From Candidatus Thorarchaeota archaeon (GTDB lineage: Archaea; Asgardarchaeota; Thorarchaeia; Thorarchaeales; Thorarchaeaceae), in assembly GCA_029855935.1 (NCBI GenBank), contig JAGSHN010000020.1, positions 88,471-152,470 on the forward strand: a stretch of DNA of 64,000 nucleotides, written 5' to 3'. Of the stretch, positions 1 through 64,000 are shown piece by piece. The notes under the pieces were generated by a model that saw only the letters and a list, made by a program, of their open reading frames with translations, made no database searches and was not told where the DNA came from. The number at the start of each line of letters is the position of its first letter. The stretch's first letter is position 1. Made by a program: the position numbers and the translations under genes.

Positions 1-293
1 GACCTAGAGGCAACTCTGCGCCCAGACTCCTGTCAACTAGGGTATCTGAACTCGGCAACGGCATATGGAGAGAGTACCGTTGCAGCCAATCAAATCCTGC
101 GGTTGCTGGCTAGCCCCATCCTCAGACTGAGCCTCTTCGAAACGCACAGTAAGCCTTCCAAGCCGATGAACGTGCCAGCCAAGTGCAGTCCGTACCCACC
201 CATCCAAGCACTCCGTTTCAAGAATAGAACCCTTCTCTTAATCCTCTCTAGACCATAGAAACAATCGACTCAAAGTATCAAGAAACAGTCCAC
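1..293. other. Gene-free left edge
   Basis: No gene is supported in the first roughly 290 bases. One forward frame is open from base 1 to a TAG at 256-258, but its product (many Ser, Pro and Leu residues) matches nothing I recognise and its third-position GC is lower than in the real genes nearby. It could be the tail of a gene that starts outside the window. The stretch just before 294 is AT-rich and leads into the aminotransferase promoter. Confidence 0.4.
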
Positions 294-301
294 TTTATAT
301 A
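294..301 (+). promoter_or_regulatory. TATA box of the aminotransferase gene
   Basis: TTTATATA lies in an otherwise GC-rich context. Archaeal initiation usually occurs about 25 bases downstream, that is near 322-326. This places the transcript start after the GTG at 311 and the ATG at 317, and therefore favours the ATG at 353 as the translation start. Confidence 0.6.
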
Positions 302-352
302 ACTCCCGGAGTGCCAATGGATTGGTGCCGGAACTTGTTGGCAACGAGGAAC

Positions 353-1495
353 ATGGATATCCCGGTCAGTCAAATACGGCTGATCTTCAACAAGACAATT
401 GGCAGAAGGGACATCATCAACCTCACGGCGGGAATACCGGACTTTGACACACCGGACCACATCAAGAGAGCGGCGAAACGGGCAATAGAAGAGGGCTTCA
501 CACGCTACACGCACAATGCAGGCTACATCGAGACGCGAGAGGCAGTGGCGGAAAAACTGAGGCGCGACAACGGCATCGGTGCCAATCCCGAAACCGAGAT
601 AATGATGGTCGCTGGTGGGATGGGCGGCCTTCTCCTCGCCAACATGGTCTTGGTCAACCCTGGCGACGAGGTGATTGTACCAGACCCGGGCTTCGTGAGC
701 CACCCCGCCCACGCTGCCATTGCAGGTGCCAAGTCTGTCCCTGTGCGCCTCCGCAAGGAGAACAACTTTGGCCTTCTGGCCAGGGATGTGGAGGCCGCTG
801 TGACAAGAAAGACCAAGCTACTCATTCTCAACAGCCCAAACAACCCGACTGGCGGGATCACATCGGACAGGGAGACACGGAAGATTGTCGATCTTGCCCT
901 TCAGCACGACTTTTACATAGTCTCCGATGAGGCGTACGAACAGTTCTACTATACCGACCACAAGCCGCTCCTTCCGGGTAGCATCGAGGAGGCGCGGGAC
1001 CACGTCGTCTCAATCTTCTCGTTGTCCAAGACCTATGCAATGACCGGGTGGCGTATCGGAGCGGTTGTCGGACCTGCCGACATCATCCGTGCGATGGTCA
1101 AGCTCCAAGAACACTTCATAGCAATGCCAACCTCAATATCGCAGAAGGCAGCGGAGGCCGCTCTCACGGGTCCGCAGGACTGCGTCGAGATGATGCGACG
1201 TTCGTTCAGAGAGCGCAGGAGCCTGATAGTGGAAGGCCTTCAGAAGATAGAGGGAATGGAGGTCGCGGCACCCTCTGGTGCCTTCTATGTGTTCCCTGAC
1301 GTCTCGGCCTACGGGATGAGATCATACGACCTTGTGATGAAGATGCTCAATGAGATTGGAGTGGCCACTGTTCACGGCTCGGCTTTTGGAGCTGGTGGGG
1401 AGGGGTTCATCAGGATATGCTACGCTGTGTCCAAGCGACGAATACTGAGAGCACTCAAGCTCATGTCAGACTACCTGCCACAGCTCCTCAGATGA
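353..1495 (+). CDS. PLP-dependent class I/II aminotransferase
   Basis: Fold-type I aminotransferase of the aspartate/aromatic group, about 380 residues, the normal family length. It transfers an amino group between an amino acid and a 2-oxo acid in the cytoplasm. Visible motifs are the N-terminal TAGIPDFDTP substrate-binding stretch, the NSPNNPTGG loop, SDEAYEQF around the PLP-ring aspartate, SLSKTYAMTGWRIG with the Schiff-base lysine, and the C-terminal FIRICYA with the carboxylate-binding arginine. In-frame GTG at 311 and ATG at 317 exist, but ATG 353 has GAGG just upstream and fits the TATA box at 294-301. Substrate specificity cannot be read from sequence. It stands upstream of a decayed sugar-acid module in the same orientation. 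Confidence 0.9.
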   Translation: MDIPVSQIRLIFNKTIGRRDIINLTAGIPDFDTPDHIKRAAKRAIEEGFTRYTHNAGYIETREAVAEKLRRDNGIGANPETEIMMVAGGMGGLLLANMVLVNPGDEVIVPDPGFVSHPAHAAIAGAKSVPVRLRKENNFGLLARDVEAAVTRKTKLLILNSPNNPTGGITSDRETRKIVDLALQHDFYIVSDEAYEQFYYTDHKPLLPGSIEEARDHVVSIFSLSKTYAMTGWRIGAVVGPADIIRAMVKLQEHFIAMPTSISQKAAEAALTGPQDCVEMMRRSFRERRSLIVEGLQKIEGMEVAAPSGAFYVFPDVSAYGMRSYDLVMKMLNEIGVATVHGSAFGAGGEGFIRICYAVSKRRILRALKLMSDYLPQLLR

Positions 1496-1574
1496 CGCGG
1501 GACCCGGCTATGCGGCAGATCTGACATAGGCGCAGTCATCAGCTCTCGACAGTCTAGGATTCAGAGCGTGATGG

Positions 1575-2570
1575 ATGGGACAAGACATAGTGAGATTCGG
1601 AGAGGTCGTGCTGTGACTGTCACCGCCGAACTTTGTGCGTATCTCACAGACATACTCCTTCGATGCCCACGCCGGCGGCGCGGACATGGGTGCTACCATC
1701 GCCTGCGCCCGCCTAGGACTGAGTGTGGCCCGTGTCACTAAAGTGGACGACAACTCGATAGGACATTTTCTGAGGAATCAGGCGCGACTGCTCGGCGTGG
1801 ACACGTCTCACATTATGTGGGATTGCGATAGCAGATGCGGAGTCTACTTCTTTGAGTTTGGAGCGGCTCCAAGGACTAACCGCGTCATCTATGGCAGGAA
1901 GGACTCAGCGATCAGCAAGCTAAGGCCAGGCGAGATACTTTGGCGGGAGTTCCTCAAGGAGACAAAGGTGTTCCACACAAGCGGGATCACGCCCGCACTG
2001 AGTCCCAACTGCGCCGAGGCGACCATGGAGGCTCTCAAGACTGCCAAGGAAATGGGCTGCAAGGTCTCATGTGACGTGAACTACAGGGGCAAGCTCTGGA
2101 GTCCTGAGGAGGCAAGAGCATTCACGGAACCAGCCTCTGAGTATATCGACATCCTGATCACGACAGAGGAAGACACCAAGGTCATCTACGGTATCGAGGG
2201 TGAGAGCTACGAGGATGTGGCGAGGTAACTAACCGACAAGTTCGGATTCGAAATCGTTGTGATCACCCTTCGCGAAACACCCTCGGTGTGGCACAACAGA
2301 TGGTCCGTCTTCGCCTATAGCGACGGAGAGGTGTACCGGAGCCCTGGCTATGACACCGAGTTCGTGGACCGCCTCGGTGGGGATGACTCTTGCAGTGCGG
2401 GGTTCCTGTACGGCTATCTCAAGTATGGCGACCTGCAGAAGGCTGTCGAGTTTGGTGCTGCCTTCTCGGCATTGAAACACTCGATACCGGGCGACCTCGC
2501 CTTCATCTACAAGTCCGAGGCAGAGAAGCTGATGAAGGGCCGCGAACGCGGGCTCCGGATAGAGTGGTGA
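1575..2570 (+). pseudogene. kdgK: 2-keto-3-deoxygluconate kinase (PfkB family), two in-frame stops
   Basis: A PfkB-family sugar kinase reading frame runs from ATG 1575 to the stop at 2570, interrupted twice in the same frame. The first stop is TGA at 1614-1616, between FGEVVL and LSPPNFVRIS, where the family has LRLSPP; a CGA-to-TGA change explains it. The second is TAA at 2226-2228, between SYEDVAR and LTDKFGFEIVV. The sequence is otherwise well preserved (FDAHAGGADMGATIACARLGL, DVNYRGKLW, FVDRLGGDDS). The anion-hole motif usually GAGD reads GGDD, a further departure, although the catalytic aspartate is still present. The intact enzyme would phosphorylate KDG to KDPG, the substrate of the aldolase encoded next. 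Sequencing error is possible, but two separate stops plus a lesion in the neighbour favour real decay. Confidence 0.85.
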
Positions 2571-2576
2571 TCACAA

Positions 2577-3234
2577 TGAGTGGCTGGAAGAAATCGGATG
2601 CTATGGACCTGATCGACAGGACCGCACTGATACCAATCATACGCGTCGACGACCCTGAGACTGCGGTCAAGGTTGCTGAGGCCTTTGTGGAGGGAGGCGT
2701 GAACATTGTCGAGGTGACCTTCAGCGTCCCTGGTGCAATTGGGGTGGTGAAGACGCTGACTGAGCGACTGGGCGAAGACGTCCTCATTGGAACTGGCACC
2801 GTTCTCGATGATGCTACGGCGCGACAGGCAATACTGGCAGGCGCCCAGTTCATCGTGAGCCCAGTCTACTCTCGCGGACTCATTGAGATGTGCAGAAGAT
2901 ATGACCGGCCGTGCTTCCCGGGCGCTATGACACCCACCGATATCCTTGAGGCCTATACTATGGGCGCCGACGCGGTGAAGGTGTTTCCCTGCGGCAGCCT
3001 CGGGGGCGCCGCGTACATCAAGGCCGTGAGAGCACCCCTGCCTCAGAATGACCTAGTCCCCACTGGGGGCGTGAACCTCAAGACCGCTGGACCGCTGCTC
3101 AAGGCCTGTGCTTTCGCTCTTGGCGCGGGAGCGCAATCACCGATAGGAAGGCCATCTCAGAGGGTCGTTTCGAAGTCATCACTGAGAGTGTGCGAAAGTT
3201 TATGGAAGTGGCTCGAAGGTATCGCGGCAGGTAG
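2577..3234 (+). pseudogene. eda: KDPG/KHG aldolase, frameshifted near the C-terminus
   Basis: Class I aldolase of the KDPG/KHG family, which cleaves 2-keto-3-deoxy-6-phosphogluconate to pyruvate and glyceraldehyde 3-phosphate. ATG 2577 lies 6 bases after the kinase stop. Family landmarks are ALIPIIRVDD, the glutamate in VEVTFSVPG, GTGTVLD, FPGAMTPTDI, the Schiff-base lysine in ADAVKVFPC and VPTGGVNL. After FALGAG the frame is lost: the expected continuation (TDRKAISEGRFEVITESVRK and on to the TAG at 3232-3234) lies in another frame. One base missing near 3131 accounts for this. In the unshifted frame translation runs on with unrelated sequence to 3328, across the converging hydrolase gene. 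The core barrel would still be made, so partial function cannot be excluded. Confidence 0.8.
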
Positions 3235-3235
3235 A

Positions 3236-4069
3236 CTACAGCCTCTCCGTTATCCAGTTGACGGCATCCTGCATCACAACTTCGCCCCCTTCCTCGTCGA
3301 AGGGCTCGTGATAGAGGCCCTCATATGAGCGCCACGTCTTGTCCGCCGATGCGAGATTGTCGTAGAACTTCCTTGTCACCTCCGGGACGACGATGAGGTC
3401 CTCCTCCGACTGCTGAACGAGGACGGGAATCGCGATGGTAGGCGCTGCGGCCCTAGCTCGCGACGTTGAGGCAAAGCCCTCGGCAGCAAACCGGGCAGTG
3501 ACGAAGTCGTATCTCAACGGATCCTCCTGATTGCGTCTCACCGTTTCTGGATCTTTCGAGATGAGCGAGAGGTCCAGTCCGTTGGCGATTGGCCTCTTGA
3601 CATTGATTGCCGACATCAACCTGACGAGTGCCCGAAGGACCCTGCTCACCTTCAACCTCTCACTCAGGCCCGGGTTGACGACTATCATACCGTCGAGCCT
3701 GTCCTGATGTTGTTCAGCATAGAGAACGCTTAGCAATCCGCCAAAGGAATGGCCCCATAGGAAAAGCTTCATTCCCGGATGGTGCTCTCGGATCCTGTCG
3801 ACAAGTGCGTCGATGTCGTAGACGAATTCTTGGATACTCTCTACGTGACCCTTTATGCCATCGTATCTACCAAACGCACGGAGGTCCGGCACATAGACAA
3901 CAAGGCCAGCCTCAGCAAAAGACCTCGGCGGAGTGATCAGCAGACCGCTGTGTGCGCCAAGCCCGTGGATGCACAGCACAACACCCCGGGGCTCGCCATC
4001 GGGGTGATACAGCTTCAGAAACATCTTCTTTCCGTCGTAGCCGACGTACTCGCTCTCTTCCTCTCTCAT
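3236..4069 (-). CDS. Alpha/beta hydrolase, monoacylglycerol-lipase-like
   Basis: Serine hydrolase of the lysophospholipase/monoglyceride-lipase group, about 277 residues. The nucleophile elbow is GHSFGG, the oxyanion region is CIHGLGAHSG, and later landmarks are QQSEEDLIVV (acid residue) and YEGLYHEPFDE (catalytic His). No signal peptide, so probably cytoplasmic and acting on an ester lipid or small ester. The frame is open 120 bases further upstream, but ATG 4069 has a GAGG site and a TATA-like stretch lies near 4123-4133. It converges on the aldolase pseudogene; the two stops are one base apart. Confidence 0.85.
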   Translation of the reverse strand: MREEESEYVGYDGKKMFLKLYHPDGEPRGVVLCIHGLGAHSGLLITPPRSFAEAGLVVYVPDLRAFGRYDGIKGHVESIQEFVYDIDALVDRIREHHPGMKLFLWGHSFGGLLSVLYAEQHQDRLDGMIVVNPGLSERLKVSRVLRALVRLMSAINVKRPIANGLDLSLISKDPETVRRNQEDPLRYDFVTARFAAEGFASTSRARAAAPTIAIPVLVQQSEEDLIVVPEVTRKFYDNLASADKTWRSYEGLYHEPFDEEGGEVVMQDAVNWITERL

Positions 4070-4277
4070 TGGAATCGGCCTCGTGACAAGGAAGACATTG
4101 ATACTTGCATTCTCGTTTCCTTGGTGGGATAAAAAGGATTGCCAGTCACATACCGAAGCTCCTAGTGGTACCAGCAGGGAGCATGTCACAACTCAGGTTT
4201 CACCACAGCCTCTTCCCAGTAGCGGGACGAAGAGTCCCACACGGTGAACCGGCAAGTCTCTCGTGCAACGGGAGTCA

Positions 4278-4324
4278 ATATTTATAAGCGCACTTATATA
4301 CGACCGAGTAGTCCTATATAAAGG
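4278..4324 (+). promoter_or_regulatory. Three TATA-like boxes upstream of tbp
   Basis: Three TATA-like elements lie within 47 bases: ATATTTATAAG at 4278-4288, CTTATATAC at 4293-4301 and CCTATATAAAGG at 4313-4324. Initiation 25 bases after the first two would give a short leader carrying the GGAGGAG site at 4329-4335. The third lies over the expected transcript start and only 15 bases before the ATG, so TBP bound there could block its own gene. That autoregulation is inference. Confidence 0.5.
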
Positions 4325-4339
4325 GGCAGGAGGAGCACT

Positions 4340-4945
4340 ATGCCTCGACCAAAACCGAAGACGAAGATAGAGAATGTGGTAGCATCAGTCATTCTGAACC
4401 AGCGGCTTGACCTCGATGAGATTGCCGCAACAATGCCCAACGTGGAGTTTGACCCCGAACAATTCCCGGGCCTGGTGTACAGGCTCAAGAAGCCGAAGAC
4501 GGCCACACTGATCTTCAACAGTGGCAAGATGGTCTGCACGGGAGCAAAATCGGAGAAAGAGGCCCGACGCGCCGTACACAAGATAGTCAAGAACATTCGT
4601 GAGGCTGGAATTGAGATCACGGGAAAGCCGATCATAGTGGTACAGAACATAGTGGCGAGTGCCAGCCTCGGTGCAGAGCTGAACCTCGAGCTGGCCGCGA
4701 TGAAGCTGGAGAACACTCTCTATGAGCCCGAGCAGTTCCCGGGTCTTATATATAGAATGCGTGACCCGAAGGTGGTCATCCTGCTCTTCGGCTCCGGCAA
4801 GCTTGTCATCACGGGAGCCAAGTTCGAGTCGCAGATCGATGAGGCCGCCGAGAAGGTCATGGACAGGCTCATAGAGCTCGGAGTGATGCGAATCCCGGAG
4901 GGCGAGGACTGGAGTATAGAAGAAGAGGAGGAAGAGGAGGAATAG
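4340..4945 (+). CDS. tbp: TATA-binding protein
   Basis: Archaeal general transcription factor TBP, 201 residues, which binds TATA boxes and recruits TFB and RNA polymerase. Two TBP repeats are clear, about residues 10-97 and 100-188, each with the pattern VAS, PEQFPGL[VI]YR, then F-x-SGK and ITGAK or CTGAK; the paired phenylalanines that kink DNA are in these stretches. A short basic N-terminus precedes repeat 1. The C-terminus ends in a run of glutamates, a tail known in several archaeal TBPs. A strong GGAGGAG site sits 4 bases before the ATG. Confidence 0.97.
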   Translation: MPRPKPKTKIENVVASVILNQRLDLDEIAATMPNVEFDPEQFPGLVYRLKKPKTATLIFNSGKMVCTGAKSEKEARRAVHKIVKNIREAGIEITGKPIIVVQNIVASASLGAELNLELAAMKLENTLYEPEQFPGLIYRMRDPKVVILLFGSGKLVITGAKFESQIDEAAEKVMDRLIELGVMRIPEGEDWSIEEEEEEEE

Positions 4946-4965
4946 CACAGACTCTCCTCAAAGCT

Positions 4966-4998
4966 GGGAGATGGCCGGCCTACAGACCGGCCACTCTC
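4966..4998. other. Hairpin between the converging tbp and protease genes
   Basis: A stem formed by TGGCCGG and CCGGCCA with the 8-base loop CCTACAGA, extended by a second 5-base stem beyond one bulged A. It sits in the 86-base gap between two converging genes. Archaeal termination relies mainly on T-runs, and no T-run follows, so this is better described as a possible 3'-end stability element than as a terminator. Confidence 0.45.
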
Positions 4999-5031
4999 AA
5001 CCCAACGCGTCAAATCTAATCTCATTCTCCC

Positions 5032-6192
5032 TCAGAATATCTCGAAACCAAGTGGTGGTATTGACAGAATCAGCACCACCATGGCCACTATGAACAGCAC
5101 GACACGGAGCGGGTTAACAGGAACCGTGTCGTTCAGCGGGCCTGGATGCTCCATTCCTCGCGATAGCAGCAAGACCAGCACGGCCATCATGAAATAGCCA
5201 GCGAGAGCCATTACTATCACCGCCGCCCAGCCGATGTACTTGTGCGTCCTCGAACTGACAAGGGCTCTGAGGGCATGACCACCGTCAAGCTGGCTGGTGG
5301 GGAACAGGTTGAGCGCCGTGACAAGGCATCCCACCCATCCGGCAAATGCCACAGGGTGCAGGAATAGGGTGCCGCCAGGCGGAATCCGACCGCCGAATAG
5401 CTGTTCGTAGAGGATGAAGATGAACGGCACTGGAAGTGAGCCAGTCATATTCGGGAATGCTGCGTCAATGGCCTCAAGCTGATCTGCAGTGACGGGGACT
5501 GACAAGAGGAACCCCACATACAGCACGACCAGGGTGACAGCAAAGCCCGCAAAGGGACCAGCCACACCGAGGTCAAACAGGTCTCTCCTGGCACGGGGAG
5601 GACTCTTCTGCTGGATGAACGCTCCGAAGGTGCCACCGATAGAGGGCAGGCCGGGGATAAAGTACGGAGGAGTGGCCTCGATATGTCGTTTCTTTGCCAT
5701 CGTGTAGTGGCCCATCTCGTGCGTCGCAATGATCCCCATCAGAGAGAGAATGAAGATCCCGGTCACAAAGATGATGTCCCAGACCGTCCAGCCACCGGGA
5801 TAGAAGAGCGTTAGAAATACCGGGCTTATTGCCTGAAGGAACCCGCCCAAAGCAATGGTCGCAAGCGTTGCAACGAAGAGTGCGTAGTTTATTCGTATGT
5901 CAGACTTGCCCTCTCGCTGGATTGGAACAAAACGTACCACATACGTTCCGGCACGGCGGTCGTGCCACCGCACGATAGGCCAGACCCGAAGCTGCTCGGC
6001 CGCAGCATCGAGCTCGGAGAAGACCCACTCCTGCTCCTCTCGGCGGGGTATCACGCCGTCAGGCCATCTGAAGAGGAACACAGGCTGGCCGAACTCCAGC
6101 GCGCTGGCCAGCACCTCGAAATGACGTGAGAGAACGTTATTGAGCTCCGTGAATGTCGGGTAGCTCAGTACCCGTCCACTGTAATCATCCAT
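5032..6192 (-). CDS. Site-2-protease family membrane metalloprotease (M50)
   Basis: Intramembrane zinc protease of family M50, 386 residues. An N-terminal soluble segment of about 100 residues is followed by six or more hydrophobic segments. The zinc motif HEMGH is at about residues 158-162, and the third-ligand motif is in FPTSQLDGGHALRAL near residue 300. The PPYFIPGLPSIGGTFGAFI stretch between them is typical of the archaeal/cyanobacterial EGY1-like subgroup. It probably cleaves a membrane-bound regulator or clears membrane fragments; no partner is visible. A TTG two codons upstream (6198) is an alternative start. Confidence 0.9.
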   Translation of the reverse strand: MDDYSGRVLSYPTFTELNNVLSRHFEVLASALEFGQPVFLFRWPDGVIPRREEQEWVFSELDAAAEQLRVWPIVRWHDRRAGTYVVRFVPIQREGKSDIRINYALFVATLATIALGGFLQAISPVFLTLFYPGGWTVWDIIFVTGIFILSLMGIIATHEMGHYTMAKKRHIEATPPYFIPGLPSIGGTFGAFIQQKSPPRARRDLFDLGVAGPFAGFAVTLVVLYVGFLLSVPVTADQLEAIDAAFPNMTGSLPVPFIFILYEQLFGGRIPPGGTLFLHPVAFAGWVGCLVTALNLFPTSQLDGGHALRALVSSRTHKYIGWAAVIVMALAGYFMMAVLVLLLSRGMEHPGPLNDTVPVNPLRVVLFIVAMVVLILSIPPLGFEIF

Positions 6193-6274
6193 AGCCAACC
6201 GTACTTGCCTCCGCCTTGAGCGGCAGACTTGCCTGCGCGCCTCTGCCTATAAGAATAATGCAGCAGGCAGAGCC

Positions 6275-8191
6275 CTACAACTCCAGCCGAGAGACTGTAC
6301 AGAACGTCTCATGGATTGTCTCCAAGAGGTCACCAGTCCCGTCGCAGCCCCCGACCAGAGTGACGGGAACACCAAGCTCCCGAAGCTGCTCCGCGAGTCT
6401 GCGGTCGGACTGGGGCGCTGTGGCCACAACAATCACATCGGCCGGAAGTATCGTTGTCTCTCCCTCAAGTTCGACCACCACGTTATTGAAGGAAACCTGT
6501 ACGACCGTGGCCTCTGTGTGCATCTTGACGCCTCGTTCGCGAAGCATCTTCAGAACAACCCATCTTGTCGAACGCCCCAGTCCAGCTCCAATCGCGCTAC
6601 CTCGTTCGACGATTGTCACATCTTGAGAGAACTGTGTGGCTCTCAGCGCGGCGTAGCACCCCAGCACCATTCCCCCGACAACGACAACGCGGTCCGCAAG
6701 TCCAACACCATATTCCATCACGTGCTGCGCAGACACAACGGTCGGGGACTCTACACCATCAACAGATGGTGCTGCGTCAATCGCTCCCATCGCACAGATG
6801 ACGTGGTCGAAACCCTCATTCCTCAGCATCTCCGCTGTCGCGTGCACTCCCAGCCTGAGGTCAACACTCAGACGCCGCAGCTCTCGCATCATATACGTGA
6901 CATACGAGGCGAACTCACCACGGCCGGGTGCCCGTGCTGCAAGCCTCAGTCCACCCCCCAAGATGGGTCGACGCTCGTAGAGAACAACCTCAACTCCTCT
7001 CAGAGCAAGAACTCTTGCGGCCTCCATTCCCGCGGGACCGCCGCCCACAACGGCAACCCGTCCCTCTGCCGGGGGACCGACACGTCGCTCACTCTCAAAA
7101 CCAGCCAGAGGGTTGATGGCACATGTGACGGCGCCAAGTGAGAACACACGGTCGAGGCAGCCCTGATTGCAACCCACGCAATAGCGGATCTCGTCCTCAC
7201 GGCCCTCTCGAATCTTGCCGACCACCTCAGGGTCTGCGATGAAGGCGCGAGCCATCCCTATGAGATGGACCCGTCCCCTATCAAGGATCCTCTGCGCCAC
7301 CGTCGGGCTGTTGATTCTGTTGCACGCTATGACCGGCACATCAACGACCTCTGAGATGCCCTCCGCCAAGTACGCGTAGTGACCGCGTGGGACATCCATC
7401 GTTATCTGCGGTACCCGGGACTCGTGCCACCCCCCGGTGACGTCGAAGCAGTCCACACCAGCCTCTTCAAACATCGGAGCAAGGCGCTTGTTGTCCTCGA
7501 GTGTGAGCCCACCCTCGACGAAGTCCTCCCCGCTCATTCGATACAGGACGGGGAGAGAAGGACCCACCGCGCGCCTGACTGCCTCGATCACCTCAAGAGG
7601 AAACCTTGCTCTGTTCTCAATGGGACCTCCGTAGTCGTCGGTACGCCTGTTTGTGCAGGGCGCGAGGAACTGATTGATGAGGTATCCGGCCGAACCAATG
7701 ATCTCAACGGCATCGAACCCGGCCCTCTTGGCGCGTGCAGCCGCGTGACCGAAGTTCTCCACCGTCCTGTGAATCTCTTCCACCGACAGAGGTCGCGGCG
7801 TCTCACGTGTCAGCCTGCTTGGGACATCGGAGGCAGATACTGGTTGCTCGCCAATCACGAGAGAGTGAGCGTATCTTCCCGCGTGATACAGCTGCGCCGC
7901 CACAGGGACCCCGTACTTGTGAATCACGTCGACTAGTCTCGCGAGGCCCTCTACGTGCTCGTCACGTGAGATTCCAATCATCGTGGGCAGACTCATCCCC
8001 AGACGCTCGGTGTAGCATCCGCCCACTATGATGAGCCCTGGTCTGTGGGCGGCCCTGGCCCTGTAGAACTCAACAAGCTTGTCAGAGATGAACCCGTCCT
8101 CACAATAGCCCAAGTGAGTCGCGGTCATGACTATTCTATTGTTGAGATGCAGAGCCCCTATTGACGCAGGGTCCATAAGCCTTGGCGACAC
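6275..8191 (-). CDS. NADH:flavin oxidoreductase, 2,4-dienoyl-CoA reductase type
   Basis: Old-yellow-enzyme family member with an attached FAD/NAD(P) domain, about 638 residues, close to FadH in length and layout. An FMN TIM barrel (LHLNNRIVMTATH, AQLYHAGRYA, DDYGGPIENRARF) is followed by a 4Fe-4S motif CVGCNQGC with a further Cys 11 residues later, then a flavin-binding GGGPAGMEAA motif and a second dinucleotide fold (VVVVGGMVLG). It reduces an enone such as an unsaturated acyl-CoA or xenobiotic with NAD(P)H. The frame is open upstream to 8362, but the extra part is not conserved. GTG 8191 has GAGGGG 5 bases before it and lies 80 bases after a TATA-like box at 8271-8280. Confidence 0.88.
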   Translation of the reverse strand: MSPRLMDPASIGALHLNNRIVMTATHLGYCEDGFISDKLVEFYRARAAHRPGLIIVGGCYTERLGMSLPTMIGISRDEHVEGLARLVDVIHKYGVPVAAQLYHAGRYAHSLVIGEQPVSASDVPSRLTRETPRPLSVEEIHRTVENFGHAAARAKRAGFDAVEIIGSAGYLINQFLAPCTNRRTDDYGGPIENRARFPLEVIEAVRRAVGPSLPVLYRMSGEDFVEGGLTLEDNKRLAPMFEEAGVDCFDVTGGWHESRVPQITMDVPRGHYAYLAEGISEVVDVPVIACNRINSPTVAQRILDRGRVHLIGMARAFIADPEVVGKIREGREDEIRYCVGCNQGCLDRVFSLGAVTCAINPLAGFESERRVGPPAEGRVAVVGGGPAGMEAARVLALRGVEVVLYERRPILGGGLRLAARAPGRGEFASYVTYMMRELRRLSVDLRLGVHATAEMLRNEGFDHVICAMGAIDAAPSVDGVESPTVVSAQHVMEYGVGLADRVVVVGGMVLGCYAALRATQFSQDVTIVERGSAIGAGLGRSTRWVVLKMLRERGVKMHTEATVVQVSFNNVVVELEGETTILPADVIVVATAPQSDRRLAEQLRELGVPVTLVGGCDGTGDLLETIHETFCTVSRLEL

Positions 8192-8270
8192 GGTGATCCC
8201 CTCGGTGCGGGCGAAGAACTCGTTCAAATACCTACTGGCCAACTTGTGACTGTCAAGTCTCGGATGATTC

Positions 8271-8280
8271 TTATTAAGGC
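8271..8280 (-). promoter_or_regulatory. TATA-like box for the reductase gene
   Basis: Read on the minus strand this is GCCTTAATAA. It would place the transcript start near 8250, inside the upstream open extension of the reductase frame, which supports the GTG start at 8191. Confidence 0.4.
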
Positions 8281-8406
8281 CAACGCGCATCGGTGTTCGC
8301 ACTGGCTCGTTTGTGACCATAGATTTGCACTCCACGCCCGTAAATTCGTCGCGTGCTCTCATACGGGCTGCTTACGGACCGGCTCGACATCTTCTACCGA
8401 GGAAAA

Positions 8407-8580
8407 ATGACCGCGATACGCAACGCATCCGACTTTCCGGACCTTCCGGACCCCCTCCCGTGGGAGGCAATGCCGGAGACCCCGGAGCCTGTGACTCCCT
8501 GGGAGGCAATGCCAGATCTTCCGGATCCTCTTCCGTGGAAGGCGATGCCGGAGACTCCAGAGCCTGTCACCCCCTGGTAG
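8407..8580 (+). CDS. Proline-tryptophan repeat microprotein
   Basis: A 57-residue protein of unknown function, starting at ATG 8407 with GAGG just upstream. After an 11-residue head it consists of two copies of a 25-residue unit, each made of two related halves (DLPDPLPWEAM and PETPEPVTPW), giving repeated P-x-P-x-x-P-W motifs. The last copy ends at the stop codon. Within the 20 aligned codons of the two copies I count nine synonymous changes and one amino-acid change (E to K), which argues strongly that the protein is real and under selection. The composition (Pro, acidic, Trp, Met) suggests an extended or disordered ligand for a protein-binding domain. It is divergent from the reductase gene. 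No homolog is recognised. Confidence 0.65.
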   Translation: MTAIRNASDFPDLPDPLPWEAMPETPEPVTPWEAMPDLPDPLPWKAMPETPEPVTPW

Positions 8581-8730
8581 GGTGGCGCAGACGGGGGGCC
8601 TCGGACCCAAAGACCTGGCACCGGGACCCCCCGCACAACTTCTCTTCCTAGACCATTCCATGCGTCGGCCTCAGCACGCAATGGACAAGATTCTTCTACA
8701 GGGCAGCCCAAGCGAGGCCCGTGTGTGTGA

Positions 8731-9189
8731 ATGAGAGTTCTGCGTACGCCATCTGAGAGCAAGGACCTCCCCATCGTGATGCGCCTGGGCGTCACCACGT
8801 GGAGGGTGCTGCTCGCGCTACTTGGAGCCCGTCGTCCTCTCGGCCCGCGCAGCCTCGCCAGGATGCTAGACCTCAGCAGTCACAGCGTGGCCCTGTACCA
8901 CCTGGAGAAGCTGATTGATGAGGGCTTGGTTGAGAAGACTTCAGATGGCGACTACAGGGTCCGACCTGATGCCCAGCTGGATTTCTTGGACGAGTTCCTG
9001 TATGTGGGATACCACGTTGTGCCGCGCGTCGTACTGTACGCCTCCTTTGTGACCGGACTGGTCCTTGCATTCGTTGTTCTTGGCTTGGCGGACTTCTCTG
9101 CTCAGACAATGTTCGTCTTCCTGATTGGAATCTCTGCCTCTGTCTTTCTGTGGTCCGAGGTGTATCGGCAGTGGAGGAGGCTCCCGTAG
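8731..9189 (+). CDS. Winged-helix protein with two C-terminal membrane segments
   Basis: 152 residues. An ArsR/MarR-like winged helix occupies about residues 18-85 (TTWRVLLALLGA, GPRSLARMLDLSSHSVALYHLEKL, DEGLVEK, then a short beta wing). Two hydrophobic segments follow, about 98-120 and 128-147. This is the layout of a membrane-tethered transcription regulator. It stands directly upstream of a large surface membrane protein whose upstream region carries two operator-like repeats, so it may control that gene. Starts at ATG 8779 or a nearby GTG are also possible. Confidence 0.7.
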   Translation: MRVLRTPSESKDLPIVMRLGVTTWRVLLALLGARRPLGPRSLARMLDLSSHSVALYHLEKLIDEGLVEKTSDGDYRVRPDAQLDFLDEFLYVGYHVVPRVVLYASFVTGLVLAFVVLGLADFSAQTMFVFLIGISASVFLWSEVYRQWRRLP

Positions 9190-9278
9190 GTCGCGCGAAC
9201 AGCGGTCGAGCAACTCGGGTCACCGCCCACGTTCGCAGGTCTATCACGGAGAGGTGGGTCGAAAGAGATCTGAAATTT

Positions 9279-9360
9279 GCTGGTCTAGGATGTAGACCGG
9301 TGGGGCCTCCACGGGTGTGACCAGACTGCCGGTAACCCGCGAGCTGGTCTAAAATCTAGA
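9279..9360. promoter_or_regulatory. Pair of operator-like direct repeats
   Basis: GCTGGTCTAGGATGTAGA at 9279-9296 and GCTGGTCTAAAATCTAGA at 9343-9360 agree at 15 of 18 positions. Each contains the dyad TCTA-N5-TAGA. They are 64 bases apart, in the gap between the winged-helix gene and the membrane protein gene, and the second ends 36 bases before the latter's start. The likely reading is a regulator-binding pair. Confidence 0.5.
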
Positions 9361-9395
9361 TTGAATAGTGTTTCATCGTTGATGAGTGACGATGA

Positions 9396-11204
9396 ATGAT
9401 GAGCGCACGCAGCCGAACTGAGAGAATGTGGTTGGGCAAGACCATTCGGAGGAACATCATGATTGGTTTCCTGCTGGCCTTCGTGGTTGCCGGGATGACG
9501 GTTGTCGCGCTACCACCACACTCGGCAGCGAGAATCACTGCGATCCTTGGAGATCAACTGAATGAACAGGCCACCATCTCCGCCGAGTCCTCCTCCGCGA
9601 CTCCCTTGACCACGCTCACGCTGTTCAACGTCACACTCAGCACCGATTCAGAGGACCTCAGCGTGGATACCTGGCCAATCTCGTACGACCACCCTTGGGA
9701 GTCCTCTATCTCTTACAGGGCTGACGGAATGCACATAGAGGGCGGCAACCTCAATGTCATCCTCTACCCGCTGGGATGCTCGGTGGCCTTCAGGTACTAT
9801 TCCAGCATTCGCATTACGATTGTGATCTCAGGCCTGAGAGGTAGCGCAACTATCGATTCCACCGTGAGCTTTAGTCACGCCTACGGACCCGTGGCCGAGT
9901 CATCCGGTACTGCCTTCGTTAGGGCCAATGCTACGAAGACTGTGAGTCTTGAAGCACCGTTGAATGACGCCCTCGCATCGACCAACAAATCTGTCCTCGG
10001 ATTGTATGCACGGTTCCGAATCGCAATGATTGAGACCTCTGAGGTTGTCATCAGGTCCATTGTGGCTGTCGGTGAGACAAGCGAGCCGCTCTATTCCCTT
10101 CGTGTCACTCCTCTGTCTCCCACCGGAGAGTTCCTGTTCGACCTCCCCTACTTCGAGGATGTCTGGACACGCCCGTGTTTCAACCTCACCAAGGACGGTG
10201 ACACTGAGTTTGGAGTCTTGTTACCCCGCCGGAGAGGGAGTGTTGTCTATCTCCCAGCCGGGGGATACGACATATCGTCGGCCTGGTCGCAATGGAGCCA
10301 GATCATTCCGCTTGCAAGCGCAAGCTTCAGCCTCGGAAACGACACTGGCGCCGAGGTTGAGGCGACATACCCGCTTCTTAAGGTGCTGCTCGACGTCAGG
10401 CCGGACATAGCAGTGCAGGTCAGTCTATACGAATACGGCGAGCACGTGAGTTGGCCAGCGTACTACTACTCCTTCATCTTCATCGCACCGCCCTACCCAA
10501 AGACGCTGTACGTACCTGCCATAGTGGAGGTTCTCCACATTGGCGTCGCAGTCACGTATGCGAATGTCTACTACACCGAATCGGTTGAGCTCCCGAGCCA
10601 ACGAGATGTGCAGTTCAGTGTCCAGCTCCCCTACTACCCATTCTTTGGTCTTGCACTTCCACCAATCCCAATGTACGTGGCGGTCTTCTCTCTGACACTC
10701 CTGGTACTCATCGCCGCTAGCATCCAACGAGCCACCCGCCCAATCGACCTGCGCGAACTCCTCCGACGACGTCATACCGTGCCCCTCCTGCTTCTCCTGC
10801 TGTCAGCCATTGTGCCCTGGTCTGCGTCTCACGAAGCTGGCACCGATGTGTTGATAATCTACGTACTACCGCTTGCACTATTCATCAGAGCAGGATACGG
10901 TCTGGCCATCCCAATCTACCAAAACTTCGACATTGCACTGGCCTTTTCGCTTGTCGTCTACTGGATACCCCTCTTCGTCCTCATCGGCCTGGCGCGAACC
11001 GACAGGTACGACAGGATCTTTGCAGCGGTCTTGGCGATTCCGGCCGGGCTGTCAACGGTGGCCCTTGTCACCTTTGGTGTCAACATCTTCACGCTGGGGC
11101 CAGTTGTCGTTGTCATCTCGTTTTTACTGTGGCTATCTCATATGGTCACGCAGTCTATGGGAGAACGAGAGACAAAGAGAACCACATCTGTAGAGAACTG
11201 GTAG
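9396..11204 (+). CDS. Large membrane protein with extracellular domain
   Basis: 602 residues, function not recognised. A signal-anchor-like segment at about residues 22-42 is followed by a domain of about 370 residues rich in Ser, Thr, Tyr and beta-type sequence with many N-x-S/T sequons, consistent with an exported glycosylated domain. Six hydrophobic segments occupy about 430-590. The C-terminus is short and charged. The organisation suggests a surface receptor or cell-envelope protein. Several ATGs cluster at the 5' end (9396, 9399, 9426), so the start is uncertain by about ten codons. Confidence 0.75.
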   Translation: MMSARSRTERMWLGKTIRRNIMIGFLLAFVVAGMTVVALPPHSAARITAILGDQLNEQATISAESSSATPLTTLTLFNVTLSTDSEDLSVDTWPISYDHPWESSISYRADGMHIEGGNLNVILYPLGCSVAFRYYSSIRITIVISGLRGSATIDSTVSFSHAYGPVAESSGTAFVRANATKTVSLEAPLNDALASTNKSVLGLYARFRIAMIETSEVVIRSIVAVGETSEPLYSLRVTPLSPTGEFLFDLPYFEDVWTRPCFNLTKDGDTEFGVLLPRRRGSVVYLPAGGYDISSAWSQWSQIIPLASASFSLGNDTGAEVEATYPLLKVLLDVRPDIAVQVSLYEYGEHVSWPAYYYSFIFIAPPYPKTLYVPAIVEVLHIGVAVTYANVYYTESVELPSQRDVQFSVQLPYYPFFGLALPPIPMYVAVFSLTLLVLIAASIQRATRPIDLRELLRRRHTVPLLLLLLSAIVPWSASHEAGTDVLIIYVLPLALFIRAGYGLAIPIYQNFDIALAFSLVVYWIPLFVLIGLARTDRYDRIFAAVLAIPAGLSTVALVTFGVNIFTLGPVVVVISFLLWLSHMVTQSMGERETKRTTSVENW

Positions 11205-11276
11205 GAGGTTGTGAGACAGTAACTCCGGCCAGGTTACCACGTCCTAAGAGAGAGGAGGCGAACCCCCCTCTCTGTT

Positions 11277-12878
11277 CTACCCGAAGGCCCACAACATAGT
11301 CAGTATTGCCGTCGCCAACGTCATTAGAACGGCCACCACGGCACCGTAGCGGATCACCTCGCCCTCGATACCAATCTCGTCTATCACCGCGGCCGCATTC
11401 TGTATCTTGGCCGGACTGAGCACGCTCGCAAGGCCTCCACCGATTCCGTTCGATGCCGCCACGACAACAGCGTTGGCACCGATCATCGTACTGGCCTCGT
11501 AGTGGTACCTCGTAAACATCGCGATGGCAGACGTCTCAGACCCAGAGATGAAGCCAGCAAGAAGACCGAGAAATGCCGCAGTCAGCGGATAGGCCTGGCC
11601 AAGCGTCTGTGAGGTCATCGAGGCCAGCAGATAGATCATATTGTTCGTCGGGTCTGCAGGAGCCACCCACTGACCGGAGACAGCAACGGTCCAGCCGCTG
11701 TAGTTCATCACCTCGGCCATTGCGAAGAAGATTGCTGCTGCAAGGACAGGACGCGGCGCACGCTTGAGGAACTTCGAGAAGGTCGCACCCAAGACCTGCC
11801 TGTCGTGACGAAAGAAGGGGATGGACAGGAGCGTGGCGACGAACATCAGGGTGTAGGCCTGCCACAGTACCTTGGTACTGATTCCTGATGGGTAGCCGCC
11901 AACATAGACAACAACGTCGAGTGTCTGTGCCAGCAGTATCTTCAACGGGCCTATCAGCGTGGTCGCCAGACAGAGGATAACGAGTATGGTCCATGGGATG
12001 CTGGCCCTGCGAAGGCTCATCGCCCGCTCGATCTCTAGGTCATTCTCATCAAGAATGCTCCTGTCGATTATGGGTCGTCCTCGAAGCTTTGTGTACGCAT
12101 AGAGAACAAAGATGACCGCAGCGCCGGCATACACATTCGTGAGAATCGTCTGATCGACCAGGGGATGGTTGGCGACTATGGCCACTCCTCCGGCTGTGAA
12201 ACCGCAGATCACCGCAAGGAGCAGGCTCTCTCTGTTGAGCAGCATCTCCCGGCCTCCCGCAATCCACAACATGGACACTGCGATGCCTGTGGTCACGACA
12301 GGCATGAACATCGCAAACACAGAGCCAGCCTCGGCAAGCGTCAGCTGAACTCCGGCAGCCTGGGCAAATTCCACAACAAAGACCTTGACCGGAACAGCGA
12401 GCAGTGCGAAAGTTGTGAGCGGGTCATAGCCTATCGAGGGGAGCGCGACGGCAACGAGCGGCGAGAAGCCAAGCGCCAGCATCACAGGTGGCAACATCGT
12501 GACTGGTGTGGCACCAATTCCGACAAGGAACAGTCCCAGCCCGAGGCTGATCAACAGCACCTGCATCGGCCTGCTACCGCCTCCAAGCGTCTTGAAGAAG
12601 ACGATGAGCCTTTGCAGTGATCCCGTCTCCTGCATATAGGTCATCATCAGTATCGAAGTTGCAACCATTAGCGAGATTGGGAACGACTTGACTATGCCCG
12701 CCACGCTGGCTGTCAGTGCCACAACGGCGTCCGTCTGAAACATCACTATTGCCGTGCCCAGCGTCAGCAGCCAGACGACCACACCCGTGATGTCTGCAGC
12801 ACGTCTGAAGAACACGAGCAGAACAAAGGCAAGAGCTATCGGCAAGACTATCAGTATCAGTCCAAGACTCGGGTCCAA
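11277..12878 (-). CDS. L-lactate permease family transporter
   Basis: 533 residues with about 12-14 hydrophobic segments. Family marks of LctP are the C-terminal GFISGSETSAIAMF region and the final ASNGIGGGLASVLSPAKIQ stretch followed by GIEGEVIRYG, equivalent to the VGG-N-x-V-x-x-A-S and G-x-EG-x-I-R motifs of lactate permeases. It probably imports lactate or glycolate with protons. The TTG start is preceded by AGGAGG 9 bases upstream; this site lies in the last codons of the epimerase gene, whose TGA ends 3 bases before, so the two are probably translated from one message. Confidence 0.75.
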   Translation of the reverse strand: MDPSLGLILIVLPIALAFVLLVFFRRAADITGVVVWLLTLGTAIVMFQTDAVVALTASVAGIVKSFPISLMVATSILMMTYMQETGSLQRLIVFFKTLGGGSRPMQVLLISLGLGLFLVGIGATPVTMLPPVMLALGFSPLVAVALPSIGYDPLTTFALLAVPVKVFVVEFAQAAGVQLTLAEAGSVFAMFMPVVTTGIAVSMLWIAGGREMLLNRESLLLAVICGFTAGGVAIVANHPLVDQTILTNVYAGAAVIFVLYAYTKLRGRPIIDRSILDENDLEIERAMSLRRASIPWTILVILCLATTLIGPLKILLAQTLDVVVYVGGYPSGISTKVLWQAYTLMFVATLLSIPFFRHDRQVLGATFSKFLKRAPRPVLAAAIFFAMAEVMNYSGWTVAVSGQWVAPADPTNNMIYLLASMTSQTLGQAYPLTAAFLGLLAGFISGSETSAIAMFTRYHYEASTMIGANAVVVAASNGIGGGLASVLSPAKIQNAAAVIDEIGIEGEVIRYGAVVAVLMTLATAILTMLWAFG

Positions 12879-12881
12879 GTA

Positions 12882-13877
12882 TCACATCCTCCTCTCTAGA
12901 TGTCCTGTCTCGAAGTACCAGTCGACGGCCCGACGTATTGCCTCCTGCATAGACACCTCAGGCGCCCATCCGAGGCCACGCTTGGCCTTCTCATTGGTGT
13001 ACCAACGGTCCTGTACCATGCTCTCAACTGTCTTGACGTGCCAGAGGAACGTGTTCCTCCTACGGTTCTTGAACGGGCTCATCAGTGCCACACCGAGTTT
13101 GGCGAGCAGCACAGGCACGTGCCACTTTGGAGGTTCCACTCCCAGGTACTCGCCGAGGAACTGAAAGATCTCGTTGTACGTCATCGGCTGGTCAGGACAG
13201 AGGATGAACGTCTCGTTTGCCGCGCCGCGTGCCGTCAGGGCCTTGGCGAAGCCGGCGGCGATGTCGCCGACGTAAGAATACATCAAGCGCCGCTCGCCGT
13301 CACCGGGTATCATCGGGATGGCTCCCTCGTAGACAGCCTTTATGATCTCGTATCCCGTATAGAGGTCACCCTCGCCAGTCACGCCCGTTGGGCGGAGTAT
13401 CGTGTGCGTCAGGCCAGTGTCAGAGGAGATCTCCCTGACGACCTCTTCGGCAAGCACCTTGCTCCGGCCATAGTCAAACTGCGGTCTGAGCTCGGTGTCC
13501 TCATTGCCCGGGGGGTAGCGGACAGGACCTATGGTCTCAGTGGTTGAGCAATAGACAAAGCGCTCGATGGAGGTGCCAACGCATGCGTTCATCAGGTCGC
13601 GTGTGCCGCCGACATTGACCTTGTAGAGCAGGTCGACATCGCGCGGATAGAAGTCGAAATAGGCGGCAAGATGGATGACGGCCTCCATATCCTTGACCGC
13701 CGCCTCCATGGACTCGGGGTCAAGGAGGTCACCAGTGTGGACCTCCACACCTTCTGGAAAGCCCTGCGTGTTGCTGGTCGTGCGTACAAAGGCGTGGACA
13801 TCGTGACCGTCTGCAACCAGCGTCCTGAGCACCCTCCGGCCTATGAACCCACTGGCACCTGTCACAAGCACTCTCAT
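12882..13877 (-). CDS. NAD-dependent epimerase/dehydratase (extended SDR)
   Basis: 331 residues, extended short-chain dehydrogenase. The nucleotide-binding motif is VLVTGASGFIG at the N-terminus, with the acidic GDLLDPES loop, VIHLAAYFDF, the catalytic pair in FDYGRSKVLAEE (Tyr-x3-Lys), and YCSTTETIGP carrying the catalytic Ser/Thr. It resembles 3-beta-hydroxysteroid dehydrogenase and dihydroflavonol-reductase-like proteins, so it acts on a nucleotide sugar, polyketide-like or isoprenoid alcohol. The substrate cannot be assigned. A TATA-like box (AGATAAATG) sits at 13914-13923, and GAGGAT precedes the ATG. Confidence 0.85.
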   Translation of the reverse strand: MRVLVTGASGFIGRRVLRTLVADGHDVHAFVRTTSNTQGFPEGVEVHTGDLLDPESMEAAVKDMEAVIHLAAYFDFYPRDVDLLYKVNVGGTRDLMNACVGTSIERFVYCSTTETIGPVRYPPGNEDTELRPQFDYGRSKVLAEEVVREISSDTGLTHTILRPTGVTGEGDLYTGYEIIKAVYEGAIPMIPGDGERRLMYSYVGDIAAGFAKALTARGAANETFILCPDQPMTYNEIFQFLGEYLGVEPPKWHVPVLLAKLGVALMSPFKNRRRNTFLWHVKTVESMVQDRWYTNEKAKRGLGWAPEVSMQEAIRRAVDWYFETGHLERRM

Positions 13878-13913
13878 CTTGGCTCACATCCTCGTCAATG
13901 AGGGCTTCAACTG

Positions 13914-13923
13914 GCATTTATCT
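13914..13923 (-). promoter_or_regulatory. TATA-like box for the epimerase-permease pair
   Basis: Minus-strand AGATAAATG, about 40 bases before the ATG at 13877, predicting a leader of about 15 bases. Confidence 0.45.
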
Positions 13924-13946
13924 GTTCCCAGATACTGTGAGAGGAC

Positions 13947-14681
13947 TCACGACCCAGATAGCACAGCGTCAATGGCGGGCAGGGCCTTGCCAGCCTGTTC
14001 CTCTATGTGGACATCCATCACGTGTGTCAGAGGAGTCTTCTCGACGTTGATCTCAATCAGCCTTCCGCCGTGCTGCTTGGCGACGAGAGGAAACGAGGCC
14101 GCAGGTTGGACCACCCCTGAGGTGCCTATCACAAGACAGAGATCGCTCTTCTCAAGCTCCCGGTAGACGCGCGCCATCACGTCCATGTCGAGGCTCTCAC
14201 CGAACCACACCACGTCAGGTCGCAATAGCGCACCGCACACGGGGCATCGCGGTGTCGATCCGACTGGCTCGTCAAGCGTGGAACGGTACTCACAGCTGAC
14301 GCATCTGACACGCCAGATGTTGCCGTGTACTTCAAGGACATTACGCGAGCCAGCCCTCATATGCAGACCATCCACGTTCTGTGTCACAACATACCGCAGC
14401 AGACCACGCCTCTCCCAGTCAGCAAGAACAAGGTGTGCCGGATTTGGCCTGCATCGCGCAATGAGACCCTGGCGCCACGCGTACCACTCCCATACGAGAT
14501 CCGGGTCGCGGAAAAACGCCTCCGGCGTCGCCAGCTCCATTGGGTCATACCTCCGCCATAGGCCGTCCTCCCCCCGGAAGGTCGGCACGTTCGACTCCCT
14601 GGAGATACCGGCCCCCGTCAGGGCTATCATATACTGCGCATGTCCAATCAGCTCCGCCGCGTGCTCAATCTCGGACACCAT
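13947..14681 (-). CDS. Sir2-family NAD-dependent protein deacylase
   Basis: Sirtuin of 244 residues, the usual prokaryotic length. It removes acyl groups from lysines using NAD. Motifs: ALTGAGIS (NAD loop), PTFRGEDGLW, TQNVDGLHMRAG with the Asn-Asp pair, EVHGNIW carrying the catalytic His, two zinc CxxC pairs (CVSC and CPVC), GTSGVVQPAASFP and IEINVE. An in-frame GTG at 14714 would add 11 residues, but ATG 14681 has GAGG upstream and better fits an AATAAG box near 14726-14734. It is divergent from a helix-turn-helix gene and may act on chromatin or metabolic proteins such as acetyl-CoA synthetases. Confidence 0.93.
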   Translation of the reverse strand: MVSEIEHAAELIGHAQYMIALTGAGISRESNVPTFRGEDGLWRRYDPMELATPEAFFRDPDLVWEWYAWRQGLIARCRPNPAHLVLADWERRGLLRYVVTQNVDGLHMRAGSRNVLEVHGNIWRVRCVSCEYRSTLDEPVGSTPRCPVCGALLRPDVVWFGESLDMDVMARVYRELEKSDLCLVIGTSGVVQPAASFPLVAKQHGGRLIEINVEKTPLTHVMDVHIEEQAGKALPAIDAVLSGS

Positions 14682-14775
14682 TGTCGAACCACTCCTCTGC
14701 GCAGGCAGAGTCACGACGCTATCCTTATTAGGTGTGCTAGTTCACTATAGTTAGTTAACATAGATAGGTGATGTC

Positions 14776-15222
14776 GTGCCTCGAGGAAAAAAGAGAGACG
14801 GCGGGCCAAAGAAGAGGCTCTGGATGATGCCTCAGGAGGTGGAGGTCTGGTACATCCTCCCGGCTATCAGGAGAGAACTCACCCGCATAATGATAGAGCT
14901 GGGTACGCCCCAGAAGGACATAGCCAAGATACTCGGGATAACAGAACCAGCAGTGTCGCAGTACAAGCTGAGGCGCGATGAAACATCCAGAGCGCGCGGC
15001 GACCAGATACAGATCCCTGAAGAGTTCAGGCCCTACCTTGAAGAGGCTGCCAAGAAACTGCTTGACGCGTGGAAGAACAGAGGGGAGGGTGAGTACGTCT
15101 TTGAAGAGATGACTAGGGAGTTCAACCACCTCATAGCCCTCCTCAGGAAGAAGGGCGTTATCTGTGAGGTTCATCGTGAACATGCCGAACACGTGAGCGA
15201 TGTCTGCCACGCCTGCGACTGA
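14776..15222 (+). CDS. Helix-turn-helix transcription regulator, archaeal XRE-like
   Basis: 148 residues. A helix-turn-helix of the archaeal type is clear at about residues 42-67 (GTPQKDIAKILGITEPAVSQYKLRR). It is preceded by a conserved-looking EVWYILPAIRRELTRIM segment and followed by a helical domain ending in a Cys/His-rich tail (VICEVH then VCHACD) that could bind metal or sense redox state. The GTG start is preceded by GGTGAT. The gene is divergent from the sirtuin, and the 94-base gap must hold both promoters, so coordinate control is possible. Confidence 0.82.
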   Translation: MPRGKKRDGGPKKRLWMMPQEVEVWYILPAIRRELTRIMIELGTPQKDIAKILGITEPAVSQYKLRRDETSRARGDQIQIPEEFRPYLEEAAKKLLDAWKNRGEGEYVFEEMTREFNHLIALLRKKGVICEVHREHAEHVSDVCHACD

Positions 15223-15334
15223 CTGGCGCACCAAGAGCCGAGCCGCATCCCGCAATAGTGTCCGTAGAGAATCGGTAAGGTTTTCAGGAACGAACCATCT
15301 GCCAATCGGCGAGATTCTTCGCGAGGATAGGACT

Positions 15335-16072
15335 ATGAGCGGCGAGATCAAGGTAGATAGAGAAGACGCCATCGCAGTAGTCACAATCTCCCGACCGGAC
15401 AAGCTGAACGCAGTGACCTATGAGATGCTGAGGGAGTTCGAGGACAAGGTCTCACGACTGCTCAACGACCCGGAGATATTCGTTGTCATCATAACAGGGG
15501 AGGGCGAACGCGCCTTCTGTGCGGGGTTCGACCTTGAGACAGTGAAGAATCTCCGCAAGGAGGAATACCTTGACTTCTTCAAGCTTCTCGGGAAGGTCGT
15601 CGCCGAGGTCCGCGACAACAGGAACTGTATCACAATTGCAGCCGTCAACGGCTATGCAGTGGGCTTCGGGGCCATCATATCGGCGGCCTGCGACTTCAGA
15701 TTCTTCTCGGACAATGCCGGGTTCAAACTCCCTGAGGTCGACCTGGGGATATTCCCTGGGTCGGGTGCGTCGTCCGGGCTTCTGAGACTAGTAGGGCCAT
15801 CAAAGGCGAAAGAACTACTACTGACTGGGCGAATGGTACCCGCTGATGAGGCGCGACATATCGGCATTGCAGACAAGGTCTTCAGCCAAGACGAGCTGAT
15901 GAAGGAGACACTTGAGTTTGCCCGTGAACTGGTCGGCAAGGACCGCAAGCTTGTGATCAGGACAAAGACCCTCATCGACGCGATGGTCGGTCACGAGCTG
16001 CTAGACGCAGCCGACATTGAGTCTGCATTCACAGAGGAGTGGCTGAGAGAGAAGGTCGAGGAACGCGACTGA
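15335..16072 (+). CDS. Enoyl-CoA hydratase/isomerase (crotonase)
   Basis: 245 residues, standard crotonase length. It hydrates or isomerises 2-enoyl-CoA esters. Seen: ISRPDKLNAVTYEM, the oxyanion motifs CAGFDLETV and NGYAVGFGA, then LPEVDLGIFPGSG and AKELLLTG, which carry the two glutamates needed for hydratase chemistry. The frame is open 135 bases upstream, but the ATG at 15335 has GAGGAT 5 bases before it and is where the family begins. No other beta-oxidation genes are adjacent, although a dienoyl-CoA-reductase-type enzyme is encoded at 6.3-8.2 kb. Confidence 0.9.
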   Translation: MSGEIKVDREDAIAVVTISRPDKLNAVTYEMLREFEDKVSRLLNDPEIFVVIITGEGERAFCAGFDLETVKNLRKEEYLDFFKLLGKVVAEVRDNRNCITIAAVNGYAVGFGAIISAACDFRFFSDNAGFKLPEVDLGIFPGSGASSGLLRLVGPSKAKELLLTGRMVPADEARHIGIADKVFSQDELMKETLEFARELVGKDRKLVIRTKTLIDAMVGHELLDAADIESAFTEEWLREKVEERD

Positions 16073-16217
16073 GTGGAAACTCGTCCCAAATACCAAGATA
16101 TACTGCGGCGCAACAGAGCAATTGGCGGCGTTGTGACACTGACCGTACGCCCACCAATGACCCAGGACTGTGGCGTGACCAGTCGTTTCCTGGGGAGCAA
16201 AGTCCGAGGTTGGACAC

Positions 16218-17270
16218 ATGCCAGCATTCGGAACAACCGATCCTGCCAGAGACCTCGTGCTGATGCTCGACACCGGAGTGGTGCTCTACACTCTTCTCTT
16301 TGCCGCAGTGTTTGTGGTTCAGTGGCTGAGAGCGCCACTGAGAAAGTGGACCGACCCGACACTCTCCTGGGCTATCTTCATGGCGGGAATGGCATTCAAC
16401 AGCGTGTTCTTCATTCTGTCGGACTTCTTCCTCGCCTTTCCGCCATGGCTCGAGATCACCACGCGACTTGGATACCTGTCTATGATAGTCGCGCTCATCG
16501 CGTTCTTCTTTGTCATAGAGACAATCATTCCCTACACGCGCTACCACATTGCGTCCGGGCTGGGCGTATTCTTTGCTGTACTGACCATCGTCATTCCCTT
16601 CGACCTGATGGACGCTGTCGCACTCATCGCCAGCCTGGAGACAATGCTCATCCTGTCGCTGTTCCTCCTCTACGCAATCCGCAACACGAGCGGACGAGTT
16701 AGACGAAGTATGGAGACGATAGCGGTTGGTTTCCTCATTGGCTTTCTTGGCTACATCGGGCGCAGCGAGTTTGCATACAACAGCCTCGGGCCGAGTATCT
16801 ATCTCCTCGCCGCTGTTTTTCTCGTTGCGGGGCTGCTGCTGTTGGGCGCCACCGTCCTGAGCTCACCCTCCCTTGACGAACTGAACTGGCGAGAACAGCT
16901 GCTTGAGTTGTACGTCATAGGTTCAGCAGGGCTCTTGCTCTACGACCACACATTTCAGCCCGCGACGGATATGGACAGACACCTTGCCGCGGCTGGCATC
17001 GCGGGTGTGCAGCTGCTCTTCAAGGAGATACTCAATAGCAGGGAGGGGCTCAACTCGCTGGCCGTTGGCGACACTCACGTGATGTTCGGTCACGGAGAGG
17101 GCTTCACCGTTGTGCTCATAGCTCGGAAGCCGTACCGCATCCTTGCTGACAAGATCATCCAGTTCATCCAGATGCTCGAGCTGGTCTTCAGAAGAGAGTT
17201 GACCGAGGAGACAGTCCGGCCAATCGACCCGGAAAGAGCGGGAAGAATAGTGAGTGCGGTGTTTGCATAG
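16218..17270 (+). CDS. Seven-helix membrane protein with longin-like C-terminal domain
   Basis: 350 residues. About seven hydrophobic segments lie between residues 15 and 215. A soluble domain of about 120 residues follows (from LLELYVIGSAGLLLYDHTF). Its pattern, a strand ending in GLLLYD, an acidic turn, a helix (AGIAGVQLLFKEIL), then strands GDTHVMFGHG and FTVVLIARK and a final long helix, looks like the longin/roadblock-type fold common in archaeal sensor proteins. That fold assignment is inference. GAGGTTGG precedes the ATG. No enzymatic motif is visible; a sensor or scaffold role is plausible. Confidence 0.65.
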   Translation: MPAFGTTDPARDLVLMLDTGVVLYTLLFAAVFVVQWLRAPLRKWTDPTLSWAIFMAGMAFNSVFFILSDFFLAFPPWLEITTRLGYLSMIVALIAFFFVIETIIPYTRYHIASGLGVFFAVLTIVIPFDLMDAVALIASLETMLILSLFLLYAIRNTSGRVRRSMETIAVGFLIGFLGYIGRSEFAYNSLGPSIYLLAAVFLVAGLLLLGATVLSSPSLDELNWREQLLELYVIGSAGLLLYDHTFQPATDMDRHLAAAGIAGVQLLFKEILNSREGLNSLAVGDTHVMFGHGEGFTVVLIARKPYRILADKIIQFIQMLELVFRRELTEETVRPIDPERAGRIVSAVFA

Positions 17271-17349
17271 TAGTCCTGATCAGCCACGCGATGACCGAGC
17301 CGCTAGACATTAATGTGACTTGACCCTCTCATCTAGACTGTGATTGGAG

Positions 17350-17730
17350 ATGTCACGCAGCGTCGTTGCCACGAAAAAGGCGCCCGCAGCTATTGGCCCG
17401 TACTCACAGGCCATCACTGCGGGTGGGTTCGTCTTTTGCTCTGGTCAGATTCCCATAGACCCCCAGTCTGGCAATCTTGTGACGGGGCCGATAACTGAAC
17501 AGACCCGACAGGTCCTAGAGAATCTGAGCGCAATCCTCGAGACGGCAGGGTCGTCGATGGAGAAGGTTGTCAAGGTCACGGTCTATCTTCGTGACATCAA
17601 CGACTTTGCCGAGATGAACGCGGAGTACGCAAAGTGGTTCCCCTCCGACCCACCAGCGAGGGCCGCGGTGCAGGTCGCAAGGCTCCCCAAGGATGTCGGA
17701 ATAGAGATTGAGGCCATAGCGATGCTGTAG
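17350..17730 (+). CDS. ridA: RidA family enamine/imine deaminase
   Basis: 126 residues, normal for the Rid/YjgF/UK114 family, which hydrolyses reactive 2-aminoacrylate and related imines made by PLP enzymes. Seen: [43 protein letters not shown], and [13 protein letters not shown] with the substrate-carboxylate arginine. A TTG two codons upstream (17344) is possible. A TATA-like stretch near 17310 suggests a very short leader. Confidence 0.93.
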
Positions 17731-17824
17731 ACCGCGAATTGTGCCATCAGAGGAACCTTTTTCTTGGCTTCTGCGGCCGCAGCCGCAATGGGCCTCGTGG
17801 GGTCCGAGCTTGGAGAACACCACT

Positions 17825-18445
17825 ATGCACGAACGCATCTCGCGCCGCGGAATTTCACATATTCTCGCAGAGGCGGCCACTCTCATGTCGCAGGCGAGAT
17901 ACCGCGAGGCAAGAGAGACTCTGCAGATAGGTGTTTCACTTGACCCGTCAAACAAACAGCTCTGGCGAGAGATTGTCACCTGTAGTATTGCAATGAGGAG
18001 ACCAAAGGACGCCATCTCCGCCCTCGACCAGATCGTACGGATCGACCCGAATGCGGAGGACGCGTGGACTGACAAGGCCTACCTTCACATACTCCTCGAC
18101 GAGAAAGATCGTGGCATCGAGGCCCTGGAGAGGAGTCTGAGGCTCCATCCCAGAGACCACAGGAAGTGGTATCTCCTCGCCACCATCCATATGTCCGTTG
18201 GGGACTGGCAGTCAGCCACCATTGCGCTTGAGCGCGCCCTGCAGCTCGACCCAAACTCTGCCGCTGCGTGGTACAACTACGCAGTCTGTTTCTTCTTCCA
18301 AGACGAATACGAAAATGCTCTCGCGGCAGCGGAGATGGCCTTCGCCCTCGACCCCGTCTTGGAACAGGTGGCGGACAGCTGGCTTCAGGTCATCAGGGCT
18401 GACGAAGTAGCCCACGAGTCTGATATCGTAGCGGTGGCCGGGTAG
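17825..18445 (+). CDS. TPR-repeat protein
   Basis: 206 residues made of about five tetratricopeptide repeats (for example YREARETLQIGVSLDPSNKQ, PKDAISALDQIVRIDPNAED, DWQSATIALERALQLDPNSA). TPRs form helical scaffolds for protein-protein contacts. No other domain is present, so the partner is unknown. ATG 17825 has GGAG 9 bases upstream; the open frame continues to 17741 without conserved sequence. It converges on the WD40/coiled-coil gene, next to the tubulin-like operon, and may belong functionally with it. Confidence 0.85.
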   Translation: MHERISRRGISHILAEAATLMSQARYREARETLQIGVSLDPSNKQLWREIVTCSIAMRRPKDAISALDQIVRIDPNAEDAWTDKAYLHILLDEKDRGIEALERSLRLHPRDHRKWYLLATIHMSVGDWQSATIALERALQLDPNSAAAWYNYAVCFFFQDEYENALAAAEMAFALDPVLEQVADSWLQVIRADEVAHESDIVAVAG

Positions 18446-18529
18446 GAACTCGGACGTCAGATGGGAGGCAGTCTAGTCACCAACAATGTACGGAAATAAC
18501 CCTCTCCGAGAGAATATCAGGCGGCTGCA

Positions 18530-20482
18530 CTACGAGTCTGTCCCCTCTGCGGTAGATGCCATCTCCGAGACCGATGAGTCTGCGGAGCCATTCAGACCAC
18601 GCAGGGCCTCAAGCTCGTTGCGGAGATTCCGAATCTCCTCCTTCAGCTTGAACTGCTTCGCCGTCTCAAGGGCCTGATTCAGCGCTTGAACCAATGCCTC
18701 ATATTCACGTTGTCGCTCTGTCGGGTCCTTCAGGGAGGCAATCTGATCTCGTTTACGTGGTACGAGCCGGAGAAGACCGCTGATTGCAGCAATGGCCTCA
18801 TCCCTACTCTGAAGTTCGCGCTCCTCCTCCTCGTCAGCCGCACTTACGATACGTGTGATCTGGTCGCGGAGATGCTCGTACTCTTTCAGGGCGGACGTGA
18901 GAATCTCCCGGACCTCCTTGTCTTCCGCTGATGTCTTCTCAAGCTCCCCCTTCAGCCTCTCCACCACTGACTCGAGGAACTGTCTTCGCGCGTCCAACTT
19001 CGTGCGCCTGCGCTCCATCCAGCGCCACTCGGACAGAATGTGCTTGACGAGGGCCTCTGCCTGATTTATCTTCTCCTTGTATTTCTCGGCCTTCTCCATC
19101 GCCGCCCTGAGGTCCTCCTCAAGCGTGTCCGCTATGAACGCGAGATGATAGCTCAGGATGTCCCCCGCACGTGCCTCCGCGAGGACACGGCTCTCCTTCA
19201 CGGCCCTCTTGGCCTCATCCCACAGGGCCTCCAGCTCCGAGTCCTCAAGTTCTGTGCGGCCCCTCATCTCGAACTCGTCCGAGACCTGCTCAACCCGTTT
19301 CTGGAGTTCCTGAAGCTCCGTAATCTTAGACCGAATGAGCGCTCTACCCAGCTTCCGGTTTAGCTCGCGGGTCAGCTTCTCACGTTCGTTCGGCACCTCA
19401 AGGAGAGCGTGAGTGTTGTCGATGAGCATCTGCAGCGCCAGCTCGTACTGTGCAACCGCCTCGGCAAACTGGCCCTTCTGCACGAGCTCATCGCCGCGCT
19501 TCTTCTGAACCAGCACACTCTCAAGAACGTCGTAGGGAGAGGTCTTGAGAGGGCCCTGTGCAAAGTCAACATTGATACTCGTTTCAAGGTCGTGGCCTGC
19601 TACGCCGTACAAGACCTGGCAGACGAGCAAGGATCCGCCTGTGCCCACGTAGATCTGATCGTGGTCAACATCAACAGACTCTATTCTCTCGCCACCTGTA
19701 TCCAGACGCCCAATCATCTGGCCCGTCTGCACCACCCAGATGGTGACCAGTTCCTGAGCGGATGCGGCGACCAGATAGTAGTCGTTGGCCCAGAGAGCAG
19801 CCACGGGTTGTGACACAACGTGAGGAAGCACCCGGGCGAGTGTCCAGTCCTCTCTCTGCCAGAGTTCGATGTCGCCGTTCCCGAGGCCGGCAATCACAAA
19901 TTCTTTGTTTCCAGCGAGTGCGGTACAGCGTTCCTTTGAGTTCAACTCCTTCATTCTTGAGGGGGCTGCACCATTCCTACGTTGCCAGACAACCACATTG
20001 CCCTTCTTCTTGTCAGACGTGCAGATGATAGTGTCGTCGACCCACAGCCCGGTGAGCTCGGACTTGTACAGCTGCCAGCTTGAAGTCTCGTGTGTCTCCT
20101 TGTTTATAGAGACAATGCGCCCCTCCCGAGAGCCGACCAAGAACGTGTCGTGATACATGGTCGACACAAGGGCTTGATAGCTGAGCTCAAACCAACCGAC
20201 CATCCCCCAGCTCGCCCTGCTCCAGACATAGACCCGCTTCCCGCACGTCGCGTAGACATTATCCGCGTCAACATGCACAGCAAGCGGAGGCGAACTGGTC
20301 TCTCCGAGCGTGGCCACCAGTGACCAGTCCTTCTTCGACCATACTCTGACAACGTTGTCGCGACAGGCTGCGTAGACGTGGTCCGTATCGTGTGTGATAC
20401 TGACGACATCAGCCTCAAGATCCACCATCCTCTCTATGGTGAGAGGCATGGTCCCGTCTGCACCTCCCGGAGAACTCGTCAT
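18530..20482 (-). CDS. Beta-propeller (WD40-like) plus coiled-coil protein
   Basis: 650 residues. Residues about 15-305 form six or seven degenerate WD40-type blades (VVRVWSKKDW, RVYVWSRASW, NVVVWQRR, IELWQREDW, LVTIWVVQTG). Residues about 328-375 form a TPR- or MIT-like helical hairpin (KRGDELVQKGQFAEAVAQYELAL). From about 375 to 630 the sequence is nearly all charged helix with heptad character and ends in a Ser/Thr-rich tail. No signal or membrane segment. The design is that of an intracellular scaffold. It is transcribed divergently from the coiled-coil/tubulin-like operon, with a 276-base gap carrying several palindromes, so a joint role is likely but not proven. Confidence 0.8.
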   Translation of the reverse strand: MTSSPGGADGTMPLTIERMVDLEADVVSITHDTDHVYAACRDNVVRVWSKKDWSLVATLGETSSPPLAVHVDADNVYATCGKRVYVWSRASWGMVGWFELSYQALVSTMYHDTFLVGSREGRIVSINKETHETSSWQLYKSELTGLWVDDTIICTSDKKKGNVVVWQRRNGAAPSRMKELNSKERCTALAGNKEFVIAGLGNGDIELWQREDWTLARVLPHVVSQPVAALWANDYYLVAASAQELVTIWVVQTGQMIGRLDTGGERIESVDVDHDQIYVGTGGSLLVCQVLYGVAGHDLETSINVDFAQGPLKTSPYDVLESVLVQKKRGDELVQKGQFAEAVAQYELALQMLIDNTHALLEVPNEREKLTRELNRKLGRALIRSKITELQELQKRVEQVSDEFEMRGRTELEDSELEALWDEAKRAVKESRVLAEARAGDILSYHLAFIADTLEEDLRAAMEKAEKYKEKINQAEALVKHILSEWRWMERRRTKLDARRQFLESVVERLKGELEKTSAEDKEVREILTSALKEYEHLRDQITRIVSAADEEEERELQSRDEAIAAISGLLRLVPRKRDQIASLKDPTERQREYEALVQALNQALETAKQFKLKEEIRNLRNELEALRGLNGSADSSVSEMASTAEGTDS

Positions 20483-20512
20483 GTTACCGACCTGCGGGCA
20501 GTGATTGCTGTT

Positions 20513-20596
20513 TAGAAAACGGGTCCGGTCCCGTTTAAGGCGTTTTCTAGTTGCCGAAAATACGGTGCATCATTCGAAAAACACGGGGACCGGTCC
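20513..20596. promoter_or_regulatory. Nested palindromes between the WD40 gene and the tubulin-like operon
   Basis: TAGAAAAC at 20513-20520 is inverted as GTTTTCTA at 20542-20549. Inside lies AACGGG-TCCGGT-CCCGTT (20518-20535). A perfect 10-base palindrome GGACCGGTCC follows at 20587-20596 and shares the GGTCCGG/CCGGACC theme of the first element. Placed in a divergent promoter region, these look like binding sites for one dimeric regulator serving both directions. Confidence 0.5.
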
Positions 20597-20758
20597 GGAT
20601 ATGGTGAGACAGGCTGATTCTGCCAGCCAGTGCCCCTTGTTCCTGACGGTCACGACCGGATGTGGGGACTATTTCCTCAGACTGCCCGTCAACATCCAGA
20701 ATACACTTAAGATAGGCATCATTTCCAGATTCAGCCGCACTAACAGGAGGAAGACTAT

Positions 20759-23449
20759 TTGGACTCTCGAAAGTGGCGAAGAGAGCTAGACCGTCTCTCT
20801 GAGATAAAAGGGATGCTCGTCACCATAGATCCCGCACTTGACGAACAGACTGACAGGATAATGAACCAACTCTACGACGTCTTCGCACGCCTCACGCGGG
20901 CCGAGAACGAGCTCGCAAGTGCAGGGTTTATGAAACGGAGGAAGCTTCAGTCGGTGGTCAAGAAGGCCAATAGCGACCTTGAGGAGGACTTTATGCGTGC
21001 CGTCAGAGAACTAGGGGAACTCTTCAGGAAAGAACACAGGGAGATCTCTACTCTTCTTCCCAAGCTGACAGCCCTTCGACCTATCGAGGCAAAGGCACTC
21101 TCCACAGTCGCGTTTCCGTCGATTGGTGCAGGAGACTTCTCCGACGCCGAGAGCCTGTACGACTTCGCGGGCAAGTTCACGAAGAGGTATTCGCTTCTCC
21201 ATCAGGAGATCACAAGGATGGTGAAGAACCTCCTCGACGAGAACAAGGGTATGGTAGACACCTACGAGCGTCACGTCACTATTGACAGGGGAGAGGTCTC
21301 GACCTCGGTCGCCACTGAAGATGTCACATCGCTCTCGCTTAGGGAGCTTCTCATTCTTCACGAGAAGCTGCTGAAGGAGAGAGAGTATCTCGACAGTCGA
21401 AAGGACGAGGTCAGCAGGATGCTTGCCACCTCACTGTTGTCAGAGGTAGAGGCTCTTCAGGCATCGGTGAGCACAGCCTCAAGATTCGGCCTCGACCTGC
21501 CTGTAGACTTCACCCACAAGCTGAGGCTCCTCGCGCGAGAGGCCTCGTCAGCCACCGATCTGACCACGCTGCTCACGCTTGAGGCACAGCTGCGCACAGC
21601 AGAGTCCCAGATGGCGAATATGCTCAGAGACAGAATCATCAATGTGAAGCACGAGGTCACGACAAGGATAGTGGACGGGGGGATACCGACCAGCGCGGAC
21701 ATAATTCCTCCCGCGCCAGTTCTCGAACTCGAGACGGACGACATCGCCACGCTTCTCTCTGCATACCAGAGGATGATGGAGTGGCAGGGCCAAGTGCGCA
21801 TCGCCCTCAAGGACAAGGTTGAAGAACTCCTTGAGGAACTCAACCGGGCCAGCGATGTCCCGAAGGACACTGGCATAACCGACGTGGTCGGTCTAAGGAA
21901 GTTCATCGCCGATTCGCGCGCAAAGCTCGACTCGGCCCAGATAGACGAACTGGTGCGAATCTACACCACTGCCAAGGGGATTCACGAGAAGGCTGTCAAG
22001 TTCGTCACGGACAAGATACGCGAATACATCGCCAGATTCAACGAGCTTGCCACATCTGCCGACAGGGTGCTTGACTATGCACAGTTGAGCAAGAAGGCGC
22101 CCAAGGTGGAGGAACTGCAGGGTAGCATAGTGTACCTTCTAGAGTCGTTGAACCGGCTCAGGGAGGCCGTGGACAGCGGTGTGGCTACATTCAGAGACGC
22201 GTGCCTGCAGGAGATTGACGCCATAATCCAAGACCTTCAGACTATCAAGCCTGCCTACGCAGAGATCTTTGTCCCCATAACACGGGACCTTGAAGAGGGC
22301 GCAGATAGAATCAAGACGCTCAATGACTTCGCCCAGATCAGGGGTGAGATGAGGGCCATAAAAGATGGCATCCTTGTCAAGGCCAAAGAGGCCCTTGAGA
22401 ACCTCAGATACAGGCTCGGTGTGAAGATCAGGCTCGCCGCAGCCAAGCTGATGGGAGCCGGTTTCGAGATACCAAAGGAGGCACAGGAGGCCATTGCCGA
22501 GCTCAACAGCATCGGTGTGGCTGCTGATAATGTCTTCAGCCTGCCGACTATCGCACGCAAGATGGTGGAGCTGTATGAACGCAAGATCAGCAAGACGGTC
22601 ATCGACACGCTGATTGAGAAGATCGAGGAGCTCATCAACAGCTTTGAGAAGGCCAAGGACATCGGTGTGGAGGTCGACTCGGAGCTTGAGACACTCTACG
22701 CAATTCGCGACAACCCACCGAGAGACCTCGAAGAGGCGGCAGAGGCCTTCGACAAGATCATGCAGATGACCACATCCGAGAGGCTGCATGAGAAGATCAA
22801 GGAACGGGCGAATCAGGCGTATGTGCAGATAGGAGGTGCCCTGTCAATCTTTGAGAGGCTCGGGATGTCTGAGTTTGTCGGGCGACTCAAGACGCTTCTT
22901 GAGGAGGTGCCCCAGCAGCTTGAGCATCAGAGCAAACACATCAACGAGGCTCTTGAGGTGTGCCTCACTCTCGCAAGTGTACAGAATGAGATGCTCACTG
23001 TGATCAAGGGTGTTGCCGAGAAAGAGAGCCAGCGCTTCGAACAGAGGCTGAGAAACGCAAGCAATTACTACTCGACCATAGAGAGAGTCATCGAGAAATA
23101 TCCAAAGGACTTCTCACGCCTCGTCTTCCCGGTTGAGCGTATCCAGCAGCTCGAGCAGCAGATGAGGGAGACAACCGACCTTGAGGAGGCACTCCAGGTC
23201 TTCGAGATGCTCCAAGAGCTCAGAGAGGAGTGGTTGCACCAGGTCGAGAAGATGGACGACTGGCACAAGAGCCTGAGAATGTATATGACAGGATTTAGTC
23301 CGACAATGAGTGCAGACGCTCGCGAGAAGTTCATTGAGGAACAGGTCAAGAAGATACGAGAGACCTTCAGTAGAGAGGACATCAGTTCCTATCTGTCGTG
23401 GGCACTCAGAGAGATTGCAGAGACAATGACCAGGGCAAGGGAACAATGA
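20759..23449 (+). CDS. Long coiled-coil protein of the tubulin-like operon
   Basis: 896 residues, no homolog recognised by eye. The TTG start has a perfect AGGAGG 8 bases upstream. Nearly the whole chain is charged alpha-helix rich in Glu, Lys, Leu and Arg, with long heptad stretches broken by short Pro/Gly linkers (near PSIGAGDFSD, DGGIPTSADIIPPAP, ASDVPKDTGI). There are no transmembrane segments and no nucleotide-binding motifs. Parts recall spectrin-like or SMC-like rods without heads. It ends 14 bases before the tubulin-like gene in the same operon, suggesting a filament-associated or spacer protein for that GTPase. Confidence 0.8.
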   Translation: MDSRKWRRELDRLSEIKGMLVTIDPALDEQTDRIMNQLYDVFARLTRAENELASAGFMKRRKLQSVVKKANSDLEEDFMRAVRELGELFRKEHREISTLLPKLTALRPIEAKALSTVAFPSIGAGDFSDAESLYDFAGKFTKRYSLLHQEITRMVKNLLDENKGMVDTYERHVTIDRGEVSTSVATEDVTSLSLRELLILHEKLLKEREYLDSRKDEVSRMLATSLLSEVEALQASVSTASRFGLDLPVDFTHKLRLLAREASSATDLTTLLTLEAQLRTAESQMANMLRDRIINVKHEVTTRIVDGGIPTSADIIPPAPVLELETDDIATLLSAYQRMMEWQGQVRIALKDKVEELLEELNRASDVPKDTGITDVVGLRKFIADSRAKLDSAQIDELVRIYTTAKGIHEKAVKFVTDKIREYIARFNELATSADRVLDYAQLSKKAPKVEELQGSIVYLLESLNRLREAVDSGVATFRDACLQEIDAIIQDLQTIKPAYAEIFVPITRDLEEGADRIKTLNDFAQIRGEMRAIKDGILVKAKEALENLRYRLGVKIRLAAAKLMGAGFEIPKEAQEAIAELNSIGVAADNVFSLPTIARKMVELYERKISKTVIDTLIEKIEELINSFEKAKDIGVEVDSELETLYAIRDNPPRDLEEAAEAFDKIMQMTTSERLHEKIKERANQAYVQIGGALSIFERLGMSEFVGRLKTLLEEVPQQLEHQSKHINEALEVCLTLASVQNEMLTVIKGVAEKESQRFEQRLRNASNYYSTIERVIEKYPKDFSRLVFPVERIQQLEQQMRETTDLEEALQVFEMLQELREEWLHQVEKMDDWHKSLRMYMTGFSPTMSADAREKFIEEQVKKIRETFSREDISSYLSWALREIAETMTRAREQ

Positions 23450-23463
23450 GGTAGGTGACAGGA

Positions 23464-24840
23464 ATGCAAAGGAGAAGCGGTGAGGAAGACACCACCAAGG
23501 CAGCCGAGGTCTTTGCCATCGGCATCGGAGAGTGCGGTTCGAACATTGTGGGATCGTACCTAAAGGCCAGCCGCGACAGGAGGCTGCCACAGCGTGTGCG
23601 CGGCTACCTGTTGATGAACACTGACAGAGCAGACCTGACGAAGGTCCGCGAGAAATACGGCATTCCGAAGGAGCACACGATGCTATACGGTGCCAGCGAG
23701 ATCGGTGTCGGTGGCCGCTTTATGGACGGCTACAATGCCGTGATGGAGTCAAAGGACATCATCTTTGACCAGCTGAGCAACTTGGGTTTCGAAGGCGTCT
23801 CGGGCTTCTGTATCTTCACCAGCCTCGGTGGAGGCACCGGGTGCGGCGGCACTCCTGCCCTGATAGAGCTTCTCAAGCAGCGCTTTCAGGAGGAGGAGGG
23901 AAGACGTATCTTTGTGTACGTCATCGGCGTGTTGCCCTTCGAGGGACAGTCCTCTGAGGCGCTCAACTCCATCTGGGCCGTGTCGAAGCTGCTGAGGCTG
24001 CAGCTCCAGGAACGTGGAGCAGACCTGACGATCCTGCTGAGCAACAGAACGATGCTCAGAAGAATCCTACAATCCCGTACGGCCGACAGTGTTGACTACC
24101 TTCAGAGGGAGCTCAATATTGACATCGCGGACATATCCCAGATAGAGAAGATGGTACCCTCGACCCTTGACTCTGCGGGCGAGCTTGAGCAGAGGACAGA
24201 GCAGGCTTTTGTCGAGCTCGTCAACCCGCTCGCGTTGGATGTCGTCGAGGCGATGCTCTCGCCGGGTGTCCACGAGCCCAACAAAGACGTCTTCCCGACG
24301 ACCGACCTGGCTGACTATGCACGCAAGCTCGATCCTGTTGTGGTCCCCGCACTCTATACCGATGTCGGTCTGATTCCGGACGCGGGCAGCATGCCACAGC
24401 AGCTGAAAGCGATGATAGACTACGCTGTCAAGGAGTGCTCCTATGCCGATGTTGGTGACCAGCCCAACGCGGAGAGCGTCTACTACGTCTTCAGCGGCCC
24501 AAGACACATCTCAAAGGCCGAGTTTGGGATGCACCTCAAGGAGGCCCTTGACAAGTTCATTGCACCAGGTGCTGCCATCACACCGTGCTACGTTCAATAC
24601 GAGAACCCCGATGCACCAGTGAATCTGCTCCTATTGCTTGGTCTGCCCAAGATACCAGAGCTTATTCAGCTGATCAATGAGGCCACCCAGCTCGTCAACC
24701 TTCACAGTGGTCCTTCGCCACTGAAACAGAGCTGGTTTATGCGCTCAAAGGGCGTGCCCAGGAAGGAGCTTGTGAACGCCATCAATGACTTCAGGGAACT
24801 GTTCAGCTACTACATGGATGCAGGCACTCCAGTTCAGTGA
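23464..24840 (+). CDS. Tubulin/FtsZ-superfamily GTPase, non-canonical
   Basis: 458 residues. The N-terminal GTPase domain follows FtsZ step by step: FAIGIGECGSNIV (T1), YLLMNTDRADL (T2), GASEIGVGGRFMDGYN (T3), the tubulin signature GGGTGCGG at about residues 122-129 (T4), and LLSNRTMLRR, equivalent to the FtsZ P-N-D-R motif. The T7 synergy loop that activates GTP hydrolysis in the neighbouring subunit is probably TTDLADY near 279-285: the two aspartates of N-x-D-x-x-D are kept but the Asn is Thr. The C-terminal half is divergent and there is no FtsZ-like C-terminal peptide. It probably polymerises. The ATG is preceded by AGGTGA; a GTG three codons upstream is an alternative. It lies between two helical-protein genes. 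Confidence 0.88.
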   Translation: MQRRSGEEDTTKAAEVFAIGIGECGSNIVGSYLKASRDRRLPQRVRGYLLMNTDRADLTKVREKYGIPKEHTMLYGASEIGVGGRFMDGYNAVMESKDIIFDQLSNLGFEGVSGFCIFTSLGGGTGCGGTPALIELLKQRFQEEEGRRIFVYVIGVLPFEGQSSEALNSIWAVSKLLRLQLQERGADLTILLSNRTMLRRILQSRTADSVDYLQRELNIDIADISQIEKMVPSTLDSAGELEQRTEQAFVELVNPLALDVVEAMLSPGVHEPNKDVFPTTDLADYARKLDPVVVPALYTDVGLIPDAGSMPQQLKAMIDYAVKECSYADVGDQPNAESVYYVFSGPRHISKAEFGMHLKEALDKFIAPGAAITPCYVQYENPDAPVNLLLLLGLPKIPELIQLINEATQLVNLHSGPSPLKQSWFMRSKGVPRKELVNAINDFRELFSYYMDAGTPVQ

Positions 24841-24854
24841 GCGGAGGGAACGCC

Positions 24855-25931
24855 GTGAGTGAAGAGTTCAAGATTGAGGACTTGATGGACAGGCTGCTCC
24901 TGATCGAGACCCTGAATGCAACACTCATTCACTTCCTGCTGAGCTCCCAGCTGGCGGGCGAGATCGATCCTGACAGAGTCGACTCGCTGACACAGGGTAT
25001 CAAGAGGACACGACGATGGCTTGATGAGATAGTGTCCAATGAGAGCATCCCGTCATCAACGGCAAACATCCTCAGCCTCATAGTGAAAAGACTCGCCCAG
25101 CTTGAGAGCCTCCTCCCGAAGCTCTCTCAGAGGGCGATGGAGGCTGAGAAGAAGAGCGCCGCACAAGAGATACTATCCCTACTTGAGGGAGGACCGAGCG
25201 CGACGCCAGCACAGGTCCGGCCACAGGACGCTGCTGCACCTGGTGGCCAACGCGGTGGGCCCTCACTGGTCCCTCTCGTCGAGGCCTCCGAGGAAGTGGA
25301 GGAGAAGGAGCCGTATCGAAAGGTAGACATTGAGGACGATGAGTGGGGCCTCATCTCTCAGACTCAGCGTATGATTCAGCAGTACTCCAGACGCTGTCAC
25401 GTGCTTCTGCCCACATTCTGGTTTGAGGTAATCAGAGAGCTCCACAAGTACCAGTCGGACTCGCCGTACATAGCAGACGCCATTCAGATACCGAGCGACT
25501 TTCTGATCAAGATTGTGAAGGGCCTTCTCACAGAGGCGCCCGGGGCGCGACTGCTCCAGGATCTGATGAACCAGCGGCCGCAGGAGAGCAGCCTGTCACC
25601 TAGTGAGGCCGAGCGGATCGAACGGGCCGTCGCGAAGTACTTTGCGGGTCTTGAGGACCTGCTACGCGGTGACACCCCCAAGGTCGACGAGAAGGTCGCG
25701 GAGGCGCAGATGGCCTTCGATGGCTTCGGCTGGGGCGGTCCAGAGCTAGAGAAGCGAATCATAAAGAGAATCAATCAGAGATGTCAAGAGGCGTTGCAGA
25801 ACGCAGAGGAGGACTCTGACCCGCATAGGCGTGTCATCTACGCAGAGGTGACCAAGCTCCTGTGCAAACTCCAACACGCGACGCTTGCGGAGCCGAGGCT
25901 GAGAGAGATCCTTGCCCAGATGAAGCCATAG
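24855..25931 (+). CDS. Helical protein, third gene of the tubulin-like operon
   Basis: 358 residues, function unknown. The preferred start is GTG 24855, with GGAGG 7 bases upstream; an in-frame GTG at 24837 overlaps the stop of the tubulin-like gene. Two helical regions (about 1-115 and 160-355) are joined by a Pro/Gly/Gln-rich linker (around PSATPAQVRPQD). The second region contains a conserved-looking YSRRCHVLLPTFWFEVIRE segment. No membrane segment or enzyme motif. Its tight linkage suggests an adaptor or regulator of the polymer. Confidence 0.75.
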   Translation: MSEEFKIEDLMDRLLLIETLNATLIHFLLSSQLAGEIDPDRVDSLTQGIKRTRRWLDEIVSNESIPSSTANILSLIVKRLAQLESLLPKLSQRAMEAEKKSAAQEILSLLEGGPSATPAQVRPQDAAAPGGQRGGPSLVPLVEASEEVEEKEPYRKVDIEDDEWGLISQTQRMIQQYSRRCHVLLPTFWFEVIRELHKYQSDSPYIADAIQIPSDFLIKIVKGLLTEAPGARLLQDLMNQRPQESSLSPSEAERIERAVAKYFAGLEDLLRGDTPKVDEKVAEAQMAFDGFGWGGPELEKRIIKRINQRCQEALQNAEEDSDPHRRVIYAEVTKLLCKLQHATLAEPRLREILAQMKP

Positions 25932-25998
25932 AAGGCCCCCGTGAGAGACTCGTCTTGAGATTGTCCGGCCAATCCGATCAGCCCGCAGGGGACACGTT

Positions 25999-26010
25999 GC
26001 ATATATATGG
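25999..26010 (+). promoter_or_regulatory. TATA box for the acyl-CoA synthetase gene
   Basis: GCATATATATGG, 37 bases before the GTG at 26047. It predicts initiation near 26030 and a leader of about 15 bases. Confidence 0.6.
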
Positions 26011-26046
26011 CAGGCGAGTCAGGTCTGCTCTGAGAGGGAAAAGAAA

Positions 26047-27477
26047 GTGAGCAATCTGGACAAGATGTTCAACCCAAGAACGGCAGCAGTGGTCGGTGTG
26101 TCGACATCGAACCCGTTCTCACCCGGAAACGTCATCTTCCGAAAGCTACGTTTTGAGAATGGTATCCCGACTTATCCCATCAACCCAAAGGGAGGCACTG
26201 TGGAAGGACAGAAGGTCTACAAGTCAATATCAGAGGCCCCTGACGGCATCGACCTTGCTGTCATCTCTGTTCCTGCGAGATACGTTCCAGATGTATTGGA
26301 GGAGTGCGGCGAGAAGGGTATCAAGGCCGTCATCGTGGTCTCGGGCGGATTCAGTGAGACGGGAAAGACTGGGGCCACGCTACAAGAGGAAATAGTCGAG
26401 ATTGCCAACAAGCACGGGATTACTATGGTCGGGCCGAACTGCATCGGTGTGTATGTGCCCGACACGGTCGACACGTTCTTTCTTCCGTCGGAGCGCGTCG
26501 CTCGGCCAAGGCGCGGCCACGTTGCCATCATCTCTCAGAGCGGAGGCTGGCTCGTGGAGCGGCTTGAGGAGTTTGCTGATAGAGGTGTCGGCATCGCGGC
26601 TGCAGTCTCGATAGGCAATCAGGCTCAGACTAAGATCCACGACTTCGTCAGATACTTCGGTCGACGCAAGGACATCCGTGCAATCCTTGCCTACATAGAG
26701 GGATTCGGCGAGGGCGAGGGTAGAGAGTTCGTCAGGGCCTGCGATGAGATCACGCCGAAGATGCCTGTCGTCGTGTTCAAGGGAGGCCAGTCAGAGGCCG
26801 GACACAGGGCAACGCAGAGTCACACATCGTCTCTCGCAGGAAACGGTGCTGTCGCATCTGCGGCCTTTAGGCAGCACGGCGTGATTGAGGCAACAGACGA
26901 GGACGAGGTGATGGCGTACTCCAAGGTCTTCTCCTTCGAGTTCAGGCCGATGCTCGGTCCCAACATCGGATGCCTGACAGTCAGTGGTGGTCACGGCGTC
27001 ATTGCAACAGACGAGGCAGACCACTATGGTCTCAAGATGCCTCCGTTCAACGAGGAGGACCAAGAGGCTATGCGCGCCGTTATGACACCAGCATACCAGG
27101 GAATTGCCTCGTTCAGGAATCCGTGCGACCTGACGGGTAGTGCCTCGGATGTCGACTATGAAAGGGTCCTCGACGTCATGCTCAAGATTCACTACATTGA
27201 CGCTGCACTACTCCTACTGCTACCGTACGCACCGGGAATCTCACTCCAGATTGGCGCGCGGGTGGCCAATGTCGCGAAGCAGTACAACAAGGCCGTGGTC
27301 GCGTACGTACCGGACCTTGAGAAATACGAGGTCATCATCCGCGGGTTCGAGATCAATGGCATCCCGGTGGGCGACACCATCGAGGAGGCGGTCCAGATGC
27401 TCAACGGCATCTGGATGAGATCCCAGTATCTGATGCGAATAGGCGTCCTCAAGAAGAAGAGATCGAGCCCGACATAG
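26047..27477 (+). CDS. ADP-forming acyl-CoA synthetase, alpha-subunit type
   Basis: 476 residues, the length of an alpha subunit (CoA-binding plus two CoA-ligase domains). The family makes ATP from acetyl-CoA or another acyl-CoA, ADP and phosphate. Seen: a CoA-binding Rossmann start (AAVVGVSTSN, YPINPKGGTVEGQKVYKSI), VSGGFSETG, GPNCIGVY, ISQSGGWLVE, and SHTSSLAGN, which carries the phosphohistidine-type His. The ATP-grasp beta subunit is not fused and not next to it, so the partner must be elsewhere or this is a stand-alone relative. GTG start with a purine-rich stretch upstream. Confidence 0.85.
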   Translation: MSNLDKMFNPRTAAVVGVSTSNPFSPGNVIFRKLRFENGIPTYPINPKGGTVEGQKVYKSISEAPDGIDLAVISVPARYVPDVLEECGEKGIKAVIVVSGGFSETGKTGATLQEEIVEIANKHGITMVGPNCIGVYVPDTVDTFFLPSERVARPRRGHVAIISQSGGWLVERLEEFADRGVGIAAAVSIGNQAQTKIHDFVRYFGRRKDIRAILAYIEGFGEGEGREFVRACDEITPKMPVVVFKGGQSEAGHRATQSHTSSLAGNGAVASAAFRQHGVIEATDEDEVMAYSKVFSFEFRPMLGPNIGCLTVSGGHGVIATDEADHYGLKMPPFNEEDQEAMRAVMTPAYQGIASFRNPCDLTGSASDVDYERVLDVMLKIHYIDAALLLLLPYAPGISLQIGARVANVAKQYNKAVVAYVPDLEKYEVIIRGFEINGIPVGDTIEEAVQMLNGIWMRSQYLMRIGVLKKKRSSPT

Positions 27478-27571
27478 GCATTGTTGTCACATCTCTCATG
27501 CCTTTGACACACAGCACGGTACCTGTCCTACGATGAGAAGTCCTAGGGAGGGGTCAGAGGACGAGAACAGA

Positions 27572-28258
27572 TCAGTCGTTCTCACCGAGGCCCATCCGCT
27601 GCCCTATCTGCGCCAGCATCTCGTGCAACTCTCCAGGGGTCGGAAAGAGCTTGGAACGCTCCCATGCGCCTGTGCCGACGCCCATTGAGGGCAGTCCGAA
27701 GAACAGTGTGGCATTGACCTTGACATACTGACAGTCCTTCCGTGCAAAAGTGACTTGCGCCTCAAACCCGTGAACTACCCAACCCCCGACAACGATCTCC
27801 TCAAACTCGGCCATCTCCCCTGCCTGGACCGGTTCGAAATTGATTCTTCTGACAACCGGCCCCTCATAGGGCTCTGGAGTCCCGCTCGGGATGATGAAGA
27901 AGAAGTTGTACGAACTAGGAAGCGTCAGGAAAACAATGGGACCCATATCTACGTACACGCACTTGTCGCAGAAGTATACGTCACCATCTAGACTCTGCGA
28001 GAGCAACTCGACCATCTCGACAGTTCGGCCCGGAAAGATCCAGTACCACGCCATGACGGACAGACTGATGATGATGGGAAAGAGCGTCAGCAGGAAGACC
28101 ACAGGAAAGTTACCGGACACACCCAGAGGGTCATAGAACACTACGACACCCGATAACGTGATGCTGAACAGCAGCATCACCGTCCCGAGGACCTTTCCAC
28201 GCTTCGCCCGCTCTCTGAGAGCCTCAAGTTTCTCACGGGTTGTTGGACTCAGGCTCAT
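27572..28258 (-). CDS. Membrane protein of unknown function
   Basis: 228 residues. Two hydrophobic segments lie at about 24-42 and 53-74, after a charged helical N-terminus. A soluble domain follows, with a CDKC pair near residue 97 and much beta-type sequence (GPVVRRINFEPVQ, EEIVVGGWVVHGFEAQVTFARK). No family recognised. A TATA-like stretch (minus-strand ACTATATT, 28297-28304) lies about 40 bases upstream, and GAGGAT precedes the ATG. Confidence 0.7.
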   Translation of the reverse strand: MSLSPTTREKLEALRERAKRGKVLGTVMLLFSITLSGVVVFYDPLGVSGNFPVVFLLTLFPIIISLSVMAWYWIFPGRTVEMVELLSQSLDGDVYFCDKCVYVDMGPIVFLTLPSSYNFFFIIPSGTPEPYEGPVVRRINFEPVQAGEMAEFEEIVVGGWVVHGFEAQVTFARKDCQYVKVNATLFFGLPSMGVGTGAWERSKLFPTPGELHEMLAQIGQRMGLGEND

Positions 28259-28414
28259 CCAGATATCCTCTCCTCAGTAGTCCTTTGAGATGATGCAATA
28301 TAGTCATTTTCATAGCAGGTGGCAGCCCGAACGGACGCCAGCCGGAGAACAGATGATGTTCAGAGAGAGGTGTCCCTGCTCTGTGAGAGGCACACAGTCT
28401 GCGTGACAGTGGGT

Positions 28415-28429
28415 GATCACCCCGTGATC
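28415..28429. other. Perfect hairpin downstream of the IPP isomerase gene
   Basis: GATCAC-CCC-GTGATC, 8 bases beyond the stop codon of the minus-strand isomerase gene. It may mark the transcript 3' end; no T-run accompanies it. Confidence 0.35.
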
Positions 28430-28436
28430 GGTGGGC

Positions 28437-29588
28437 CTATGGCAGAATAAGGCTTCGCCGCCACGCTCTCGTGAAGCGAGAATAGTCCAGCCCGAGAGAG
28501 TTCAATGTGGCAATGAGTTCCGCAGACAGGATTATCGGAATCTCGGCGAGCTCCTCGACACGCTGACATCCTACGAGGTACATCGCCGTACGGGTGCCCT
28601 CTATGATCTTCTCTAGCTCTAGAATGACGTCCTGCGTGGTGCCCTTGACGGCAGCGTTCAGAAGAGGATGTGCCACTCCTGCTGCGGTGGCTCCGAGAGC
28701 TATTGACTTGGCCACATCGAGACCGGACCGTATACCACCAGTGGCGACAATCTCAAGGTCGGTGGCCTCGTTCACCATGATGACGCTCAGGGCTGTCGGG
28801 ATGCCCCAGTCCCAGAAGTCCTGCCCCAGTTTGGCCTTGATCGGGTCATCCTCCCTCAGAGCACGGTAGTACTCCACGGCCGCCCAGCTTGTTCCTCCGA
28901 CACCACCAACGTCCACGGCCTCGACACCAGCATCCTCCAGCATCACCGCGACCTGCGCTGAGATCCCCGCGCCGGTCTCCTTGACCATCACGGGAACATC
29001 CACAGACTCGACAATCTCGGCAATCCGGTCAAGCATTCCGACGGAGTTGCAGTCGCCCTCCGGCTGAATGGCCTCCTGAAGGGGATTGAGGTGGACGGCC
29101 AGTATGTCAGCCTCTATCATGTCCACCGCTGCTGGCGCGAACTCGACATGTGTGGCCCCAATGTTTGCGATGACAGGGACGGACGGCGCCGCCTCACGCA
29201 CGACGCGAAAGGTCTCCTCCAGAGACGGGTCCTCGATTGCTGCTCGCTGACTGCCCACTCCTATCGGTATTCTCATGGCCTCGGCAGCCTCAGCCAGACG
29301 CGTATTGATCTCTATGGTGCCAGGATGACCCCCAGTCATTGCCGCAATCACCAGCGGAGCATTGGCACGGAGTCCGAGAAAGTTCGTTGTTAGGTCAATG
29401 GAATCACGGTCTATCTCAGGCAGAGCCTTGTGAATGAGATGTACGTGATCGAACATCGCACTGCGTCTCGACTGCACGTCCTCCTGCAGGCAGATCTCGA
29501 TGTGCTCCATCTTCCTTCTTCTCGTCTGCTCGGCCTCTATGGTGTCGACCGCAGCGACAACATCGTCTGAGACCTCGTCGTGCGCCAA
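28437..29588 (-). CDS. fni: Isopentenyl-diphosphate isomerase, type 2
   Basis: FMN-dependent IPP:DMAPP isomerase, needed for archaeal isoprenoid lipids. Seen: RRKMEHIEICLQEDVQ at the N-terminus, FLGLRANAPLVIAAMTGG, PIGVGSQRAAIEDP, LAVHLNPLQEAIQPEGD with the catalytic-region Gln and Glu, VKETGAGIS, DVGGVGGTSWAAVE and the phosphate-binding ATGGIRSGLDVAKSIALGA. The preferred start is TTG 29588, which has GGAGG 9 bases upstream and gives 383 residues; the frame is open to 29780 without conserved sequence, and ATG 29510 is the shortest alternative. No other mevalonate genes are in the window. Confidence 0.93.
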   Translation of the reverse strand: MAHDEVSDDVVAAVDTIEAEQTRRRKMEHIEICLQEDVQSRRSAMFDHVHLIHKALPEIDRDSIDLTTNFLGLRANAPLVIAAMTGGHPGTIEINTRLAEAAEAMRIPIGVGSQRAAIEDPSLEETFRVVREAAPSVPVIANIGATHVEFAPAAVDMIEADILAVHLNPLQEAIQPEGDCNSVGMLDRIAEIVESVDVPVMVKETGAGISAQVAVMLEDAGVEAVDVGGVGGTSWAAVEYYRALREDDPIKAKLGQDFWDWGIPTALSVIMVNEATDLEIVATGGIRSGLDVAKSIALGATAAGVAHPLLNAAVKGTTQDVILELEKIIEGTRTAMYLVGCQRVEELAEIPIILSAELIATLNSLGLDYSRFTRAWRRSLILP

Positions 29589-29781
29589 AGGACAATTCCT
29601 CCAAGCAATGAACGCAGCCATAGACAGATAGACGTTTCGATAGAGCTTGTCTGTCCCCACACAGAAGGGAGGGAACCGTACACGCTCGGAACTGCCGAGC
29701 CGAAGATAGTCTGACGACCCGACCTTGCGTCTTGCGAAGAGTCTATTAGCAGCGCAGGAGGCCGTCTGGGATGTGGACACG

Positions 29782-30315
29782 ATGGGTGAAGAAGAGAAAC
29801 GCTACAGGGCAGAGGCTCCTGAGGAGGAGGAGAGCACCGAGAGAAGAGGCCTCCTCCGACCACTCCCCTCAGAGGAGGGTCCCGCTGCCAAGCCCACTCC
29901 GTACGTCACCTTCCTAGGTCGCCAGATGACCGAGGACAGGAGGGACCGCATCCTTACAATTCTGATGCCACTCTGTGTGGGCGTGATTGACGCCACGATA
30001 TACACCCTCATACTGGTCCATGTCTTTGCCAGCTCAGGGATCTACCTCTATGTCCTGCCCATGCTCGCAGCGGTGCCAATAGGCCTGGTCTCGCTTGAGA
30101 TGAAGAACGGGATGTTGGGCGCAATCCTCACGGCGGTCTTCTTTGTGATATTCTACATTGCTGTGATGCTGACGCCGGCGATGGTCGCGCCCGGGCTCGA
30201 CCTCGGCGGGATAGTCGTCTTGGGGCTGGCTGTCTCGTTTGCTTACTTCATAGTAATCGTGCTGATGTCCTTCCTGGGCGTGTTGATTGGGTTCATACTG
30301 CGAGAGTTCTTCTAA
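29782..30315 (+). CDS. Small polytopic membrane protein
   Basis: 177 residues, unknown function. A charged N-terminal region of about 65 residues rich in Glu and Arg precedes four hydrophobic segments (about 66-90, 93-108, 111-132 and 145-172). The start is uncertain: ATG 29782 follows a GTG at 29773 that lies 11 bases after GGAGG. It is divergent from the IPP isomerase gene. Confidence 0.65.
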   Translation: MGEEEKRYRAEAPEEEESTERRGLLRPLPSEEGPAAKPTPYVTFLGRQMTEDRRDRILTILMPLCVGVIDATIYTLILVHVFASSGIYLYVLPMLAAVPIGLVSLEMKNGMLGAILTAVFFVIFYIAVMLTPAMVAPGLDLGGIVVLGLAVSFAYFIVIVLMSFLGVLIGFILREFF

Positions 30316-30341
30316 GCAAATAGAGTGACACAACAGCCCGG

Positions 30342-31322
30342 TCACAGGCCCGTTGGGAGCCGGTTCCTCAGAGCGTAGTAAAGATAGAACACTGGTACCT
30401 GAAGAAGCACGAGCATCGGGATATAGGTGCGGACTATCTGCTCAAAGCCACCGAGCGCCTCGCCGAAAAAGGCGACAATCACGCCCGAGCCGACAATGAG
30501 AGCCATAGCAACAGACGCGACCGTCTTGAGCGCACGCACCTGACTGGCCGTTATTCCGCCAAAGGCTGGTTCGCGGGCAACATAGCGGAACCGCTCGACG
30601 GAAATGACCTTAGCCTCAAACCGAGGAATCAGCCTACCATCTCTATCAAAGAGCTCAGCAAATTCGATTGAGAGTTCTCTCTCTCCTAGCGTCACTGGGA
30701 CGAGCTGGACCTCAATCTCGTCCTCCTCTCCCGGTCGTAGTGGAAGGTCGATGCTACTCGGTGAGACGTGGTCCATTGAGTGGAACCTCACCCGTATTCC
30801 TTCAGAGTCCGAGATGTTCCTGATCCTCAGTCTGATGGCCGTAGGCCGATACTGCACAAATGGCCTGTCCACCTCGATGTTCAGCACTGGCTGCTTTCCG
30901 GATGTCTCTCCGTAGTGGAACAACTCTCCCGGAGCGCTGACACCAAGGAGATGCTTGGGCTGGCCACGGTACACCATCCAGAGGGCCACAGCAAGCAGGA
31001 GAACTATGAACAGGCCTGCAGCAGCAAGCGCCACGGTGTCCCTCGCAGCACGATTCACGTCCTGAACAAAGTAGGCGTAGACAATCGCGACAGTGAGGCC
31101 CAGCATCACAAGGTCCAGTAGTATCCTGCAGAAGCGAGGAATCACGCCGCCAGCACTGATGTCGTCACGTCCCAAGCCAGCTAGCGGGCCTGGCGCTCGC
31201 TCCGACTCCGGACCTGGGGTAGTCGCGTCTGTGTCACGATGCTCCGCATCATCGTGTCGTTCATCTCCTGGATGCTCCTCGGCGATATCCGGACCAGCAT
31301 CATCTTTCTCAGAGGACCTCAC
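30342..31322 (-). CDS. Membrane protein with beta-sandwich domain, paralog of the next gene
   Basis: 326 residues. An acidic, His/Asp-rich disordered-looking N-terminus (1-55) is followed by two hydrophobic segments (about 64-87 and 96-117), a soluble domain of about 140 residues with beta-sandwich character (AIRLRIRNISDSEGIRVRF, MDHVSPSS, RPGEEDEIEVQLVPV), and two further hydrophobic segments (about 267-288 and 297-316). The soluble domain shares a DHV-x-PS motif and layout with the gene just upstream in the operon, 3 bases away. The GTG start abuts that gene's stop. Function unknown. Confidence 0.7.
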   Translation of the reverse strand: MRSSEKDDAGPDIAEEHPGDERHDDAEHRDTDATTPGPESERAPGPLAGLGRDDISAGGVIPRFCRILLDLVMLGLTVAIVYAYFVQDVNRAARDTVALAAAGLFIVLLLAVALWMVYRGQPKHLLGVSAPGELFHYGETSGKQPVLNIEVDRPFVQYRPTAIRLRIRNISDSEGIRVRFHSMDHVSPSSIDLPLRPGEEDEIEVQLVPVTLGERELSIEFAELFDRDGRLIPRFEAKVISVERFRYVAREPAFGGITASQVRALKTVASVAMALIVGSGVIVAFFGEALGGFEQIVRTYIPMLVLLQVPVFYLYYALRNRLPTGL

Positions 31323-31325
31323 TGA

Positions 31326-32549
31326 TCACACCCCCACCTGCCTCTTTCGCATCAGATACCAGATGACCACGACTAAGACCTCAGCGATGACTACACCTGC
31401 CGTCACCAAGAATGCGACAAAGCTGGATGTGGTCTGTCCCACCATTGCGGCCTGCAGGTTCCTCAATGCCTGTGCAACAGCTGCTAGCATTGCCATAATG
31501 CCGACAAGCGACACCAGGACCTTGAACCTCCTGTTCCCGGGCAGCATCACACTGTACGTGTACTCAAACGGAAAGGCCACATCCTCCTCGAAGACCCGCT
31601 TCAGCGTGGCCGCATCATCCACCCACGGACGAAAGACGAGCTGAATCTTCCGGTCGGCATCGTCGAAGGGATATAGCTGCAGGTCGCAGACATCGCTGCC
31701 TCCGGGCGGTATAATCTCGGTGTAGAGAACGCTCGGATCCACATGGTCTTGCGCACGGACCTCGATTCGATATCGCATAGGGAAGTCCAGCTTGTTGTGT
31801 ACCTTGAGCCTCAGTCCAGACCAGCTGCGCAGGACAAAGCCGCGTCCGACACCCCGAAACTCCTGAACCTCGATGGGACTTCGAGCGGGCTTGCTGATCG
31901 GCCTCATAGTCAGAGACTGGTGCAGTTGCTGCTCGTAGGCGCGCACTCGGTGACGCTCGACGTAGAGGAAGAGTATCTGTAGGGGAATCATCGAGACGAG
32001 GAGGACAAAGCCGTTGTTCGTGATTATGGCACCCGCAAGCCCGACGCCCCGAGTCAGATCGTAGGTGTCCATGTTCACCAGACCCAGAAGCCAGCGCCCA
32101 TATCCGATGATGACCCCCGTGACGACCGCCATACCCAGTATGGAAGCCAGCGTGTTTCTCAGCACAAGGACCAGATTCTGTCCAGAGAGTATCGGATCAT
32201 CTCTCTTCACCACCAGCCGACGTGAGTATAGGCCCGTCACAGCCCCGCCGACGAGGTTGCCAAGAAAGCCGATGGCATGCCTAGGCGCGAGTCCCTCACT
32301 GGACAGGACCATCTTCTCGAATATGTCAAGGAGAAGATTGCCGAAACCGGAGCCCAGCGCACCAATCACCGGACCGAACAGGACCGATGCGAGCGCGGGC
32401 ACCATGATGGTCACACGCTCTTCGTGCGGAAACAGTCTGCTGGCACTCTCAAAGAGAAAGGCGTTCATTGAGTAGATGATTGCCACGAGGACGACTATCT
32501 TCCAATCGAAGAATCTGACACGTTCCTCTTCGTATGCTGCATTCTCCAT
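31326..32549 (-). CDS. Polytopic membrane protein with beta-sandwich domain
   Basis: 407 residues. The N-terminal half has about five hydrophobic segments, including VPALASVLFGPVIGALGSG and GFLGNLVGGAVTGLYSRR, reminiscent of ECF-transporter S components, though no ligand is evident. A cytoplasmic or surface domain follows (LRLKVHNKLDFPMRYRIEV, DHVDPSVLY) with the same motif as the downstream gene, then two C-terminal hydrophobic segments. ATG 32549 is preferred over an ATG at 32591, because a TTAAATAC-type TATA box lies only about 10 bases upstream of the latter. Confidence 0.7.
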   Translation of the reverse strand: MENAAYEEERVRFFDWKIVVLVAIIYSMNAFLFESASRLFPHEERVTIMVPALASVLFGPVIGALGSGFGNLLLDIFEKMVLSSEGLAPRHAIGFLGNLVGGAVTGLYSRRLVVKRDDPILSGQNLVLVLRNTLASILGMAVVTGVIIGYGRWLLGLVNMDTYDLTRGVGLAGAIITNNGFVLLVSMIPLQILFLYVERHRVRAYEQQLHQSLTMRPISKPARSPIEVQEFRGVGRGFVLRSWSGLRLKVHNKLDFPMRYRIEVRAQDHVDPSVLYTEIIPPGGSDVCDLQLYPFDDADRKIQLVFRPWVDDAATLKRVFEEDVAFPFEYTYSVMLPGNRRFKVLVSLVGIMAMLAAVAQALRNLQAAMVGQTTSSFVAFLVTAGVVIAEVLVVVIWYLMRKRQVGV

Positions 32550-32675
32550 CGCAGTCACCCGCGGGAACGACGTGAACGCGCTGTCACACATTCGTATTTA
32601 ATAGATTTGTGGGCTTATTCGGGCCCCAGAGGCCGTTGCTGTCGATGAAACGAATGGCTATACGCGGTACGCAGG

Positions 32676-32684
32676 TTTTAAAAA
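32676..32684 (+). promoter_or_regulatory. TATA box of the purine operon
   Basis: TTTTAAAAA, centred about 29 bases before the purN ATG, implying a transcript with almost no leader. No ribosome-binding site precedes purN, which agrees with leaderless translation of the first gene. Confidence 0.6.
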
Positions 32685-32708
32685 CGGTGATTCTCCACCA
32701 CCGCGCGC

Positions 32709-33317
32709 ATGAAGCGTATTGGGGTGCTCATCTCAGGACGAGGCACCAATCTCCAAGCGCTAATCGACGCTCAGCAGAGAGGAGAGCTTGGCGGAGAGAT
32801 AGTCATCGTAGTCAGCAACAAGAGCAAGGCACTGGGACTTGAGCGTGCACGCAGGGCCAGCATCGAGACAGCCATCGTGACGAAGAAGCAGTATCCCGTG
32901 AGAGAGGAGCACGACAGGGCCGTCGTCAAGATCCTTGAGGATCGAGAAGTCGACCTCGTTGTCCTTGCAGGCTATATGAGGATACTCACTGAGGTGTTCA
33001 TCGATGCCTTCCGCGACAGGATAATCAATGTTCATCCATCACTTCTGCCAGCGTTCAAGGGCGTCAAGGCTCAGTGGCAGGCAGTCGAGTATGGCGTCAG
33101 GGTATCCGGCTGCACTACACACTTCGTGACACTGGACATGGACGCAGGGCCCATCATCCTTCAGAAGGCCGTTCCCGTCCTGATGGATGACACCGGAGAA
33201 ACGCTGGCTGAGAGAATCCTACCTGAGGAACACAAGATCTTGGTGGAGAGTGTCAGGCTGTTCTGCGAGGACAGGTTGAGAATAGAGGGTCGTCGAGTAC
33301 GGATACTGGACCGGTGA
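32709..33317 (+). CDS. purN: Phosphoribosylglycinamide formyltransferase
   Basis: 202 residues. Transfers a formyl group from 10-formyl-tetrahydrofolate to GAR in step 3 of purine synthesis. Seen: LISGRGTNLQALID (phosphate loop), VLAGYMRIL, the catalytic Asn and His in IINVHPSLLPAFKG, HFVTLDMDAGPII with the catalytic Asp, and EEHKILVESV. First gene of the operon, very probably leaderless. Using folate-dependent PurN rather than formate-dependent PurT is notable next to the formate-dependent PurP enzymes downstream. Confidence 0.95.
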   Translation: MKRIGVLISGRGTNLQALIDAQQRGELGGEIVIVVSNKSKALGLERARRASIETAIVTKKQYPVREEHDRAVVKILEDREVDLVVLAGYMRILTEVFIDAFRDRIINVHPSLLPAFKGVKAQWQAVEYGVRVSGCTTHFVTLDMDAGPIILQKAVPVLMDDTGETLAERILPEEHKILVESVRLFCEDRLRIEGRRVRILDR

Positions 33318-33323
33318 TGAGAG

Positions 33324-34721
33324 ATGTGTGGTGTCTTGGGAATACTTGGTGAATGCTCACTTGCGACAGCACGCGAGCTTCTTCTCCTGCTTACCCATCG
33401 TGGTCAGGATGCGTCTGGCCTGCTGTGGCGGGACAATGGCGAGTTCTCCGAGTCAAAGACTATGGGCAGTCCTGCTGGTATAGACGTCCCGGACACAACA
33501 TCAACACTCATTCTTGGGAGTACCCGCTATCCGACTTCTGGTCGGAGGGTAGTCTCAAATGACGAGCTCGACAGATTCGTCGGACCATTCCGCAGAGGAC
33601 AACTGGCTCTTACTCACAACGGCAACATCACAAACATTCCTTCGATAACCAGAGATCGCTATCACTGTGACACGGAATTCATCACGGTCCTTCTTGACCA
33701 GCTGATCGACAAGAACGACGGTTCGCTCCCCGATGCCTTTCGAGAGTTCGACCAGTTTGTCGACGGTGCGTACAGTCTTGTAGGTCTGCTTGGCGACAAG
33801 ATGTTTGTCTACCGCGATCCTCATGGCTTCAAGCCGCTGGTCTTCGGACGGGCGCCGGGCCGTATTGTTGTTGCCTCCGAGAGCACGGTTCTGGACATGG
33901 CGGGTGTGCCTCTTGAGCGTGATGTCTATCCCGGTGAGCTCCTCATCTTCGGGCACGGCGGCTCTATGGAGAGTCACTCAATCTCCCAGAACGAACTACA
34001 CAGCCACTGCTTCTTCGAATATGTGTATTTTGCCCATCCTGCGGCAAGGATAGAGGGCCAGCTCGTCTATGATGTGAGGTTCAGACTGGGAAGAGCACTC
34101 GCTCAAGAGTTCAAGAGGAGAGGACTCGTGCCTCCCGACTATGTCGTTCCCGTGCCGGACACGAGCCGCCCCGCCGCACAGGCCCTCGCAGAGGAGCTCG
34201 GGGTACCAATGCGTGAGATCATCCTGAAGAACAGATACCTGGGCAGGACGTTTATTGCGAAGTCCCAGAGAGAGCGGGACGCGATGGCGAAGAATAAGTA
34301 CATCTATCTGGAGGACAAGATAGCGGGCAAGAACATTCTCGTCGTGGACGATAGCATAGTCAGAGGCACAACTGCAAAGATGATAGTTGCCGACCTGCGG
34401 AGGAGGGGTGCCTCCAAGGTGTACTTCACGGTGACGTGTCCGCCGCAGGACCATCCCTGCTACTACGGCATCGATATCTCCACATCGAGCGAGCTAATCG
34501 CGGCCGAGGCGGAAGAGGAACAGATAGCCGAGTTCATCGGTGCTGACGCGCTGATCTATCAGACGATGAATGGCTTGGTCAACGCAATAGGGCTGAGGGA
34601 TCTCTGCCTTGCATGCCTGAACGGCGAATATCCGACAGAACACGCGAGGAGGATACGTGCCGCAGTTGCGACCAACGCGGGTCCCCCGGAGTCCCGCGAC
34701 TACGAGAGGGTAATAGAATGA
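33324..34721 (+). CDS. purF: Amidophosphoribosyltransferase
   Basis: 465 residues. Commits PRPP to purine synthesis by making phosphoribosylamine with glutamine. The chain starts MCGVLGILG, so the glutaminase nucleophile is Cys2 without a propeptide. Other landmarks: TRYPTSG, LTHNGNITN, DPHGFKPLVFG, VPVPDTSRPAAQALA, and the PRPP loop ILVVDDSIVRGTT. CLACLNGEYP near the C-terminus matches the CxxC of the 4Fe-4S form found in Bacillus-type enzymes. GGTGAT at the purN stop serves as the ribosome-binding site, 6 bases downstream of purN. Confidence 0.96.
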   Translation: MCGVLGILGECSLATARELLLLLTHRGQDASGLLWRDNGEFSESKTMGSPAGIDVPDTTSTLILGSTRYPTSGRRVVSNDELDRFVGPFRRGQLALTHNGNITNIPSITRDRYHCDTEFITVLLDQLIDKNDGSLPDAFREFDQFVDGAYSLVGLLGDKMFVYRDPHGFKPLVFGRAPGRIVVASESTVLDMAGVPLERDVYPGELLIFGHGGSMESHSISQNELHSHCFFEYVYFAHPAARIEGQLVYDVRFRLGRALAQEFKRRGLVPPDYVVPVPDTSRPAAQALAEELGVPMREIILKNRYLGRTFIAKSQRERDAMAKNKYIYLEDKIAGKNILVVDDSIVRGTTAKMIVADLRRRGASKVYFTVTCPPQDHPCYYGIDISTSSELIAAEAEEEQIAEFIGADALIYQTMNGLVNAIGLRDLCLACLNGEYPTEHARRIRAAVATNAGPPESRDYERVIE

Positions 34722-35674
34722 AGATAGGAACAGTGGCAAGTCATAGTGCGCTCAACATCATCTCAGGAGCGCGTGCAGAGGGATTTGACACCGTGCTGTT
34801 CTGCACGCCTGACAGAAGAGCATTCTACGAGTCCTTCGGCCTCGGAGGTCAGATTGTCGAGGTAGGCTCGTTCGAAGACATCCTTGACACGGACATAGGT
34901 GACGACGTAGTGCTCATCCCTCACGGCTCGTTTGTGGCCTACATCGGCGCACAACGCCTCCTGGACTCAGACCTCCGACTCTTCGGCAACAAGGAGCTGC
35001 TCAGATGGGAGGAGGACCGCACGCTGAAATCGAGACTTATGAACGAGGCTGGCCTGAGGGTCCCCCGAGAGTACCGGAGCTTCGATGATATCGAGACACC
35101 TGTCATCGTGAAGACCGACGGCGCGGCGGGCGGGGTAGGATACTTTATCGCGCGCGATGCGGAGGAGGCACGACGCAAGAGAGAGGACGGTGTCAGGTAC
35201 TCAATCCAAGAGTACATAGTCGGAACGAAGGTCTTCGTCACCTACTTTCGCAGTCTCGCGCACGACAGGACAGAGGTCTTCGGCGCCGACATCAGGTACG
35301 AGACCGATGCCGATGCGAATCTGCGTTTTGTCGACACGCCGTCGTTCGTCGTCATCGGAAACCTCCCGCTCGTGCTCCGAGAGTCCACACTTGCAAAGTA
35401 CTATCAGATGGGCGTTGACTTTGTGGAGGCCTTTCGCAGGCTGACGGGACAGGACCTGCCCGGCCCGTTCTGTCTTGAGACCATCATCGATAGAGAGCAG
35501 AGAATATACACGTTCGAGTTCAGTGGGCGCATCGTCGCCGGCACAAACATCTGGATACCGACGTCGCCTTACAGCTACGTCCAGTTCGGAGAACAGATGT
35601 GGATGGGCAGAAGAATCGCCCGAGAGATTCGCGACCTGATGCAGGCTGGGAGACTTGAGGAGGCATTGTCATAA
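34718..35674 (+). CDS. purP: PurP family formate-AICAR ligase, first copy
   Basis: 318 residues, ATP-grasp enzyme of the archaeal PurP family, which makes FAICAR from AICAR, formate and ATP in place of folate-dependent PurH. Seen: IGTVASHSALNIISGARAEG at the start (cut here), FGNKELLRWEEDRTLK, the ATP-grasp KTDGAAGGVGYF, SIQEYIVGTKVF, and ETIIDREQRIYTFEFSGRIV with metal ligands. ATG overlaps the purF stop (ATGA). It is more typical of PurP in length and motifs than the copy that follows. Confidence 0.9.
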   Translation: MKIGTVASHSALNIISGARAEGFDTVLFCTPDRRAFYESFGLGGQIVEVGSFEDILDTDIGDDVVLIPHGSFVAYIGAQRLLDSDLRLFGNKELLRWEEDRTLKSRLMNEAGLRVPREYRSFDDIETPVIVKTDGAAGGVGYFIARDAEEARRKREDGVRYSIQEYIVGTKVFVTYFRSLAHDRTEVFGADIRYETDADANLRFVDTPSFVVIGNLPLVLRESTLAKYYQMGVDFVEAFRRLTGQDLPGPFCLETIIDREQRIYTFEFSGRIVAGTNIWIPTSPYSYVQFGEQMWMGRRIAREIRDLMQAGRLEEALS

Positions 35675-36747
35675 TGGAGAGACCAACGATTGGAATGATC
35701 GGCTCTCACAGCGCAGAAGAGATTGCGGTTGCTGCCAAGGCCAACGGATTCGAGACAGTGGTCGTCTGTCAGAGGGGACGGGAGAGGCTCTATGCGGTCT
35801 ACGACCGGCATCTCTTCGACCATATCATAGTCCTAGACAGGTTTGCCGATATGATCAATGACGACGTCCAGGAGCAGCTTGAAGAGCTGAACACACTATG
35901 GATACCGAACCGTTCCTTCTCAGTCTACGTCGGATACGACAACATAGAGAAGAGATTCCGCATCCCGATGTACGGCAATAGATGGTTGCTGAGGGTCGAG
36001 GAGAGAGGCACTCCCCGGGACCAGTACTGGCTGCTACGAGAGTCTGGCGTACGCATTCCCGAACCTGTGAATCCCGAGAAGATTGATAGGCTGGTCATAG
36101 TGAAGGTCCAGCAGAAGGACCGCCCACTGGAACGAGCCTTCTTCTACGCCGCGTCCACGGACGAGTACCGTGAGAAGAGCGAGCGACTGATTCGTGAGGG
36201 AGTGATATCAACAGATGACCTCGCGGCGGCGACAGTGGAGGAATTCATCCTCGCACCAAGGTTCAACGCAAACTTTCAGGCCTATGGCATGAGCGACTTC
36301 TGGGGTAGTCTCGACTTGGTGGGATTCGACGACAGGATTCAGACCAATCTCACCGGCCTGCTCAACCTCCCCGCTCGGGACCAACTCGCCATCGATGTGC
36401 CCATAGTCAATGAGGAGGTGGGTCACAAGGGCGTTACAATGAGAGAGAGCAAGAAGCCACTGGTATACGATGCAGCGGAGAGGCTGATAGAGGGTGTGAA
36501 AAGACATTTCCCGCCGAAGATGATAGGCCTCTTCAGCCTGCAGGGCGCTCTGACTGAGGAGTCGGAGTTCGTCGTCTTTGATCTGAGTCCGCGTGTGCCT
36601 GGTGCTCCGTGCGTCGGGCCCACCAGCCCCGAGATGCGGCGGTTGTCCCTGAAGTTCGGTCGTGAGATTATCTCACCGCTCGACCTCTGTATGATAGACA
36701 TAGAGACCGCTGTGCAGGAGGAGCGCCTCGATGACGTATCCACATGA
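35674..36747 (+). CDS. PurP family ATP-grasp protein, second copy
   Basis: 357 residues, paralog of the preceding gene, whose stop it overlaps (TAATG). The start IGMIGSHSAEEIAVAAKANG and the stretch PMYGNRWLLRVEERGTPRDQ align with copy one. The ATP-grasp lysine region is altered: VIVKVQQKDRPLERAFFYA lacks the glycine-rich loop seen in copy one. The C-terminal FVVFDLSPRVPGAPC keeps the acidic metal-binding region. Paired PurP paralogs occur in other archaea, and the role of the second is not settled; it may form mixed complexes or do another ligation step. Confidence 0.85.
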   Translation: MERPTIGMIGSHSAEEIAVAAKANGFETVVVCQRGRERLYAVYDRHLFDHIIVLDRFADMINDDVQEQLEELNTLWIPNRSFSVYVGYDNIEKRFRIPMYGNRWLLRVEERGTPRDQYWLLRESGVRIPEPVNPEKIDRLVIVKVQQKDRPLERAFFYAASTDEYREKSERLIREGVISTDDLAAATVEEFILAPRFNANFQAYGMSDFWGSLDLVGFDDRIQTNLTGLLNLPARDQLAIDVPIVNEEVGHKGVTMRESKKPLVYDAAERLIEGVKRHFPPKMIGLFSLQGALTEESEFVVFDLSPRVPGAPCVGPTSPEMRRLSLKFGREIISPLDLCMIDIETAVQEERLDDVST

Positions 36748-36810
36748 TTCAAAACGGGTCTTTGGCGGGTGGCAGCTCGCACAGGTCCAGCGTGATGTGA
36801 GGAGATAGAG

Positions 36811-37815
36811 TTGCGACTGATACACGAAGGCAAGGTCAAGAGGGTCTTCAGTGATCCCGAGTCTGACGACAGACTGATAGTCGAGTTCACCGACGCAATC
36901 ACCGCGGGCGACGGCGAGAGGCGTGAGATCATCGAGGGCAAGGGAGCAGTGGCCTGCGAGACAACGGCGCTGCTGTTCGGTTATCTTGAGGACAAGGGCC
37001 TCGCGACTCATTTCATTCGGCAACTCGACGAGACGAGACTCGTCTGCAGAAAGGTAAGCATATTTCCCATCGAGGCTGTCTGCAGGAACTTGGCCGCTGG
37101 CTCTTTTGCGCGGCGTTACGGCCTTGAGGACGGACGACCACTCTCGCGTCCGCTGGTCGAGTTCTTTCTCAAGAGCGATGAGCTACACGACCCACTGATC
37201 ACTGCGGATGCCATCATCCGACTTGGGCTGGCCACACGCGAGGAACTTGACTTCATCAGGCGAGTCACACTGGCGGTCAACTACTATCTTGGAACTCTCC
37301 TCAGTCAGGTGGGGCTCAGGCTAGTCGATTTCAAGCTCGAGTTCGGCAGGACTGATGATGGTGACATTCTGATAGCGGATGAGATCTCAGGTGACACGAT
37401 GCGCGTCTGGGACGAGAGCGGTGGGTCGCTGGACAAGGATGTCTTCAGAAAGGACAAGGGCAATGTGCTTGAGGTGTACAACCTACTGCTGGAGAAGCTA
37501 AAGGAGACGAGGCCCAAAGAGGTCCCAGTCCGGGGCGAAGTTGTGCGGGTCCTTGTTATGCCGAAGGAGGGTATAAAGAACCCGCCGGGAGAGGTCGCAA
37601 GAAAGGCACTTCTCAGGCTCGGGTTCGAAGAGGTTGAAGAAGTAAGGGCGGGTAAGGTGTTCAGGCTGTGTCTGCGGAGAGCGGTGTCTCCGGAGATGCT
37701 CGGACGAATCGAGGAGATGAACACGAGGCTCCTTGCCAACCCGATAGCCGAGGCAACCTATGTGGGGTTTGATGATAATGGCAATTGCGGTGATTCGTTT
37801 TCCGGGGACGAATAA
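36811..37815 (+). CDS. purC: SAICAR synthetase fused to PurS
   Basis: 334 residues. Residues 1 to about 238 are PurC, which joins aspartate to CAIR: LIHEGKVKRVF, EFTDAITAGDG, CRNLAAGSFARRYG, VEFFLKSDELHDPLI, LVDFKLEFGR, ADEISGDTMRVWD. Residues about 243-325 are PurS, the small FGAM synthetase subunit (VVRVLVMPKEGIKNPPGEVA, LLANPIAEATY). Fusion of these two is unusual, since PurS normally is a separate 80-residue chain. The TTG start has GAGGAG 7 bases upstream. A short tail follows the PurS part. Confidence 0.9.
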   Translation: MRLIHEGKVKRVFSDPESDDRLIVEFTDAITAGDGERREIIEGKGAVACETTALLFGYLEDKGLATHFIRQLDETRLVCRKVSIFPIEAVCRNLAAGSFARRYGLEDGRPLSRPLVEFFLKSDELHDPLITADAIIRLGLATREELDFIRRVTLAVNYYLGTLLSQVGLRLVDFKLEFGRTDDGDILIADEISGDTMRVWDESGGSLDKDVFRKDKGNVLEVYNLLLEKLKETRPKEVPVRGEVVRVLVMPKEGIKNPPGEVARKALLRLGFEEVEEVRAGKVFRLCLRRAVSPEMLGRIEEMNTRLLANPIAEATYVGFDDNGNCGDSFSGDE

Positions 37816-38473
37816 CGAGAATGACGTGATGCGCGCACTCGGCACAATCCCCGGTGCTGAGGCCCAGCTCGTACCGAGCAGATTGGGCTCCGCTGCTCTG
37901 AAGGAGGCGGATGGTGTCATCATCCCTGGCGGCTTCTCCTACGGCGACTACATAAGGGCGGGCGCGGTCGCCGCGGCGGGGGAGATCATGGAGGGGGTGA
38001 AGGAGCTTGCAAATGACGGGAGGCCCGTTCTTGGTATCTGTAATGGTTTTCAGATACTGACCGAGTGCGGGCTGCTCCCGGGCGCACTGTTGCCTAATAC
38101 GAGTGCTCGGTTCGTATGTAGATGGGTCTATCTGAGAGTCAGTGAACAGACCACTGCATTCACAGAGGGATTGGAGGACGCTGTCCTGAAGATGCCCGTC
38201 GCACACGCTGATGGGAACTACTACTGCACCGAGAATGACCTGACGGTGTTGAACCTCCACGGACTCGTCCCGCTCAGATACAGCGATGAGAATGGGGAGA
38301 CGGTCCCAGCGGTGAACCCGAACGGCTCGATCGACAACATCGCAGCAGTCATCAACGAGGCGGGGAACGTGATGGGCATGATGCCGCATCCTGAGAGAGC
38401 GTCGCGACCCTCCTTGGGATCCGCCGACGGCCTTGCCATCCTTGAGAACTTTGTGAGGAGTACCAAATGCTGA
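37778..38473 (+). CDS. purQ: FGAM synthetase, glutaminase subunit
   Basis: 231 residues, class I glutamine amidotransferase supplying ammonia to PurL. Seen: AVIRFPGTNNENDV, VIIPGGFSYGDYIRAGA, GICNGFQILTECGLLPGAL with the catalytic Cys, HADGNYY, and MPHPERA with the catalytic His. ATG 37778 is the likely start, with 37772 and 37760 as in-frame alternatives. It overlaps the end of the purC-purS frame by nearly 40 bases. Confidence 0.95.
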   Translation: MAIAVIRFPGTNNENDVMRALGTIPGAEAQLVPSRLGSAALKEADGVIIPGGFSYGDYIRAGAVAAAGEIMEGVKELANDGRPVLGICNGFQILTECGLLPGALLPNTSARFVCRWVYLRVSEQTTAFTEGLEDAVLKMPVAHADGNYYCTENDLTVLNLHGLVPLRYSDENGETVPAVNPNGSIDNIAAVINEAGNVMGMMPHPERASRPSLGSADGLAILENFVRSTKC

Positions 38474-40635
38474 CACACGAAGAGATTGAGCATGCAACAA
38501 AGGTGCTCGGTCGCAGGCCGAACGACACAGAGCTGGCTATGCTCGACGTTCTATGGTCCGAGCACTGCAGCTACAAGAGCAGCAAGCGGTGGTTCCACCT
38601 GTTCAAGACGGATGGCGAGAACGTCTACCTGGGTATAGGAGAGGGGGCCGGTCTAGTCGACATTGGCGATGGCATCCTTGTCGGTGTAGCAATGGAGTCC
38701 CACAATCACCCAAGCCAGGTGGACCCGTACAATGGCGCTGCCACAGGCGTTGGCGGTATCATCCGCGATGTGATCTCACAGGGCTGCCGTGCAGTCGGCC
38801 TGATGAACTGTCTCAGATTCGGCCATCCCTCGAAGCCGAAGAACGCGTACCTCCTTGAGCGGGTCGTGAGGGGCATCTCTGACTACGGGAACAGTGTTGG
38901 CATTCCGATGGTGGGAGGTGAGATAGAGTTTGACGACTCATACGAGGGCAACTGTCTTGTGAACGTCGTATGCATCGGCGTTGTCCGTCCGGACAAGGTC
39001 GTCAGGAGTAGTGCCAGAACACCTGGTCATCACCTTGTCATCTTTGGCTCCACCACAGGTCGAGATGGCATCGCGGGCGTCAGCTTCGCATCAGAAACAT
39101 TCTCTGATGACGAGGAGGAAGACCGCAGTGCGATCCAGATTGGCGACCCTCTTGCGAAGAAGGTGGTTGTCGACACGCTTGCTCAGCTTGTTGAGGAAGA
39201 CCTGGTTGATGGTCTTCAGGACCTCGGCGGTGGGGGGCTGACATCCTGCGCAGGCGAGCTTGCCGCCAGCGGTGGCACTGGCGTCGAGATCGATGTGGCA
39301 AAGGTGCCTCTGAGAGAGCGTGATATGACACCGAGAGAGATCATCGTCTCCGAGTCACAGGAGAGAATGCTGGCCGTCGTCGCACCTGAGAAGCTCGAAC
39401 GGGTGCTGGAGATACTGATTGAGAACGACACTCCTCACGCCGTCATAGGCTCCGTCACGGACGACGGATACTTCACCGTGAAAGAGAATGGAGATATTGA
39501 GGCAAGGCTTCCAATCAGCCTGCTCGTCGGAGGCTTCCCAGTCCCCGAGCGCACCGAGGGATCTCTCCCTGTCCAGCCACACACTATGGACTGGTATGAG
39601 GAGCCGGACGACTATGTGGAGGAGATACTACGTCTGCTCGGCTCCGTCAATATCGCCTCGAGAGAGTGGGTGTACAGTCAGTATGACCAGCATGTCCAGT
39701 CCAATACAATAGTGGACATTGGTGAGAATGCGGGCGTTCTCGAGTTCCCGTTGAACAAACGGCTGGCCTTTGCGAGCCACTGCAACTCCTTTTGGACACT
39801 CCTCGATCCTCAACAGGGGACTGCTAACTCTGCTGCAGAGACGCTCAGGAACCTTGTCGCAATGGGCGCACGTCCAATCCTCATAGCCGACTGTCTCAAC
39901 TTCGGCAACCCCGAACGGCCAGACTCCTACGCCCAATTCGTAGAGGCAGTTCGAGGGCTCGGGCGGTTCTCGCACGACTTCGACATCCCAATAGTTGGAG
40001 GCAACGTCAGCCTCTACAACGAGTCCGAGGTAGAGGGCAAGGTGAGACGTATCAATCCGACGCCACAGGTGATGATGGCAGGCATCTTCGAGGCGGGATT
40101 TGCACCTGTGAGGCGCACGCTCTGCACACCGTGGGCCAATGTCTTTCTCATAGGCGAGACACTCGACGAACTGAACGGCTCCGAGTACCAGAGGTTGAAA
40201 CTAGGAAGGGTGCAGGGCTTTCCGCCCGCGTACCGACCCGTGGCAGAGAAGAACGCAATGGAGGCCGTGCTCAATGCTCATCGTGCTCGTCTGATAAGGT
40301 CGTGCAACAATGTTGGCAGGGGCGGTCTGGCCGTCGCGCTGATGAAGATGGTCATAGGCTCGGATTACGGTTTCAGACTGAACACCACCACCGTCCCCGG
40401 AAAGGCGGGAACTCTTGGCCGGGCCCTGTTCTCGGAGACATCCGCACGGTACCTGGCTGAGGTGAGCGAGAGCAACCAGAAGCAGTTTCTTGAGATAATG
40501 GCCCGCCACAACGTGCCAGTCTGCGAGCTGGCCCTCACCGTCGCAGATCACATTGCAGACTTTGGAGAGTTCAGAGTGCCTGTTGATCGGGCTGAGGAGG
40601 AATTCCGGACCAGTCTGTCACGATATCTGGAGTGA
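38467..40635 (+). CDS. purL: FGAM synthetase, large subunit
   Basis: 722 residues, the small-type PurL that works with PurQ and PurS. It converts FGAR to FGAM. Seen: [56 protein letters not shown]-type helices, [14 protein letters not shown], and [14 protein letters not shown]. It overlaps the purQ stop by 7 bases and ends overlapping the next start. With purQ and the PurS domain of the preceding fusion, all three subunits are encoded contiguously. Confidence 0.96.
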
Positions 40636-42083
40636 TGAAGCTTATGACTGACGTGCTTGTGATAGCGGGAAGCCGAAGCGACGAGAAGATAGTCGAGAAG
40701 GTGACAAAGACCCTTGAGAAGCTGGATATCTCGTACTCTGTCGAGTTTGCCTCCGCACACAGAGAGCCCGAACGTGTGAAGAGCCTGATCGAGGAGTCAG
40801 AGGCTCGCGTGATCATCGCCATCGCCGGCCTTGCTGCGGCACTCCCGGGCTACGTGGCCTCGCTGACAAGTCGGCCCGTGATCGGTGTTCCCGTGTCCGC
40901 CGCGCTCGGCGGGCTCGATGCCCTGTTGTCTATCGCACAGATGCCCAAGGGCGTCCCTGTCGCCACTGTCGGCATCGACAATGGACAGAATGCTGCATTC
41001 TTGGCCGCACGGATACTCGCTCTCACAGATGAGGGGGTCACTGGCCCCCCGCCAAGGACCTATGCAGAGGCAGGCGTTGACGAGTCTGAAGTCGCTGCTG
41101 GTCTTGAGGTCCTCTCAAGGTACGTCCGCCAGTCGTTCTCCGGTCACGACGTCCCTGTCGAGTTCGGGCACTTTGCTAATCTAGTCAGGGTCGGGGACGG
41201 TCTCTATGTGGCGCTCTCCACGGACGGCGTCGGCAGCAAGGTCTTGATCGCAGAGATGGTCGGTCGGTTCGATACCATAGCCCAGGACTGCGTGGCAATG
41301 AACGTCAACGACCTGATATGCATAGGCGCAACACCAGTGGGATTTGTGGACTATCTCGCCTGTGCCAGACCACTTCCTCGCACAGTGCTTGAGCAGATCG
41401 GCCAGGGCCTCCGCGATGCTTGTCGTACGGCGGGAGTCCCGATACTCGGTGGCGAGACCGCAATCTTGCCCGACATTATCCGGGGGCACGGGGACACAGC
41501 ACTGGACCTTGCAGGCACCGCAGTGGGTGTTGCAAGAGAGGACGAGGTCATAGACGGACGCGCCATTGAGCCGGGAGACGCTATCATCGGGATAGAATCG
41601 AATGGCCTCCACTCCAACGGCTTCACTCTCGTCAGAAAGGCACTGCTAGCGACTCATTCGCTTGAGGAGAAGACGAACTGGGGGAGGACGCTTGGCGAGG
41701 AGCTCCTCCGTCCAACAACAATCTACGTACCACACTTCAAGCGTCTCAAGGAGGCAGGAATTGAGATTCACGGTCTCGCACACATCACAGGCTCGGCGTT
41801 CAGGAAGATCCTCAGGCTCGGCGACTTTCACTTCCGGCTTGATGAGATGCCGTTGCCCCCGCCCATCTTCGACCTCGTTCGCAAGGAAGGTAACATCGAG
41901 TGGGAGGAGATGTTCACGACCTTCAATATGGGAGTAGGCCTTGTCGTAGTGGTTCCTGAGGACGCCGAGGAAGAGGCAATAGATGCGCTGAGACCTCTCG
42001 GTGGCGCGCAGAGGGTGGGGGTTGTAGAGACCTCGGGCAAGGGCAGAGTCACGATCAAACGCTTTGAGGTGGTGATAGAATGA
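40635..42083 (+). CDS. purM: PurE-PurM fusion: AIR carboxylase and AIR synthetase
   Basis: 482 residues. Residues 1 to about 137 are PurE ([58 protein letters not shown]). After a short linker, residues about 143-482 are PurM ([92 protein letters not shown]). The two activities are consecutive: PurM makes AIR and PurE carboxylates it. No purK is visible, so PurE may use CO2 directly or an unlinked PurK. ATG 40635 overlaps the purL stop; GTG 40632 is one codon upstream. Confidence 0.93.
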
Positions 42084-43360
42084 CACGTGTTCTCCTCATC
42101 GGCAACGGTGCCAGAGAGCACGCCATTGCAGCGGCCCTTCGCCGGTCGGGAGTCGAGATCGTCGCCAGAATGAAGATGCTGAATCCAGGAATCGCCTCAC
42201 TGAGCAGCGAGGTATCTATCGGTCGGTTAAGCGACGTCGACGACTTTCCCGACCTCTCGAAAATCGACTTTGCGGTCGTCGGCCCCGAGCAACCTCTCTC
42301 GGAGGCGGTTGTCGATGCCCTTGAGAAACACGAAATTCCATGTGTCGGCCCTCTGCAGGCTGCTGCGAGAATTGAGACAAGCAAAGTCTTTGCCAGAGAG
42401 CTCCTCTCGCAGGCCGCTCCTGAGGCGAACCCTGACTACGTGATCATCCGGGACCGTGATGATATAGGACCCGCCATCAGACAGGTGGGACTGAAGAACG
42501 TTGTCGTCAAGCCGGATGGGCTGACTGGCGGCAAGGGCGTCAAGATCTTTGGAGAGCACCTCGATACTGAGGGGGCAGTTCGGGACTACGCACAGTCGCT
42601 GCTCATCAAGGAGGGAGTGCTTCTGATTGAGGAGAAGCTGGTGGGCATTGAGTTCACCGTCCAGACATTCGTCGACGGTGAGCGGGTCGTGCCGATGCCC
42701 CTCGTTCGAGACTACAAGAGAGCCTATGACGAGGACAGGGGACCAAACACAGGCTCGATGGGTTCCTATTCACAGGAAGACCATCACCTGTCGTACTTGG
42801 ACAGACGGGACGTGGAGTCGGCACTGAGAACGATGACCAGGGCCATCCGTATGCTCCGGGAGCGTCACGGAGTAGAGTATCGTGGGATTCTCTACGGCCA
42901 GTTCATAAAGACGAGTAATGGAGTCAAGGTTCTCGAGTTCAACGCGCGCTTTGGCGACCCAGAGGCGATGAACGTCCTCGCTCTGCTCGAGACACCCGCA
43001 GACAGCCTGTTCTGGAGCCTTCTGTACGGCAATGTGATGACACCTGAGTTCCGGAGACTTGCCACCGTCTGCGTCTACGTTGTCCCCGAGGGATATCCGG
43101 GGCCGGATGTCGCCCGCGACGCCAGAATAGTGGTCCCGTCAACAAATGATGCGCAGATCTACTATGCCTCTGTCTACGAGCAAGACGGAGCGGTCTACAC
43201 GACGGGCAGTCGGGCTGTAGCGGTGCTGGCTATGGGACATTCTGTGCCTGAGGCTCGTGAGACCGCCTACAGGGTGGTCAGGGGAGTTCGTGGTAGAGTC
43301 CGGTTCAGGACGGACATTGGAAAGGACGTTCCCGGTTCGGGTGAGGCCGATGGGTGCTAG
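42080..43360 (+). CDS. purD: Phosphoribosylamine-glycine ligase
   Basis: 426 residues, ATP-grasp enzyme making GAR. Seen: [85 protein letters not shown] (two overlapping landmarks), [30 protein letters not shown] overlaps the stop of the PurE-PurM gene by 4 bases. Length and motifs are normal. Confidence 0.95.
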
Positions 43361-44912
43361 AGAGAGAGTGCTCGTGCTGGACTTTGGTGGCCAGTACACG
43401 CATCTGATAGCACGTCGCTGCCGCGAGCTCGGTGTCTATGCCGAGATCGTCCCACAGGACAGAAGACTTGACGAGGATGCCCTTCACGGAGTGAAAGGGG
43501 TGATACTGTCGGGGGGCCCGCGGACAGTCACTGAACAAGACCTGATGGGGGTCACTGCAGAGAACCTCGGGGAACTCCGAAAGAGGCAGATTCCGATTCT
43601 CGGAATATGCTTTGGCCACCAGCTCCTCGCTGTCGCGCACGGCGCAGAACTGGCGCCGGGAGGAAACCCTGAGTACGGCAATACTCGGATACGTCTCCTT
43701 GACGAATCGTCCATTCTGCGCGGGCTCGAGGACGGGCAGACGGTGTGGATGAGTCACAGTGATGAGGTCAGAAGCCTCCCGGACGACCTCAAGGCGCTGG
43801 CGTTGAGCAGAGATGACAGGATTGCCGCCTTTCAATCAGACGACGGACTGATCTATGGAGTCCAGTTCCACCCCGAGGTCGCGCACACGCCCAATGGGAG
43901 ATCGGTGCTGAGGTCTTTCCTCTTTGACATCTGTGGCTTTGATGGAGGCTGGACCCCAGAGGATGAGGTCGAGGCAATAATCCGGTGGGTGAGCGAGGAG
44001 GTCGGCGACGAACAGGTCCTGATGGGGACGAGCGGCGGTGTTGACTCCACGGTGGCAGCCGTCCTGATCAAGATGGCCATAGGTGAGAGGTTGCACTGTG
44101 TCTTCGTGGACAACGGTCTTCTCAGAGAGGGTGAGCGCGAGGACGTACAGTCCGCCTTCAGGGAGATGGGCTTTGAGAACTTCCACGTGGTCGACGCCTC
44201 CGATGAGTTCCTCTCAGCGCTGGAGGGGATCGAGGACCCCGAGGAAAAGAGGAGAATCATCGCGGAGACGTTCATCCGCGTGTTCGAGCGGAAGGCAAAG
44301 GAGCTGGAGGAGACCTACGGCCCATTCACTTTCCTCGGCCAGGGCACCATATACCCTGACCGTGTGGAGAGTGCCGCAACTGGCAAGGCCACGGCCGTCA
44401 TCAAGAGCCACCACAACGTCAGACTACCAGAATGGATGAGAATGCGCGTGATAGAGCCGCTCAGGAACCTATACAAGGACGAGGTACGTCGTGTCGGTGC
44501 TCAGCTGGGCATCCCAGACCGTCTTCTGAGACGACAGCCATTCCCCGGTCCATCTCTTGCCATAAGAATCGGTGGCGAGGTGACCCGAGAACAGCTGAGA
44601 ATACTGAGACACGCTGATCGCATCCTCCAAGAGGAGATGAGCAAGGACCCGATATACGATCGCATCTGGCAGTCCTTCTGCGTCCTACTACCGGTACGCT
44701 CTGTTGGCGTGATGGGCGATCAACGCACCTATCAGCAGGCCTGTGTCATCCGGATTGTGGAGAGCGTAGACGCAATGACAGCCTCTGTCAGTACTCCCGA
44801 CTGGGAGATTCTGCTACGCGCTGCAGCCCGCATCGCAAATGAGGTCGAGGGGATCAACCGAGTGGTATACGACCTGACCTCGAAGCCTCCAGGCACTATC
44901 GAGTGGTACTGA
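43350..44912 (+). CDS. guaA: GMP synthase (glutamine-hydrolysing), single chain
   Basis: 520 residues. Converts XMP to GMP. The N-terminal glutaminase has LDFGGQYTHLIARRCRELG, GICFGHQLLAVAHGA with the catalytic Cys, and FHPEVAHT with the catalytic His. The ATP pyrophosphatase has LMGTSGGVDSTVAAVL, and the C-terminal dimerisation domain ends in DLTSKPPGTIEWY. Many euryarchaea split this enzyme into two subunits, whereas here it is fused as in bacteria and eukaryotes. ATG 43350 overlaps the purD end by 11 bases and has GTGAGG upstream. Last gene of the purine operon. Confidence 0.96.
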   Translation: MGARERVLVLDFGGQYTHLIARRCRELGVYAEIVPQDRRLDEDALHGVKGVILSGGPRTVTEQDLMGVTAENLGELRKRQIPILGICFGHQLLAVAHGAELAPGGNPEYGNTRIRLLDESSILRGLEDGQTVWMSHSDEVRSLPDDLKALALSRDDRIAAFQSDDGLIYGVQFHPEVAHTPNGRSVLRSFLFDICGFDGGWTPEDEVEAIIRWVSEEVGDEQVLMGTSGGVDSTVAAVLIKMAIGERLHCVFVDNGLLREGEREDVQSAFREMGFENFHVVDASDEFLSALEGIEDPEEKRRIIAETFIRVFERKAKELEETYGPFTFLGQGTIYPDRVESAATGKATAVIKSHHNVRLPEWMRMRVIEPLRNLYKDEVRRVGAQLGIPDRLLRRQPFPGPSLAIRIGGEVTREQLRILRHADRILQEEMSKDPIYDRIWQSFCVLLPVRSVGVMGDQRTYQQACVIRIVESVDAMTASVSTPDWEILLRAAARIANEVEGINRVVYDLTSKPPGTIEWY

Positions 44913-44942
44913 GAGCCACGCGTTGGTCCTACCGCTGTAGAG

Positions 44943-44953
44943 AGATAAATATG
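44943..44953 (+). promoter_or_regulatory. TATA-like box for the histone-deacetylase-like gene
   Basis: GATAAATATGG, about 30 bases before the GTG at 44977, which predicts a leaderless or nearly leaderless transcript. Confidence 0.5.
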
Positions 44954-44976
44954 GGCGGCTGCCATGCAAGACTGCG

Positions 44977-46128
44977 GTGTGCAGAGTGGAGAAGTTGGCC
45001 TACCCCTACACCGAAAAGCTCCTTCAGTATGAGTTCAGTAGTGAGCACCCTCTCCGGCCCGACAGACTGAGGCTCACCTACGAACTCTCGAAGTGGGTGG
45101 GCCTGTTGGATGATGTCAACGTCTTCGAACCCTCGGTTGCCACACGGGAGGAACTGGAGCTCTTTCACGACCCTGCATTCGTCAATGCCGTTGAGTCGTG
45201 CAAGACAGGAGACTGTACGGACTGGAGGTACGGTCTTGGCACTCCGGACAATCCCGTCTTTCCGGAAATCTACGAGGCCGCCTGCAGATACGTCGGCGCC
45301 ACCCTAGACGGGATGAGAGAGCTTCTCAACGGCGCACCCGGGGCATTCGTCATCTCGGGGGGCCTGCACCACGCCCAGCGCAGTGAGGCGTCAGGATTCT
45401 GCATCTTCAACGACATCGTGATAGCCATCAAGATGTATCAGAGGAGGCATTCCGGCCGGGTCCTGTACTTTGACTTCGATGCTCATCACGCGGATGGTGT
45501 TCAGAACGCCTTCTACAGATCAAGGGACGTCCTGACCATCTCCATTCACGAGACCGGACGAACGCTGTTCCCCGGCACGGGACGCGTCTATGAGAACGGT
45601 GCTGGAGATGCAGTTGGCTACGCCGTGAACGTCCCTCTCCTCGCAGGGGCTGGTGATAGAGAACTTGTCAGGGCCTTTGAAGAGGTGGCCCTCCCGTTGT
45701 TTGAGAGTTATCAGCCTGACCTGCTTGTCACACAGCTGGGTGTCGATGGTCACTATCTAGATCCCCTTGCGCATCTCTCCTACACCAGTAAGGGGTACGA
45801 GACTGTGCTGAGGAGGCTCCGCGACCTCGCGCACGACAACTGCAGGCATGGCTGGCTCGCTGTCGGCGGTGGTGGCTATCACGTGATGAACGTAGCCCGT
45901 CTCTGGACGCTCTTCCTGGCAATCATTCTCGACAGAGACCTACCGGAGAGGATTCCCGAGGAGTTTCTGGCGCAGCATCAAGAGTTTCCGCTCGGACGGT
46001 GCCCGCCAACGTTTCGCGACGCCGGTCCTGTGACGCAGATGTTCAACTCTCCTGAGGATATCAAGAGCGACCTGGACAGAGTTCTTCAGCGGATTCGTGA
46101 GGAAGTCTTCCCTGCCCACGGCCTCTAG
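44977..46128 (+). CDS. Histone deacetylase/AcuC family zinc amidohydrolase
   Basis: 383 residues, class I/II-like deacetylase fold. All key residues are visible: the His-His dyad in GGLHHAQRSE, the zinc ligands in FDFDAHHADGVQNAFY (Asp and His), the third zinc ligand in QLGVDGHYLDPLAHL, and the catalytic Tyr in VGGGGYHVMN. The N-terminal YEFSSEHPLRPDRLRL is typical of AcuC proteins. It may deacetylate acetyl-CoA synthetase, chromatin proteins or an acetylated small molecule. GTG 44986 is a second possible start. Its stop overlaps that of the next, converging gene by 4 bases. Confidence 0.92.
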   Translation: MCRVEKLAYPYTEKLLQYEFSSEHPLRPDRLRLTYELSKWVGLLDDVNVFEPSVATREELELFHDPAFVNAVESCKTGDCTDWRYGLGTPDNPVFPEIYEAACRYVGATLDGMRELLNGAPGAFVISGGLHHAQRSEASGFCIFNDIVIAIKMYQRRHSGRVLYFDFDAHHADGVQNAFYRSRDVLTISIHETGRTLFPGTGRVYENGAGDAVGYAVNVPLLAGAGDRELVRAFEEVALPLFESYQPDLLVTQLGVDGHYLDPLAHLSYTSKGYETVLRRLRDLAHDNCRHGWLAVGGGGYHVMNVARLWTLFLAIILDRDLPERIPEEFLAQHQEFPLGRCPPTFRDAGPVTQMFNSPEDIKSDLDRVLQRIREEVFPAHGL

Positions 46129-46760
46129 TGTCTGTCCGTAGAGGCTAGCTGCAGGTCTATCCATCTTCGTACCATCTTTGTGACAAGGTCGCTGGCCGCC
46201 GCGATTATGACAGCGTCAGCGTCCTCTGCCAGGAGCGATGACGGATCAACACCAGAGCGGGCCATCCTCAGCAGGGATGGGAAGCACAGCAGCCCCAGGC
46301 CAACAAGGGCGTCCCGCGGCTCACTAGCACTCACATCGATTGATACACCAAGCTCATCAACAGGTGACGACTTGGAGTCAACATCCAGCAGGTCGCGAAT
46401 CGCCTCAGTGGCACCCGAGATGACAACGTCGACGTCCTCACAGTCGTCCGCAAGATAGACCTTGGTACCGTCAAAGACAACGGAGTATCTCTCACTGCTG
46501 TCCGTTGGATTGAAACAGATTGTGATGTCCTCGAAAGAGTTGCCAGCAGCGGTTATGTACTCCTGAATGTCCTCGTCAGAGAATCTAGCCTCACGGGCAC
46601 GGTCCAGACTCACGCTGAGTGCTGCTCTACATCCGTCAACCACGGGCCCAAGATACTCCAACAGCATGTAGCGGTCCTCCTCGATCTCATGGACCAGCTC
46701 CACAAGCACGGCCTCAAGCGTCTTCTTCTGTGACCCGCGGTCTGTCAATGTCCTCAGCAT
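46125..46760 (-). CDS. SCP2-like domain protein
   Basis: 211 residues. A helical N-terminus (LEAVLVELVHEIEEDRYMLL) leads into a sterol-carrier-protein-2-like region at about residues 70-130: ITICFNPTDSSERYSVVFDG, then DVDVVISGATEAIRDLL. The remainder is helical with a short Ser/Asp-rich loop. SCP2-like domains bind lipids or acyl chains; the assignment here rests on pattern only. ATG 46760 has GGGGGAG 2 bases upstream and a TATA box (minus-strand CCTATATACG, 46777-46786). The frame continues upstream to 46886 without support. Confidence 0.6.
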   Translation of the reverse strand: MLRTLTDRGSQKKTLEAVLVELVHEIEEDRYMLLEYLGPVVDGCRAALSVSLDRAREARFSDEDIQEYITAAGNSFEDITICFNPTDSSERYSVVFDGTKVYLADDCEDVDVVISGATEAIRDLLDVDSKSSPVDELGVSIDVSASEPRDALVGLGLLCFPSLLRMARSGVDPSSLLAEDADAVIIAAASDLVTKMVRRWIDLQLASTDRH

Positions 46761-46872
46761 AGCTCCCCCATATCTACGTATATAGGGATGACGTTCACTC
46801 GCCTGTGTACTGTCCTCGCCATTGATGACGATAATACATAGTGAGAAAAGCAAGCTCAGAGAGTAGGGCCTG

Positions 46873-47664
46873 ATGACCATAGACATCTACACTCATCTTG
46901 AGAAGAGTTGCGACCGGATTGATGAGATGACAAGGCAAGGTCTGCCAGAGGCGGTAGACACGCTCATCTCTAGGATGGATGAGTTCGGCATAAGGCGCGC
47001 TGTTCTGAGTCCTCTCGGGACTGGTGTTCCTACGGAGTTGTACATGGAGGCTGCACGCCTGAGGCCAGACCGTCTGATGGCCGCATGCTCAGTCCCGCCC
47101 CGACCCATCCATGTGGCACGCGAGAAACTCAAGATGTTCGTCAGGGAGGGAGCCGTTGCCCTCACCCTTCACGAGAGTCTCTTCTGGCCAGAGGATCCCG
47201 CAGTGATGTCGATAGTGAACTGTGCAGTCAGACTCAACATACCAGTCTTTTTCGATTTCACGAACATAAACAACGGACAGCTTCGATTGATTGACAGCCT
47301 CACGGTGACGTTTCCAGAGGGCCGATTCGTGCTGCTTCATATGGGTGGATTGTTCGGCTTCCCACGCGTCACCTCCCTCCTAGGACGTGAAAACCTGTGG
47401 TTCGAGGTCTCATCCACTCTAGTCAGACTCGTCGAGAGCCCACTCCGGGTGTTCCTCGACGCAGTCTCGCAGGACATCGGCATCGGAAGGCTCGTCTTCG
47501 GCTCAGAACACAACTCCGACTATGAACACCTGCTGGCGGCACTCAACACGCTGGACCTGAATGTCGAGACACAACAGATGATCCTTGAGAAGAATGCGTT
47601 CAGGATTCTGGGCCCGAGTAGTGACTCGGAGGGGCCGGAGGTTCGGTCCAGTGGTCCAAATTGA
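46873..47664 (+). CDS. Amidohydrolase-2-like TIM-barrel protein, altered metal site
   Basis: 263 residues resembling metal-dependent hydrolases of the amidohydrolase-2 group (ISRMDEFGIRRAVLSPLG, DRLMAACSVPP, FPEGRFVLLHMGG, RLVFGSEHNSDYEHLL, QMILEKNAFRILG). The first metal motif, usually D-x-H-x-H, reads IDIYTHL here: the first His is Tyr. The later His in LLHMGG is kept, and the usual D after FGS is E. It may be a catalytically altered or non-hydrolytic member. A TATA-like stretch (ATAATACATA) is at 46831-46840. Confidence 0.75.
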   Translation: MTIDIYTHLEKSCDRIDEMTRQGLPEAVDTLISRMDEFGIRRAVLSPLGTGVPTELYMEAARLRPDRLMAACSVPPRPIHVAREKLKMFVREGAVALTLHESLFWPEDPAVMSIVNCAVRLNIPVFFDFTNINNGQLRLIDSLTVTFPEGRFVLLHMGGLFGFPRVTSLLGRENLWFEVSSTLVRLVESPLRVFLDAVSQDIGIGRLVFGSEHNSDYEHLLAALNTLDLNVETQQMILEKNAFRILGPSSDSEGPEVRSSGPN

Positions 47665-47767
47665 CCGAGCTGCTGACTCTGTACCTGAAGGACACCTCTC
47701 GCAAAGAGCCAATGCGGAGAGAGCGCCTATGCCGACAAGGTGGGTTGACGGACCTGCAAGCCCACCC

Positions 47768-48085
47768 TCAGCCCCTCCCGGTCATTAGGGCCTCGCAGAC
47801 AAGTTGCTGCACCTCATCGATGGTGGGCACACCCACAATTCTTCGACAACCAGCCTCGACTGTTGGTATGGCCGCTAGGTCAGACGGAATCAAGGCCGAG
47901 TCGTCCCCTGAACCAATGTCAATCACCTGAACGACACGGTCTACGTCGCTCAAGTCGTCCGTGGCTCGATTGACCACCTCAATTGCCTCGTCGCAGAAGA
48001 CGCATTCACTGCTCGTGTACACCCTCACCACGATTGAGGGGACATTCCTTGGTCTATCCTCATTCTGCGGGGCTGTCTTGCACAA
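47768..48085 (-). CDS. Glutaredoxin/thioredoxin-like protein
   Basis: 105 residues. A redox motif CVFC follows VRVYTSSE, as in glutaredoxin-like proteins that start beta-strand, turn, CxxC. The cis-proline is in LAAIPTVEAG, followed by RRIVGVPTIDEV. It probably reduces disulfides or serves as a redox partner. The TTG start is preceded by GGTGAT 5 bases upstream. An N-terminal extension of about 15 residues precedes the fold. Confidence 0.8.
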   Translation of the reverse strand: MCKTAPQNEDRPRNVPSIVVRVYTSSECVFCDEAIEVVNRATDDLSDVDRVVQVIDIGSGDDSALIPSDLAAIPTVEAGCRRIVGVPTIDEVQQLVCEALMTGRG

Positions 48086-48168
48086 GGGAGATCACCAGGT
48101 TTGGTGTATCAGAGTAGATGGACCCCGGCATTCGAGACCATACCGACGACTACCGTCTGCGACACGTC

Positions 48169-48402
48169 TCACTCTGCGAACACCGGCGGCCTCAGCCGGA
48201 CCTGTTCCCCTACACGATCGATAGCACGGAGTGGAATGGCCTCCCAGATCGGAACGCGAGATGCCGGTCCGTTACGTTCCACAATCACAAGGGGCCCCTC
48301 TTGGTCATCGAACCAGACACGTCTTATCGTCCCGAGGGGATACCCCCTGAAGTCGCACACGATCTTGTCCTTCAGCAGATGCCTGATCTTGTCAGAGTTC
48401 AT
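48169..48402 (-). CDS. PRC-barrel-like small protein
   Basis: 77 residues with the pattern of a stand-alone archaeal PRC barrel (LLKDKIVCDFRGYPLGTIRR, VWFDDQEGPLVIV, then PIWEAIPLRAIDRVGEQVRL). Such proteins bind RNA-related or membrane partners; here only the fold is suggested. GAAGAGAG precedes the ATG. Confidence 0.7.
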   Translation of the reverse strand: MNSDKIRHLLKDKIVCDFRGYPLGTIRRVWFDDQEGPLVIVERNGPASRVPIWEAIPLRAIDRVGEQVRLRPPVFAE

Positions 48403-48570
48403 CTCTCTTCAGCACAGCGTAGCAGACAGCGCCTAAGAGGCTGAGTACAATCCCTGCATATCGGGGGTAACATTTGGTCACAAATGCTCAAGCCCGCGCA
48501 GACAGACCCTCCACGGTCAATCTCGCCCGTGTGCCAATGACAGTGAAGGCCCGCACAGTCGATTGGCCTC

Positions 48571-49089
48571 TCAGACAGAGGAGAGAATGACCAGCAGGAG
48601 GTTCATCAGCATCGGAAAGAGAAACCAGACGACATAGTTCCCCGGTGGCGCAGTGAATCTGTCAAGCCCGCGTGGCAGGAAGCTGAAGTAGCCATTCCGC
48701 ACTGGTTGCCACACCCAGAACCCCGAGATCCGGCTGAAGAGAGGTTCTACGACTGCAAGGTCTCCGATGAGGGCGAGCATCCCGGCGGAGACTGCAGCCA
48801 CAATCTCGTTCGTCACCACCAGAAGGCTGAGTATCATTGAGACCTGCACGACCGAGACCCACATGAACGGAATCCACAGGGCGACCCTCCCGACCAGTAT
48901 GCCGTTCTTCTCAGTGTATACGTAGTAACCCTCACCTGAGACACGGTGTTCTCCCGCAGCGGCAATGACGAGCGTGGCGACCACCTGAACTGCCACTGCT
49001 GGCCCATATCCTGTCCAGAGTACATAGCTCGCCGCGGACGCCAGCACTATGTTGAACAGTGTCAGACCAAGCCCAATGACCCGTGACAT
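48571..49089 (-). CDS. Membrane protein, possibly carotenoid-hydratase-like
   Basis: 172 residues with about four or five hydrophobic segments. The order GEHRVSGEGYYVYTEKNGIL, then VALWIPFMWVSVV, GDLAVVEPLFSRISGFWVW and a Tyr/Phe-rich end is reminiscent of the DUF422/CruF family of carotenoid 1,2-hydratases, but the similarity is weak. The start overlaps the stop of the regulator gene upstream (GTG 49092 or ATG 49089), so the two are translationally coupled. Confidence 0.5.
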   Translation of the reverse strand: MSRVIGLGLTLFNIVLASAASYVLWTGYGPAVAVQVVATLVIAAAGEHRVSGEGYYVYTEKNGILVGRVALWIPFMWVSVVQVSMILSLLVVTNEIVAAVSAGMLALIGDLAVVEPLFSRISGFWVWQPVRNGYFSFLPRGLDRFTAPPGNYVVWFLFPMLMNLLLVILSSV

Positions 49090-49397
49090 CACTCCTCCCT
49101 CGCACGGCCCATTCTTCTCCTAAGTGAGGAGAATAGACGTCGAGCCCGCTCCGTTCGCTCCCTGAGCTGGATCACGTAGCTCCTCCCCTGCCGCACCCTC
49201 GCTATCTCGACATCTTTGAGAACGTCCTGTATTCGGAGAACTACGTCAAGGACCTTGGTCACAGTCCTGCGGTCCAGACCCGTTGCCCGCGCCAGTCCCG
49301 ACACGGATGTGGAGGGCACTCTCTGGAGAGTCTCAAGTACTCTGCTAATTGCGTCAGGTAGTCCAACGCGCGGAGGATTTGAGATCAGGTCTGGCAT
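49089..49397 (-). CDS. Helix-turn-helix regulator, probably autoregulated
   Basis: 102 residues. A winged-helix-type DNA-binding segment is clear (AISRVLETLQRV, STSVSGLARATGLDRRTVTKVLDVVLR), followed by a short wing and a very basic C-terminus (RARRLFSSLRRRMGRARE). The promoter carries a TATA box overlapped by one of two tandem dyads, plus a palindrome at the expected transcript start, a typical design for self-repression. It is co-transcribed with the membrane protein downstream. Confidence 0.75.
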   Translation of the reverse strand: MPDLISNPPRVGLPDAISRVLETLQRVPSTSVSGLARATGLDRRTVTKVLDVVLRIQDVLKDVEIARVRQGRSYVIQLRERTERARRLFSSLRRRMGRAREE

Positions 49398-49404
49398 TCT
49401 TCCC

Positions 49405-49419
49405 GACCATACGATGGTC
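49405..49419. promoter_or_regulatory. Perfect palindrome at the regulator's transcript start
   Basis: GACCAT-ACG-ATGGTC, 6-base arms, lying between the TATA box and the start codon of the helix-turn-helix gene. It is a possible operator or a small leader hairpin. Confidence 0.5.
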
Positions 49420-49426
49420 TTGTATC

Positions 49427-49434
49427 TATTTATA
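49427..49434 (-). promoter_or_regulatory. TATA box of the helix-turn-helix gene
   Basis: Minus-strand TATAAATA, about 30 bases before the ATG at 49397. It overlaps the first operator-like dyad by four bases. Confidence 0.6.
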
Positions 49435-49476
49435 CATTATTATGTACACACTAGAACGTATACATTGTTATGTACA
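49431..49476. promoter_or_regulatory. Tandem operator-like dyads
   Basis: TATACATTATTATGTACA (49431-49448) and TATACATTGTTATGTACA (49459-49476) differ at one of 18 positions and are 28 bases apart, nearly three helical turns. Each is a dyad, TACAT-N4-ATGTA. They overlap and flank the TATA box of the helix-turn-helix gene. Confidence 0.65.
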
Positions 49477-49540
49477 AGACCTCGCGACCAACGGAGCCCC
49501 ACGGGTATTGCACACGCAGAGCAGGTGCTGACCCTTGAGG

Positions 49541-50131
49541 TCACGTAGAGTCCTGATAGGACTCCTCTTCGTCATAACCCCATCTCACGACAACGGGTTC
49601 ATCGCTGGTGATGAGTGACCCACTGACAAAGTAGCCAGAGATCATCATGACAAGGCCAGCTATGTTCAGCGCAAGTCCTGTGCCGATGTATCGGACCTTG
49701 TCGGAGAGCTGCTCATAAGACACATCCACCCACGAGACGCCGTCAATCCTGTCGATGTAGATGGTGTAGGGTCCTGGAGAGAGTTCGACGACCTGCCGCT
49801 GGAGATACTTGCGCGGGTTTGTTCCTGGTATGAGATCGTTCTCGGTCATTGACATATTGAGGACACGTACCTCGGATGTGTAGTTGTTCACAATCCTGAA
49901 GTCGACGTGAATGATGGAGGCATTCTCGGCCTTGGCAGTGACTGATATCTCCATCCGGGGATAGTAGTCGGGATTGTCGTAGATGACGAAAGGATAGGCG
50001 TCACCAGCGCTGGCGATGAAGCCAGTATAGTGGTAGGGCGCAGAAACAATGATGGCACCACCCAGCAGCAGGATTGCCGCCCCGCCAAAGTAGAGGAACA
50101 CCTTGAGATAGAAAGCACGGGTACGTCCCAC
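49541..50131 (-). CDS. Membrane protein with extracellular domain
   Basis: 196 residues, unknown function. Hydrophobic segments at about 12-32 and 148-170 bracket a domain of about 115 residues with beta-type sequence and several N-x-S/T sequons (AENASIIHVDFRIVNNYT), so the central domain is probably outside the cell. A charged, acidic C-terminal tail follows. GTG start; no family recognised. Confidence 0.65.
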   Translation of the reverse strand: MGRTRAFYLKVFLYFGGAAILLLGGAIIVSAPYHYTGFIASAGDAYPFVIYDNPDYYPRMEISVTAKAENASIIHVDFRIVNNYTSEVRVLNMSMTENDLIPGTNPRKYLQRQVVELSPGPYTIYIDRIDGVSWVDVSYEQLSDKVRYIGTGLALNIAGLVMMISGYFVSGSLITSDEPVVVRWGYDEEESYQDST

Positions 50132-50500
50132 GTGGTCACACCGGGGTCGCTCGTCTCAACGAACAATATAGGTCTGTCGGACCGCGTCTGCGTGCGCGAG
50201 CATGGCCGCCCTGGACTTCTGTTCCGAGAACGTGTTGACAATTCCACAAGGTATGCCAGCCATCCTCACAGTGCAACTTTGAGGTAACGCTTCGTATAGA
50301 GGGGTGCACACTTTCTCCCTCACGCTCTACCTCTTCTGCGAGAGCTACTCGGCTCGACAAACGAATCCGTGGCCAGAGCATCACTAGTTGGGCTCGATTT
50401 CCAGTTGGCCTCCCGGATCGGCAGTCTTGCGGTTCATTTAATTTGAACCCTTGGACAAGCAAGAACCAGAGGCCCAACAGCATCTTGTGGCGGATTCGGC
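50132..50500. other. Gene-free stretch with a palindromic promoter-like element
   Basis: 369 bases with no supported gene between two divergent genes. It contains GGTTCA-TTTAATT-TGAACC (50431-50449), an AT-rich core inside 6-base arms, about 55 bases upstream of the methyltransferase gene. This could be a TATA region enclosed by an operator. Nothing else is recognised. Confidence 0.45.
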
Positions 50501-51853
50501 ATGAGAGCTCAAATTACGATAGGACTTGTTCTCATCATAGTCGCAACTGTCGTTCTCCTAGTGTTTGGGGGGATTGGCATAGTAGTGTCCGTTGCTCCTG
50601 CGGTTCTTGCCATCATTGCAGTGGGGGAGGCCCTGCTTAGCTTCGGTTCCTATGTGAGAAAAGCGGGAAAATCAGTACGGGACACACTGGAGCCCTTCCT
50701 TGAGAGGAAGCACCTAGAAAAGGACCTTGAGAACCTCGATGATGCCGACGAGAGAGTCTTGGGACTCGTTCCTAGTATATACGTTGCTGATTCGAGGCGA
50801 ATGTACGAGTCGGCAGAGTACTATGTACGGAAAGAATACGAGCAATATGGCAAGCTTCTGAAAAAATTGAACAGTACAAAATGGAGGCGGGTAGTCTTCT
50901 CAAAGACTATGGTTAGGCCGTGTCTTAGCATATATGTAGACGAGGACCTGAGGTGGATCGAGTATGTGCCGAGAGATGATGGCCATTCGAAGCTGAGAGT
51001 TGAGAACCCTGTCCTTTTGAAGCCCTGCACCTGTACCATCCCTCCGGAGTACCAGAATGGCTATCCGTGCCCGATGCACTCGAGAGAGAATGGAGACATA
51101 GTTTACAGTCTGATGAATACCTGTCTGTATGAAGTGCACTACGGTGGGGTTGTAGTCTACAGGAAAAAGCTTCCCAGTCTGTGGCCGACTTCCATAGACA
51201 CTCTGCACTTTGCCAAGGTCATCAGGGACAACAAGGTTCGGTTTCACGGAGTGAGAAGCGTCTTGGAGGTGGGGTCTGGAACAGGCTTCTTGGGGATCTA
51301 CTTCGCAAAAGAAGTAAACGGTGTCAGGGAACTTACATTTGTGGACCTCTTTCTCACACCTCTCTATGCATCTATCTTTAACTTCTACCGGAACCATGGC
51401 AGGAAAGATATGAGCGCCGTTGCCGTTCTCTCGAATGGGCTGCAGAACGTAGAGAAGGGTGCAAGGTTCGATCTTGTGATATGCAATCCGCCCTATCTGC
51501 CATTGCTCGGGGTTCGAAGCATAGCCAGCCTAAATGCGGTGTCCGGAACATACCTACTTGAGGACGTAATCAAGAACAGCTATAGGTACGCTAGCAAGTT
51601 GCTCTTTGCATACTCATCCATCGCTACACCTGAAGTAGAACAAGCCACAGAACAACTGAAGAAACATGTCGAGGGGATCCGGACAACGTGTCTTGCAGAA
51701 CATTGGGTTCCCTTCAGGGTCACACACGCCTTTGCGAAAGAAGGATATGTGAACAGACTTGTAGAAGAGAGAGGAGAATACATGAGGGTCGCCGATGCCA
51801 GCACTCCGTTCAGACTGTGGCACAAGATCTACTACGTTCTCGTCAACTTCTGA
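50501..51853 (+). CDS. Membrane-anchored HemK-like methyltransferase
   Basis: 450 residues. Two N-terminal hydrophobic segments (about 5-28 and 30-48) are followed by a helical region, a middle domain with a Cys/His cluster (PCTCTIPP, YPCPMHSRE) and a C-terminal SAM-dependent methyltransferase: VLEVGSGTGFLGIYFA, FVDLFLTPLY, and DLVICNPPYLPLLG, the NPPY motif of N-methyltransferases acting on glutamine, adenine or cytosine amino groups. Anchoring such an enzyme to the membrane is unusual. Base composition is more AT-rich than in most of the window, and the gene is flanked by long gaps, suggesting transfer. Confidence 0.75.
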   Translation: MRAQITIGLVLIIVATVVLLVFGGIGIVVSVAPAVLAIIAVGEALLSFGSYVRKAGKSVRDTLEPFLERKHLEKDLENLDDADERVLGLVPSIYVADSRRMYESAEYYVRKEYEQYGKLLKKLNSTKWRRVVFSKTMVRPCLSIYVDEDLRWIEYVPRDDGHSKLRVENPVLLKPCTCTIPPEYQNGYPCPMHSRENGDIVYSLMNTCLYEVHYGGVVVYRKKLPSLWPTSIDTLHFAKVIRDNKVRFHGVRSVLEVGSGTGFLGIYFAKEVNGVRELTFVDLFLTPLYASIFNFYRNHGRKDMSAVAVLSNGLQNVEKGARFDLVICNPPYLPLLGVRSIASLNAVSGTYLLEDVIKNSYRYASKLLFAYSSIATPEVEQATEQLKKHVEGIRTTCLAEHWVPFRVTHAFAKEGYVNRLVEERGEYMRVADASTPFRLWHKIYYVLVNF

Positions 51854-52280
51854 TTGTGTACGGAACCTTCCACGAATCTAGTAATAGGACACCGGCCCGG
51901 TATCTGAGCGCAGTCGTTTCTGAGTCACCACATCTAGGGTTTCACCAACGTAGACCCTTGATTCCTTTCCCTGGGCTCTTTGTGTTGGAAGGGTCACCCG
52001 TGGGCCTAGCGAAGCTAGTGAGATGTTCGTGCGCCGGTTGCAGAGTTCGGCGTGAATTCGAGCTGCACTTCAGCCCCCGGCAGTAGTCCAACGCGTTGCG
52101 TAACCAGACAGGTACCACATAGGCGAAGACCTCTGGGTGTGAGTTGGAAACGAAAGTCTGATGAGCGTACGAATCAGAACTGTTCACTGATTCAAAGACG
52201 GGTCCCAGGGAGCCTGCTTCCTCGTTGTCTGTGTTGAGTCGTAGTGGGCCCGAAGCAGTTCCCGAGTGAGAGGCAGGACG
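51854..52280. other. Gene-free stretch between converging genes
   Basis: 427 bases without a supported reading frame. I looked for tRNA-like arms, repeats and insertion-sequence ends and saw none. The converging arrangement means it needs no promoters, so the length is unusual for this otherwise compact genome and is consistent with remnant or recently inserted DNA. Confidence 0.4.
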
Positions 52281-54944
52281 CTACTTGCCACTGCGGCTAC
52301 ACTCAAGACCAAGAGACGCCTTTGCGGCAAGCACAATTCCTACGGGGACCATCTTCCCGGTCACCGACATGTAATCTATTCCCGCCCGGATACACTTCTT
52401 GATTGATTCACAATCAATAGACTGCTCCCCAGCTAGACCTATTTCAAACTGAGGACGTTGACGCCTGAGTTTCCTAATTGCTGATTCAAGGAACTCGACC
52501 ACTGTGTTCTCCAGAGATCTGAACGGATTCTGCGGCAATATGCCCAGATCGACATACTTGTCGAGAAAGAACTTCTCAGAGTCCTCTCTGCCCATCCCCA
52601 AGAAAAGCTGAGTGAGGTCGTTTGTGCCTATGACCAAGAAGTCCGATAGCCGCGCAATTCCATCCATGTTTACTACTGCAGCAGGCGTTTCGATGACGAC
52701 ACCAATTGGGATTCGGTATCTAGTACCATTCTCCTGTTCGTATCGTACTATTTCCTGTTCTATGATCCTTCGTACGTAGTCCACCTCAGCACTGTTTATG
52801 ACATCGGGAATCAGAATTCTGACCACGGGGTTTGAGTTCGTGTTCTTCCCGCTTCCATCGAGCGCGCTCAGAAGCGACCTTACTTGAACAGCGTATAGCT
52901 CGGGATGAACCACGGCAAGGCGTGTCCCCCTGAGACCCAGCATAGGGTTTCTGCTGCTGTGTTCTGACACCTTTCGCAACAACCTCTCCAACTTGTGCGT
53001 GTCGCGACCTTCACTCCGCGCTTCATAGTAGTCCCTTAGTGCGTGCTCAGGATCTGGCAGGAACTCGTGTAATGGAGGATCGATGAGCTTGAAAGTCACT
53101 ATGCCAGTTCTAAGCTCACCTATGAAACGCAAGAAGAATTCCCGCTGCATTCCAAAGAGAGCCGACAGCGCCTGTCTCCGTTCCCCTTCATCCTCCGCCA
53201 GGACATACTCCCGAATTGCCTCTCTGATCTCCGTCCTTGCGTTTATCCTGTCGATTCCCCACGCAATGACCTCCTTCAACTCGTGAGGTGATTCCACGTT
53301 CGCCCTGACGCCTATGCGGTCTGAGCAGTTCCGCGCTATTGCTGCTATCTCATACATCTCTCTCGGAATCTTGGCAGTCTCCTTCTCCAGCCGGCCTACG
53401 AAAACCTCTCCTGACAGGCCATCAATAGTCACAACGTCATCCGCCCGAACCGAACACTCACTAAAATGCAGTTTCTGAGAGATCGTATCTACCACCACTC
53501 CCTTTGAAGGTCCGAGTATGACTGCAGGTTTTCCCATAGACCTAGCTATGATTACGGAATGACTCGTAGTTCCACCCCTAGCGACTATCAACCCCTCTGA
53601 TAGTCTCACGCGTTCCACATCAGCCGGTTTCAGTTCGTCGAAGACGACTATCATCCCAGAAACATCATCTGGTTCTATCCTCTCCAGAGGGCGAACGAAC
53701 CTCAATGGTCCCGCTCCCACCCCTGGAGAGACGCCCATGCCTACGGCAACCAGCCGCCCCTCGTTCAGAGCAACCTGCCTGTCCTCCGCCCTCACCCGAG
53801 GAAACGCAAGTCTTCTCAGAGAAGAAGGATCTATCCTCGCGATGAGTTCCTTGGTATCAACCACACCCTCACGATAGAGAGAATACAAGCTTCGAACCGA
53901 TGCCTGCGGCGTCATCTCCACGGCTCTGACCTGAAGTATCCACAGCTTCCCGCTCTCCACGGTGAACTCGATATCAACTGGATGCCCAAGACGCTTTTCT
54001 AGCCTGTCAACGACATCGACTAGTCTCTTGTAGACGCCGGGCACCCGCTTACTCAGATCGCCTATAGGCTGTGAGACTGCTCTACCCTGAACGACCTCGT
54101 CGCACTGACAAGAAATAGCGAAGTCCCCCACAATCTTTCTCTCTCCGCTATTGGGATCCCTGGAGAACACGACACCGGAGAGCGAGTCTTGATCGCGATT
54201 ACCAAGAACCATCCTCATTACCATGACGGCCGCGCAGGCCTTGTGCTCCAATCCGCGTTCGGTCCGGTATCTCGTCGCTTCAGGAAACATCCAGGACCGG
54301 AGTGCCGCTAATATCGAGACACGTAGTTGTTCGTACGCGTCATCAAATATCCCTTCAAGCTCGAACTGTCGGAAAGCCCTCCTCAGTCTCTCGATAGTCG
54401 ATTTCATTCTTTTGGGAAGAGGTGTCTTGATGTCGTCGCACCCCTCAAGCGAAGTGTAGTCCCTCAAGACTTGGACCAGCTCTTCCCGCATATCTCCGGG
54501 TAGAGAGTGAACAAGAGTCAGAAGGAACTTGATGAATAACTGCCACGTCAGGTCATTGCCGTATGCACTGCGAAACCAATGTAGATTCTTGCTCGTGATA
54601 CCGACGTTGAGAACTGTCGATAGTATTCCAGGCATTGTTTCAGGAGGCGAAGTTCGGACCGAAACCAACAGCGGATTCGAGACATCATTGAACTTGGCTT
54701 CAGCCTCAGATTCCAGACTCCGAATAGAGTCAACGACTTTGCCCCAGACTGCATCTAGGTAGTCCGGATCGTCAAGTATTCTCCTACATAGATTCGTGCT
54801 CAGGACAAAGCCGGGCGGCACCGCTATCCCCATTGCCAAAGCGGTACCGAGATTTGAAGCCTTAACACCGAAGAGATATCTCTCACGGACGGACAGCTCG
54901 TTGAGGCTCACGATATCCCTCATCGACATTACGACATTACCCAC
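52281..54944 (-). CDS. Pyruvate-phosphate-dikinase-like protein lacking the catalytic Cys
   Basis: 887 residues, the full PPDK layout. The N-terminal ATP-grasp part has GVKASNLGTALAMGIAVPPG, VRTSPPETMPGILSTVLNVG and GVVFSRDPNSGE. The phosphohistidine domain has GGTTSHSVIIARSMGKPA with His about 462. The C-terminal barrel has NPMLGLRGTRLAVVHPELY, GVVIETPAAVV and VIGTNDLTQLF. The usual catalytic cysteine (C-G-E-H-G-G) is replaced: GLAGEQS, with Ala about 838. The enolpyruvate half-reaction may be lost or changed. Several starts are possible (GTG 54944, ATG 54929, ATG 54923). Composition is AT-richer than the flanks. Confidence 0.88.
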   Translation of the reverse strand: MGNVVMSMRDIVSLNELSVRERYLFGVKASNLGTALAMGIAVPPGFVLSTNLCRRILDDPDYLDAVWGKVVDSIRSLESEAEAKFNDVSNPLLVSVRTSPPETMPGILSTVLNVGITSKNLHWFRSAYGNDLTWQLFIKFLLTLVHSLPGDMREELVQVLRDYTSLEGCDDIKTPLPKRMKSTIERLRRAFRQFELEGIFDDAYEQLRVSILAALRSWMFPEATRYRTERGLEHKACAAVMVMRMVLGNRDQDSLSGVVFSRDPNSGERKIVGDFAISCQCDEVVQGRAVSQPIGDLSKRVPGVYKRLVDVVDRLEKRLGHPVDIEFTVESGKLWILQVRAVEMTPQASVRSLYSLYREGVVDTKELIARIDPSSLRRLAFPRVRAEDRQVALNEGRLVAVGMGVSPGVGAGPLRFVRPLERIEPDDVSGMIVVFDELKPADVERVRLSEGLIVARGGTTSHSVIIARSMGKPAVILGPSKGVVVDTISQKLHFSECSVRADDVVTIDGLSGEVFVGRLEKETAKIPREMYEIAAIARNCSDRIGVRANVESPHELKEVIAWGIDRINARTEIREAIREYVLAEDEGERRQALSALFGMQREFFLRFIGELRTGIVTFKLIDPPLHEFLPDPEHALRDYYEARSEGRDTHKLERLLRKVSEHSSRNPMLGLRGTRLAVVHPELYAVQVRSLLSALDGSGKNTNSNPVVRILIPDVINSAEVDYVRRIIEQEIVRYEQENGTRYRIPIGVVIETPAAVVNMDGIARLSDFLVIGTNDLTQLFLGMGREDSEKFFLDKYVDLGILPQNPFRSLENTVVEFLESAIRKLRRQRPQFEIGLAGEQSIDCESIKKCIRAGIDYMSVTGKMVPVGIVLAAKASLGLECSRSGK

Positions 54945-55335
54945 TTCACGCTCAATAGTTCAATTCGGAGGCCGTGCTCGCTTCACGCAAGCTACCGCTA
55001 CTCTCCCCGTACCTATCTCTACAGCCAGCAACGCGTTTAGAGTTTCAAGATGGACTCCACCCGCTCCACCATCTTGCTATGGCTGGTAGTGGACGCGACT
55101 GCCATCTTGGCCACGTAGAGCTGTAGCAAGATATTCTCCCGTGGGAAACTGTCCGGCACTGTTAAGTGTTGTTGCAATTCCCACCGAGAACTGTAGAGAC
55201 CAGTCTCTGCCGTTCAGGGCCATTCCTCATTCTTCCTAGCCGACGGATGACGACTTCCCGTGACCGCTCTTCACGACCATAGCCTTTAAATCGGGTGCGT
55301 TTCTCCCTCGGCAGAGACAAAACGGGGTAGTGAAG
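54945..55335. other. Gene-free stretch with a hairpin and a TATA-like box
   Basis: 391 bases with no supported gene. CAAGATGG at 55046-55053 is inverted as CCATCTTG at 55069-55076 (8-base arms, 15-base loop), and a third related GCCATCTTGGC lies at 55101-55111. CCTTTAAATC near 55277-55286 is a plausible TATA box for the membrane protein that follows, predicting a leader of about 25 bases. Confidence 0.45.
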
Positions 55336-55722
55336 ATGTACTTCGAGCTCTTCCTAATTCCACTCGTAGTAATCGTGGTACTGTTCATCATATTCTTCAT
55401 TGTTGACGAGGGGTCACACTGGCAGAAGCACAGGGTGCTCGGCGTCTTCGCAAGATACATCCAGAGGTCTCAAGGTGTTGCGTTCGCGACATTCTTGCTC
55501 CTGACGATACTGTCCATCCCAGCCACCTTTGCAGTTCTTGTTGGTCTATGGATGGATCTCATCGCTGCGAACGCTATTCCGAACAGCCAGGTTGCGATTG
55601 TGGACACCCTGCTAGTGGTGCTGGTACTGTTGTCACTGATGCTGCCTGTCACGTGGTCTCACTTCAGACAGTGGCGTCAGGCCGTCAGAAGCATGGCCGA
55701 GGTCAGAGTCAGAACAGCATAA
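55336..55722 (+). CDS. Small membrane protein
   Basis: 128 residues with three hydrophobic segments (about 3-25, 48-73 and 86-107) and a basic C-terminus (RQWRQAVRSMAEVRVR). No family recognised. GTG 55330 is an alternative start two codons upstream. GGGGTAGTG precedes the ATG. Its TAA overlaps the ATG of a possible 28-residue His-rich reading frame. Confidence 0.65.
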   Translation: MYFELFLIPLVVIVVLFIIFFIVDEGSHWQKHRVLGVFARYIQRSQGVAFATFLLLTILSIPATFAVLVGLWMDLIAANAIPNSQVAIVDTLLVVLVLLSLMLPVTWSHFRQWRQAVRSMAEVRVRTA

Positions 55723-55808
55723 TGGCGTCCCAGGACAAGGATCCGCTCACAGATGAGCGATGGGACTCTAGCTGGCACACCCACGGTCACGGTCCGCCCC
55801 ATGTCTGA
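55722..55808 (+). CDS. Possible His-rich 28-residue peptide
   Basis: An ATG overlaps the stop of the preceding gene (TAATG, the same arrangement used between the two purP genes), opening a 28-codon frame that ends in HTHGHGPPHV. The clustered His could bind metal. Length alone gives no proof that it is translated. Confidence 0.25.
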   Translation: MASQDKDPLTDERWDSSWHTHGHGPPHV

Positions 55809-56008
55809 GGGTGGCCGTGACGTGACTCGTTCTACTGATCCCTGTGAACCCCAATGCGTAGTCTCCATCGCCGGGCTCATTTCCTTCCCCCACAGTCTCT
55901 CTTGTGACGGGACATCAAAGTCGTGGCGCAGTCCCATAGCCTTATCTGATGTTTCACAGGCACCTGAGCCGCCCCAAAGGGTAGAAGGACTCCAGAGGAG
56001 CCACAGCC

Positions 56009-58189
56009 ATGAGAACTAGACTGTTCGCAGCCGCCGTTCTTCTACTAGCTCTTGCCATTGCCCTATTTCCGTCGGCACAGATGCAGATAGGCCCAAGTGG
56101 TCACTCCCTCAGAGTACGGTCGAGTGTCACAACGGCAGCAGAGGCGGAGCTCCCCCTGATGTATTCTGGGGGTGACGTGCAGCGTGTCGAGGTCGCAAGA
56201 TACGACTCGATTACTGATGCACTTGCTGCAGTGAACAGCGGTGAGGCGGATGTCTTTGGACACAGGATACCGTTTGACAATGTCACGGTGGCTGACGGCT
56301 ATTCCAGTCTGAGCCGCCAATGGATGTACGACAACAGGGCGGTGGTTCTTGCACTGAACGCACGGTCCTACCCGCTCAACAGTCATCATCTGAGAAGGGC
56401 AATAGCCTATGCCGTGAACAAGACCGCAATATCCGATCAGGTCTTCGGAGGGCTCGTCGATGTCGCCGACTATATGTTGCCTCTGACCAGCAGGTACTCG
56501 CCGGATCGGAGCGGTACGGGTCTGTTCTACAACTCAGACTACCCAGCCGCCATTGAGGAACTCACTCTCGCGGGGATGCTCGATGTCGATGTCGATGGCT
56601 ATGTGGAGGCCCCGCACGGTCACGACCTGACTCTCAGGATAGCAGTTCCACTTGATCTGCCTGGGATGAACGAGACCGCGATACTCGTTCGTACGGGACT
56701 CGTGGCGATTGGACTCAACTCCACGATCGTCTACTTCAACCAGACGTATCTCCAGAACGGGGTTGCAAACCACACTCTAGACTACGACCTGGCACTGTAC
56801 CAGATGGACTTCCCGTACTTCGACCCGAGCTGGGGTGTGCTGACATTCTCGGGCGCGCGTCGCACAGAATACGGGGAGAACATAGCGAACATCAATGATC
56901 CCACGCTGAACGAGATTGCGGCCGCCGTGAACAGAGAGTACGACCACGATCTGAGAGTGAACCTGACACGGCAGGCGTTACGCGTTGTCAGAGACTACTG
57001 TCCGGTGCTCCCGCTGTTCTTCTACAGAAGCCTCTCGGTATACAGTACGGCGAACTTTGACAACTGGCCTCACGATTGGATAGGCGGTGCGTTCAGCGTC
57101 TGGACGCCCGTCACTGTGACACCACGAGAGGGGTCGGATGGCACGCTCCGGGTGGCCGTGCTGCCAGAGTTCTTTGACGGCTTCTTCACATCTCTCAATC
57201 CCTTCGTCAACTCCCCGCTCCTTGACGAGTCGTGGCTCTGGAGAGATCACTTCAACCCGTACTTGCTTGTCTACGATACGCCATTGGTCGTTCGAGGCGA
57301 TGGTGAAGTCGTGCCGAGGAATGCTGTCCGCTGGAAGATGGAGCTGGCCGGAATGGCCTCTGATGTTGGCAACAACGAGTCGAGAGCCGTCTTCTATCTC
57401 GATTCCACTGGCAACTTCACCGACGGAACCGAGCTGACTGCACAGGACTACGGGTTCACCTTCGAGTTCCTGTCCAATCGCTCCCTGATACCTCGGGCGG
57501 CCGACTTTGTCGAGGCGAAAGTCATTGGCGACTACAAGGTGGGAATCAAGTTCAAACAGCCTGACGTGTTCCTGTACAGGTCTGTGTCCGCCTTGCCAAT
57601 CCTCCCGAGGCACATATGGAGCGACAAGAACGTGACGGAATGGGACCCCTCACCAGAAGAGGTCATCGGCTCTGGACCCTTCACAGTCGAGTCATTCACT
57701 CCACACGCATCCCTCGTCTTGGAGACAAATGAGCACTACTACCCTACTCTCGACAATGCTCCGCCTCAGCTTCAGTTCATCAGGATAACACCAGACGATC
57801 CGGTCCCGACAATCAGCGTCCTCGTGCGGGTATTCCTTCTCGACAAGAGCCCCATCGAGAGGGTTGTTGTGAACTACATATACGACAAGGGCCCTCTCAA
57901 CTTCACAGAGAGCATTGAGATGGTCGAGACCCCCGTGGGCTACTATGCCATCATCCCGGCCCACATAACAGCCACCTTCGTCGAGTTCTGGATTACGGCA
58001 ACGGACATGTGGAACAACACGGGCGTCGTGGTCTCGGGGCGATACACCCTGCCAGCGACAACAGGACAACTGCTGCTGACCACTGTCGGTCCGCCAGCCG
58101 GGGGTGCCGCTGTTGTTCTTGTCGCTCTCGCAGTCCTTGTCAGGCGCAGAGGCCGGCGCGGGGCGGCTCCGCGTCCCACTCGCGTCTGA
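56009..58189 (+). CDS. Exported solute-binding protein (family 5), permuted halves
   Basis: 726 residues. Signal-like segment at 1-24, then a region (about 55-345) matching the C-terminal half of peptide-binding SBP family 5: VARYDSITDALAAVNSGEAD, LRRAIAYAVNKTAI, EELTLAGM, YDLALYQMDF. The next region (about 376-595) matches the N-terminal half: DGTLRVAVLPEFF, SLNPF, LVVRGDGEVVPRNAVRW, FTDGTELTAQDYGFTFEF, GSGPFTVESF. So the order is reversed relative to ordinary members. An Ig-like stretch (about 600-685), one transmembrane segment (about 698-712) and a basic tail follow. Many N-x-S/T sequons. It probably binds peptides outside the cell; no permease genes are adjacent. GAGGAG precedes the ATG. 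Confidence 0.85.
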   Translation: MRTRLFAAAVLLLALAIALFPSAQMQIGPSGHSLRVRSSVTTAAEAELPLMYSGGDVQRVEVARYDSITDALAAVNSGEADVFGHRIPFDNVTVADGYSSLSRQWMYDNRAVVLALNARSYPLNSHHLRRAIAYAVNKTAISDQVFGGLVDVADYMLPLTSRYSPDRSGTGLFYNSDYPAAIEELTLAGMLDVDVDGYVEAPHGHDLTLRIAVPLDLPGMNETAILVRTGLVAIGLNSTIVYFNQTYLQNGVANHTLDYDLALYQMDFPYFDPSWGVLTFSGARRTEYGENIANINDPTLNEIAAAVNREYDHDLRVNLTRQALRVVRDYCPVLPLFFYRSLSVYSTANFDNWPHDWIGGAFSVWTPVTVTPREGSDGTLRVAVLPEFFDGFFTSLNPFVNSPLLDESWLWRDHFNPYLLVYDTPLVVRGDGEVVPRNAVRWKMELAGMASDVGNNESRAVFYLDSTGNFTDGTELTAQDYGFTFEFLSNRSLIPRAADFVEAKVIGDYKVGIKFKQPDVFLYRSVSALPILPRHIWSDKNVTEWDPSPEEVIGSGPFTVESFTPHASLVLETNEHYYPTLDNAPPQLQFIRITPDDPVPTISVLVRVFLLDKSPIERVVVNYIYDKGPLNFTESIEMVETPVGYYAIIPAHITATFVEFWITATDMWNNTGVVVSGRYTLPATTGQLLLTTVGPPAGGAAVVLVALAVLVRRRGRRGAAPRPTRV

Positions 58190-58251
58190 TTGAAGAGACA
58201 GGGAGCCTTCTGATTCGCAGATGCCACATAGCCTACCCACTAATCACTCGG

Positions 58252-59739
58252 TCACTGCGAGGGGATGCGTTTCACCAGATATACAGCAATGACCACCACT
58301 CCAGCGGCAACCCCGATTATTGCGGAGATGAGGGGCAGATTCGCCATCAGCGACCCCTGGGGCCAGTAGACTGCAAGCGCATCCCCTGCCTCCTTCCACG
58401 AGTCCGATATGGCCTGAAGGTGAGTGGTGATTGTTGCCAAGTCGTCAGAGTAGGCGGCGAGGGCATCATCGAGGTTGCCTGTCGAGTTATAGAGATTGGC
58501 GACTGACCTGAATGTCTGGCTGACGAACCCTGCAGTCACACTCACATTGCCGGGATGGATCAGTGTCGTGTTGTCGGAGAGAGCAGCGAAGTGTGGCAGT
58601 GCAGCAGAGGCTGCAGTCTCGAACTCTGTCAGGTCCACACTCGGGAGATAGGCCGGCAGTCGCTCAAGCCCTATTCGATAGGACAGGTACTGTAGCGTGA
58701 TCTGTGACTCCACGCCTAGGCCAATGAAGACGAGAAGAGCGGACTTGAAGAAGACCTCGTTGTCCACGCCATCGAATATCGAGAGATAGGTCTTCAGGCC
58801 ATCAACCGACAGGTCCGTTGCCAGTCCGTTGAATGCGCTATACCCGAATTGCCATAGATACGCACTCGAGCTACCCGGCGAGTAGCGCTCCCCGACACCC
58901 AGCAAGAGGTCCCGGACACGCGGGCCAATCTCGTCCTCGGGATTCTGTATGGGCTCCAATCCTGGAGTCAGTGTGATTGAGATGTAGTATCGCTCAGACC
59001 ACGCGAGATTGAGATTTGTATAGCTGATCTGACTGTAGTTCCCTCTGCCATCCACCGGATAGCCGTACTGATGGCCAAAGGAGCCGACCCCGGGATCTTG
59101 AATATAGGCCACCCCGGCCGTGTCGTCATACCCGACAAGAACCACCGCATGGCCTCCTCCCGTTATGCCCTGCTCCCGCATGAAGTCGTAATCACTGGCA
59201 GGTAGCCAGCGAGGATCGACTGAGATCAGCAGAGGATAGCCGCTGTCAATGGTCGATCGCATCAGGTCCAGAGCCTCAGACTGACCGCTGATGAGTCCCA
59301 CATTGACCCCCCTCGACCTGAGGAGGTTGACCTGGGACTCGATTCCCTCGACGTCAGAACTGATGTACAGCGTATAATTCAGCCCATAGAGCTGGGCGAC
59401 GAAGAAGACCGGGTCCACCTGCTGGTATATTGCTCCGGGGAAGGCCATCATTGTATCATTGTACTTGATGTAGGCAAAGGCGAACCCCACACCCGATACT
59501 GCCAGCAGGTCATGCATTGTCATCTCAACGCCCGCATATCTGAGCAGTATCGTCGTTGCGGCCCAGTTGCAGAAGCCATTGATCTCCTGCCAGACGTACG
59601 GCACGCCCTGGAGGACCACTGCATTGTCCAAGGCCACTCGGCCTACCGAAACAGGACCAACTGTCTCACCGTGGGCAAGCGTGGCAGATAGCGGAGCCAG
59701 CAACAGGAAACACAGCAGGGCAAGAGAACGTCGCTTCAT
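58252..59739 (-). CDS. Secreted, membrane-anchored papain-like (C39-type) protein
   Basis: 495 residues. A signal peptide (MKRRSLALLCFLLLAPLSA) leads into a cysteine-protease-like domain at about 30-240: VPYVWQEINGFCNWAATTIL with the presumed catalytic Cys, GGGHAVVLVGYDD with the His, and AYIQDPGVG with the Asp. This is the order of C39/BtrH-type peptidase domains, although the usual Gly-Cys-Gly-Pro around the Cys is Phe-Cys-Asn-Trp. A helical region of about 220 residues and a C-terminal transmembrane segment follow. The frame extends upstream without support; the signal peptide fixes the start. It lies next to exported peptide-handling genes. Confidence 0.78.
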   Translation of the reverse strand: MKRRSLALLCFLLLAPLSATLAHGETVGPVSVGRVALDNAVVLQGVPYVWQEINGFCNWAATTILLRYAGVEMTMHDLLAVSGVGFAFAYIKYNDTMMAFPGAIYQQVDPVFFVAQLYGLNYTLYISSDVEGIESQVNLLRSRGVNVGLISGQSEALDLMRSTIDSGYPLLISVDPRWLPASDYDFMREQGITGGGHAVVLVGYDDTAGVAYIQDPGVGSFGHQYGYPVDGRGNYSQISYTNLNLAWSERYYISITLTPGLEPIQNPEDEIGPRVRDLLLGVGERYSPGSSSAYLWQFGYSAFNGLATDLSVDGLKTYLSIFDGVDNEVFFKSALLVFIGLGVESQITLQYLSYRIGLERLPAYLPSVDLTEFETAASAALPHFAALSDNTTLIHPGNVSVTAGFVSQTFRSVANLYNSTGNLDDALAAYSDDLATITTHLQAISDSWKEAGDALAVYWPQGSLMANLPLISAIIGVAAGVVVIAVYLVKRIPSQ

Positions 59740-59902
59740 TGCGATTCGAGAGGCAGGTGGGCCGTAAGAACAAAAGGGTTTTGCAATGGCGACATTGAGC
59801 GGTAGGACCGTTGCCGGGGGAGAAGACTCCTCAATGGTTGAGGATACGTCCTGACACAGTAGATCTATCGTAGTCACGCCTGCTGGCCGGACGCACCGGT
59901 TC

Positions 59903-61492
59903 TCAGTAGCCCGCCGCCTGACCGTCCTTCCGGTGGTCCGAGCCTGTCATCCACACCTCGTCCAGTCTCATGATAGCCTGACCCCCGCCAAAGCCGCTCA
60001 TCGTCTCATGTACAAGGCGGTGACCCTTCCTCCTGAGCAGGCCCTGAACGTACGACGGAATCCCGCTCTCAATGGCGACCGTGTTGTTCTTCTGGTCGTG
60101 GTGGAATCGTGGAAATTCGAGTGCCTCCTGAGGCGTCATTCGGTAGTCAACGAGGTTGGATACGAACTGTGCGTGAGCCTGTGCCTGATGAGCGCCCCCC
60201 ATTATGCCAAAGACGCCATACAGATCTCCCTCCCTGTACAGCGCGCCCGGTATGATCGTGTGGAACGGTCGCTTGCGTGGGGCATAGCAGTTGGGATGGG
60301 AGGGGTCGAGCGAGAAGAGCGCACCACGATTCTGGAGCTTGATGCCCGTCCCAGGGACGACCAGACCACTGCCAAAGCCCGTGTATAGACTGTTGATGAA
60401 GGACACCGCCATACCCGAACCATCGGCGGTGGCGAGGTAGACGGTGTCGTCGCCCAGTGGGATACCTGAGGAAGGTGGTGTCATCGCCGAGTCCATGTCA
60501 ATCAGCGATGCCCGCTCCCGTACGTAGTCTGCTGATAGCAACCTGTCAAGCGGTATTCGATGGAACTCGGGATCGCAGTTGTGCTGATAGAGGTCCGCAT
60601 AGGCCAGCTTCTTTGCCTCTATCATAATGTGAAGCCGACCTGGGTCCCGCGGAACGAGTCTCGACAGCTCGAACTCGCTCATCATCCTCAGCATAATCAG
60701 TGCAGCGAAGCCCTGTCCGTTCGGAGGATGCTCGAAGACCTCCACATCACCGTAGGGAACACTCACTGGCGCAGTCTGCACTGTCGCGTGACGCTCAAGA
60801 TCCTCAACCGTGATTGAGCCTCCGTGCTGCTGAACAGTATCGACTATCTGCTGAGCTATCTCGCCAGCGTAGAACGCCTCAATCCCCTCACGTGCGACTG
60901 TCTCAAAGGTCTGAGCGAGATCGGGATTTCTCATCACCTCCCCCATCACCGGCGCCCGACCGTCGATGGCAAAGACCCGTCTGGCCTCGTCGTTCTGCAG
61001 AACGGGGACTAGGAGATCCCAGTACTGGGCGACTAGCGGAGAAACAGGAAACCCCTCACGAGCATACCGGATGGCTGGTGCCAGAACTTCGCTGAACTCA
61101 AGCCTGCCGTACTCCTTGTTTAGAGTGTACCAGAGATGCAGTGCGCCCGGTACTGTGACAGGGACCCCGCCTCTGAGTGGCATCTCGGTCCAGCCACGTT
61201 CCAGAAGGTCCTCAAGTTCGAAGAGCGAGCCTGAGCGACCCGAGCCATTGAATGCAAGAGGCGAGTCGCGACCAGGAACGTGCACAAGCGCAAAGGCATC
61301 CCCGCCACATCCCGTGGAGAAAGGCTCCACAACATCGAGCACCGCTGCTGCCGCCACAGCCGCATCTACGGCATTCCCGCCTTCTCTCATCACCTGAAGG
61401 CCTGCTTGTGTAGCGAGAGGCTGAGATGTGGCGACCATAGCGTGTGCTGCCAGCACATCAGAACGACCTGTCCACCGGCGCCAGAAGACCAT
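59903..61492 (-). CDS. ggt: Gamma-glutamyltransferase family protein
   Basis: 529 residues, the usual proenzyme length. Cleaves or transfers gamma-glutamyl groups, or a related amide. Seen: AHAMVATSQPLATQAGLQVM, MREGGNAVDAAVAAAAVLDV (adjacent), GCGGDAFALV, and GIPLGDDTVYLATADGSG, where the Thr after GDD is the autoprocessing nucleophile of the small subunit. FINSLYTGFGSGLVVPGTGI and IPGALYREGDLYGVFGIMGG follow. No signal peptide is evident, so it may be cytoplasmic. It could recycle products of the neighbouring peptide-handling proteins. Confidence 0.92.
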   Translation of the reverse strand: MVFWRRWTGRSDVLAAHAMVATSQPLATQAGLQVMREGGNAVDAAVAAAAVLDVVEPFSTGCGGDAFALVHVPGRDSPLAFNGSGRSGSLFELEDLLERGWTEMPLRGGVPVTVPGALHLWYTLNKEYGRLEFSEVLAPAIRYAREGFPVSPLVAQYWDLLVPVLQNDEARRVFAIDGRAPVMGEVMRNPDLAQTFETVAREGIEAFYAGEIAQQIVDTVQQHGGSITVEDLERHATVQTAPVSVPYGDVEVFEHPPNGQGFAALIMLRMMSEFELSRLVPRDPGRLHIMIEAKKLAYADLYQHNCDPEFHRIPLDRLLSADYVRERASLIDMDSAMTPPSSGIPLGDDTVYLATADGSGMAVSFINSLYTGFGSGLVVPGTGIKLQNRGALFSLDPSHPNCYAPRKRPFHTIIPGALYREGDLYGVFGIMGGAHQAQAHAQFVSNLVDYRMTPQEALEFPRFHHDQKNNTVAIESGIPSYVQGLLRRKGHRLVHETMSGFGGGQAIMRLDEVWMTGSDHRKDGQAAGY

Positions 61493-61635
61493 CTTGAAAC
61501 GTTCCTTTCCTTGACTGAGAGACGGACTAGGCCGGTCCTGATATTTGTCTCACTGCGTAGGCAGATGTGCAGTGAGAGCTACGATAATATAGTCAGCGTG
61601 CAGCGCGCTGGACCTGAGGCCAGAGGGAGCACCAG

Positions 61636-62721
61636 ATGAACTATCATCTCGTCCTGACACGCAGATGCAACCTCAACTGCGAGTACTGCCACGGCGGAGA
61701 GGAGAACGGTCCCGACACCGAAGTGCAGTACTCTTTGGACGACCTTGCGAGGTTTATAGAGAGAGACAGTGATCCTCAGATAATGATGTATGGCGGTGAG
61801 CCAACTATCAGAATCCCTCAGATGATGAGGGTGATGGACCGGTTTCCGAACGCGCGGTTCATGCTCCAGACCAACGCACTGAGACTGAACCTCATACCCC
61901 CTGACTATGTGAAGAGATTCCATTCCATCCTGGTGTCCATCGATGGACGAGAACACGTGACAGACGGGTACCGATCCAGGGGAGTGTACAGGAGAGTCCT
62001 TGAGAACGTCAGGTGGCTCAGGCGAGTCGGCTATCGGGGAGACATCGTCGCCAGGATGGCAGTTTCCGAACAGACGGACATCTATCTCGATGTCCGACAC
62101 CTGCTTGACCTTGAGGATCCAAGATTCGACCATATTCACTGGCAGCTCAATGTCATCTGGGATGCTGAGGGCAACTGGACGGACTTTGACGGATGGGTGC
62201 GTGACAGCTACGTCCCCGGAATCTCTCGTCTGGCCACCGAGTGGGTGGACAGGATGGAGGAGGAGGGTGTGATCGAGGGCATCGTTCCGTTCCTCCCACT
62301 GATGTATTCCCTCCTCACCCACAGGCCCTCAAGGCTCAGGTGCGGCTCAGGCCTTGACACCTTTGCGATTCACGTTGATGGGAGAATCGGGGTATGTCCG
62401 ATATCTCCTGACTGGGACTTCTCAATCGTCGGGGACATCTATCGTACGCACCCAGAGGAGTTGAGGGACATTATGACGGTCGACGAGCCGTGTCCCTCCT
62501 GCGAGGTGTACTGGATCTGCGGAGGCCGTTGCCTCTTCGCCAACAAACAGCGGCTCTGGGGTGAGAGCGGGTTTAGAAAGGTGTGTGACACCGTGAAACA
62601 CCTGATATGTGATCTCAAGCGAGAGGTACCGAGGGTGAGGAACCTGATAGGCAAGGGACGTCTCCGAAAAGAGGACTTCAACTATCCAGAGTACAACAAC
62701 GGCTGCGAGATAATCCCCTGA
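61636..62721 (+). CDS. Radical SAM/SPASM protein, AF1577-like
   Basis: 361 residues. The radical SAM cluster motif is CNLNCEYC, preceded by MNYHLVLTRR. GGEPT, VSIDG and a C-terminal SPASM-like cysteine set follow (RCGSGLDTFAIHVDGRIGVC, EPCPSCEVYWICGGRCLF, VCDTVKHLIC, NNGCEIIP). It resembles a group described as putative peptide-modifying enzymes of archaea (AF1577 family); that match is from memory of the pattern. Substrate unknown. No obvious Cys-rich precursor peptide is visible in the adjoining gaps. GGGAG lies just before the ATG. Confidence 0.85.
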   Translation: MNYHLVLTRRCNLNCEYCHGGEENGPDTEVQYSLDDLARFIERDSDPQIMMYGGEPTIRIPQMMRVMDRFPNARFMLQTNALRLNLIPPDYVKRFHSILVSIDGREHVTDGYRSRGVYRRVLENVRWLRRVGYRGDIVARMAVSEQTDIYLDVRHLLDLEDPRFDHIHWQLNVIWDAEGNWTDFDGWVRDSYVPGISRLATEWVDRMEEEGVIEGIVPFLPLMYSLLTHRPSRLRCGSGLDTFAIHVDGRIGVCPISPDWDFSIVGDIYRTHPEELRDIMTVDEPCPSCEVYWICGGRCLFANKQRLWGESGFRKVCDTVKHLICDLKREVPRVRNLIGKGRLRKEDFNYPEYNNGCEIIP

Positions 62722-62736
62722 AGACCGCCCAGCTGC

Positions 62737-63252
62737 TCACAGAGGCTCTTCTTCAACTATCTCTTCTTCACAGAGGTCCTTCTGCATAACGACTATCTCC
62801 TCGCCCTCGCGGACAAGTCTCCCAGTCTCCTTGTAGCCAAGTCGGTTATAGAAGTCCCTCTGCTCCTCAATCACGCCATAGACCTCTATCTCGATGCACT
62901 TCGCCCCCATATGATTCAGAAGATTCTCAGCATATTCAACAAGTGCGGTGCCTATCCTCCTACCTCTGTATGCCTTCCTCACAGCGACTCGGCTGATTGT
63001 TCCTACGCCGCCGTGCAGAACCACCCGCATCGTGCCGACAATCTCATTGCCGACGATGGCCACATAGACGTTCCCCATCTGGATGTGGCGGGCAATCTTG
63101 TCGAGACCCTCTCTCAGAGCACCGGGCTCACGCGAAAGCTTTCTCTTGACTCCCGCGTACGCCTCCCTGATGATAGCCCGGACCGCCTCGACCTCGCCAA
63201 TCTCAGCTCTGCGTACGAGTATGTCGGCGTAGTTGTAAATTGCTGATACCAC
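62737..63252 (-). CDS. GNAT-family N-acetyltransferase
   Basis: 171 residues. The acetyl-CoA motif is ISRVAVRKAYRGRRIGTALV, followed by CIEIEVYGVIEEQRDFYNRLGY, the standard GNAT end. The C-terminus is acidic (EEEIVEEEP). It moves an acetyl group to an amine of a protein or small molecule; the substrate cannot be told. GTG start; an AGATTTATG element near 63290-63300 may be its promoter. Confidence 0.88.
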   Translation of the reverse strand: MVSAIYNYADILVRRAEIGEVEAVRAIIREAYAGVKRKLSREPGALREGLDKIARHIQMGNVYVAIVGNEIVGTMRVVLHGGVGTISRVAVRKAYRGRRIGTALVEYAENLLNHMGAKCIEIEVYGVIEEQRDFYNRLGYKETGRLVREGEEIVVMQKDLCEEEIVEEEPL

Positions 63253-63410
63253 CTTTTGAACGGTCTCTTGTGCTCACAATCGCATTGACCAAACATAAAT
63301 CTGGCGTTGTAGCGCCGAAGACAGACATTCGTAGTGGGACCACCATGGTCTCGATTCTACAACCTGATGAAAGACCCAGACAACGGACGGCTGGTCCTCT
63401 CAAGAGCAAG

Positions 63411-63819
63411 TGAGACGCAGACCACGTCGTCATCAACGGCGGGGCGGTACGGTCGCCTGAGATGGAGGCGCTGGTGGCAATGCGCCAGCATGTGCCAGTC
63501 GGACCCGCTGCCTACGGCGTGCGAGAGGATGAGGCCTGCGACATTAGGACTCCCAACTCCACAGAGCTTGGAGGCAGAGTTGGCACGGCCCTTGTTGACA
63601 TTACCGAGAATGCAGTAAGGGAGGCCCGATGTTCACGCACAGTAGTCACCACGATGAATGACAATCTACGCGCGCTGAGATTCTACCGGAAAATAGGCTG
63701 TGGACTGAGGCAGCCGGGGGCTCGTGGTGTTGGAGAGGCAAGACACGCGAAGCCGCAGATTCCCGCAACGGGATTGTACGGGATCCCGGTAGGAGATAGA
63801 GCTGGAAAAGCGTCTTTAG
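63411..63819 (+). pseudogene. GNAT acetyltransferase remnant
   Basis: The forward frame from about 63411 encodes the C-terminal two thirds of a GNAT protein: DHVVINGGAVRSPEMEALVA, REDEACDIRTPNSTELGGRV, GTALVDITENA, TTMNDNLRALRFYRKIGC, ARHAKPQIPATGLYGIPV. The N-terminal part (usually ending HWGS-x-x-VV) is missing behind a TGA. At the 3' end the expected ending IELEKRL and a TAG (63817-63819) lie in another frame after GIPV, so a few bases are lost near 63790-63800. Translation in the original frame runs on to 63872. Confidence 0.75.
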
Positions 63820-63864
63820 GGTTTCTTGTCGCAACATGCAACACAGGCTGCGTCGGTTCTGCAC

Positions 63865-63877
63865 AGGTTTAAATCCT
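63865..63877 (+). promoter_or_regulatory. TATA box for the gene at the right edge
   Basis: CAGGTTTAAATCC, about 36 bases before the ATG at 63908, which predicts a leader of about 10 bases. Confidence 0.5.
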
Positions 63878-63907
63878 CTCCGTGCAAAGGTCAGCCGAGG
63901 TGCTGAG

Positions 63908-64000
63908 ATGCCGGAAAAGAAGGACAAGGACGAAACCGTCAGTTCCGAAAAGCTCTCCTCGAAGGATGTGAAGGAGATTGAAAGAGGTCTCTGCAACACG
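63908..64000 (+). CDS. N-terminus of a gene cut by the window edge
   Basis: An ATG opens a frame of 31 codons that runs to the window end. The residues are highly charged (MPEKKDKDETVSSEKLSSKD, then VKEIERGLC). GGTGCTGAG lies just upstream and a TATA box fits. Too little is present to assign a family; a charged, disordered N-terminus is all that can be said. Confidence 0.6.
   Translation, partial: MPEKKDKDETVSSEKLSSKDVKEIERGLCNT

Follow-up and report, generated by a model that had tools for sequence, protein, structure and literature searches.

The window, the 64,000-nucleotide stretch of Thorarchaeota DNA that was analyzed, carries at positions 20759-25931 a three-gene cassette whose middle gene encodes a tubulin/FtsZ-superfamily GTPase, here called TubL. 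TubL forms a clade of its own with the nucleotide-binding motifs kept, and it is flanked in the same order by the same two partner genes, CC and H, in seven families of Asgard archaea. On the basis of these features, we propose that the cassette is probably a dedicated cytoskeletal module, in which a polymerizing TubL would work with CC and H beside the division machinery.

Organization of the CC-TubL-H cassette

The cassette genes are arranged head to tail on the plus strand. They and their surroundings are as follows.

17741..18445, plus strand: TPR protein, 234 aa, a neighbor in Thorarchaea only
18530..20482, minus strand: WD40 beta-propeller and coiled-coil protein, 650 aa, Pfam beta-propeller matches, divergent from the cassette
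20537..20551, minus strand: putative promoter element AAGGCGTTTTCTAGT, WD40-gene side, kept in some Thorarchaea
20697..20712, plus strand: promoter-like element CAGAAYACACTTAAGA upstream of CC, from an alignment of 10 intergenic regions
20759-23449, plus strand: CC, first cassette gene, 896 aa, TTG start, all-helical and soluble, putative rod/scaffold
23455-24840, plus strand: TubL, tubulin/FtsZ-superfamily GTPase, 461 aa from GTG 23455 or 458 aa from ATG 23464
24298..24315, plus strand: predicted T7 catalytic loop of TubL, residues 282-287, TTDLAD
24837-25931, plus strand: H, helical protein, 364 aa, or 358 aa from GTG 24855
26047-27477: acetate-CoA ligase alpha-type gene (also at L037:2023-3432 and L038:11441-12859 in other loci)

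CC stops 5 nt short of the earliest start codon available to TubL, and in their longest forms the TubL and H frames share 4 nt. A reading of the DNA made beforehand from its sequence alone (the sequence-only reading) had described a GTPase tightly spaced between proteins of 896 and 358 residues, and these open reading frames were found where it had put them. The CC start is kept as TTG or ATG in relatives, behind a GGAGG-type ribosome-binding site in the ortholog alignment. For TubL, the ATG is a likelier start than the GTG because most orthologs begin with "MQ", and for H the ortholog alignments favor GTG 24855, which sits behind GGAGGG. No transmembrane segment was predicted in any of the three proteins.

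TubL is a superfamily member distinct from FtsZ

TubL scored 70 bits against the superfamily profile PF00091, for which the cut-off is 33 (E 4e-19), whereas its scores against the FtsZ equivalog TIGR00065 (33 bits, cut-off 295) and against Tubulin_2, PF13809 (17.9 bits, cut-off 27), fell below the respective thresholds. Two further PF00091 proteins are encoded on other contigs of the source genome and score as FtsZ equivalogs at 420 and 408 bits; SepF is encoded on another contig as well. The division set thus lies elsewhere, so that TubL, judged by sequence, is a third and different PF00091 member in a genome that already holds the canonical archaeal division set.

A maximum-likelihood tree of 47 sequences was calculated, with CetZ sampled from Haloarchaea only and with TubZ, PhuZ, artubulins, and eukaryotic tubulins left out. 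TubL formed its own clade (support 100/100), separate from FtsZ (100/100), CetZ (99/97), and the Asgard tubulins (100/100), and a haloarchaeal plasmid paralog resembling Halo.Tub was its sister at 84/86. When these long-branched haloarchaeal paralogs were removed in a second tree, the separation of TubL was unchanged and its clade became sister to the Asgard tubulins at 99/96, a position at which long branches meet. The identity of the window TubL to any reference was 17-22%. The equivalog score, the presence of the genome's own FtsZ1 and FtsZ2 elsewhere, and the separate clade rule out ordinary FtsZ as the identity of TubL; the proposal that this GTPase is distinct from division FtsZ was upheld by score and tree alike. 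Between two genomes TubL was 90.8% identical, compared with 83.8% for FtsZ1 and 86.2% for FtsZ2 of the same pair; being conserved better than either FtsZ, TubL is therefore under strong constraint. The AlphaFold model of TubL was built from a shallow alignment and had a mean pLDDT of 44, which leaves only the N-terminal GTPase part usable. Foldseek searches with that part of the low-confidence model returned tubulin-superfamily chains with CetZ1 (4b46) first, adding little beyond the sequence comparisons.

Conserved motifs and the C-terminus of TubL

The T1 loop of TubL reads GIGECGSN and the T4 loop GGGTGCGG. The T1 (G-x-G-E-C/A-G) and T4 (GGGTGCG) signatures and the H7 asparagine, N257, were kept in all 17 aligned TubL orthologs; together with the PF00091 score, this invariance confirmed the earlier identification of an FtsZ-superfamily GTPase with T1 and T4. 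After H7, the segment TTDLAD provides two aspartates, D284 and D287, that never vary in TubL and that align with D209 and D212 of Escherichia coli FtsZ. A local hhalign profile alignment to FtsZ instead placed T7 at NIDIADI (residues 221-226), but this segment precedes H7 and is unconserved, with, for example, K or N replacing the second aspartate in orthologs. When TubL is aligned jointly with CetZ and the haloarchaeal paralog, the T7 aspartates fall at 284-287.

In polymers of the tubulin superfamily, the T7 residues of one subunit supply the missing part of its neighbor's active site. Since T1, T4, and the T7 aspartates are all kept, polymerization-coupled GTP hydrolysis by TubL is likely. 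TubL also has an insertion of about 45 residues separating S6 from H7, and the segment leading to T7 is lengthened; such additions could change or prevent the usual longitudinal contact. The C-terminal linker and anchor peptide that mark FtsZ are missing. The TubL C-terminus is a hairpin of helices, WFMRSKG...ELVNAINDFRELF, whose counterpart in alignments is H11/H12 of the Asgard tubulins.

The partner proteins CC and H

Neither CC nor H matched a Pfam or NCBIfam family above cut-off, and searches of the PDB gave no significant solved relative for either; the CC matches there look like chance coiled-coil similarity. The composition of CC (5.8% Pro+Gly) is all-helical in character. The description of the 896-residue protein as a coiled-coil protein therefore stands for its helical nature, while a continuous coiled coil stays putative. 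Of the 19 residues of CC that are invariant across families, ten fall within the C-terminal 112 (p about 2e-5). In the ortholog alignment, H consists of an N-terminal helical part, a variable linker, and a conserved C-terminal helical domain; its invariant residues are confined to positions 168-363, and the N-terminal part varies. The AlphaFold model of H, also from a shallow alignment, was all-helical with low confidence (pLDDT 53). These patterns suggest that the conserved C-terminal regions of CC and H are likely interaction domains. The cassette proteins had no PADLOC match worth counting, and a defense system was rejected.

Conservation of the cassette in Asgard archaea

A survey of 227 Asgard species genomes in 28 families found TubL in 70 genomes, CC in 71, and H in 68, and all carriers, bar one CC match, belonged to the same seven families. 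TubL was present in 31% of the species genomes searched and was nearly universal in Thorarchaea. The lone CC match beyond the carrier families (27 bits, in genome G211, which has no TubL) is best read as chance coiled-coil similarity. Most of the genomes in carrier families from which one gene or the whole set is missing are fragmented or incomplete. Drawn independently, two sets of 7 of 28 families would coincide with a probability of 1 in 1.2 million, a figure that treats families as units and, given their relatedness, serves as a guide only.

All seven carrier families have loci in which CC, TubL, and H follow one another in this order, mostly with overlaps or with gaps of less than about 40 nt. 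The order persists in families f6 and f12, where identity is down to 44% in TubL, 21-23% in CC, and 24-28% in H. The flanks consist of unrelated housekeeping genes that mostly differ from family to family. The linkage of neighbors in relatives, on which the sequence-only reading had staked its proposal, was thus found for CC and H; of the co-occurring set that it had envisaged, these two and TubL are conserved and the beta-propeller and TPR genes are not, leaving three genes rather than five. In genomes G095 (L087), G098 (L088), and G013 (L034), the cassette is interrupted by insertions of 4-10 kb, and a strict operon structure is therefore not always needed. Between CC and TubL, the insertion in G095 is a single gene of 1202 aa (L087:10358-13963) and that in G098 measures about 10 kb (contig C230, about 14900-24700).

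In a tree of RpoB, presence and absence of the cassette were patchy across families, with six changes, a pattern that fits ancient presence with losses or transfer. Beyond Asgard archaea, one contig scan with the window TubL, which reaches close relatives only, returned Thorarchaeal loci plus one other archaeal locus, and a plasmid search with TubL returned only a distant haloarchaeal relative. A phage or virus origin of TubL was rejected, as no relative was present in viral_contigs and the PHROG match was weak (E 0.015).

Several related loci were noted in the survey. Three f20 genomes contain a second cassette, CC2-TubL2, that lacks H (L081:8423-13180, L084:3043-7821, and L089:9106-13890) and has its own upstream gene of about 311 aa; that this gene is a diverged H was ruled out. 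The acetate-CoA ligase alpha-type gene lies directly 3' of the cassette in Thorarchaea and in family f13, at about 35% identity. Tandem eukaryote-like tubulins resembling AtubA/AtubB are encoded in the f15 genome G089 (L098:1098-3678), which has no TubL cassette.

Upstream gap and non-core neighbors

The divergent beta-propeller/coiled-coil gene and the adjoining TPR gene pointed out beforehand are both real, as judged by Pfam matches. They were found only in the Thorarchaeal family f1 and are missing from some f1 loci. The palindromes that had been claimed for the intergenic gap (20483-20758) are also present, with a near-perfect palindrome AAACGGGTCC/GGTCCCGTTT at 20517-20536 and a second GGGACCGGTCC copy at 20586-20596, but they are unconserved in orthologs, which rules them out as a regulatory signature. 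Because the two neighbors are restricted to Thorarchaea and the palindromes to the source genome, neither belongs to the core cassette. What relatives do share in the gap is CAGAAYACACTTAAGA before CC and, in some genomes, AAGGCGTTTTCTAGT toward the WD40 gene; both look like promoter elements. No division genes were found in the immediate neighborhood, as had been observed before.

A proposed cytoskeletal module and its alternatives

In the proposed module, TubL would bind GTP and assemble head to tail into protofilaments, and the GTP would be hydrolyzed once a subunit brings its T7 aspartates up to the nucleotide bound by the adjacent one. The H11/H12-like hairpin would face outward and offer a docking surface for partners. 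CC would be elongated; it would most likely bind TubL through the conserved domain at its C-terminus (about residues 785-896), while the remainder would space, bundle, or tether the filaments. H would act as an adaptor or regulator through its conserved C-terminal domain. We infer that such filaments would operate beside, rather than within, the FtsZ1/FtsZ2/SepF machinery and could contribute to cell shape, motility, or intracellular organization. The module may well represent an undescribed class of Asgard filament, a further archaeal tubulin-superfamily branch invariably accompanied by a rod protein and an adaptor of its own.

TubL and its partners might instead be a lineage-specific auxiliary part of the Asgard division ring, acting with FtsZ1, FtsZ2, SepF, or ESCRT-III. 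TubL shares the FtsZ superfamily, and FtsZ is also present in nearly every carrier genome. A division role is nonetheless disfavored because the division set is encoded elsewhere, with no linked division gene in any carrier family, because TubL lacks the C-terminal tail with which FtsZ recruits SepF or FtsA, and because three quarters of the Asgard families (21 of 28) have no cassette; we consider it unlikely. A slightly poorer prospect is that TubL is a non-polymerizing switch governing the assembly of CC, which would itself be the filament or scaffold. The S6-H7 insertion and extended T7 approach of TubL would suit such a switch, as would a large, helical CC that always comes first in the operon, but the T7 aspartates, which act across the subunit contact, have stayed invariant despite divergence to about 40% identity.

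Plasmid TubZ systems combine a GTPase and an adaptor in an operon, and a tubulin-superfamily GTPase with an adaptor gene beside it recalls this layout. In a segregation system of the TubZRC kind, TubL would push or drag DNA or a replicon bound by CC or H. The cassette, however, is chromosomal and usually single-copy, one-contig genomes included; CC and H match no DNA-binding family in Pfam or NCBIfam; neither the gap nor the ortholog alignment revealed conserved iterons beside the cassette; and relatives were absent from viral_contigs and limited on plasmids to the distant haloarchaeal one. Segregation is accordingly very improbable. An explanation that is compatible with the module is that the TubL family equals the uncharacterized Asg.Tub of PMC9871819, in which case only the partners and the census would be new. 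That paper describes CetZ-like paralogs in Asgard genomes that have coiled-coil genes near them, which favors the identity, and it describes them as scarce and confined to Heimdallarchaeia and Lokiarchaeia, which does not match a TubL that is near-universal in Thorarchaea and present in 31% of Asgard species. We regard this identity as doubtful, though it is the least improbable of the alternatives.

Comparison with known systems

A description of the CC-TubL-H cassette was not found in the open-access literature, and the module of three genes, both partner proteins, and their distribution seem to be new. Part of the TubL family may overlap with Asg.Tub, which Santana-Molina et al. 2023 (PMC9871819) report as scarce CetZ-like paralogs of Heimdallarchaeia and Lokiarchaeia that lie close to coiled-coil genes.

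FtsZ1 and FtsZ2 of Asgard archaea share with TubL the GTPase domain, the T1, T4, and T7 elements, and a presumed head-to-tail polymer, but TubL is only about 20% identical to FtsZ and has CC and H, not division genes, as its linked neighbors. FtsZl1/Tubulin_2 resembles TubL as a non-division superfamily member with conserved multigene neighborhoods; in FtsZl1 the T6-H7 elements are not recognizable, and genes for vWA and membrane proteins are linked to it (PMC2875224), whereas no vWA match occurred among the scanned TubL neighbors.

The closest relative found outside Asgard archaea is the haloarchaeal plasmid paralog (profile match 99.1, E 1.5e-18), which is probably the Halo.Tub of PMC9871819. 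Like TubL, it clusters with large helical proteins; it differs in having 22% identity, an upstream neighbor that is membrane-anchored and shows no homology to CC, and a cluster with three tubulin-like paralogs. The cluster, about 15-20 kb on haloarchaeal plasmids (L115, L116, and L113), combines three divergent tubulin-like paralogs, the third of which is this closest relative, with large hypothetical proteins, one of them membrane-anchored and helical in Natrinema. In Halobacterium salinarum (L115; pHS2, NC_010369.1, about 169855-189846), it is adjoined by a beta-propeller protein and an ATP-binding protein.

CetZ, the haloarchaeal tubulin homologs of cell shape and motility, offers an obvious precedent for a role outside division; it gave the top structural match (4b46, CetZ1) and a full-length profile match of 98.6 (E 6e-16). 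TubL is set apart from CetZ by 19% identity, a separate clade, the insertion of about 45 aa, and the tubulin-like C-terminal hairpin, and we know of no dedicated CC and H partners of CetZ.

Asgard archaea are the closest known relatives of eukaryotes, and work on their cytoskeleton has so far dealt mostly with actin, ESCRT, and eukaryote-like tubulins. OdinTubulin and AtubA/AtubB are, like TubL, Asgard members of the tubulin superfamily with a similar H11/H12 hairpin; they differ from it in their 17-18% identity, their separate clades, and their lack of CC and H partners. Eukaryote-like tubulins occur in about 1% of Asgard genomes (PMC13394414), and the TubL module is far more widespread. CC and H are two named partners that can be tested together with TubL, and all three proteins are soluble and open to reconstitution. 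If TubL filaments prove true, the superfamily that includes CetZ and the Asgard tubulins would gain a branch whose dedicated accessory proteins arose outside eukaryotes.
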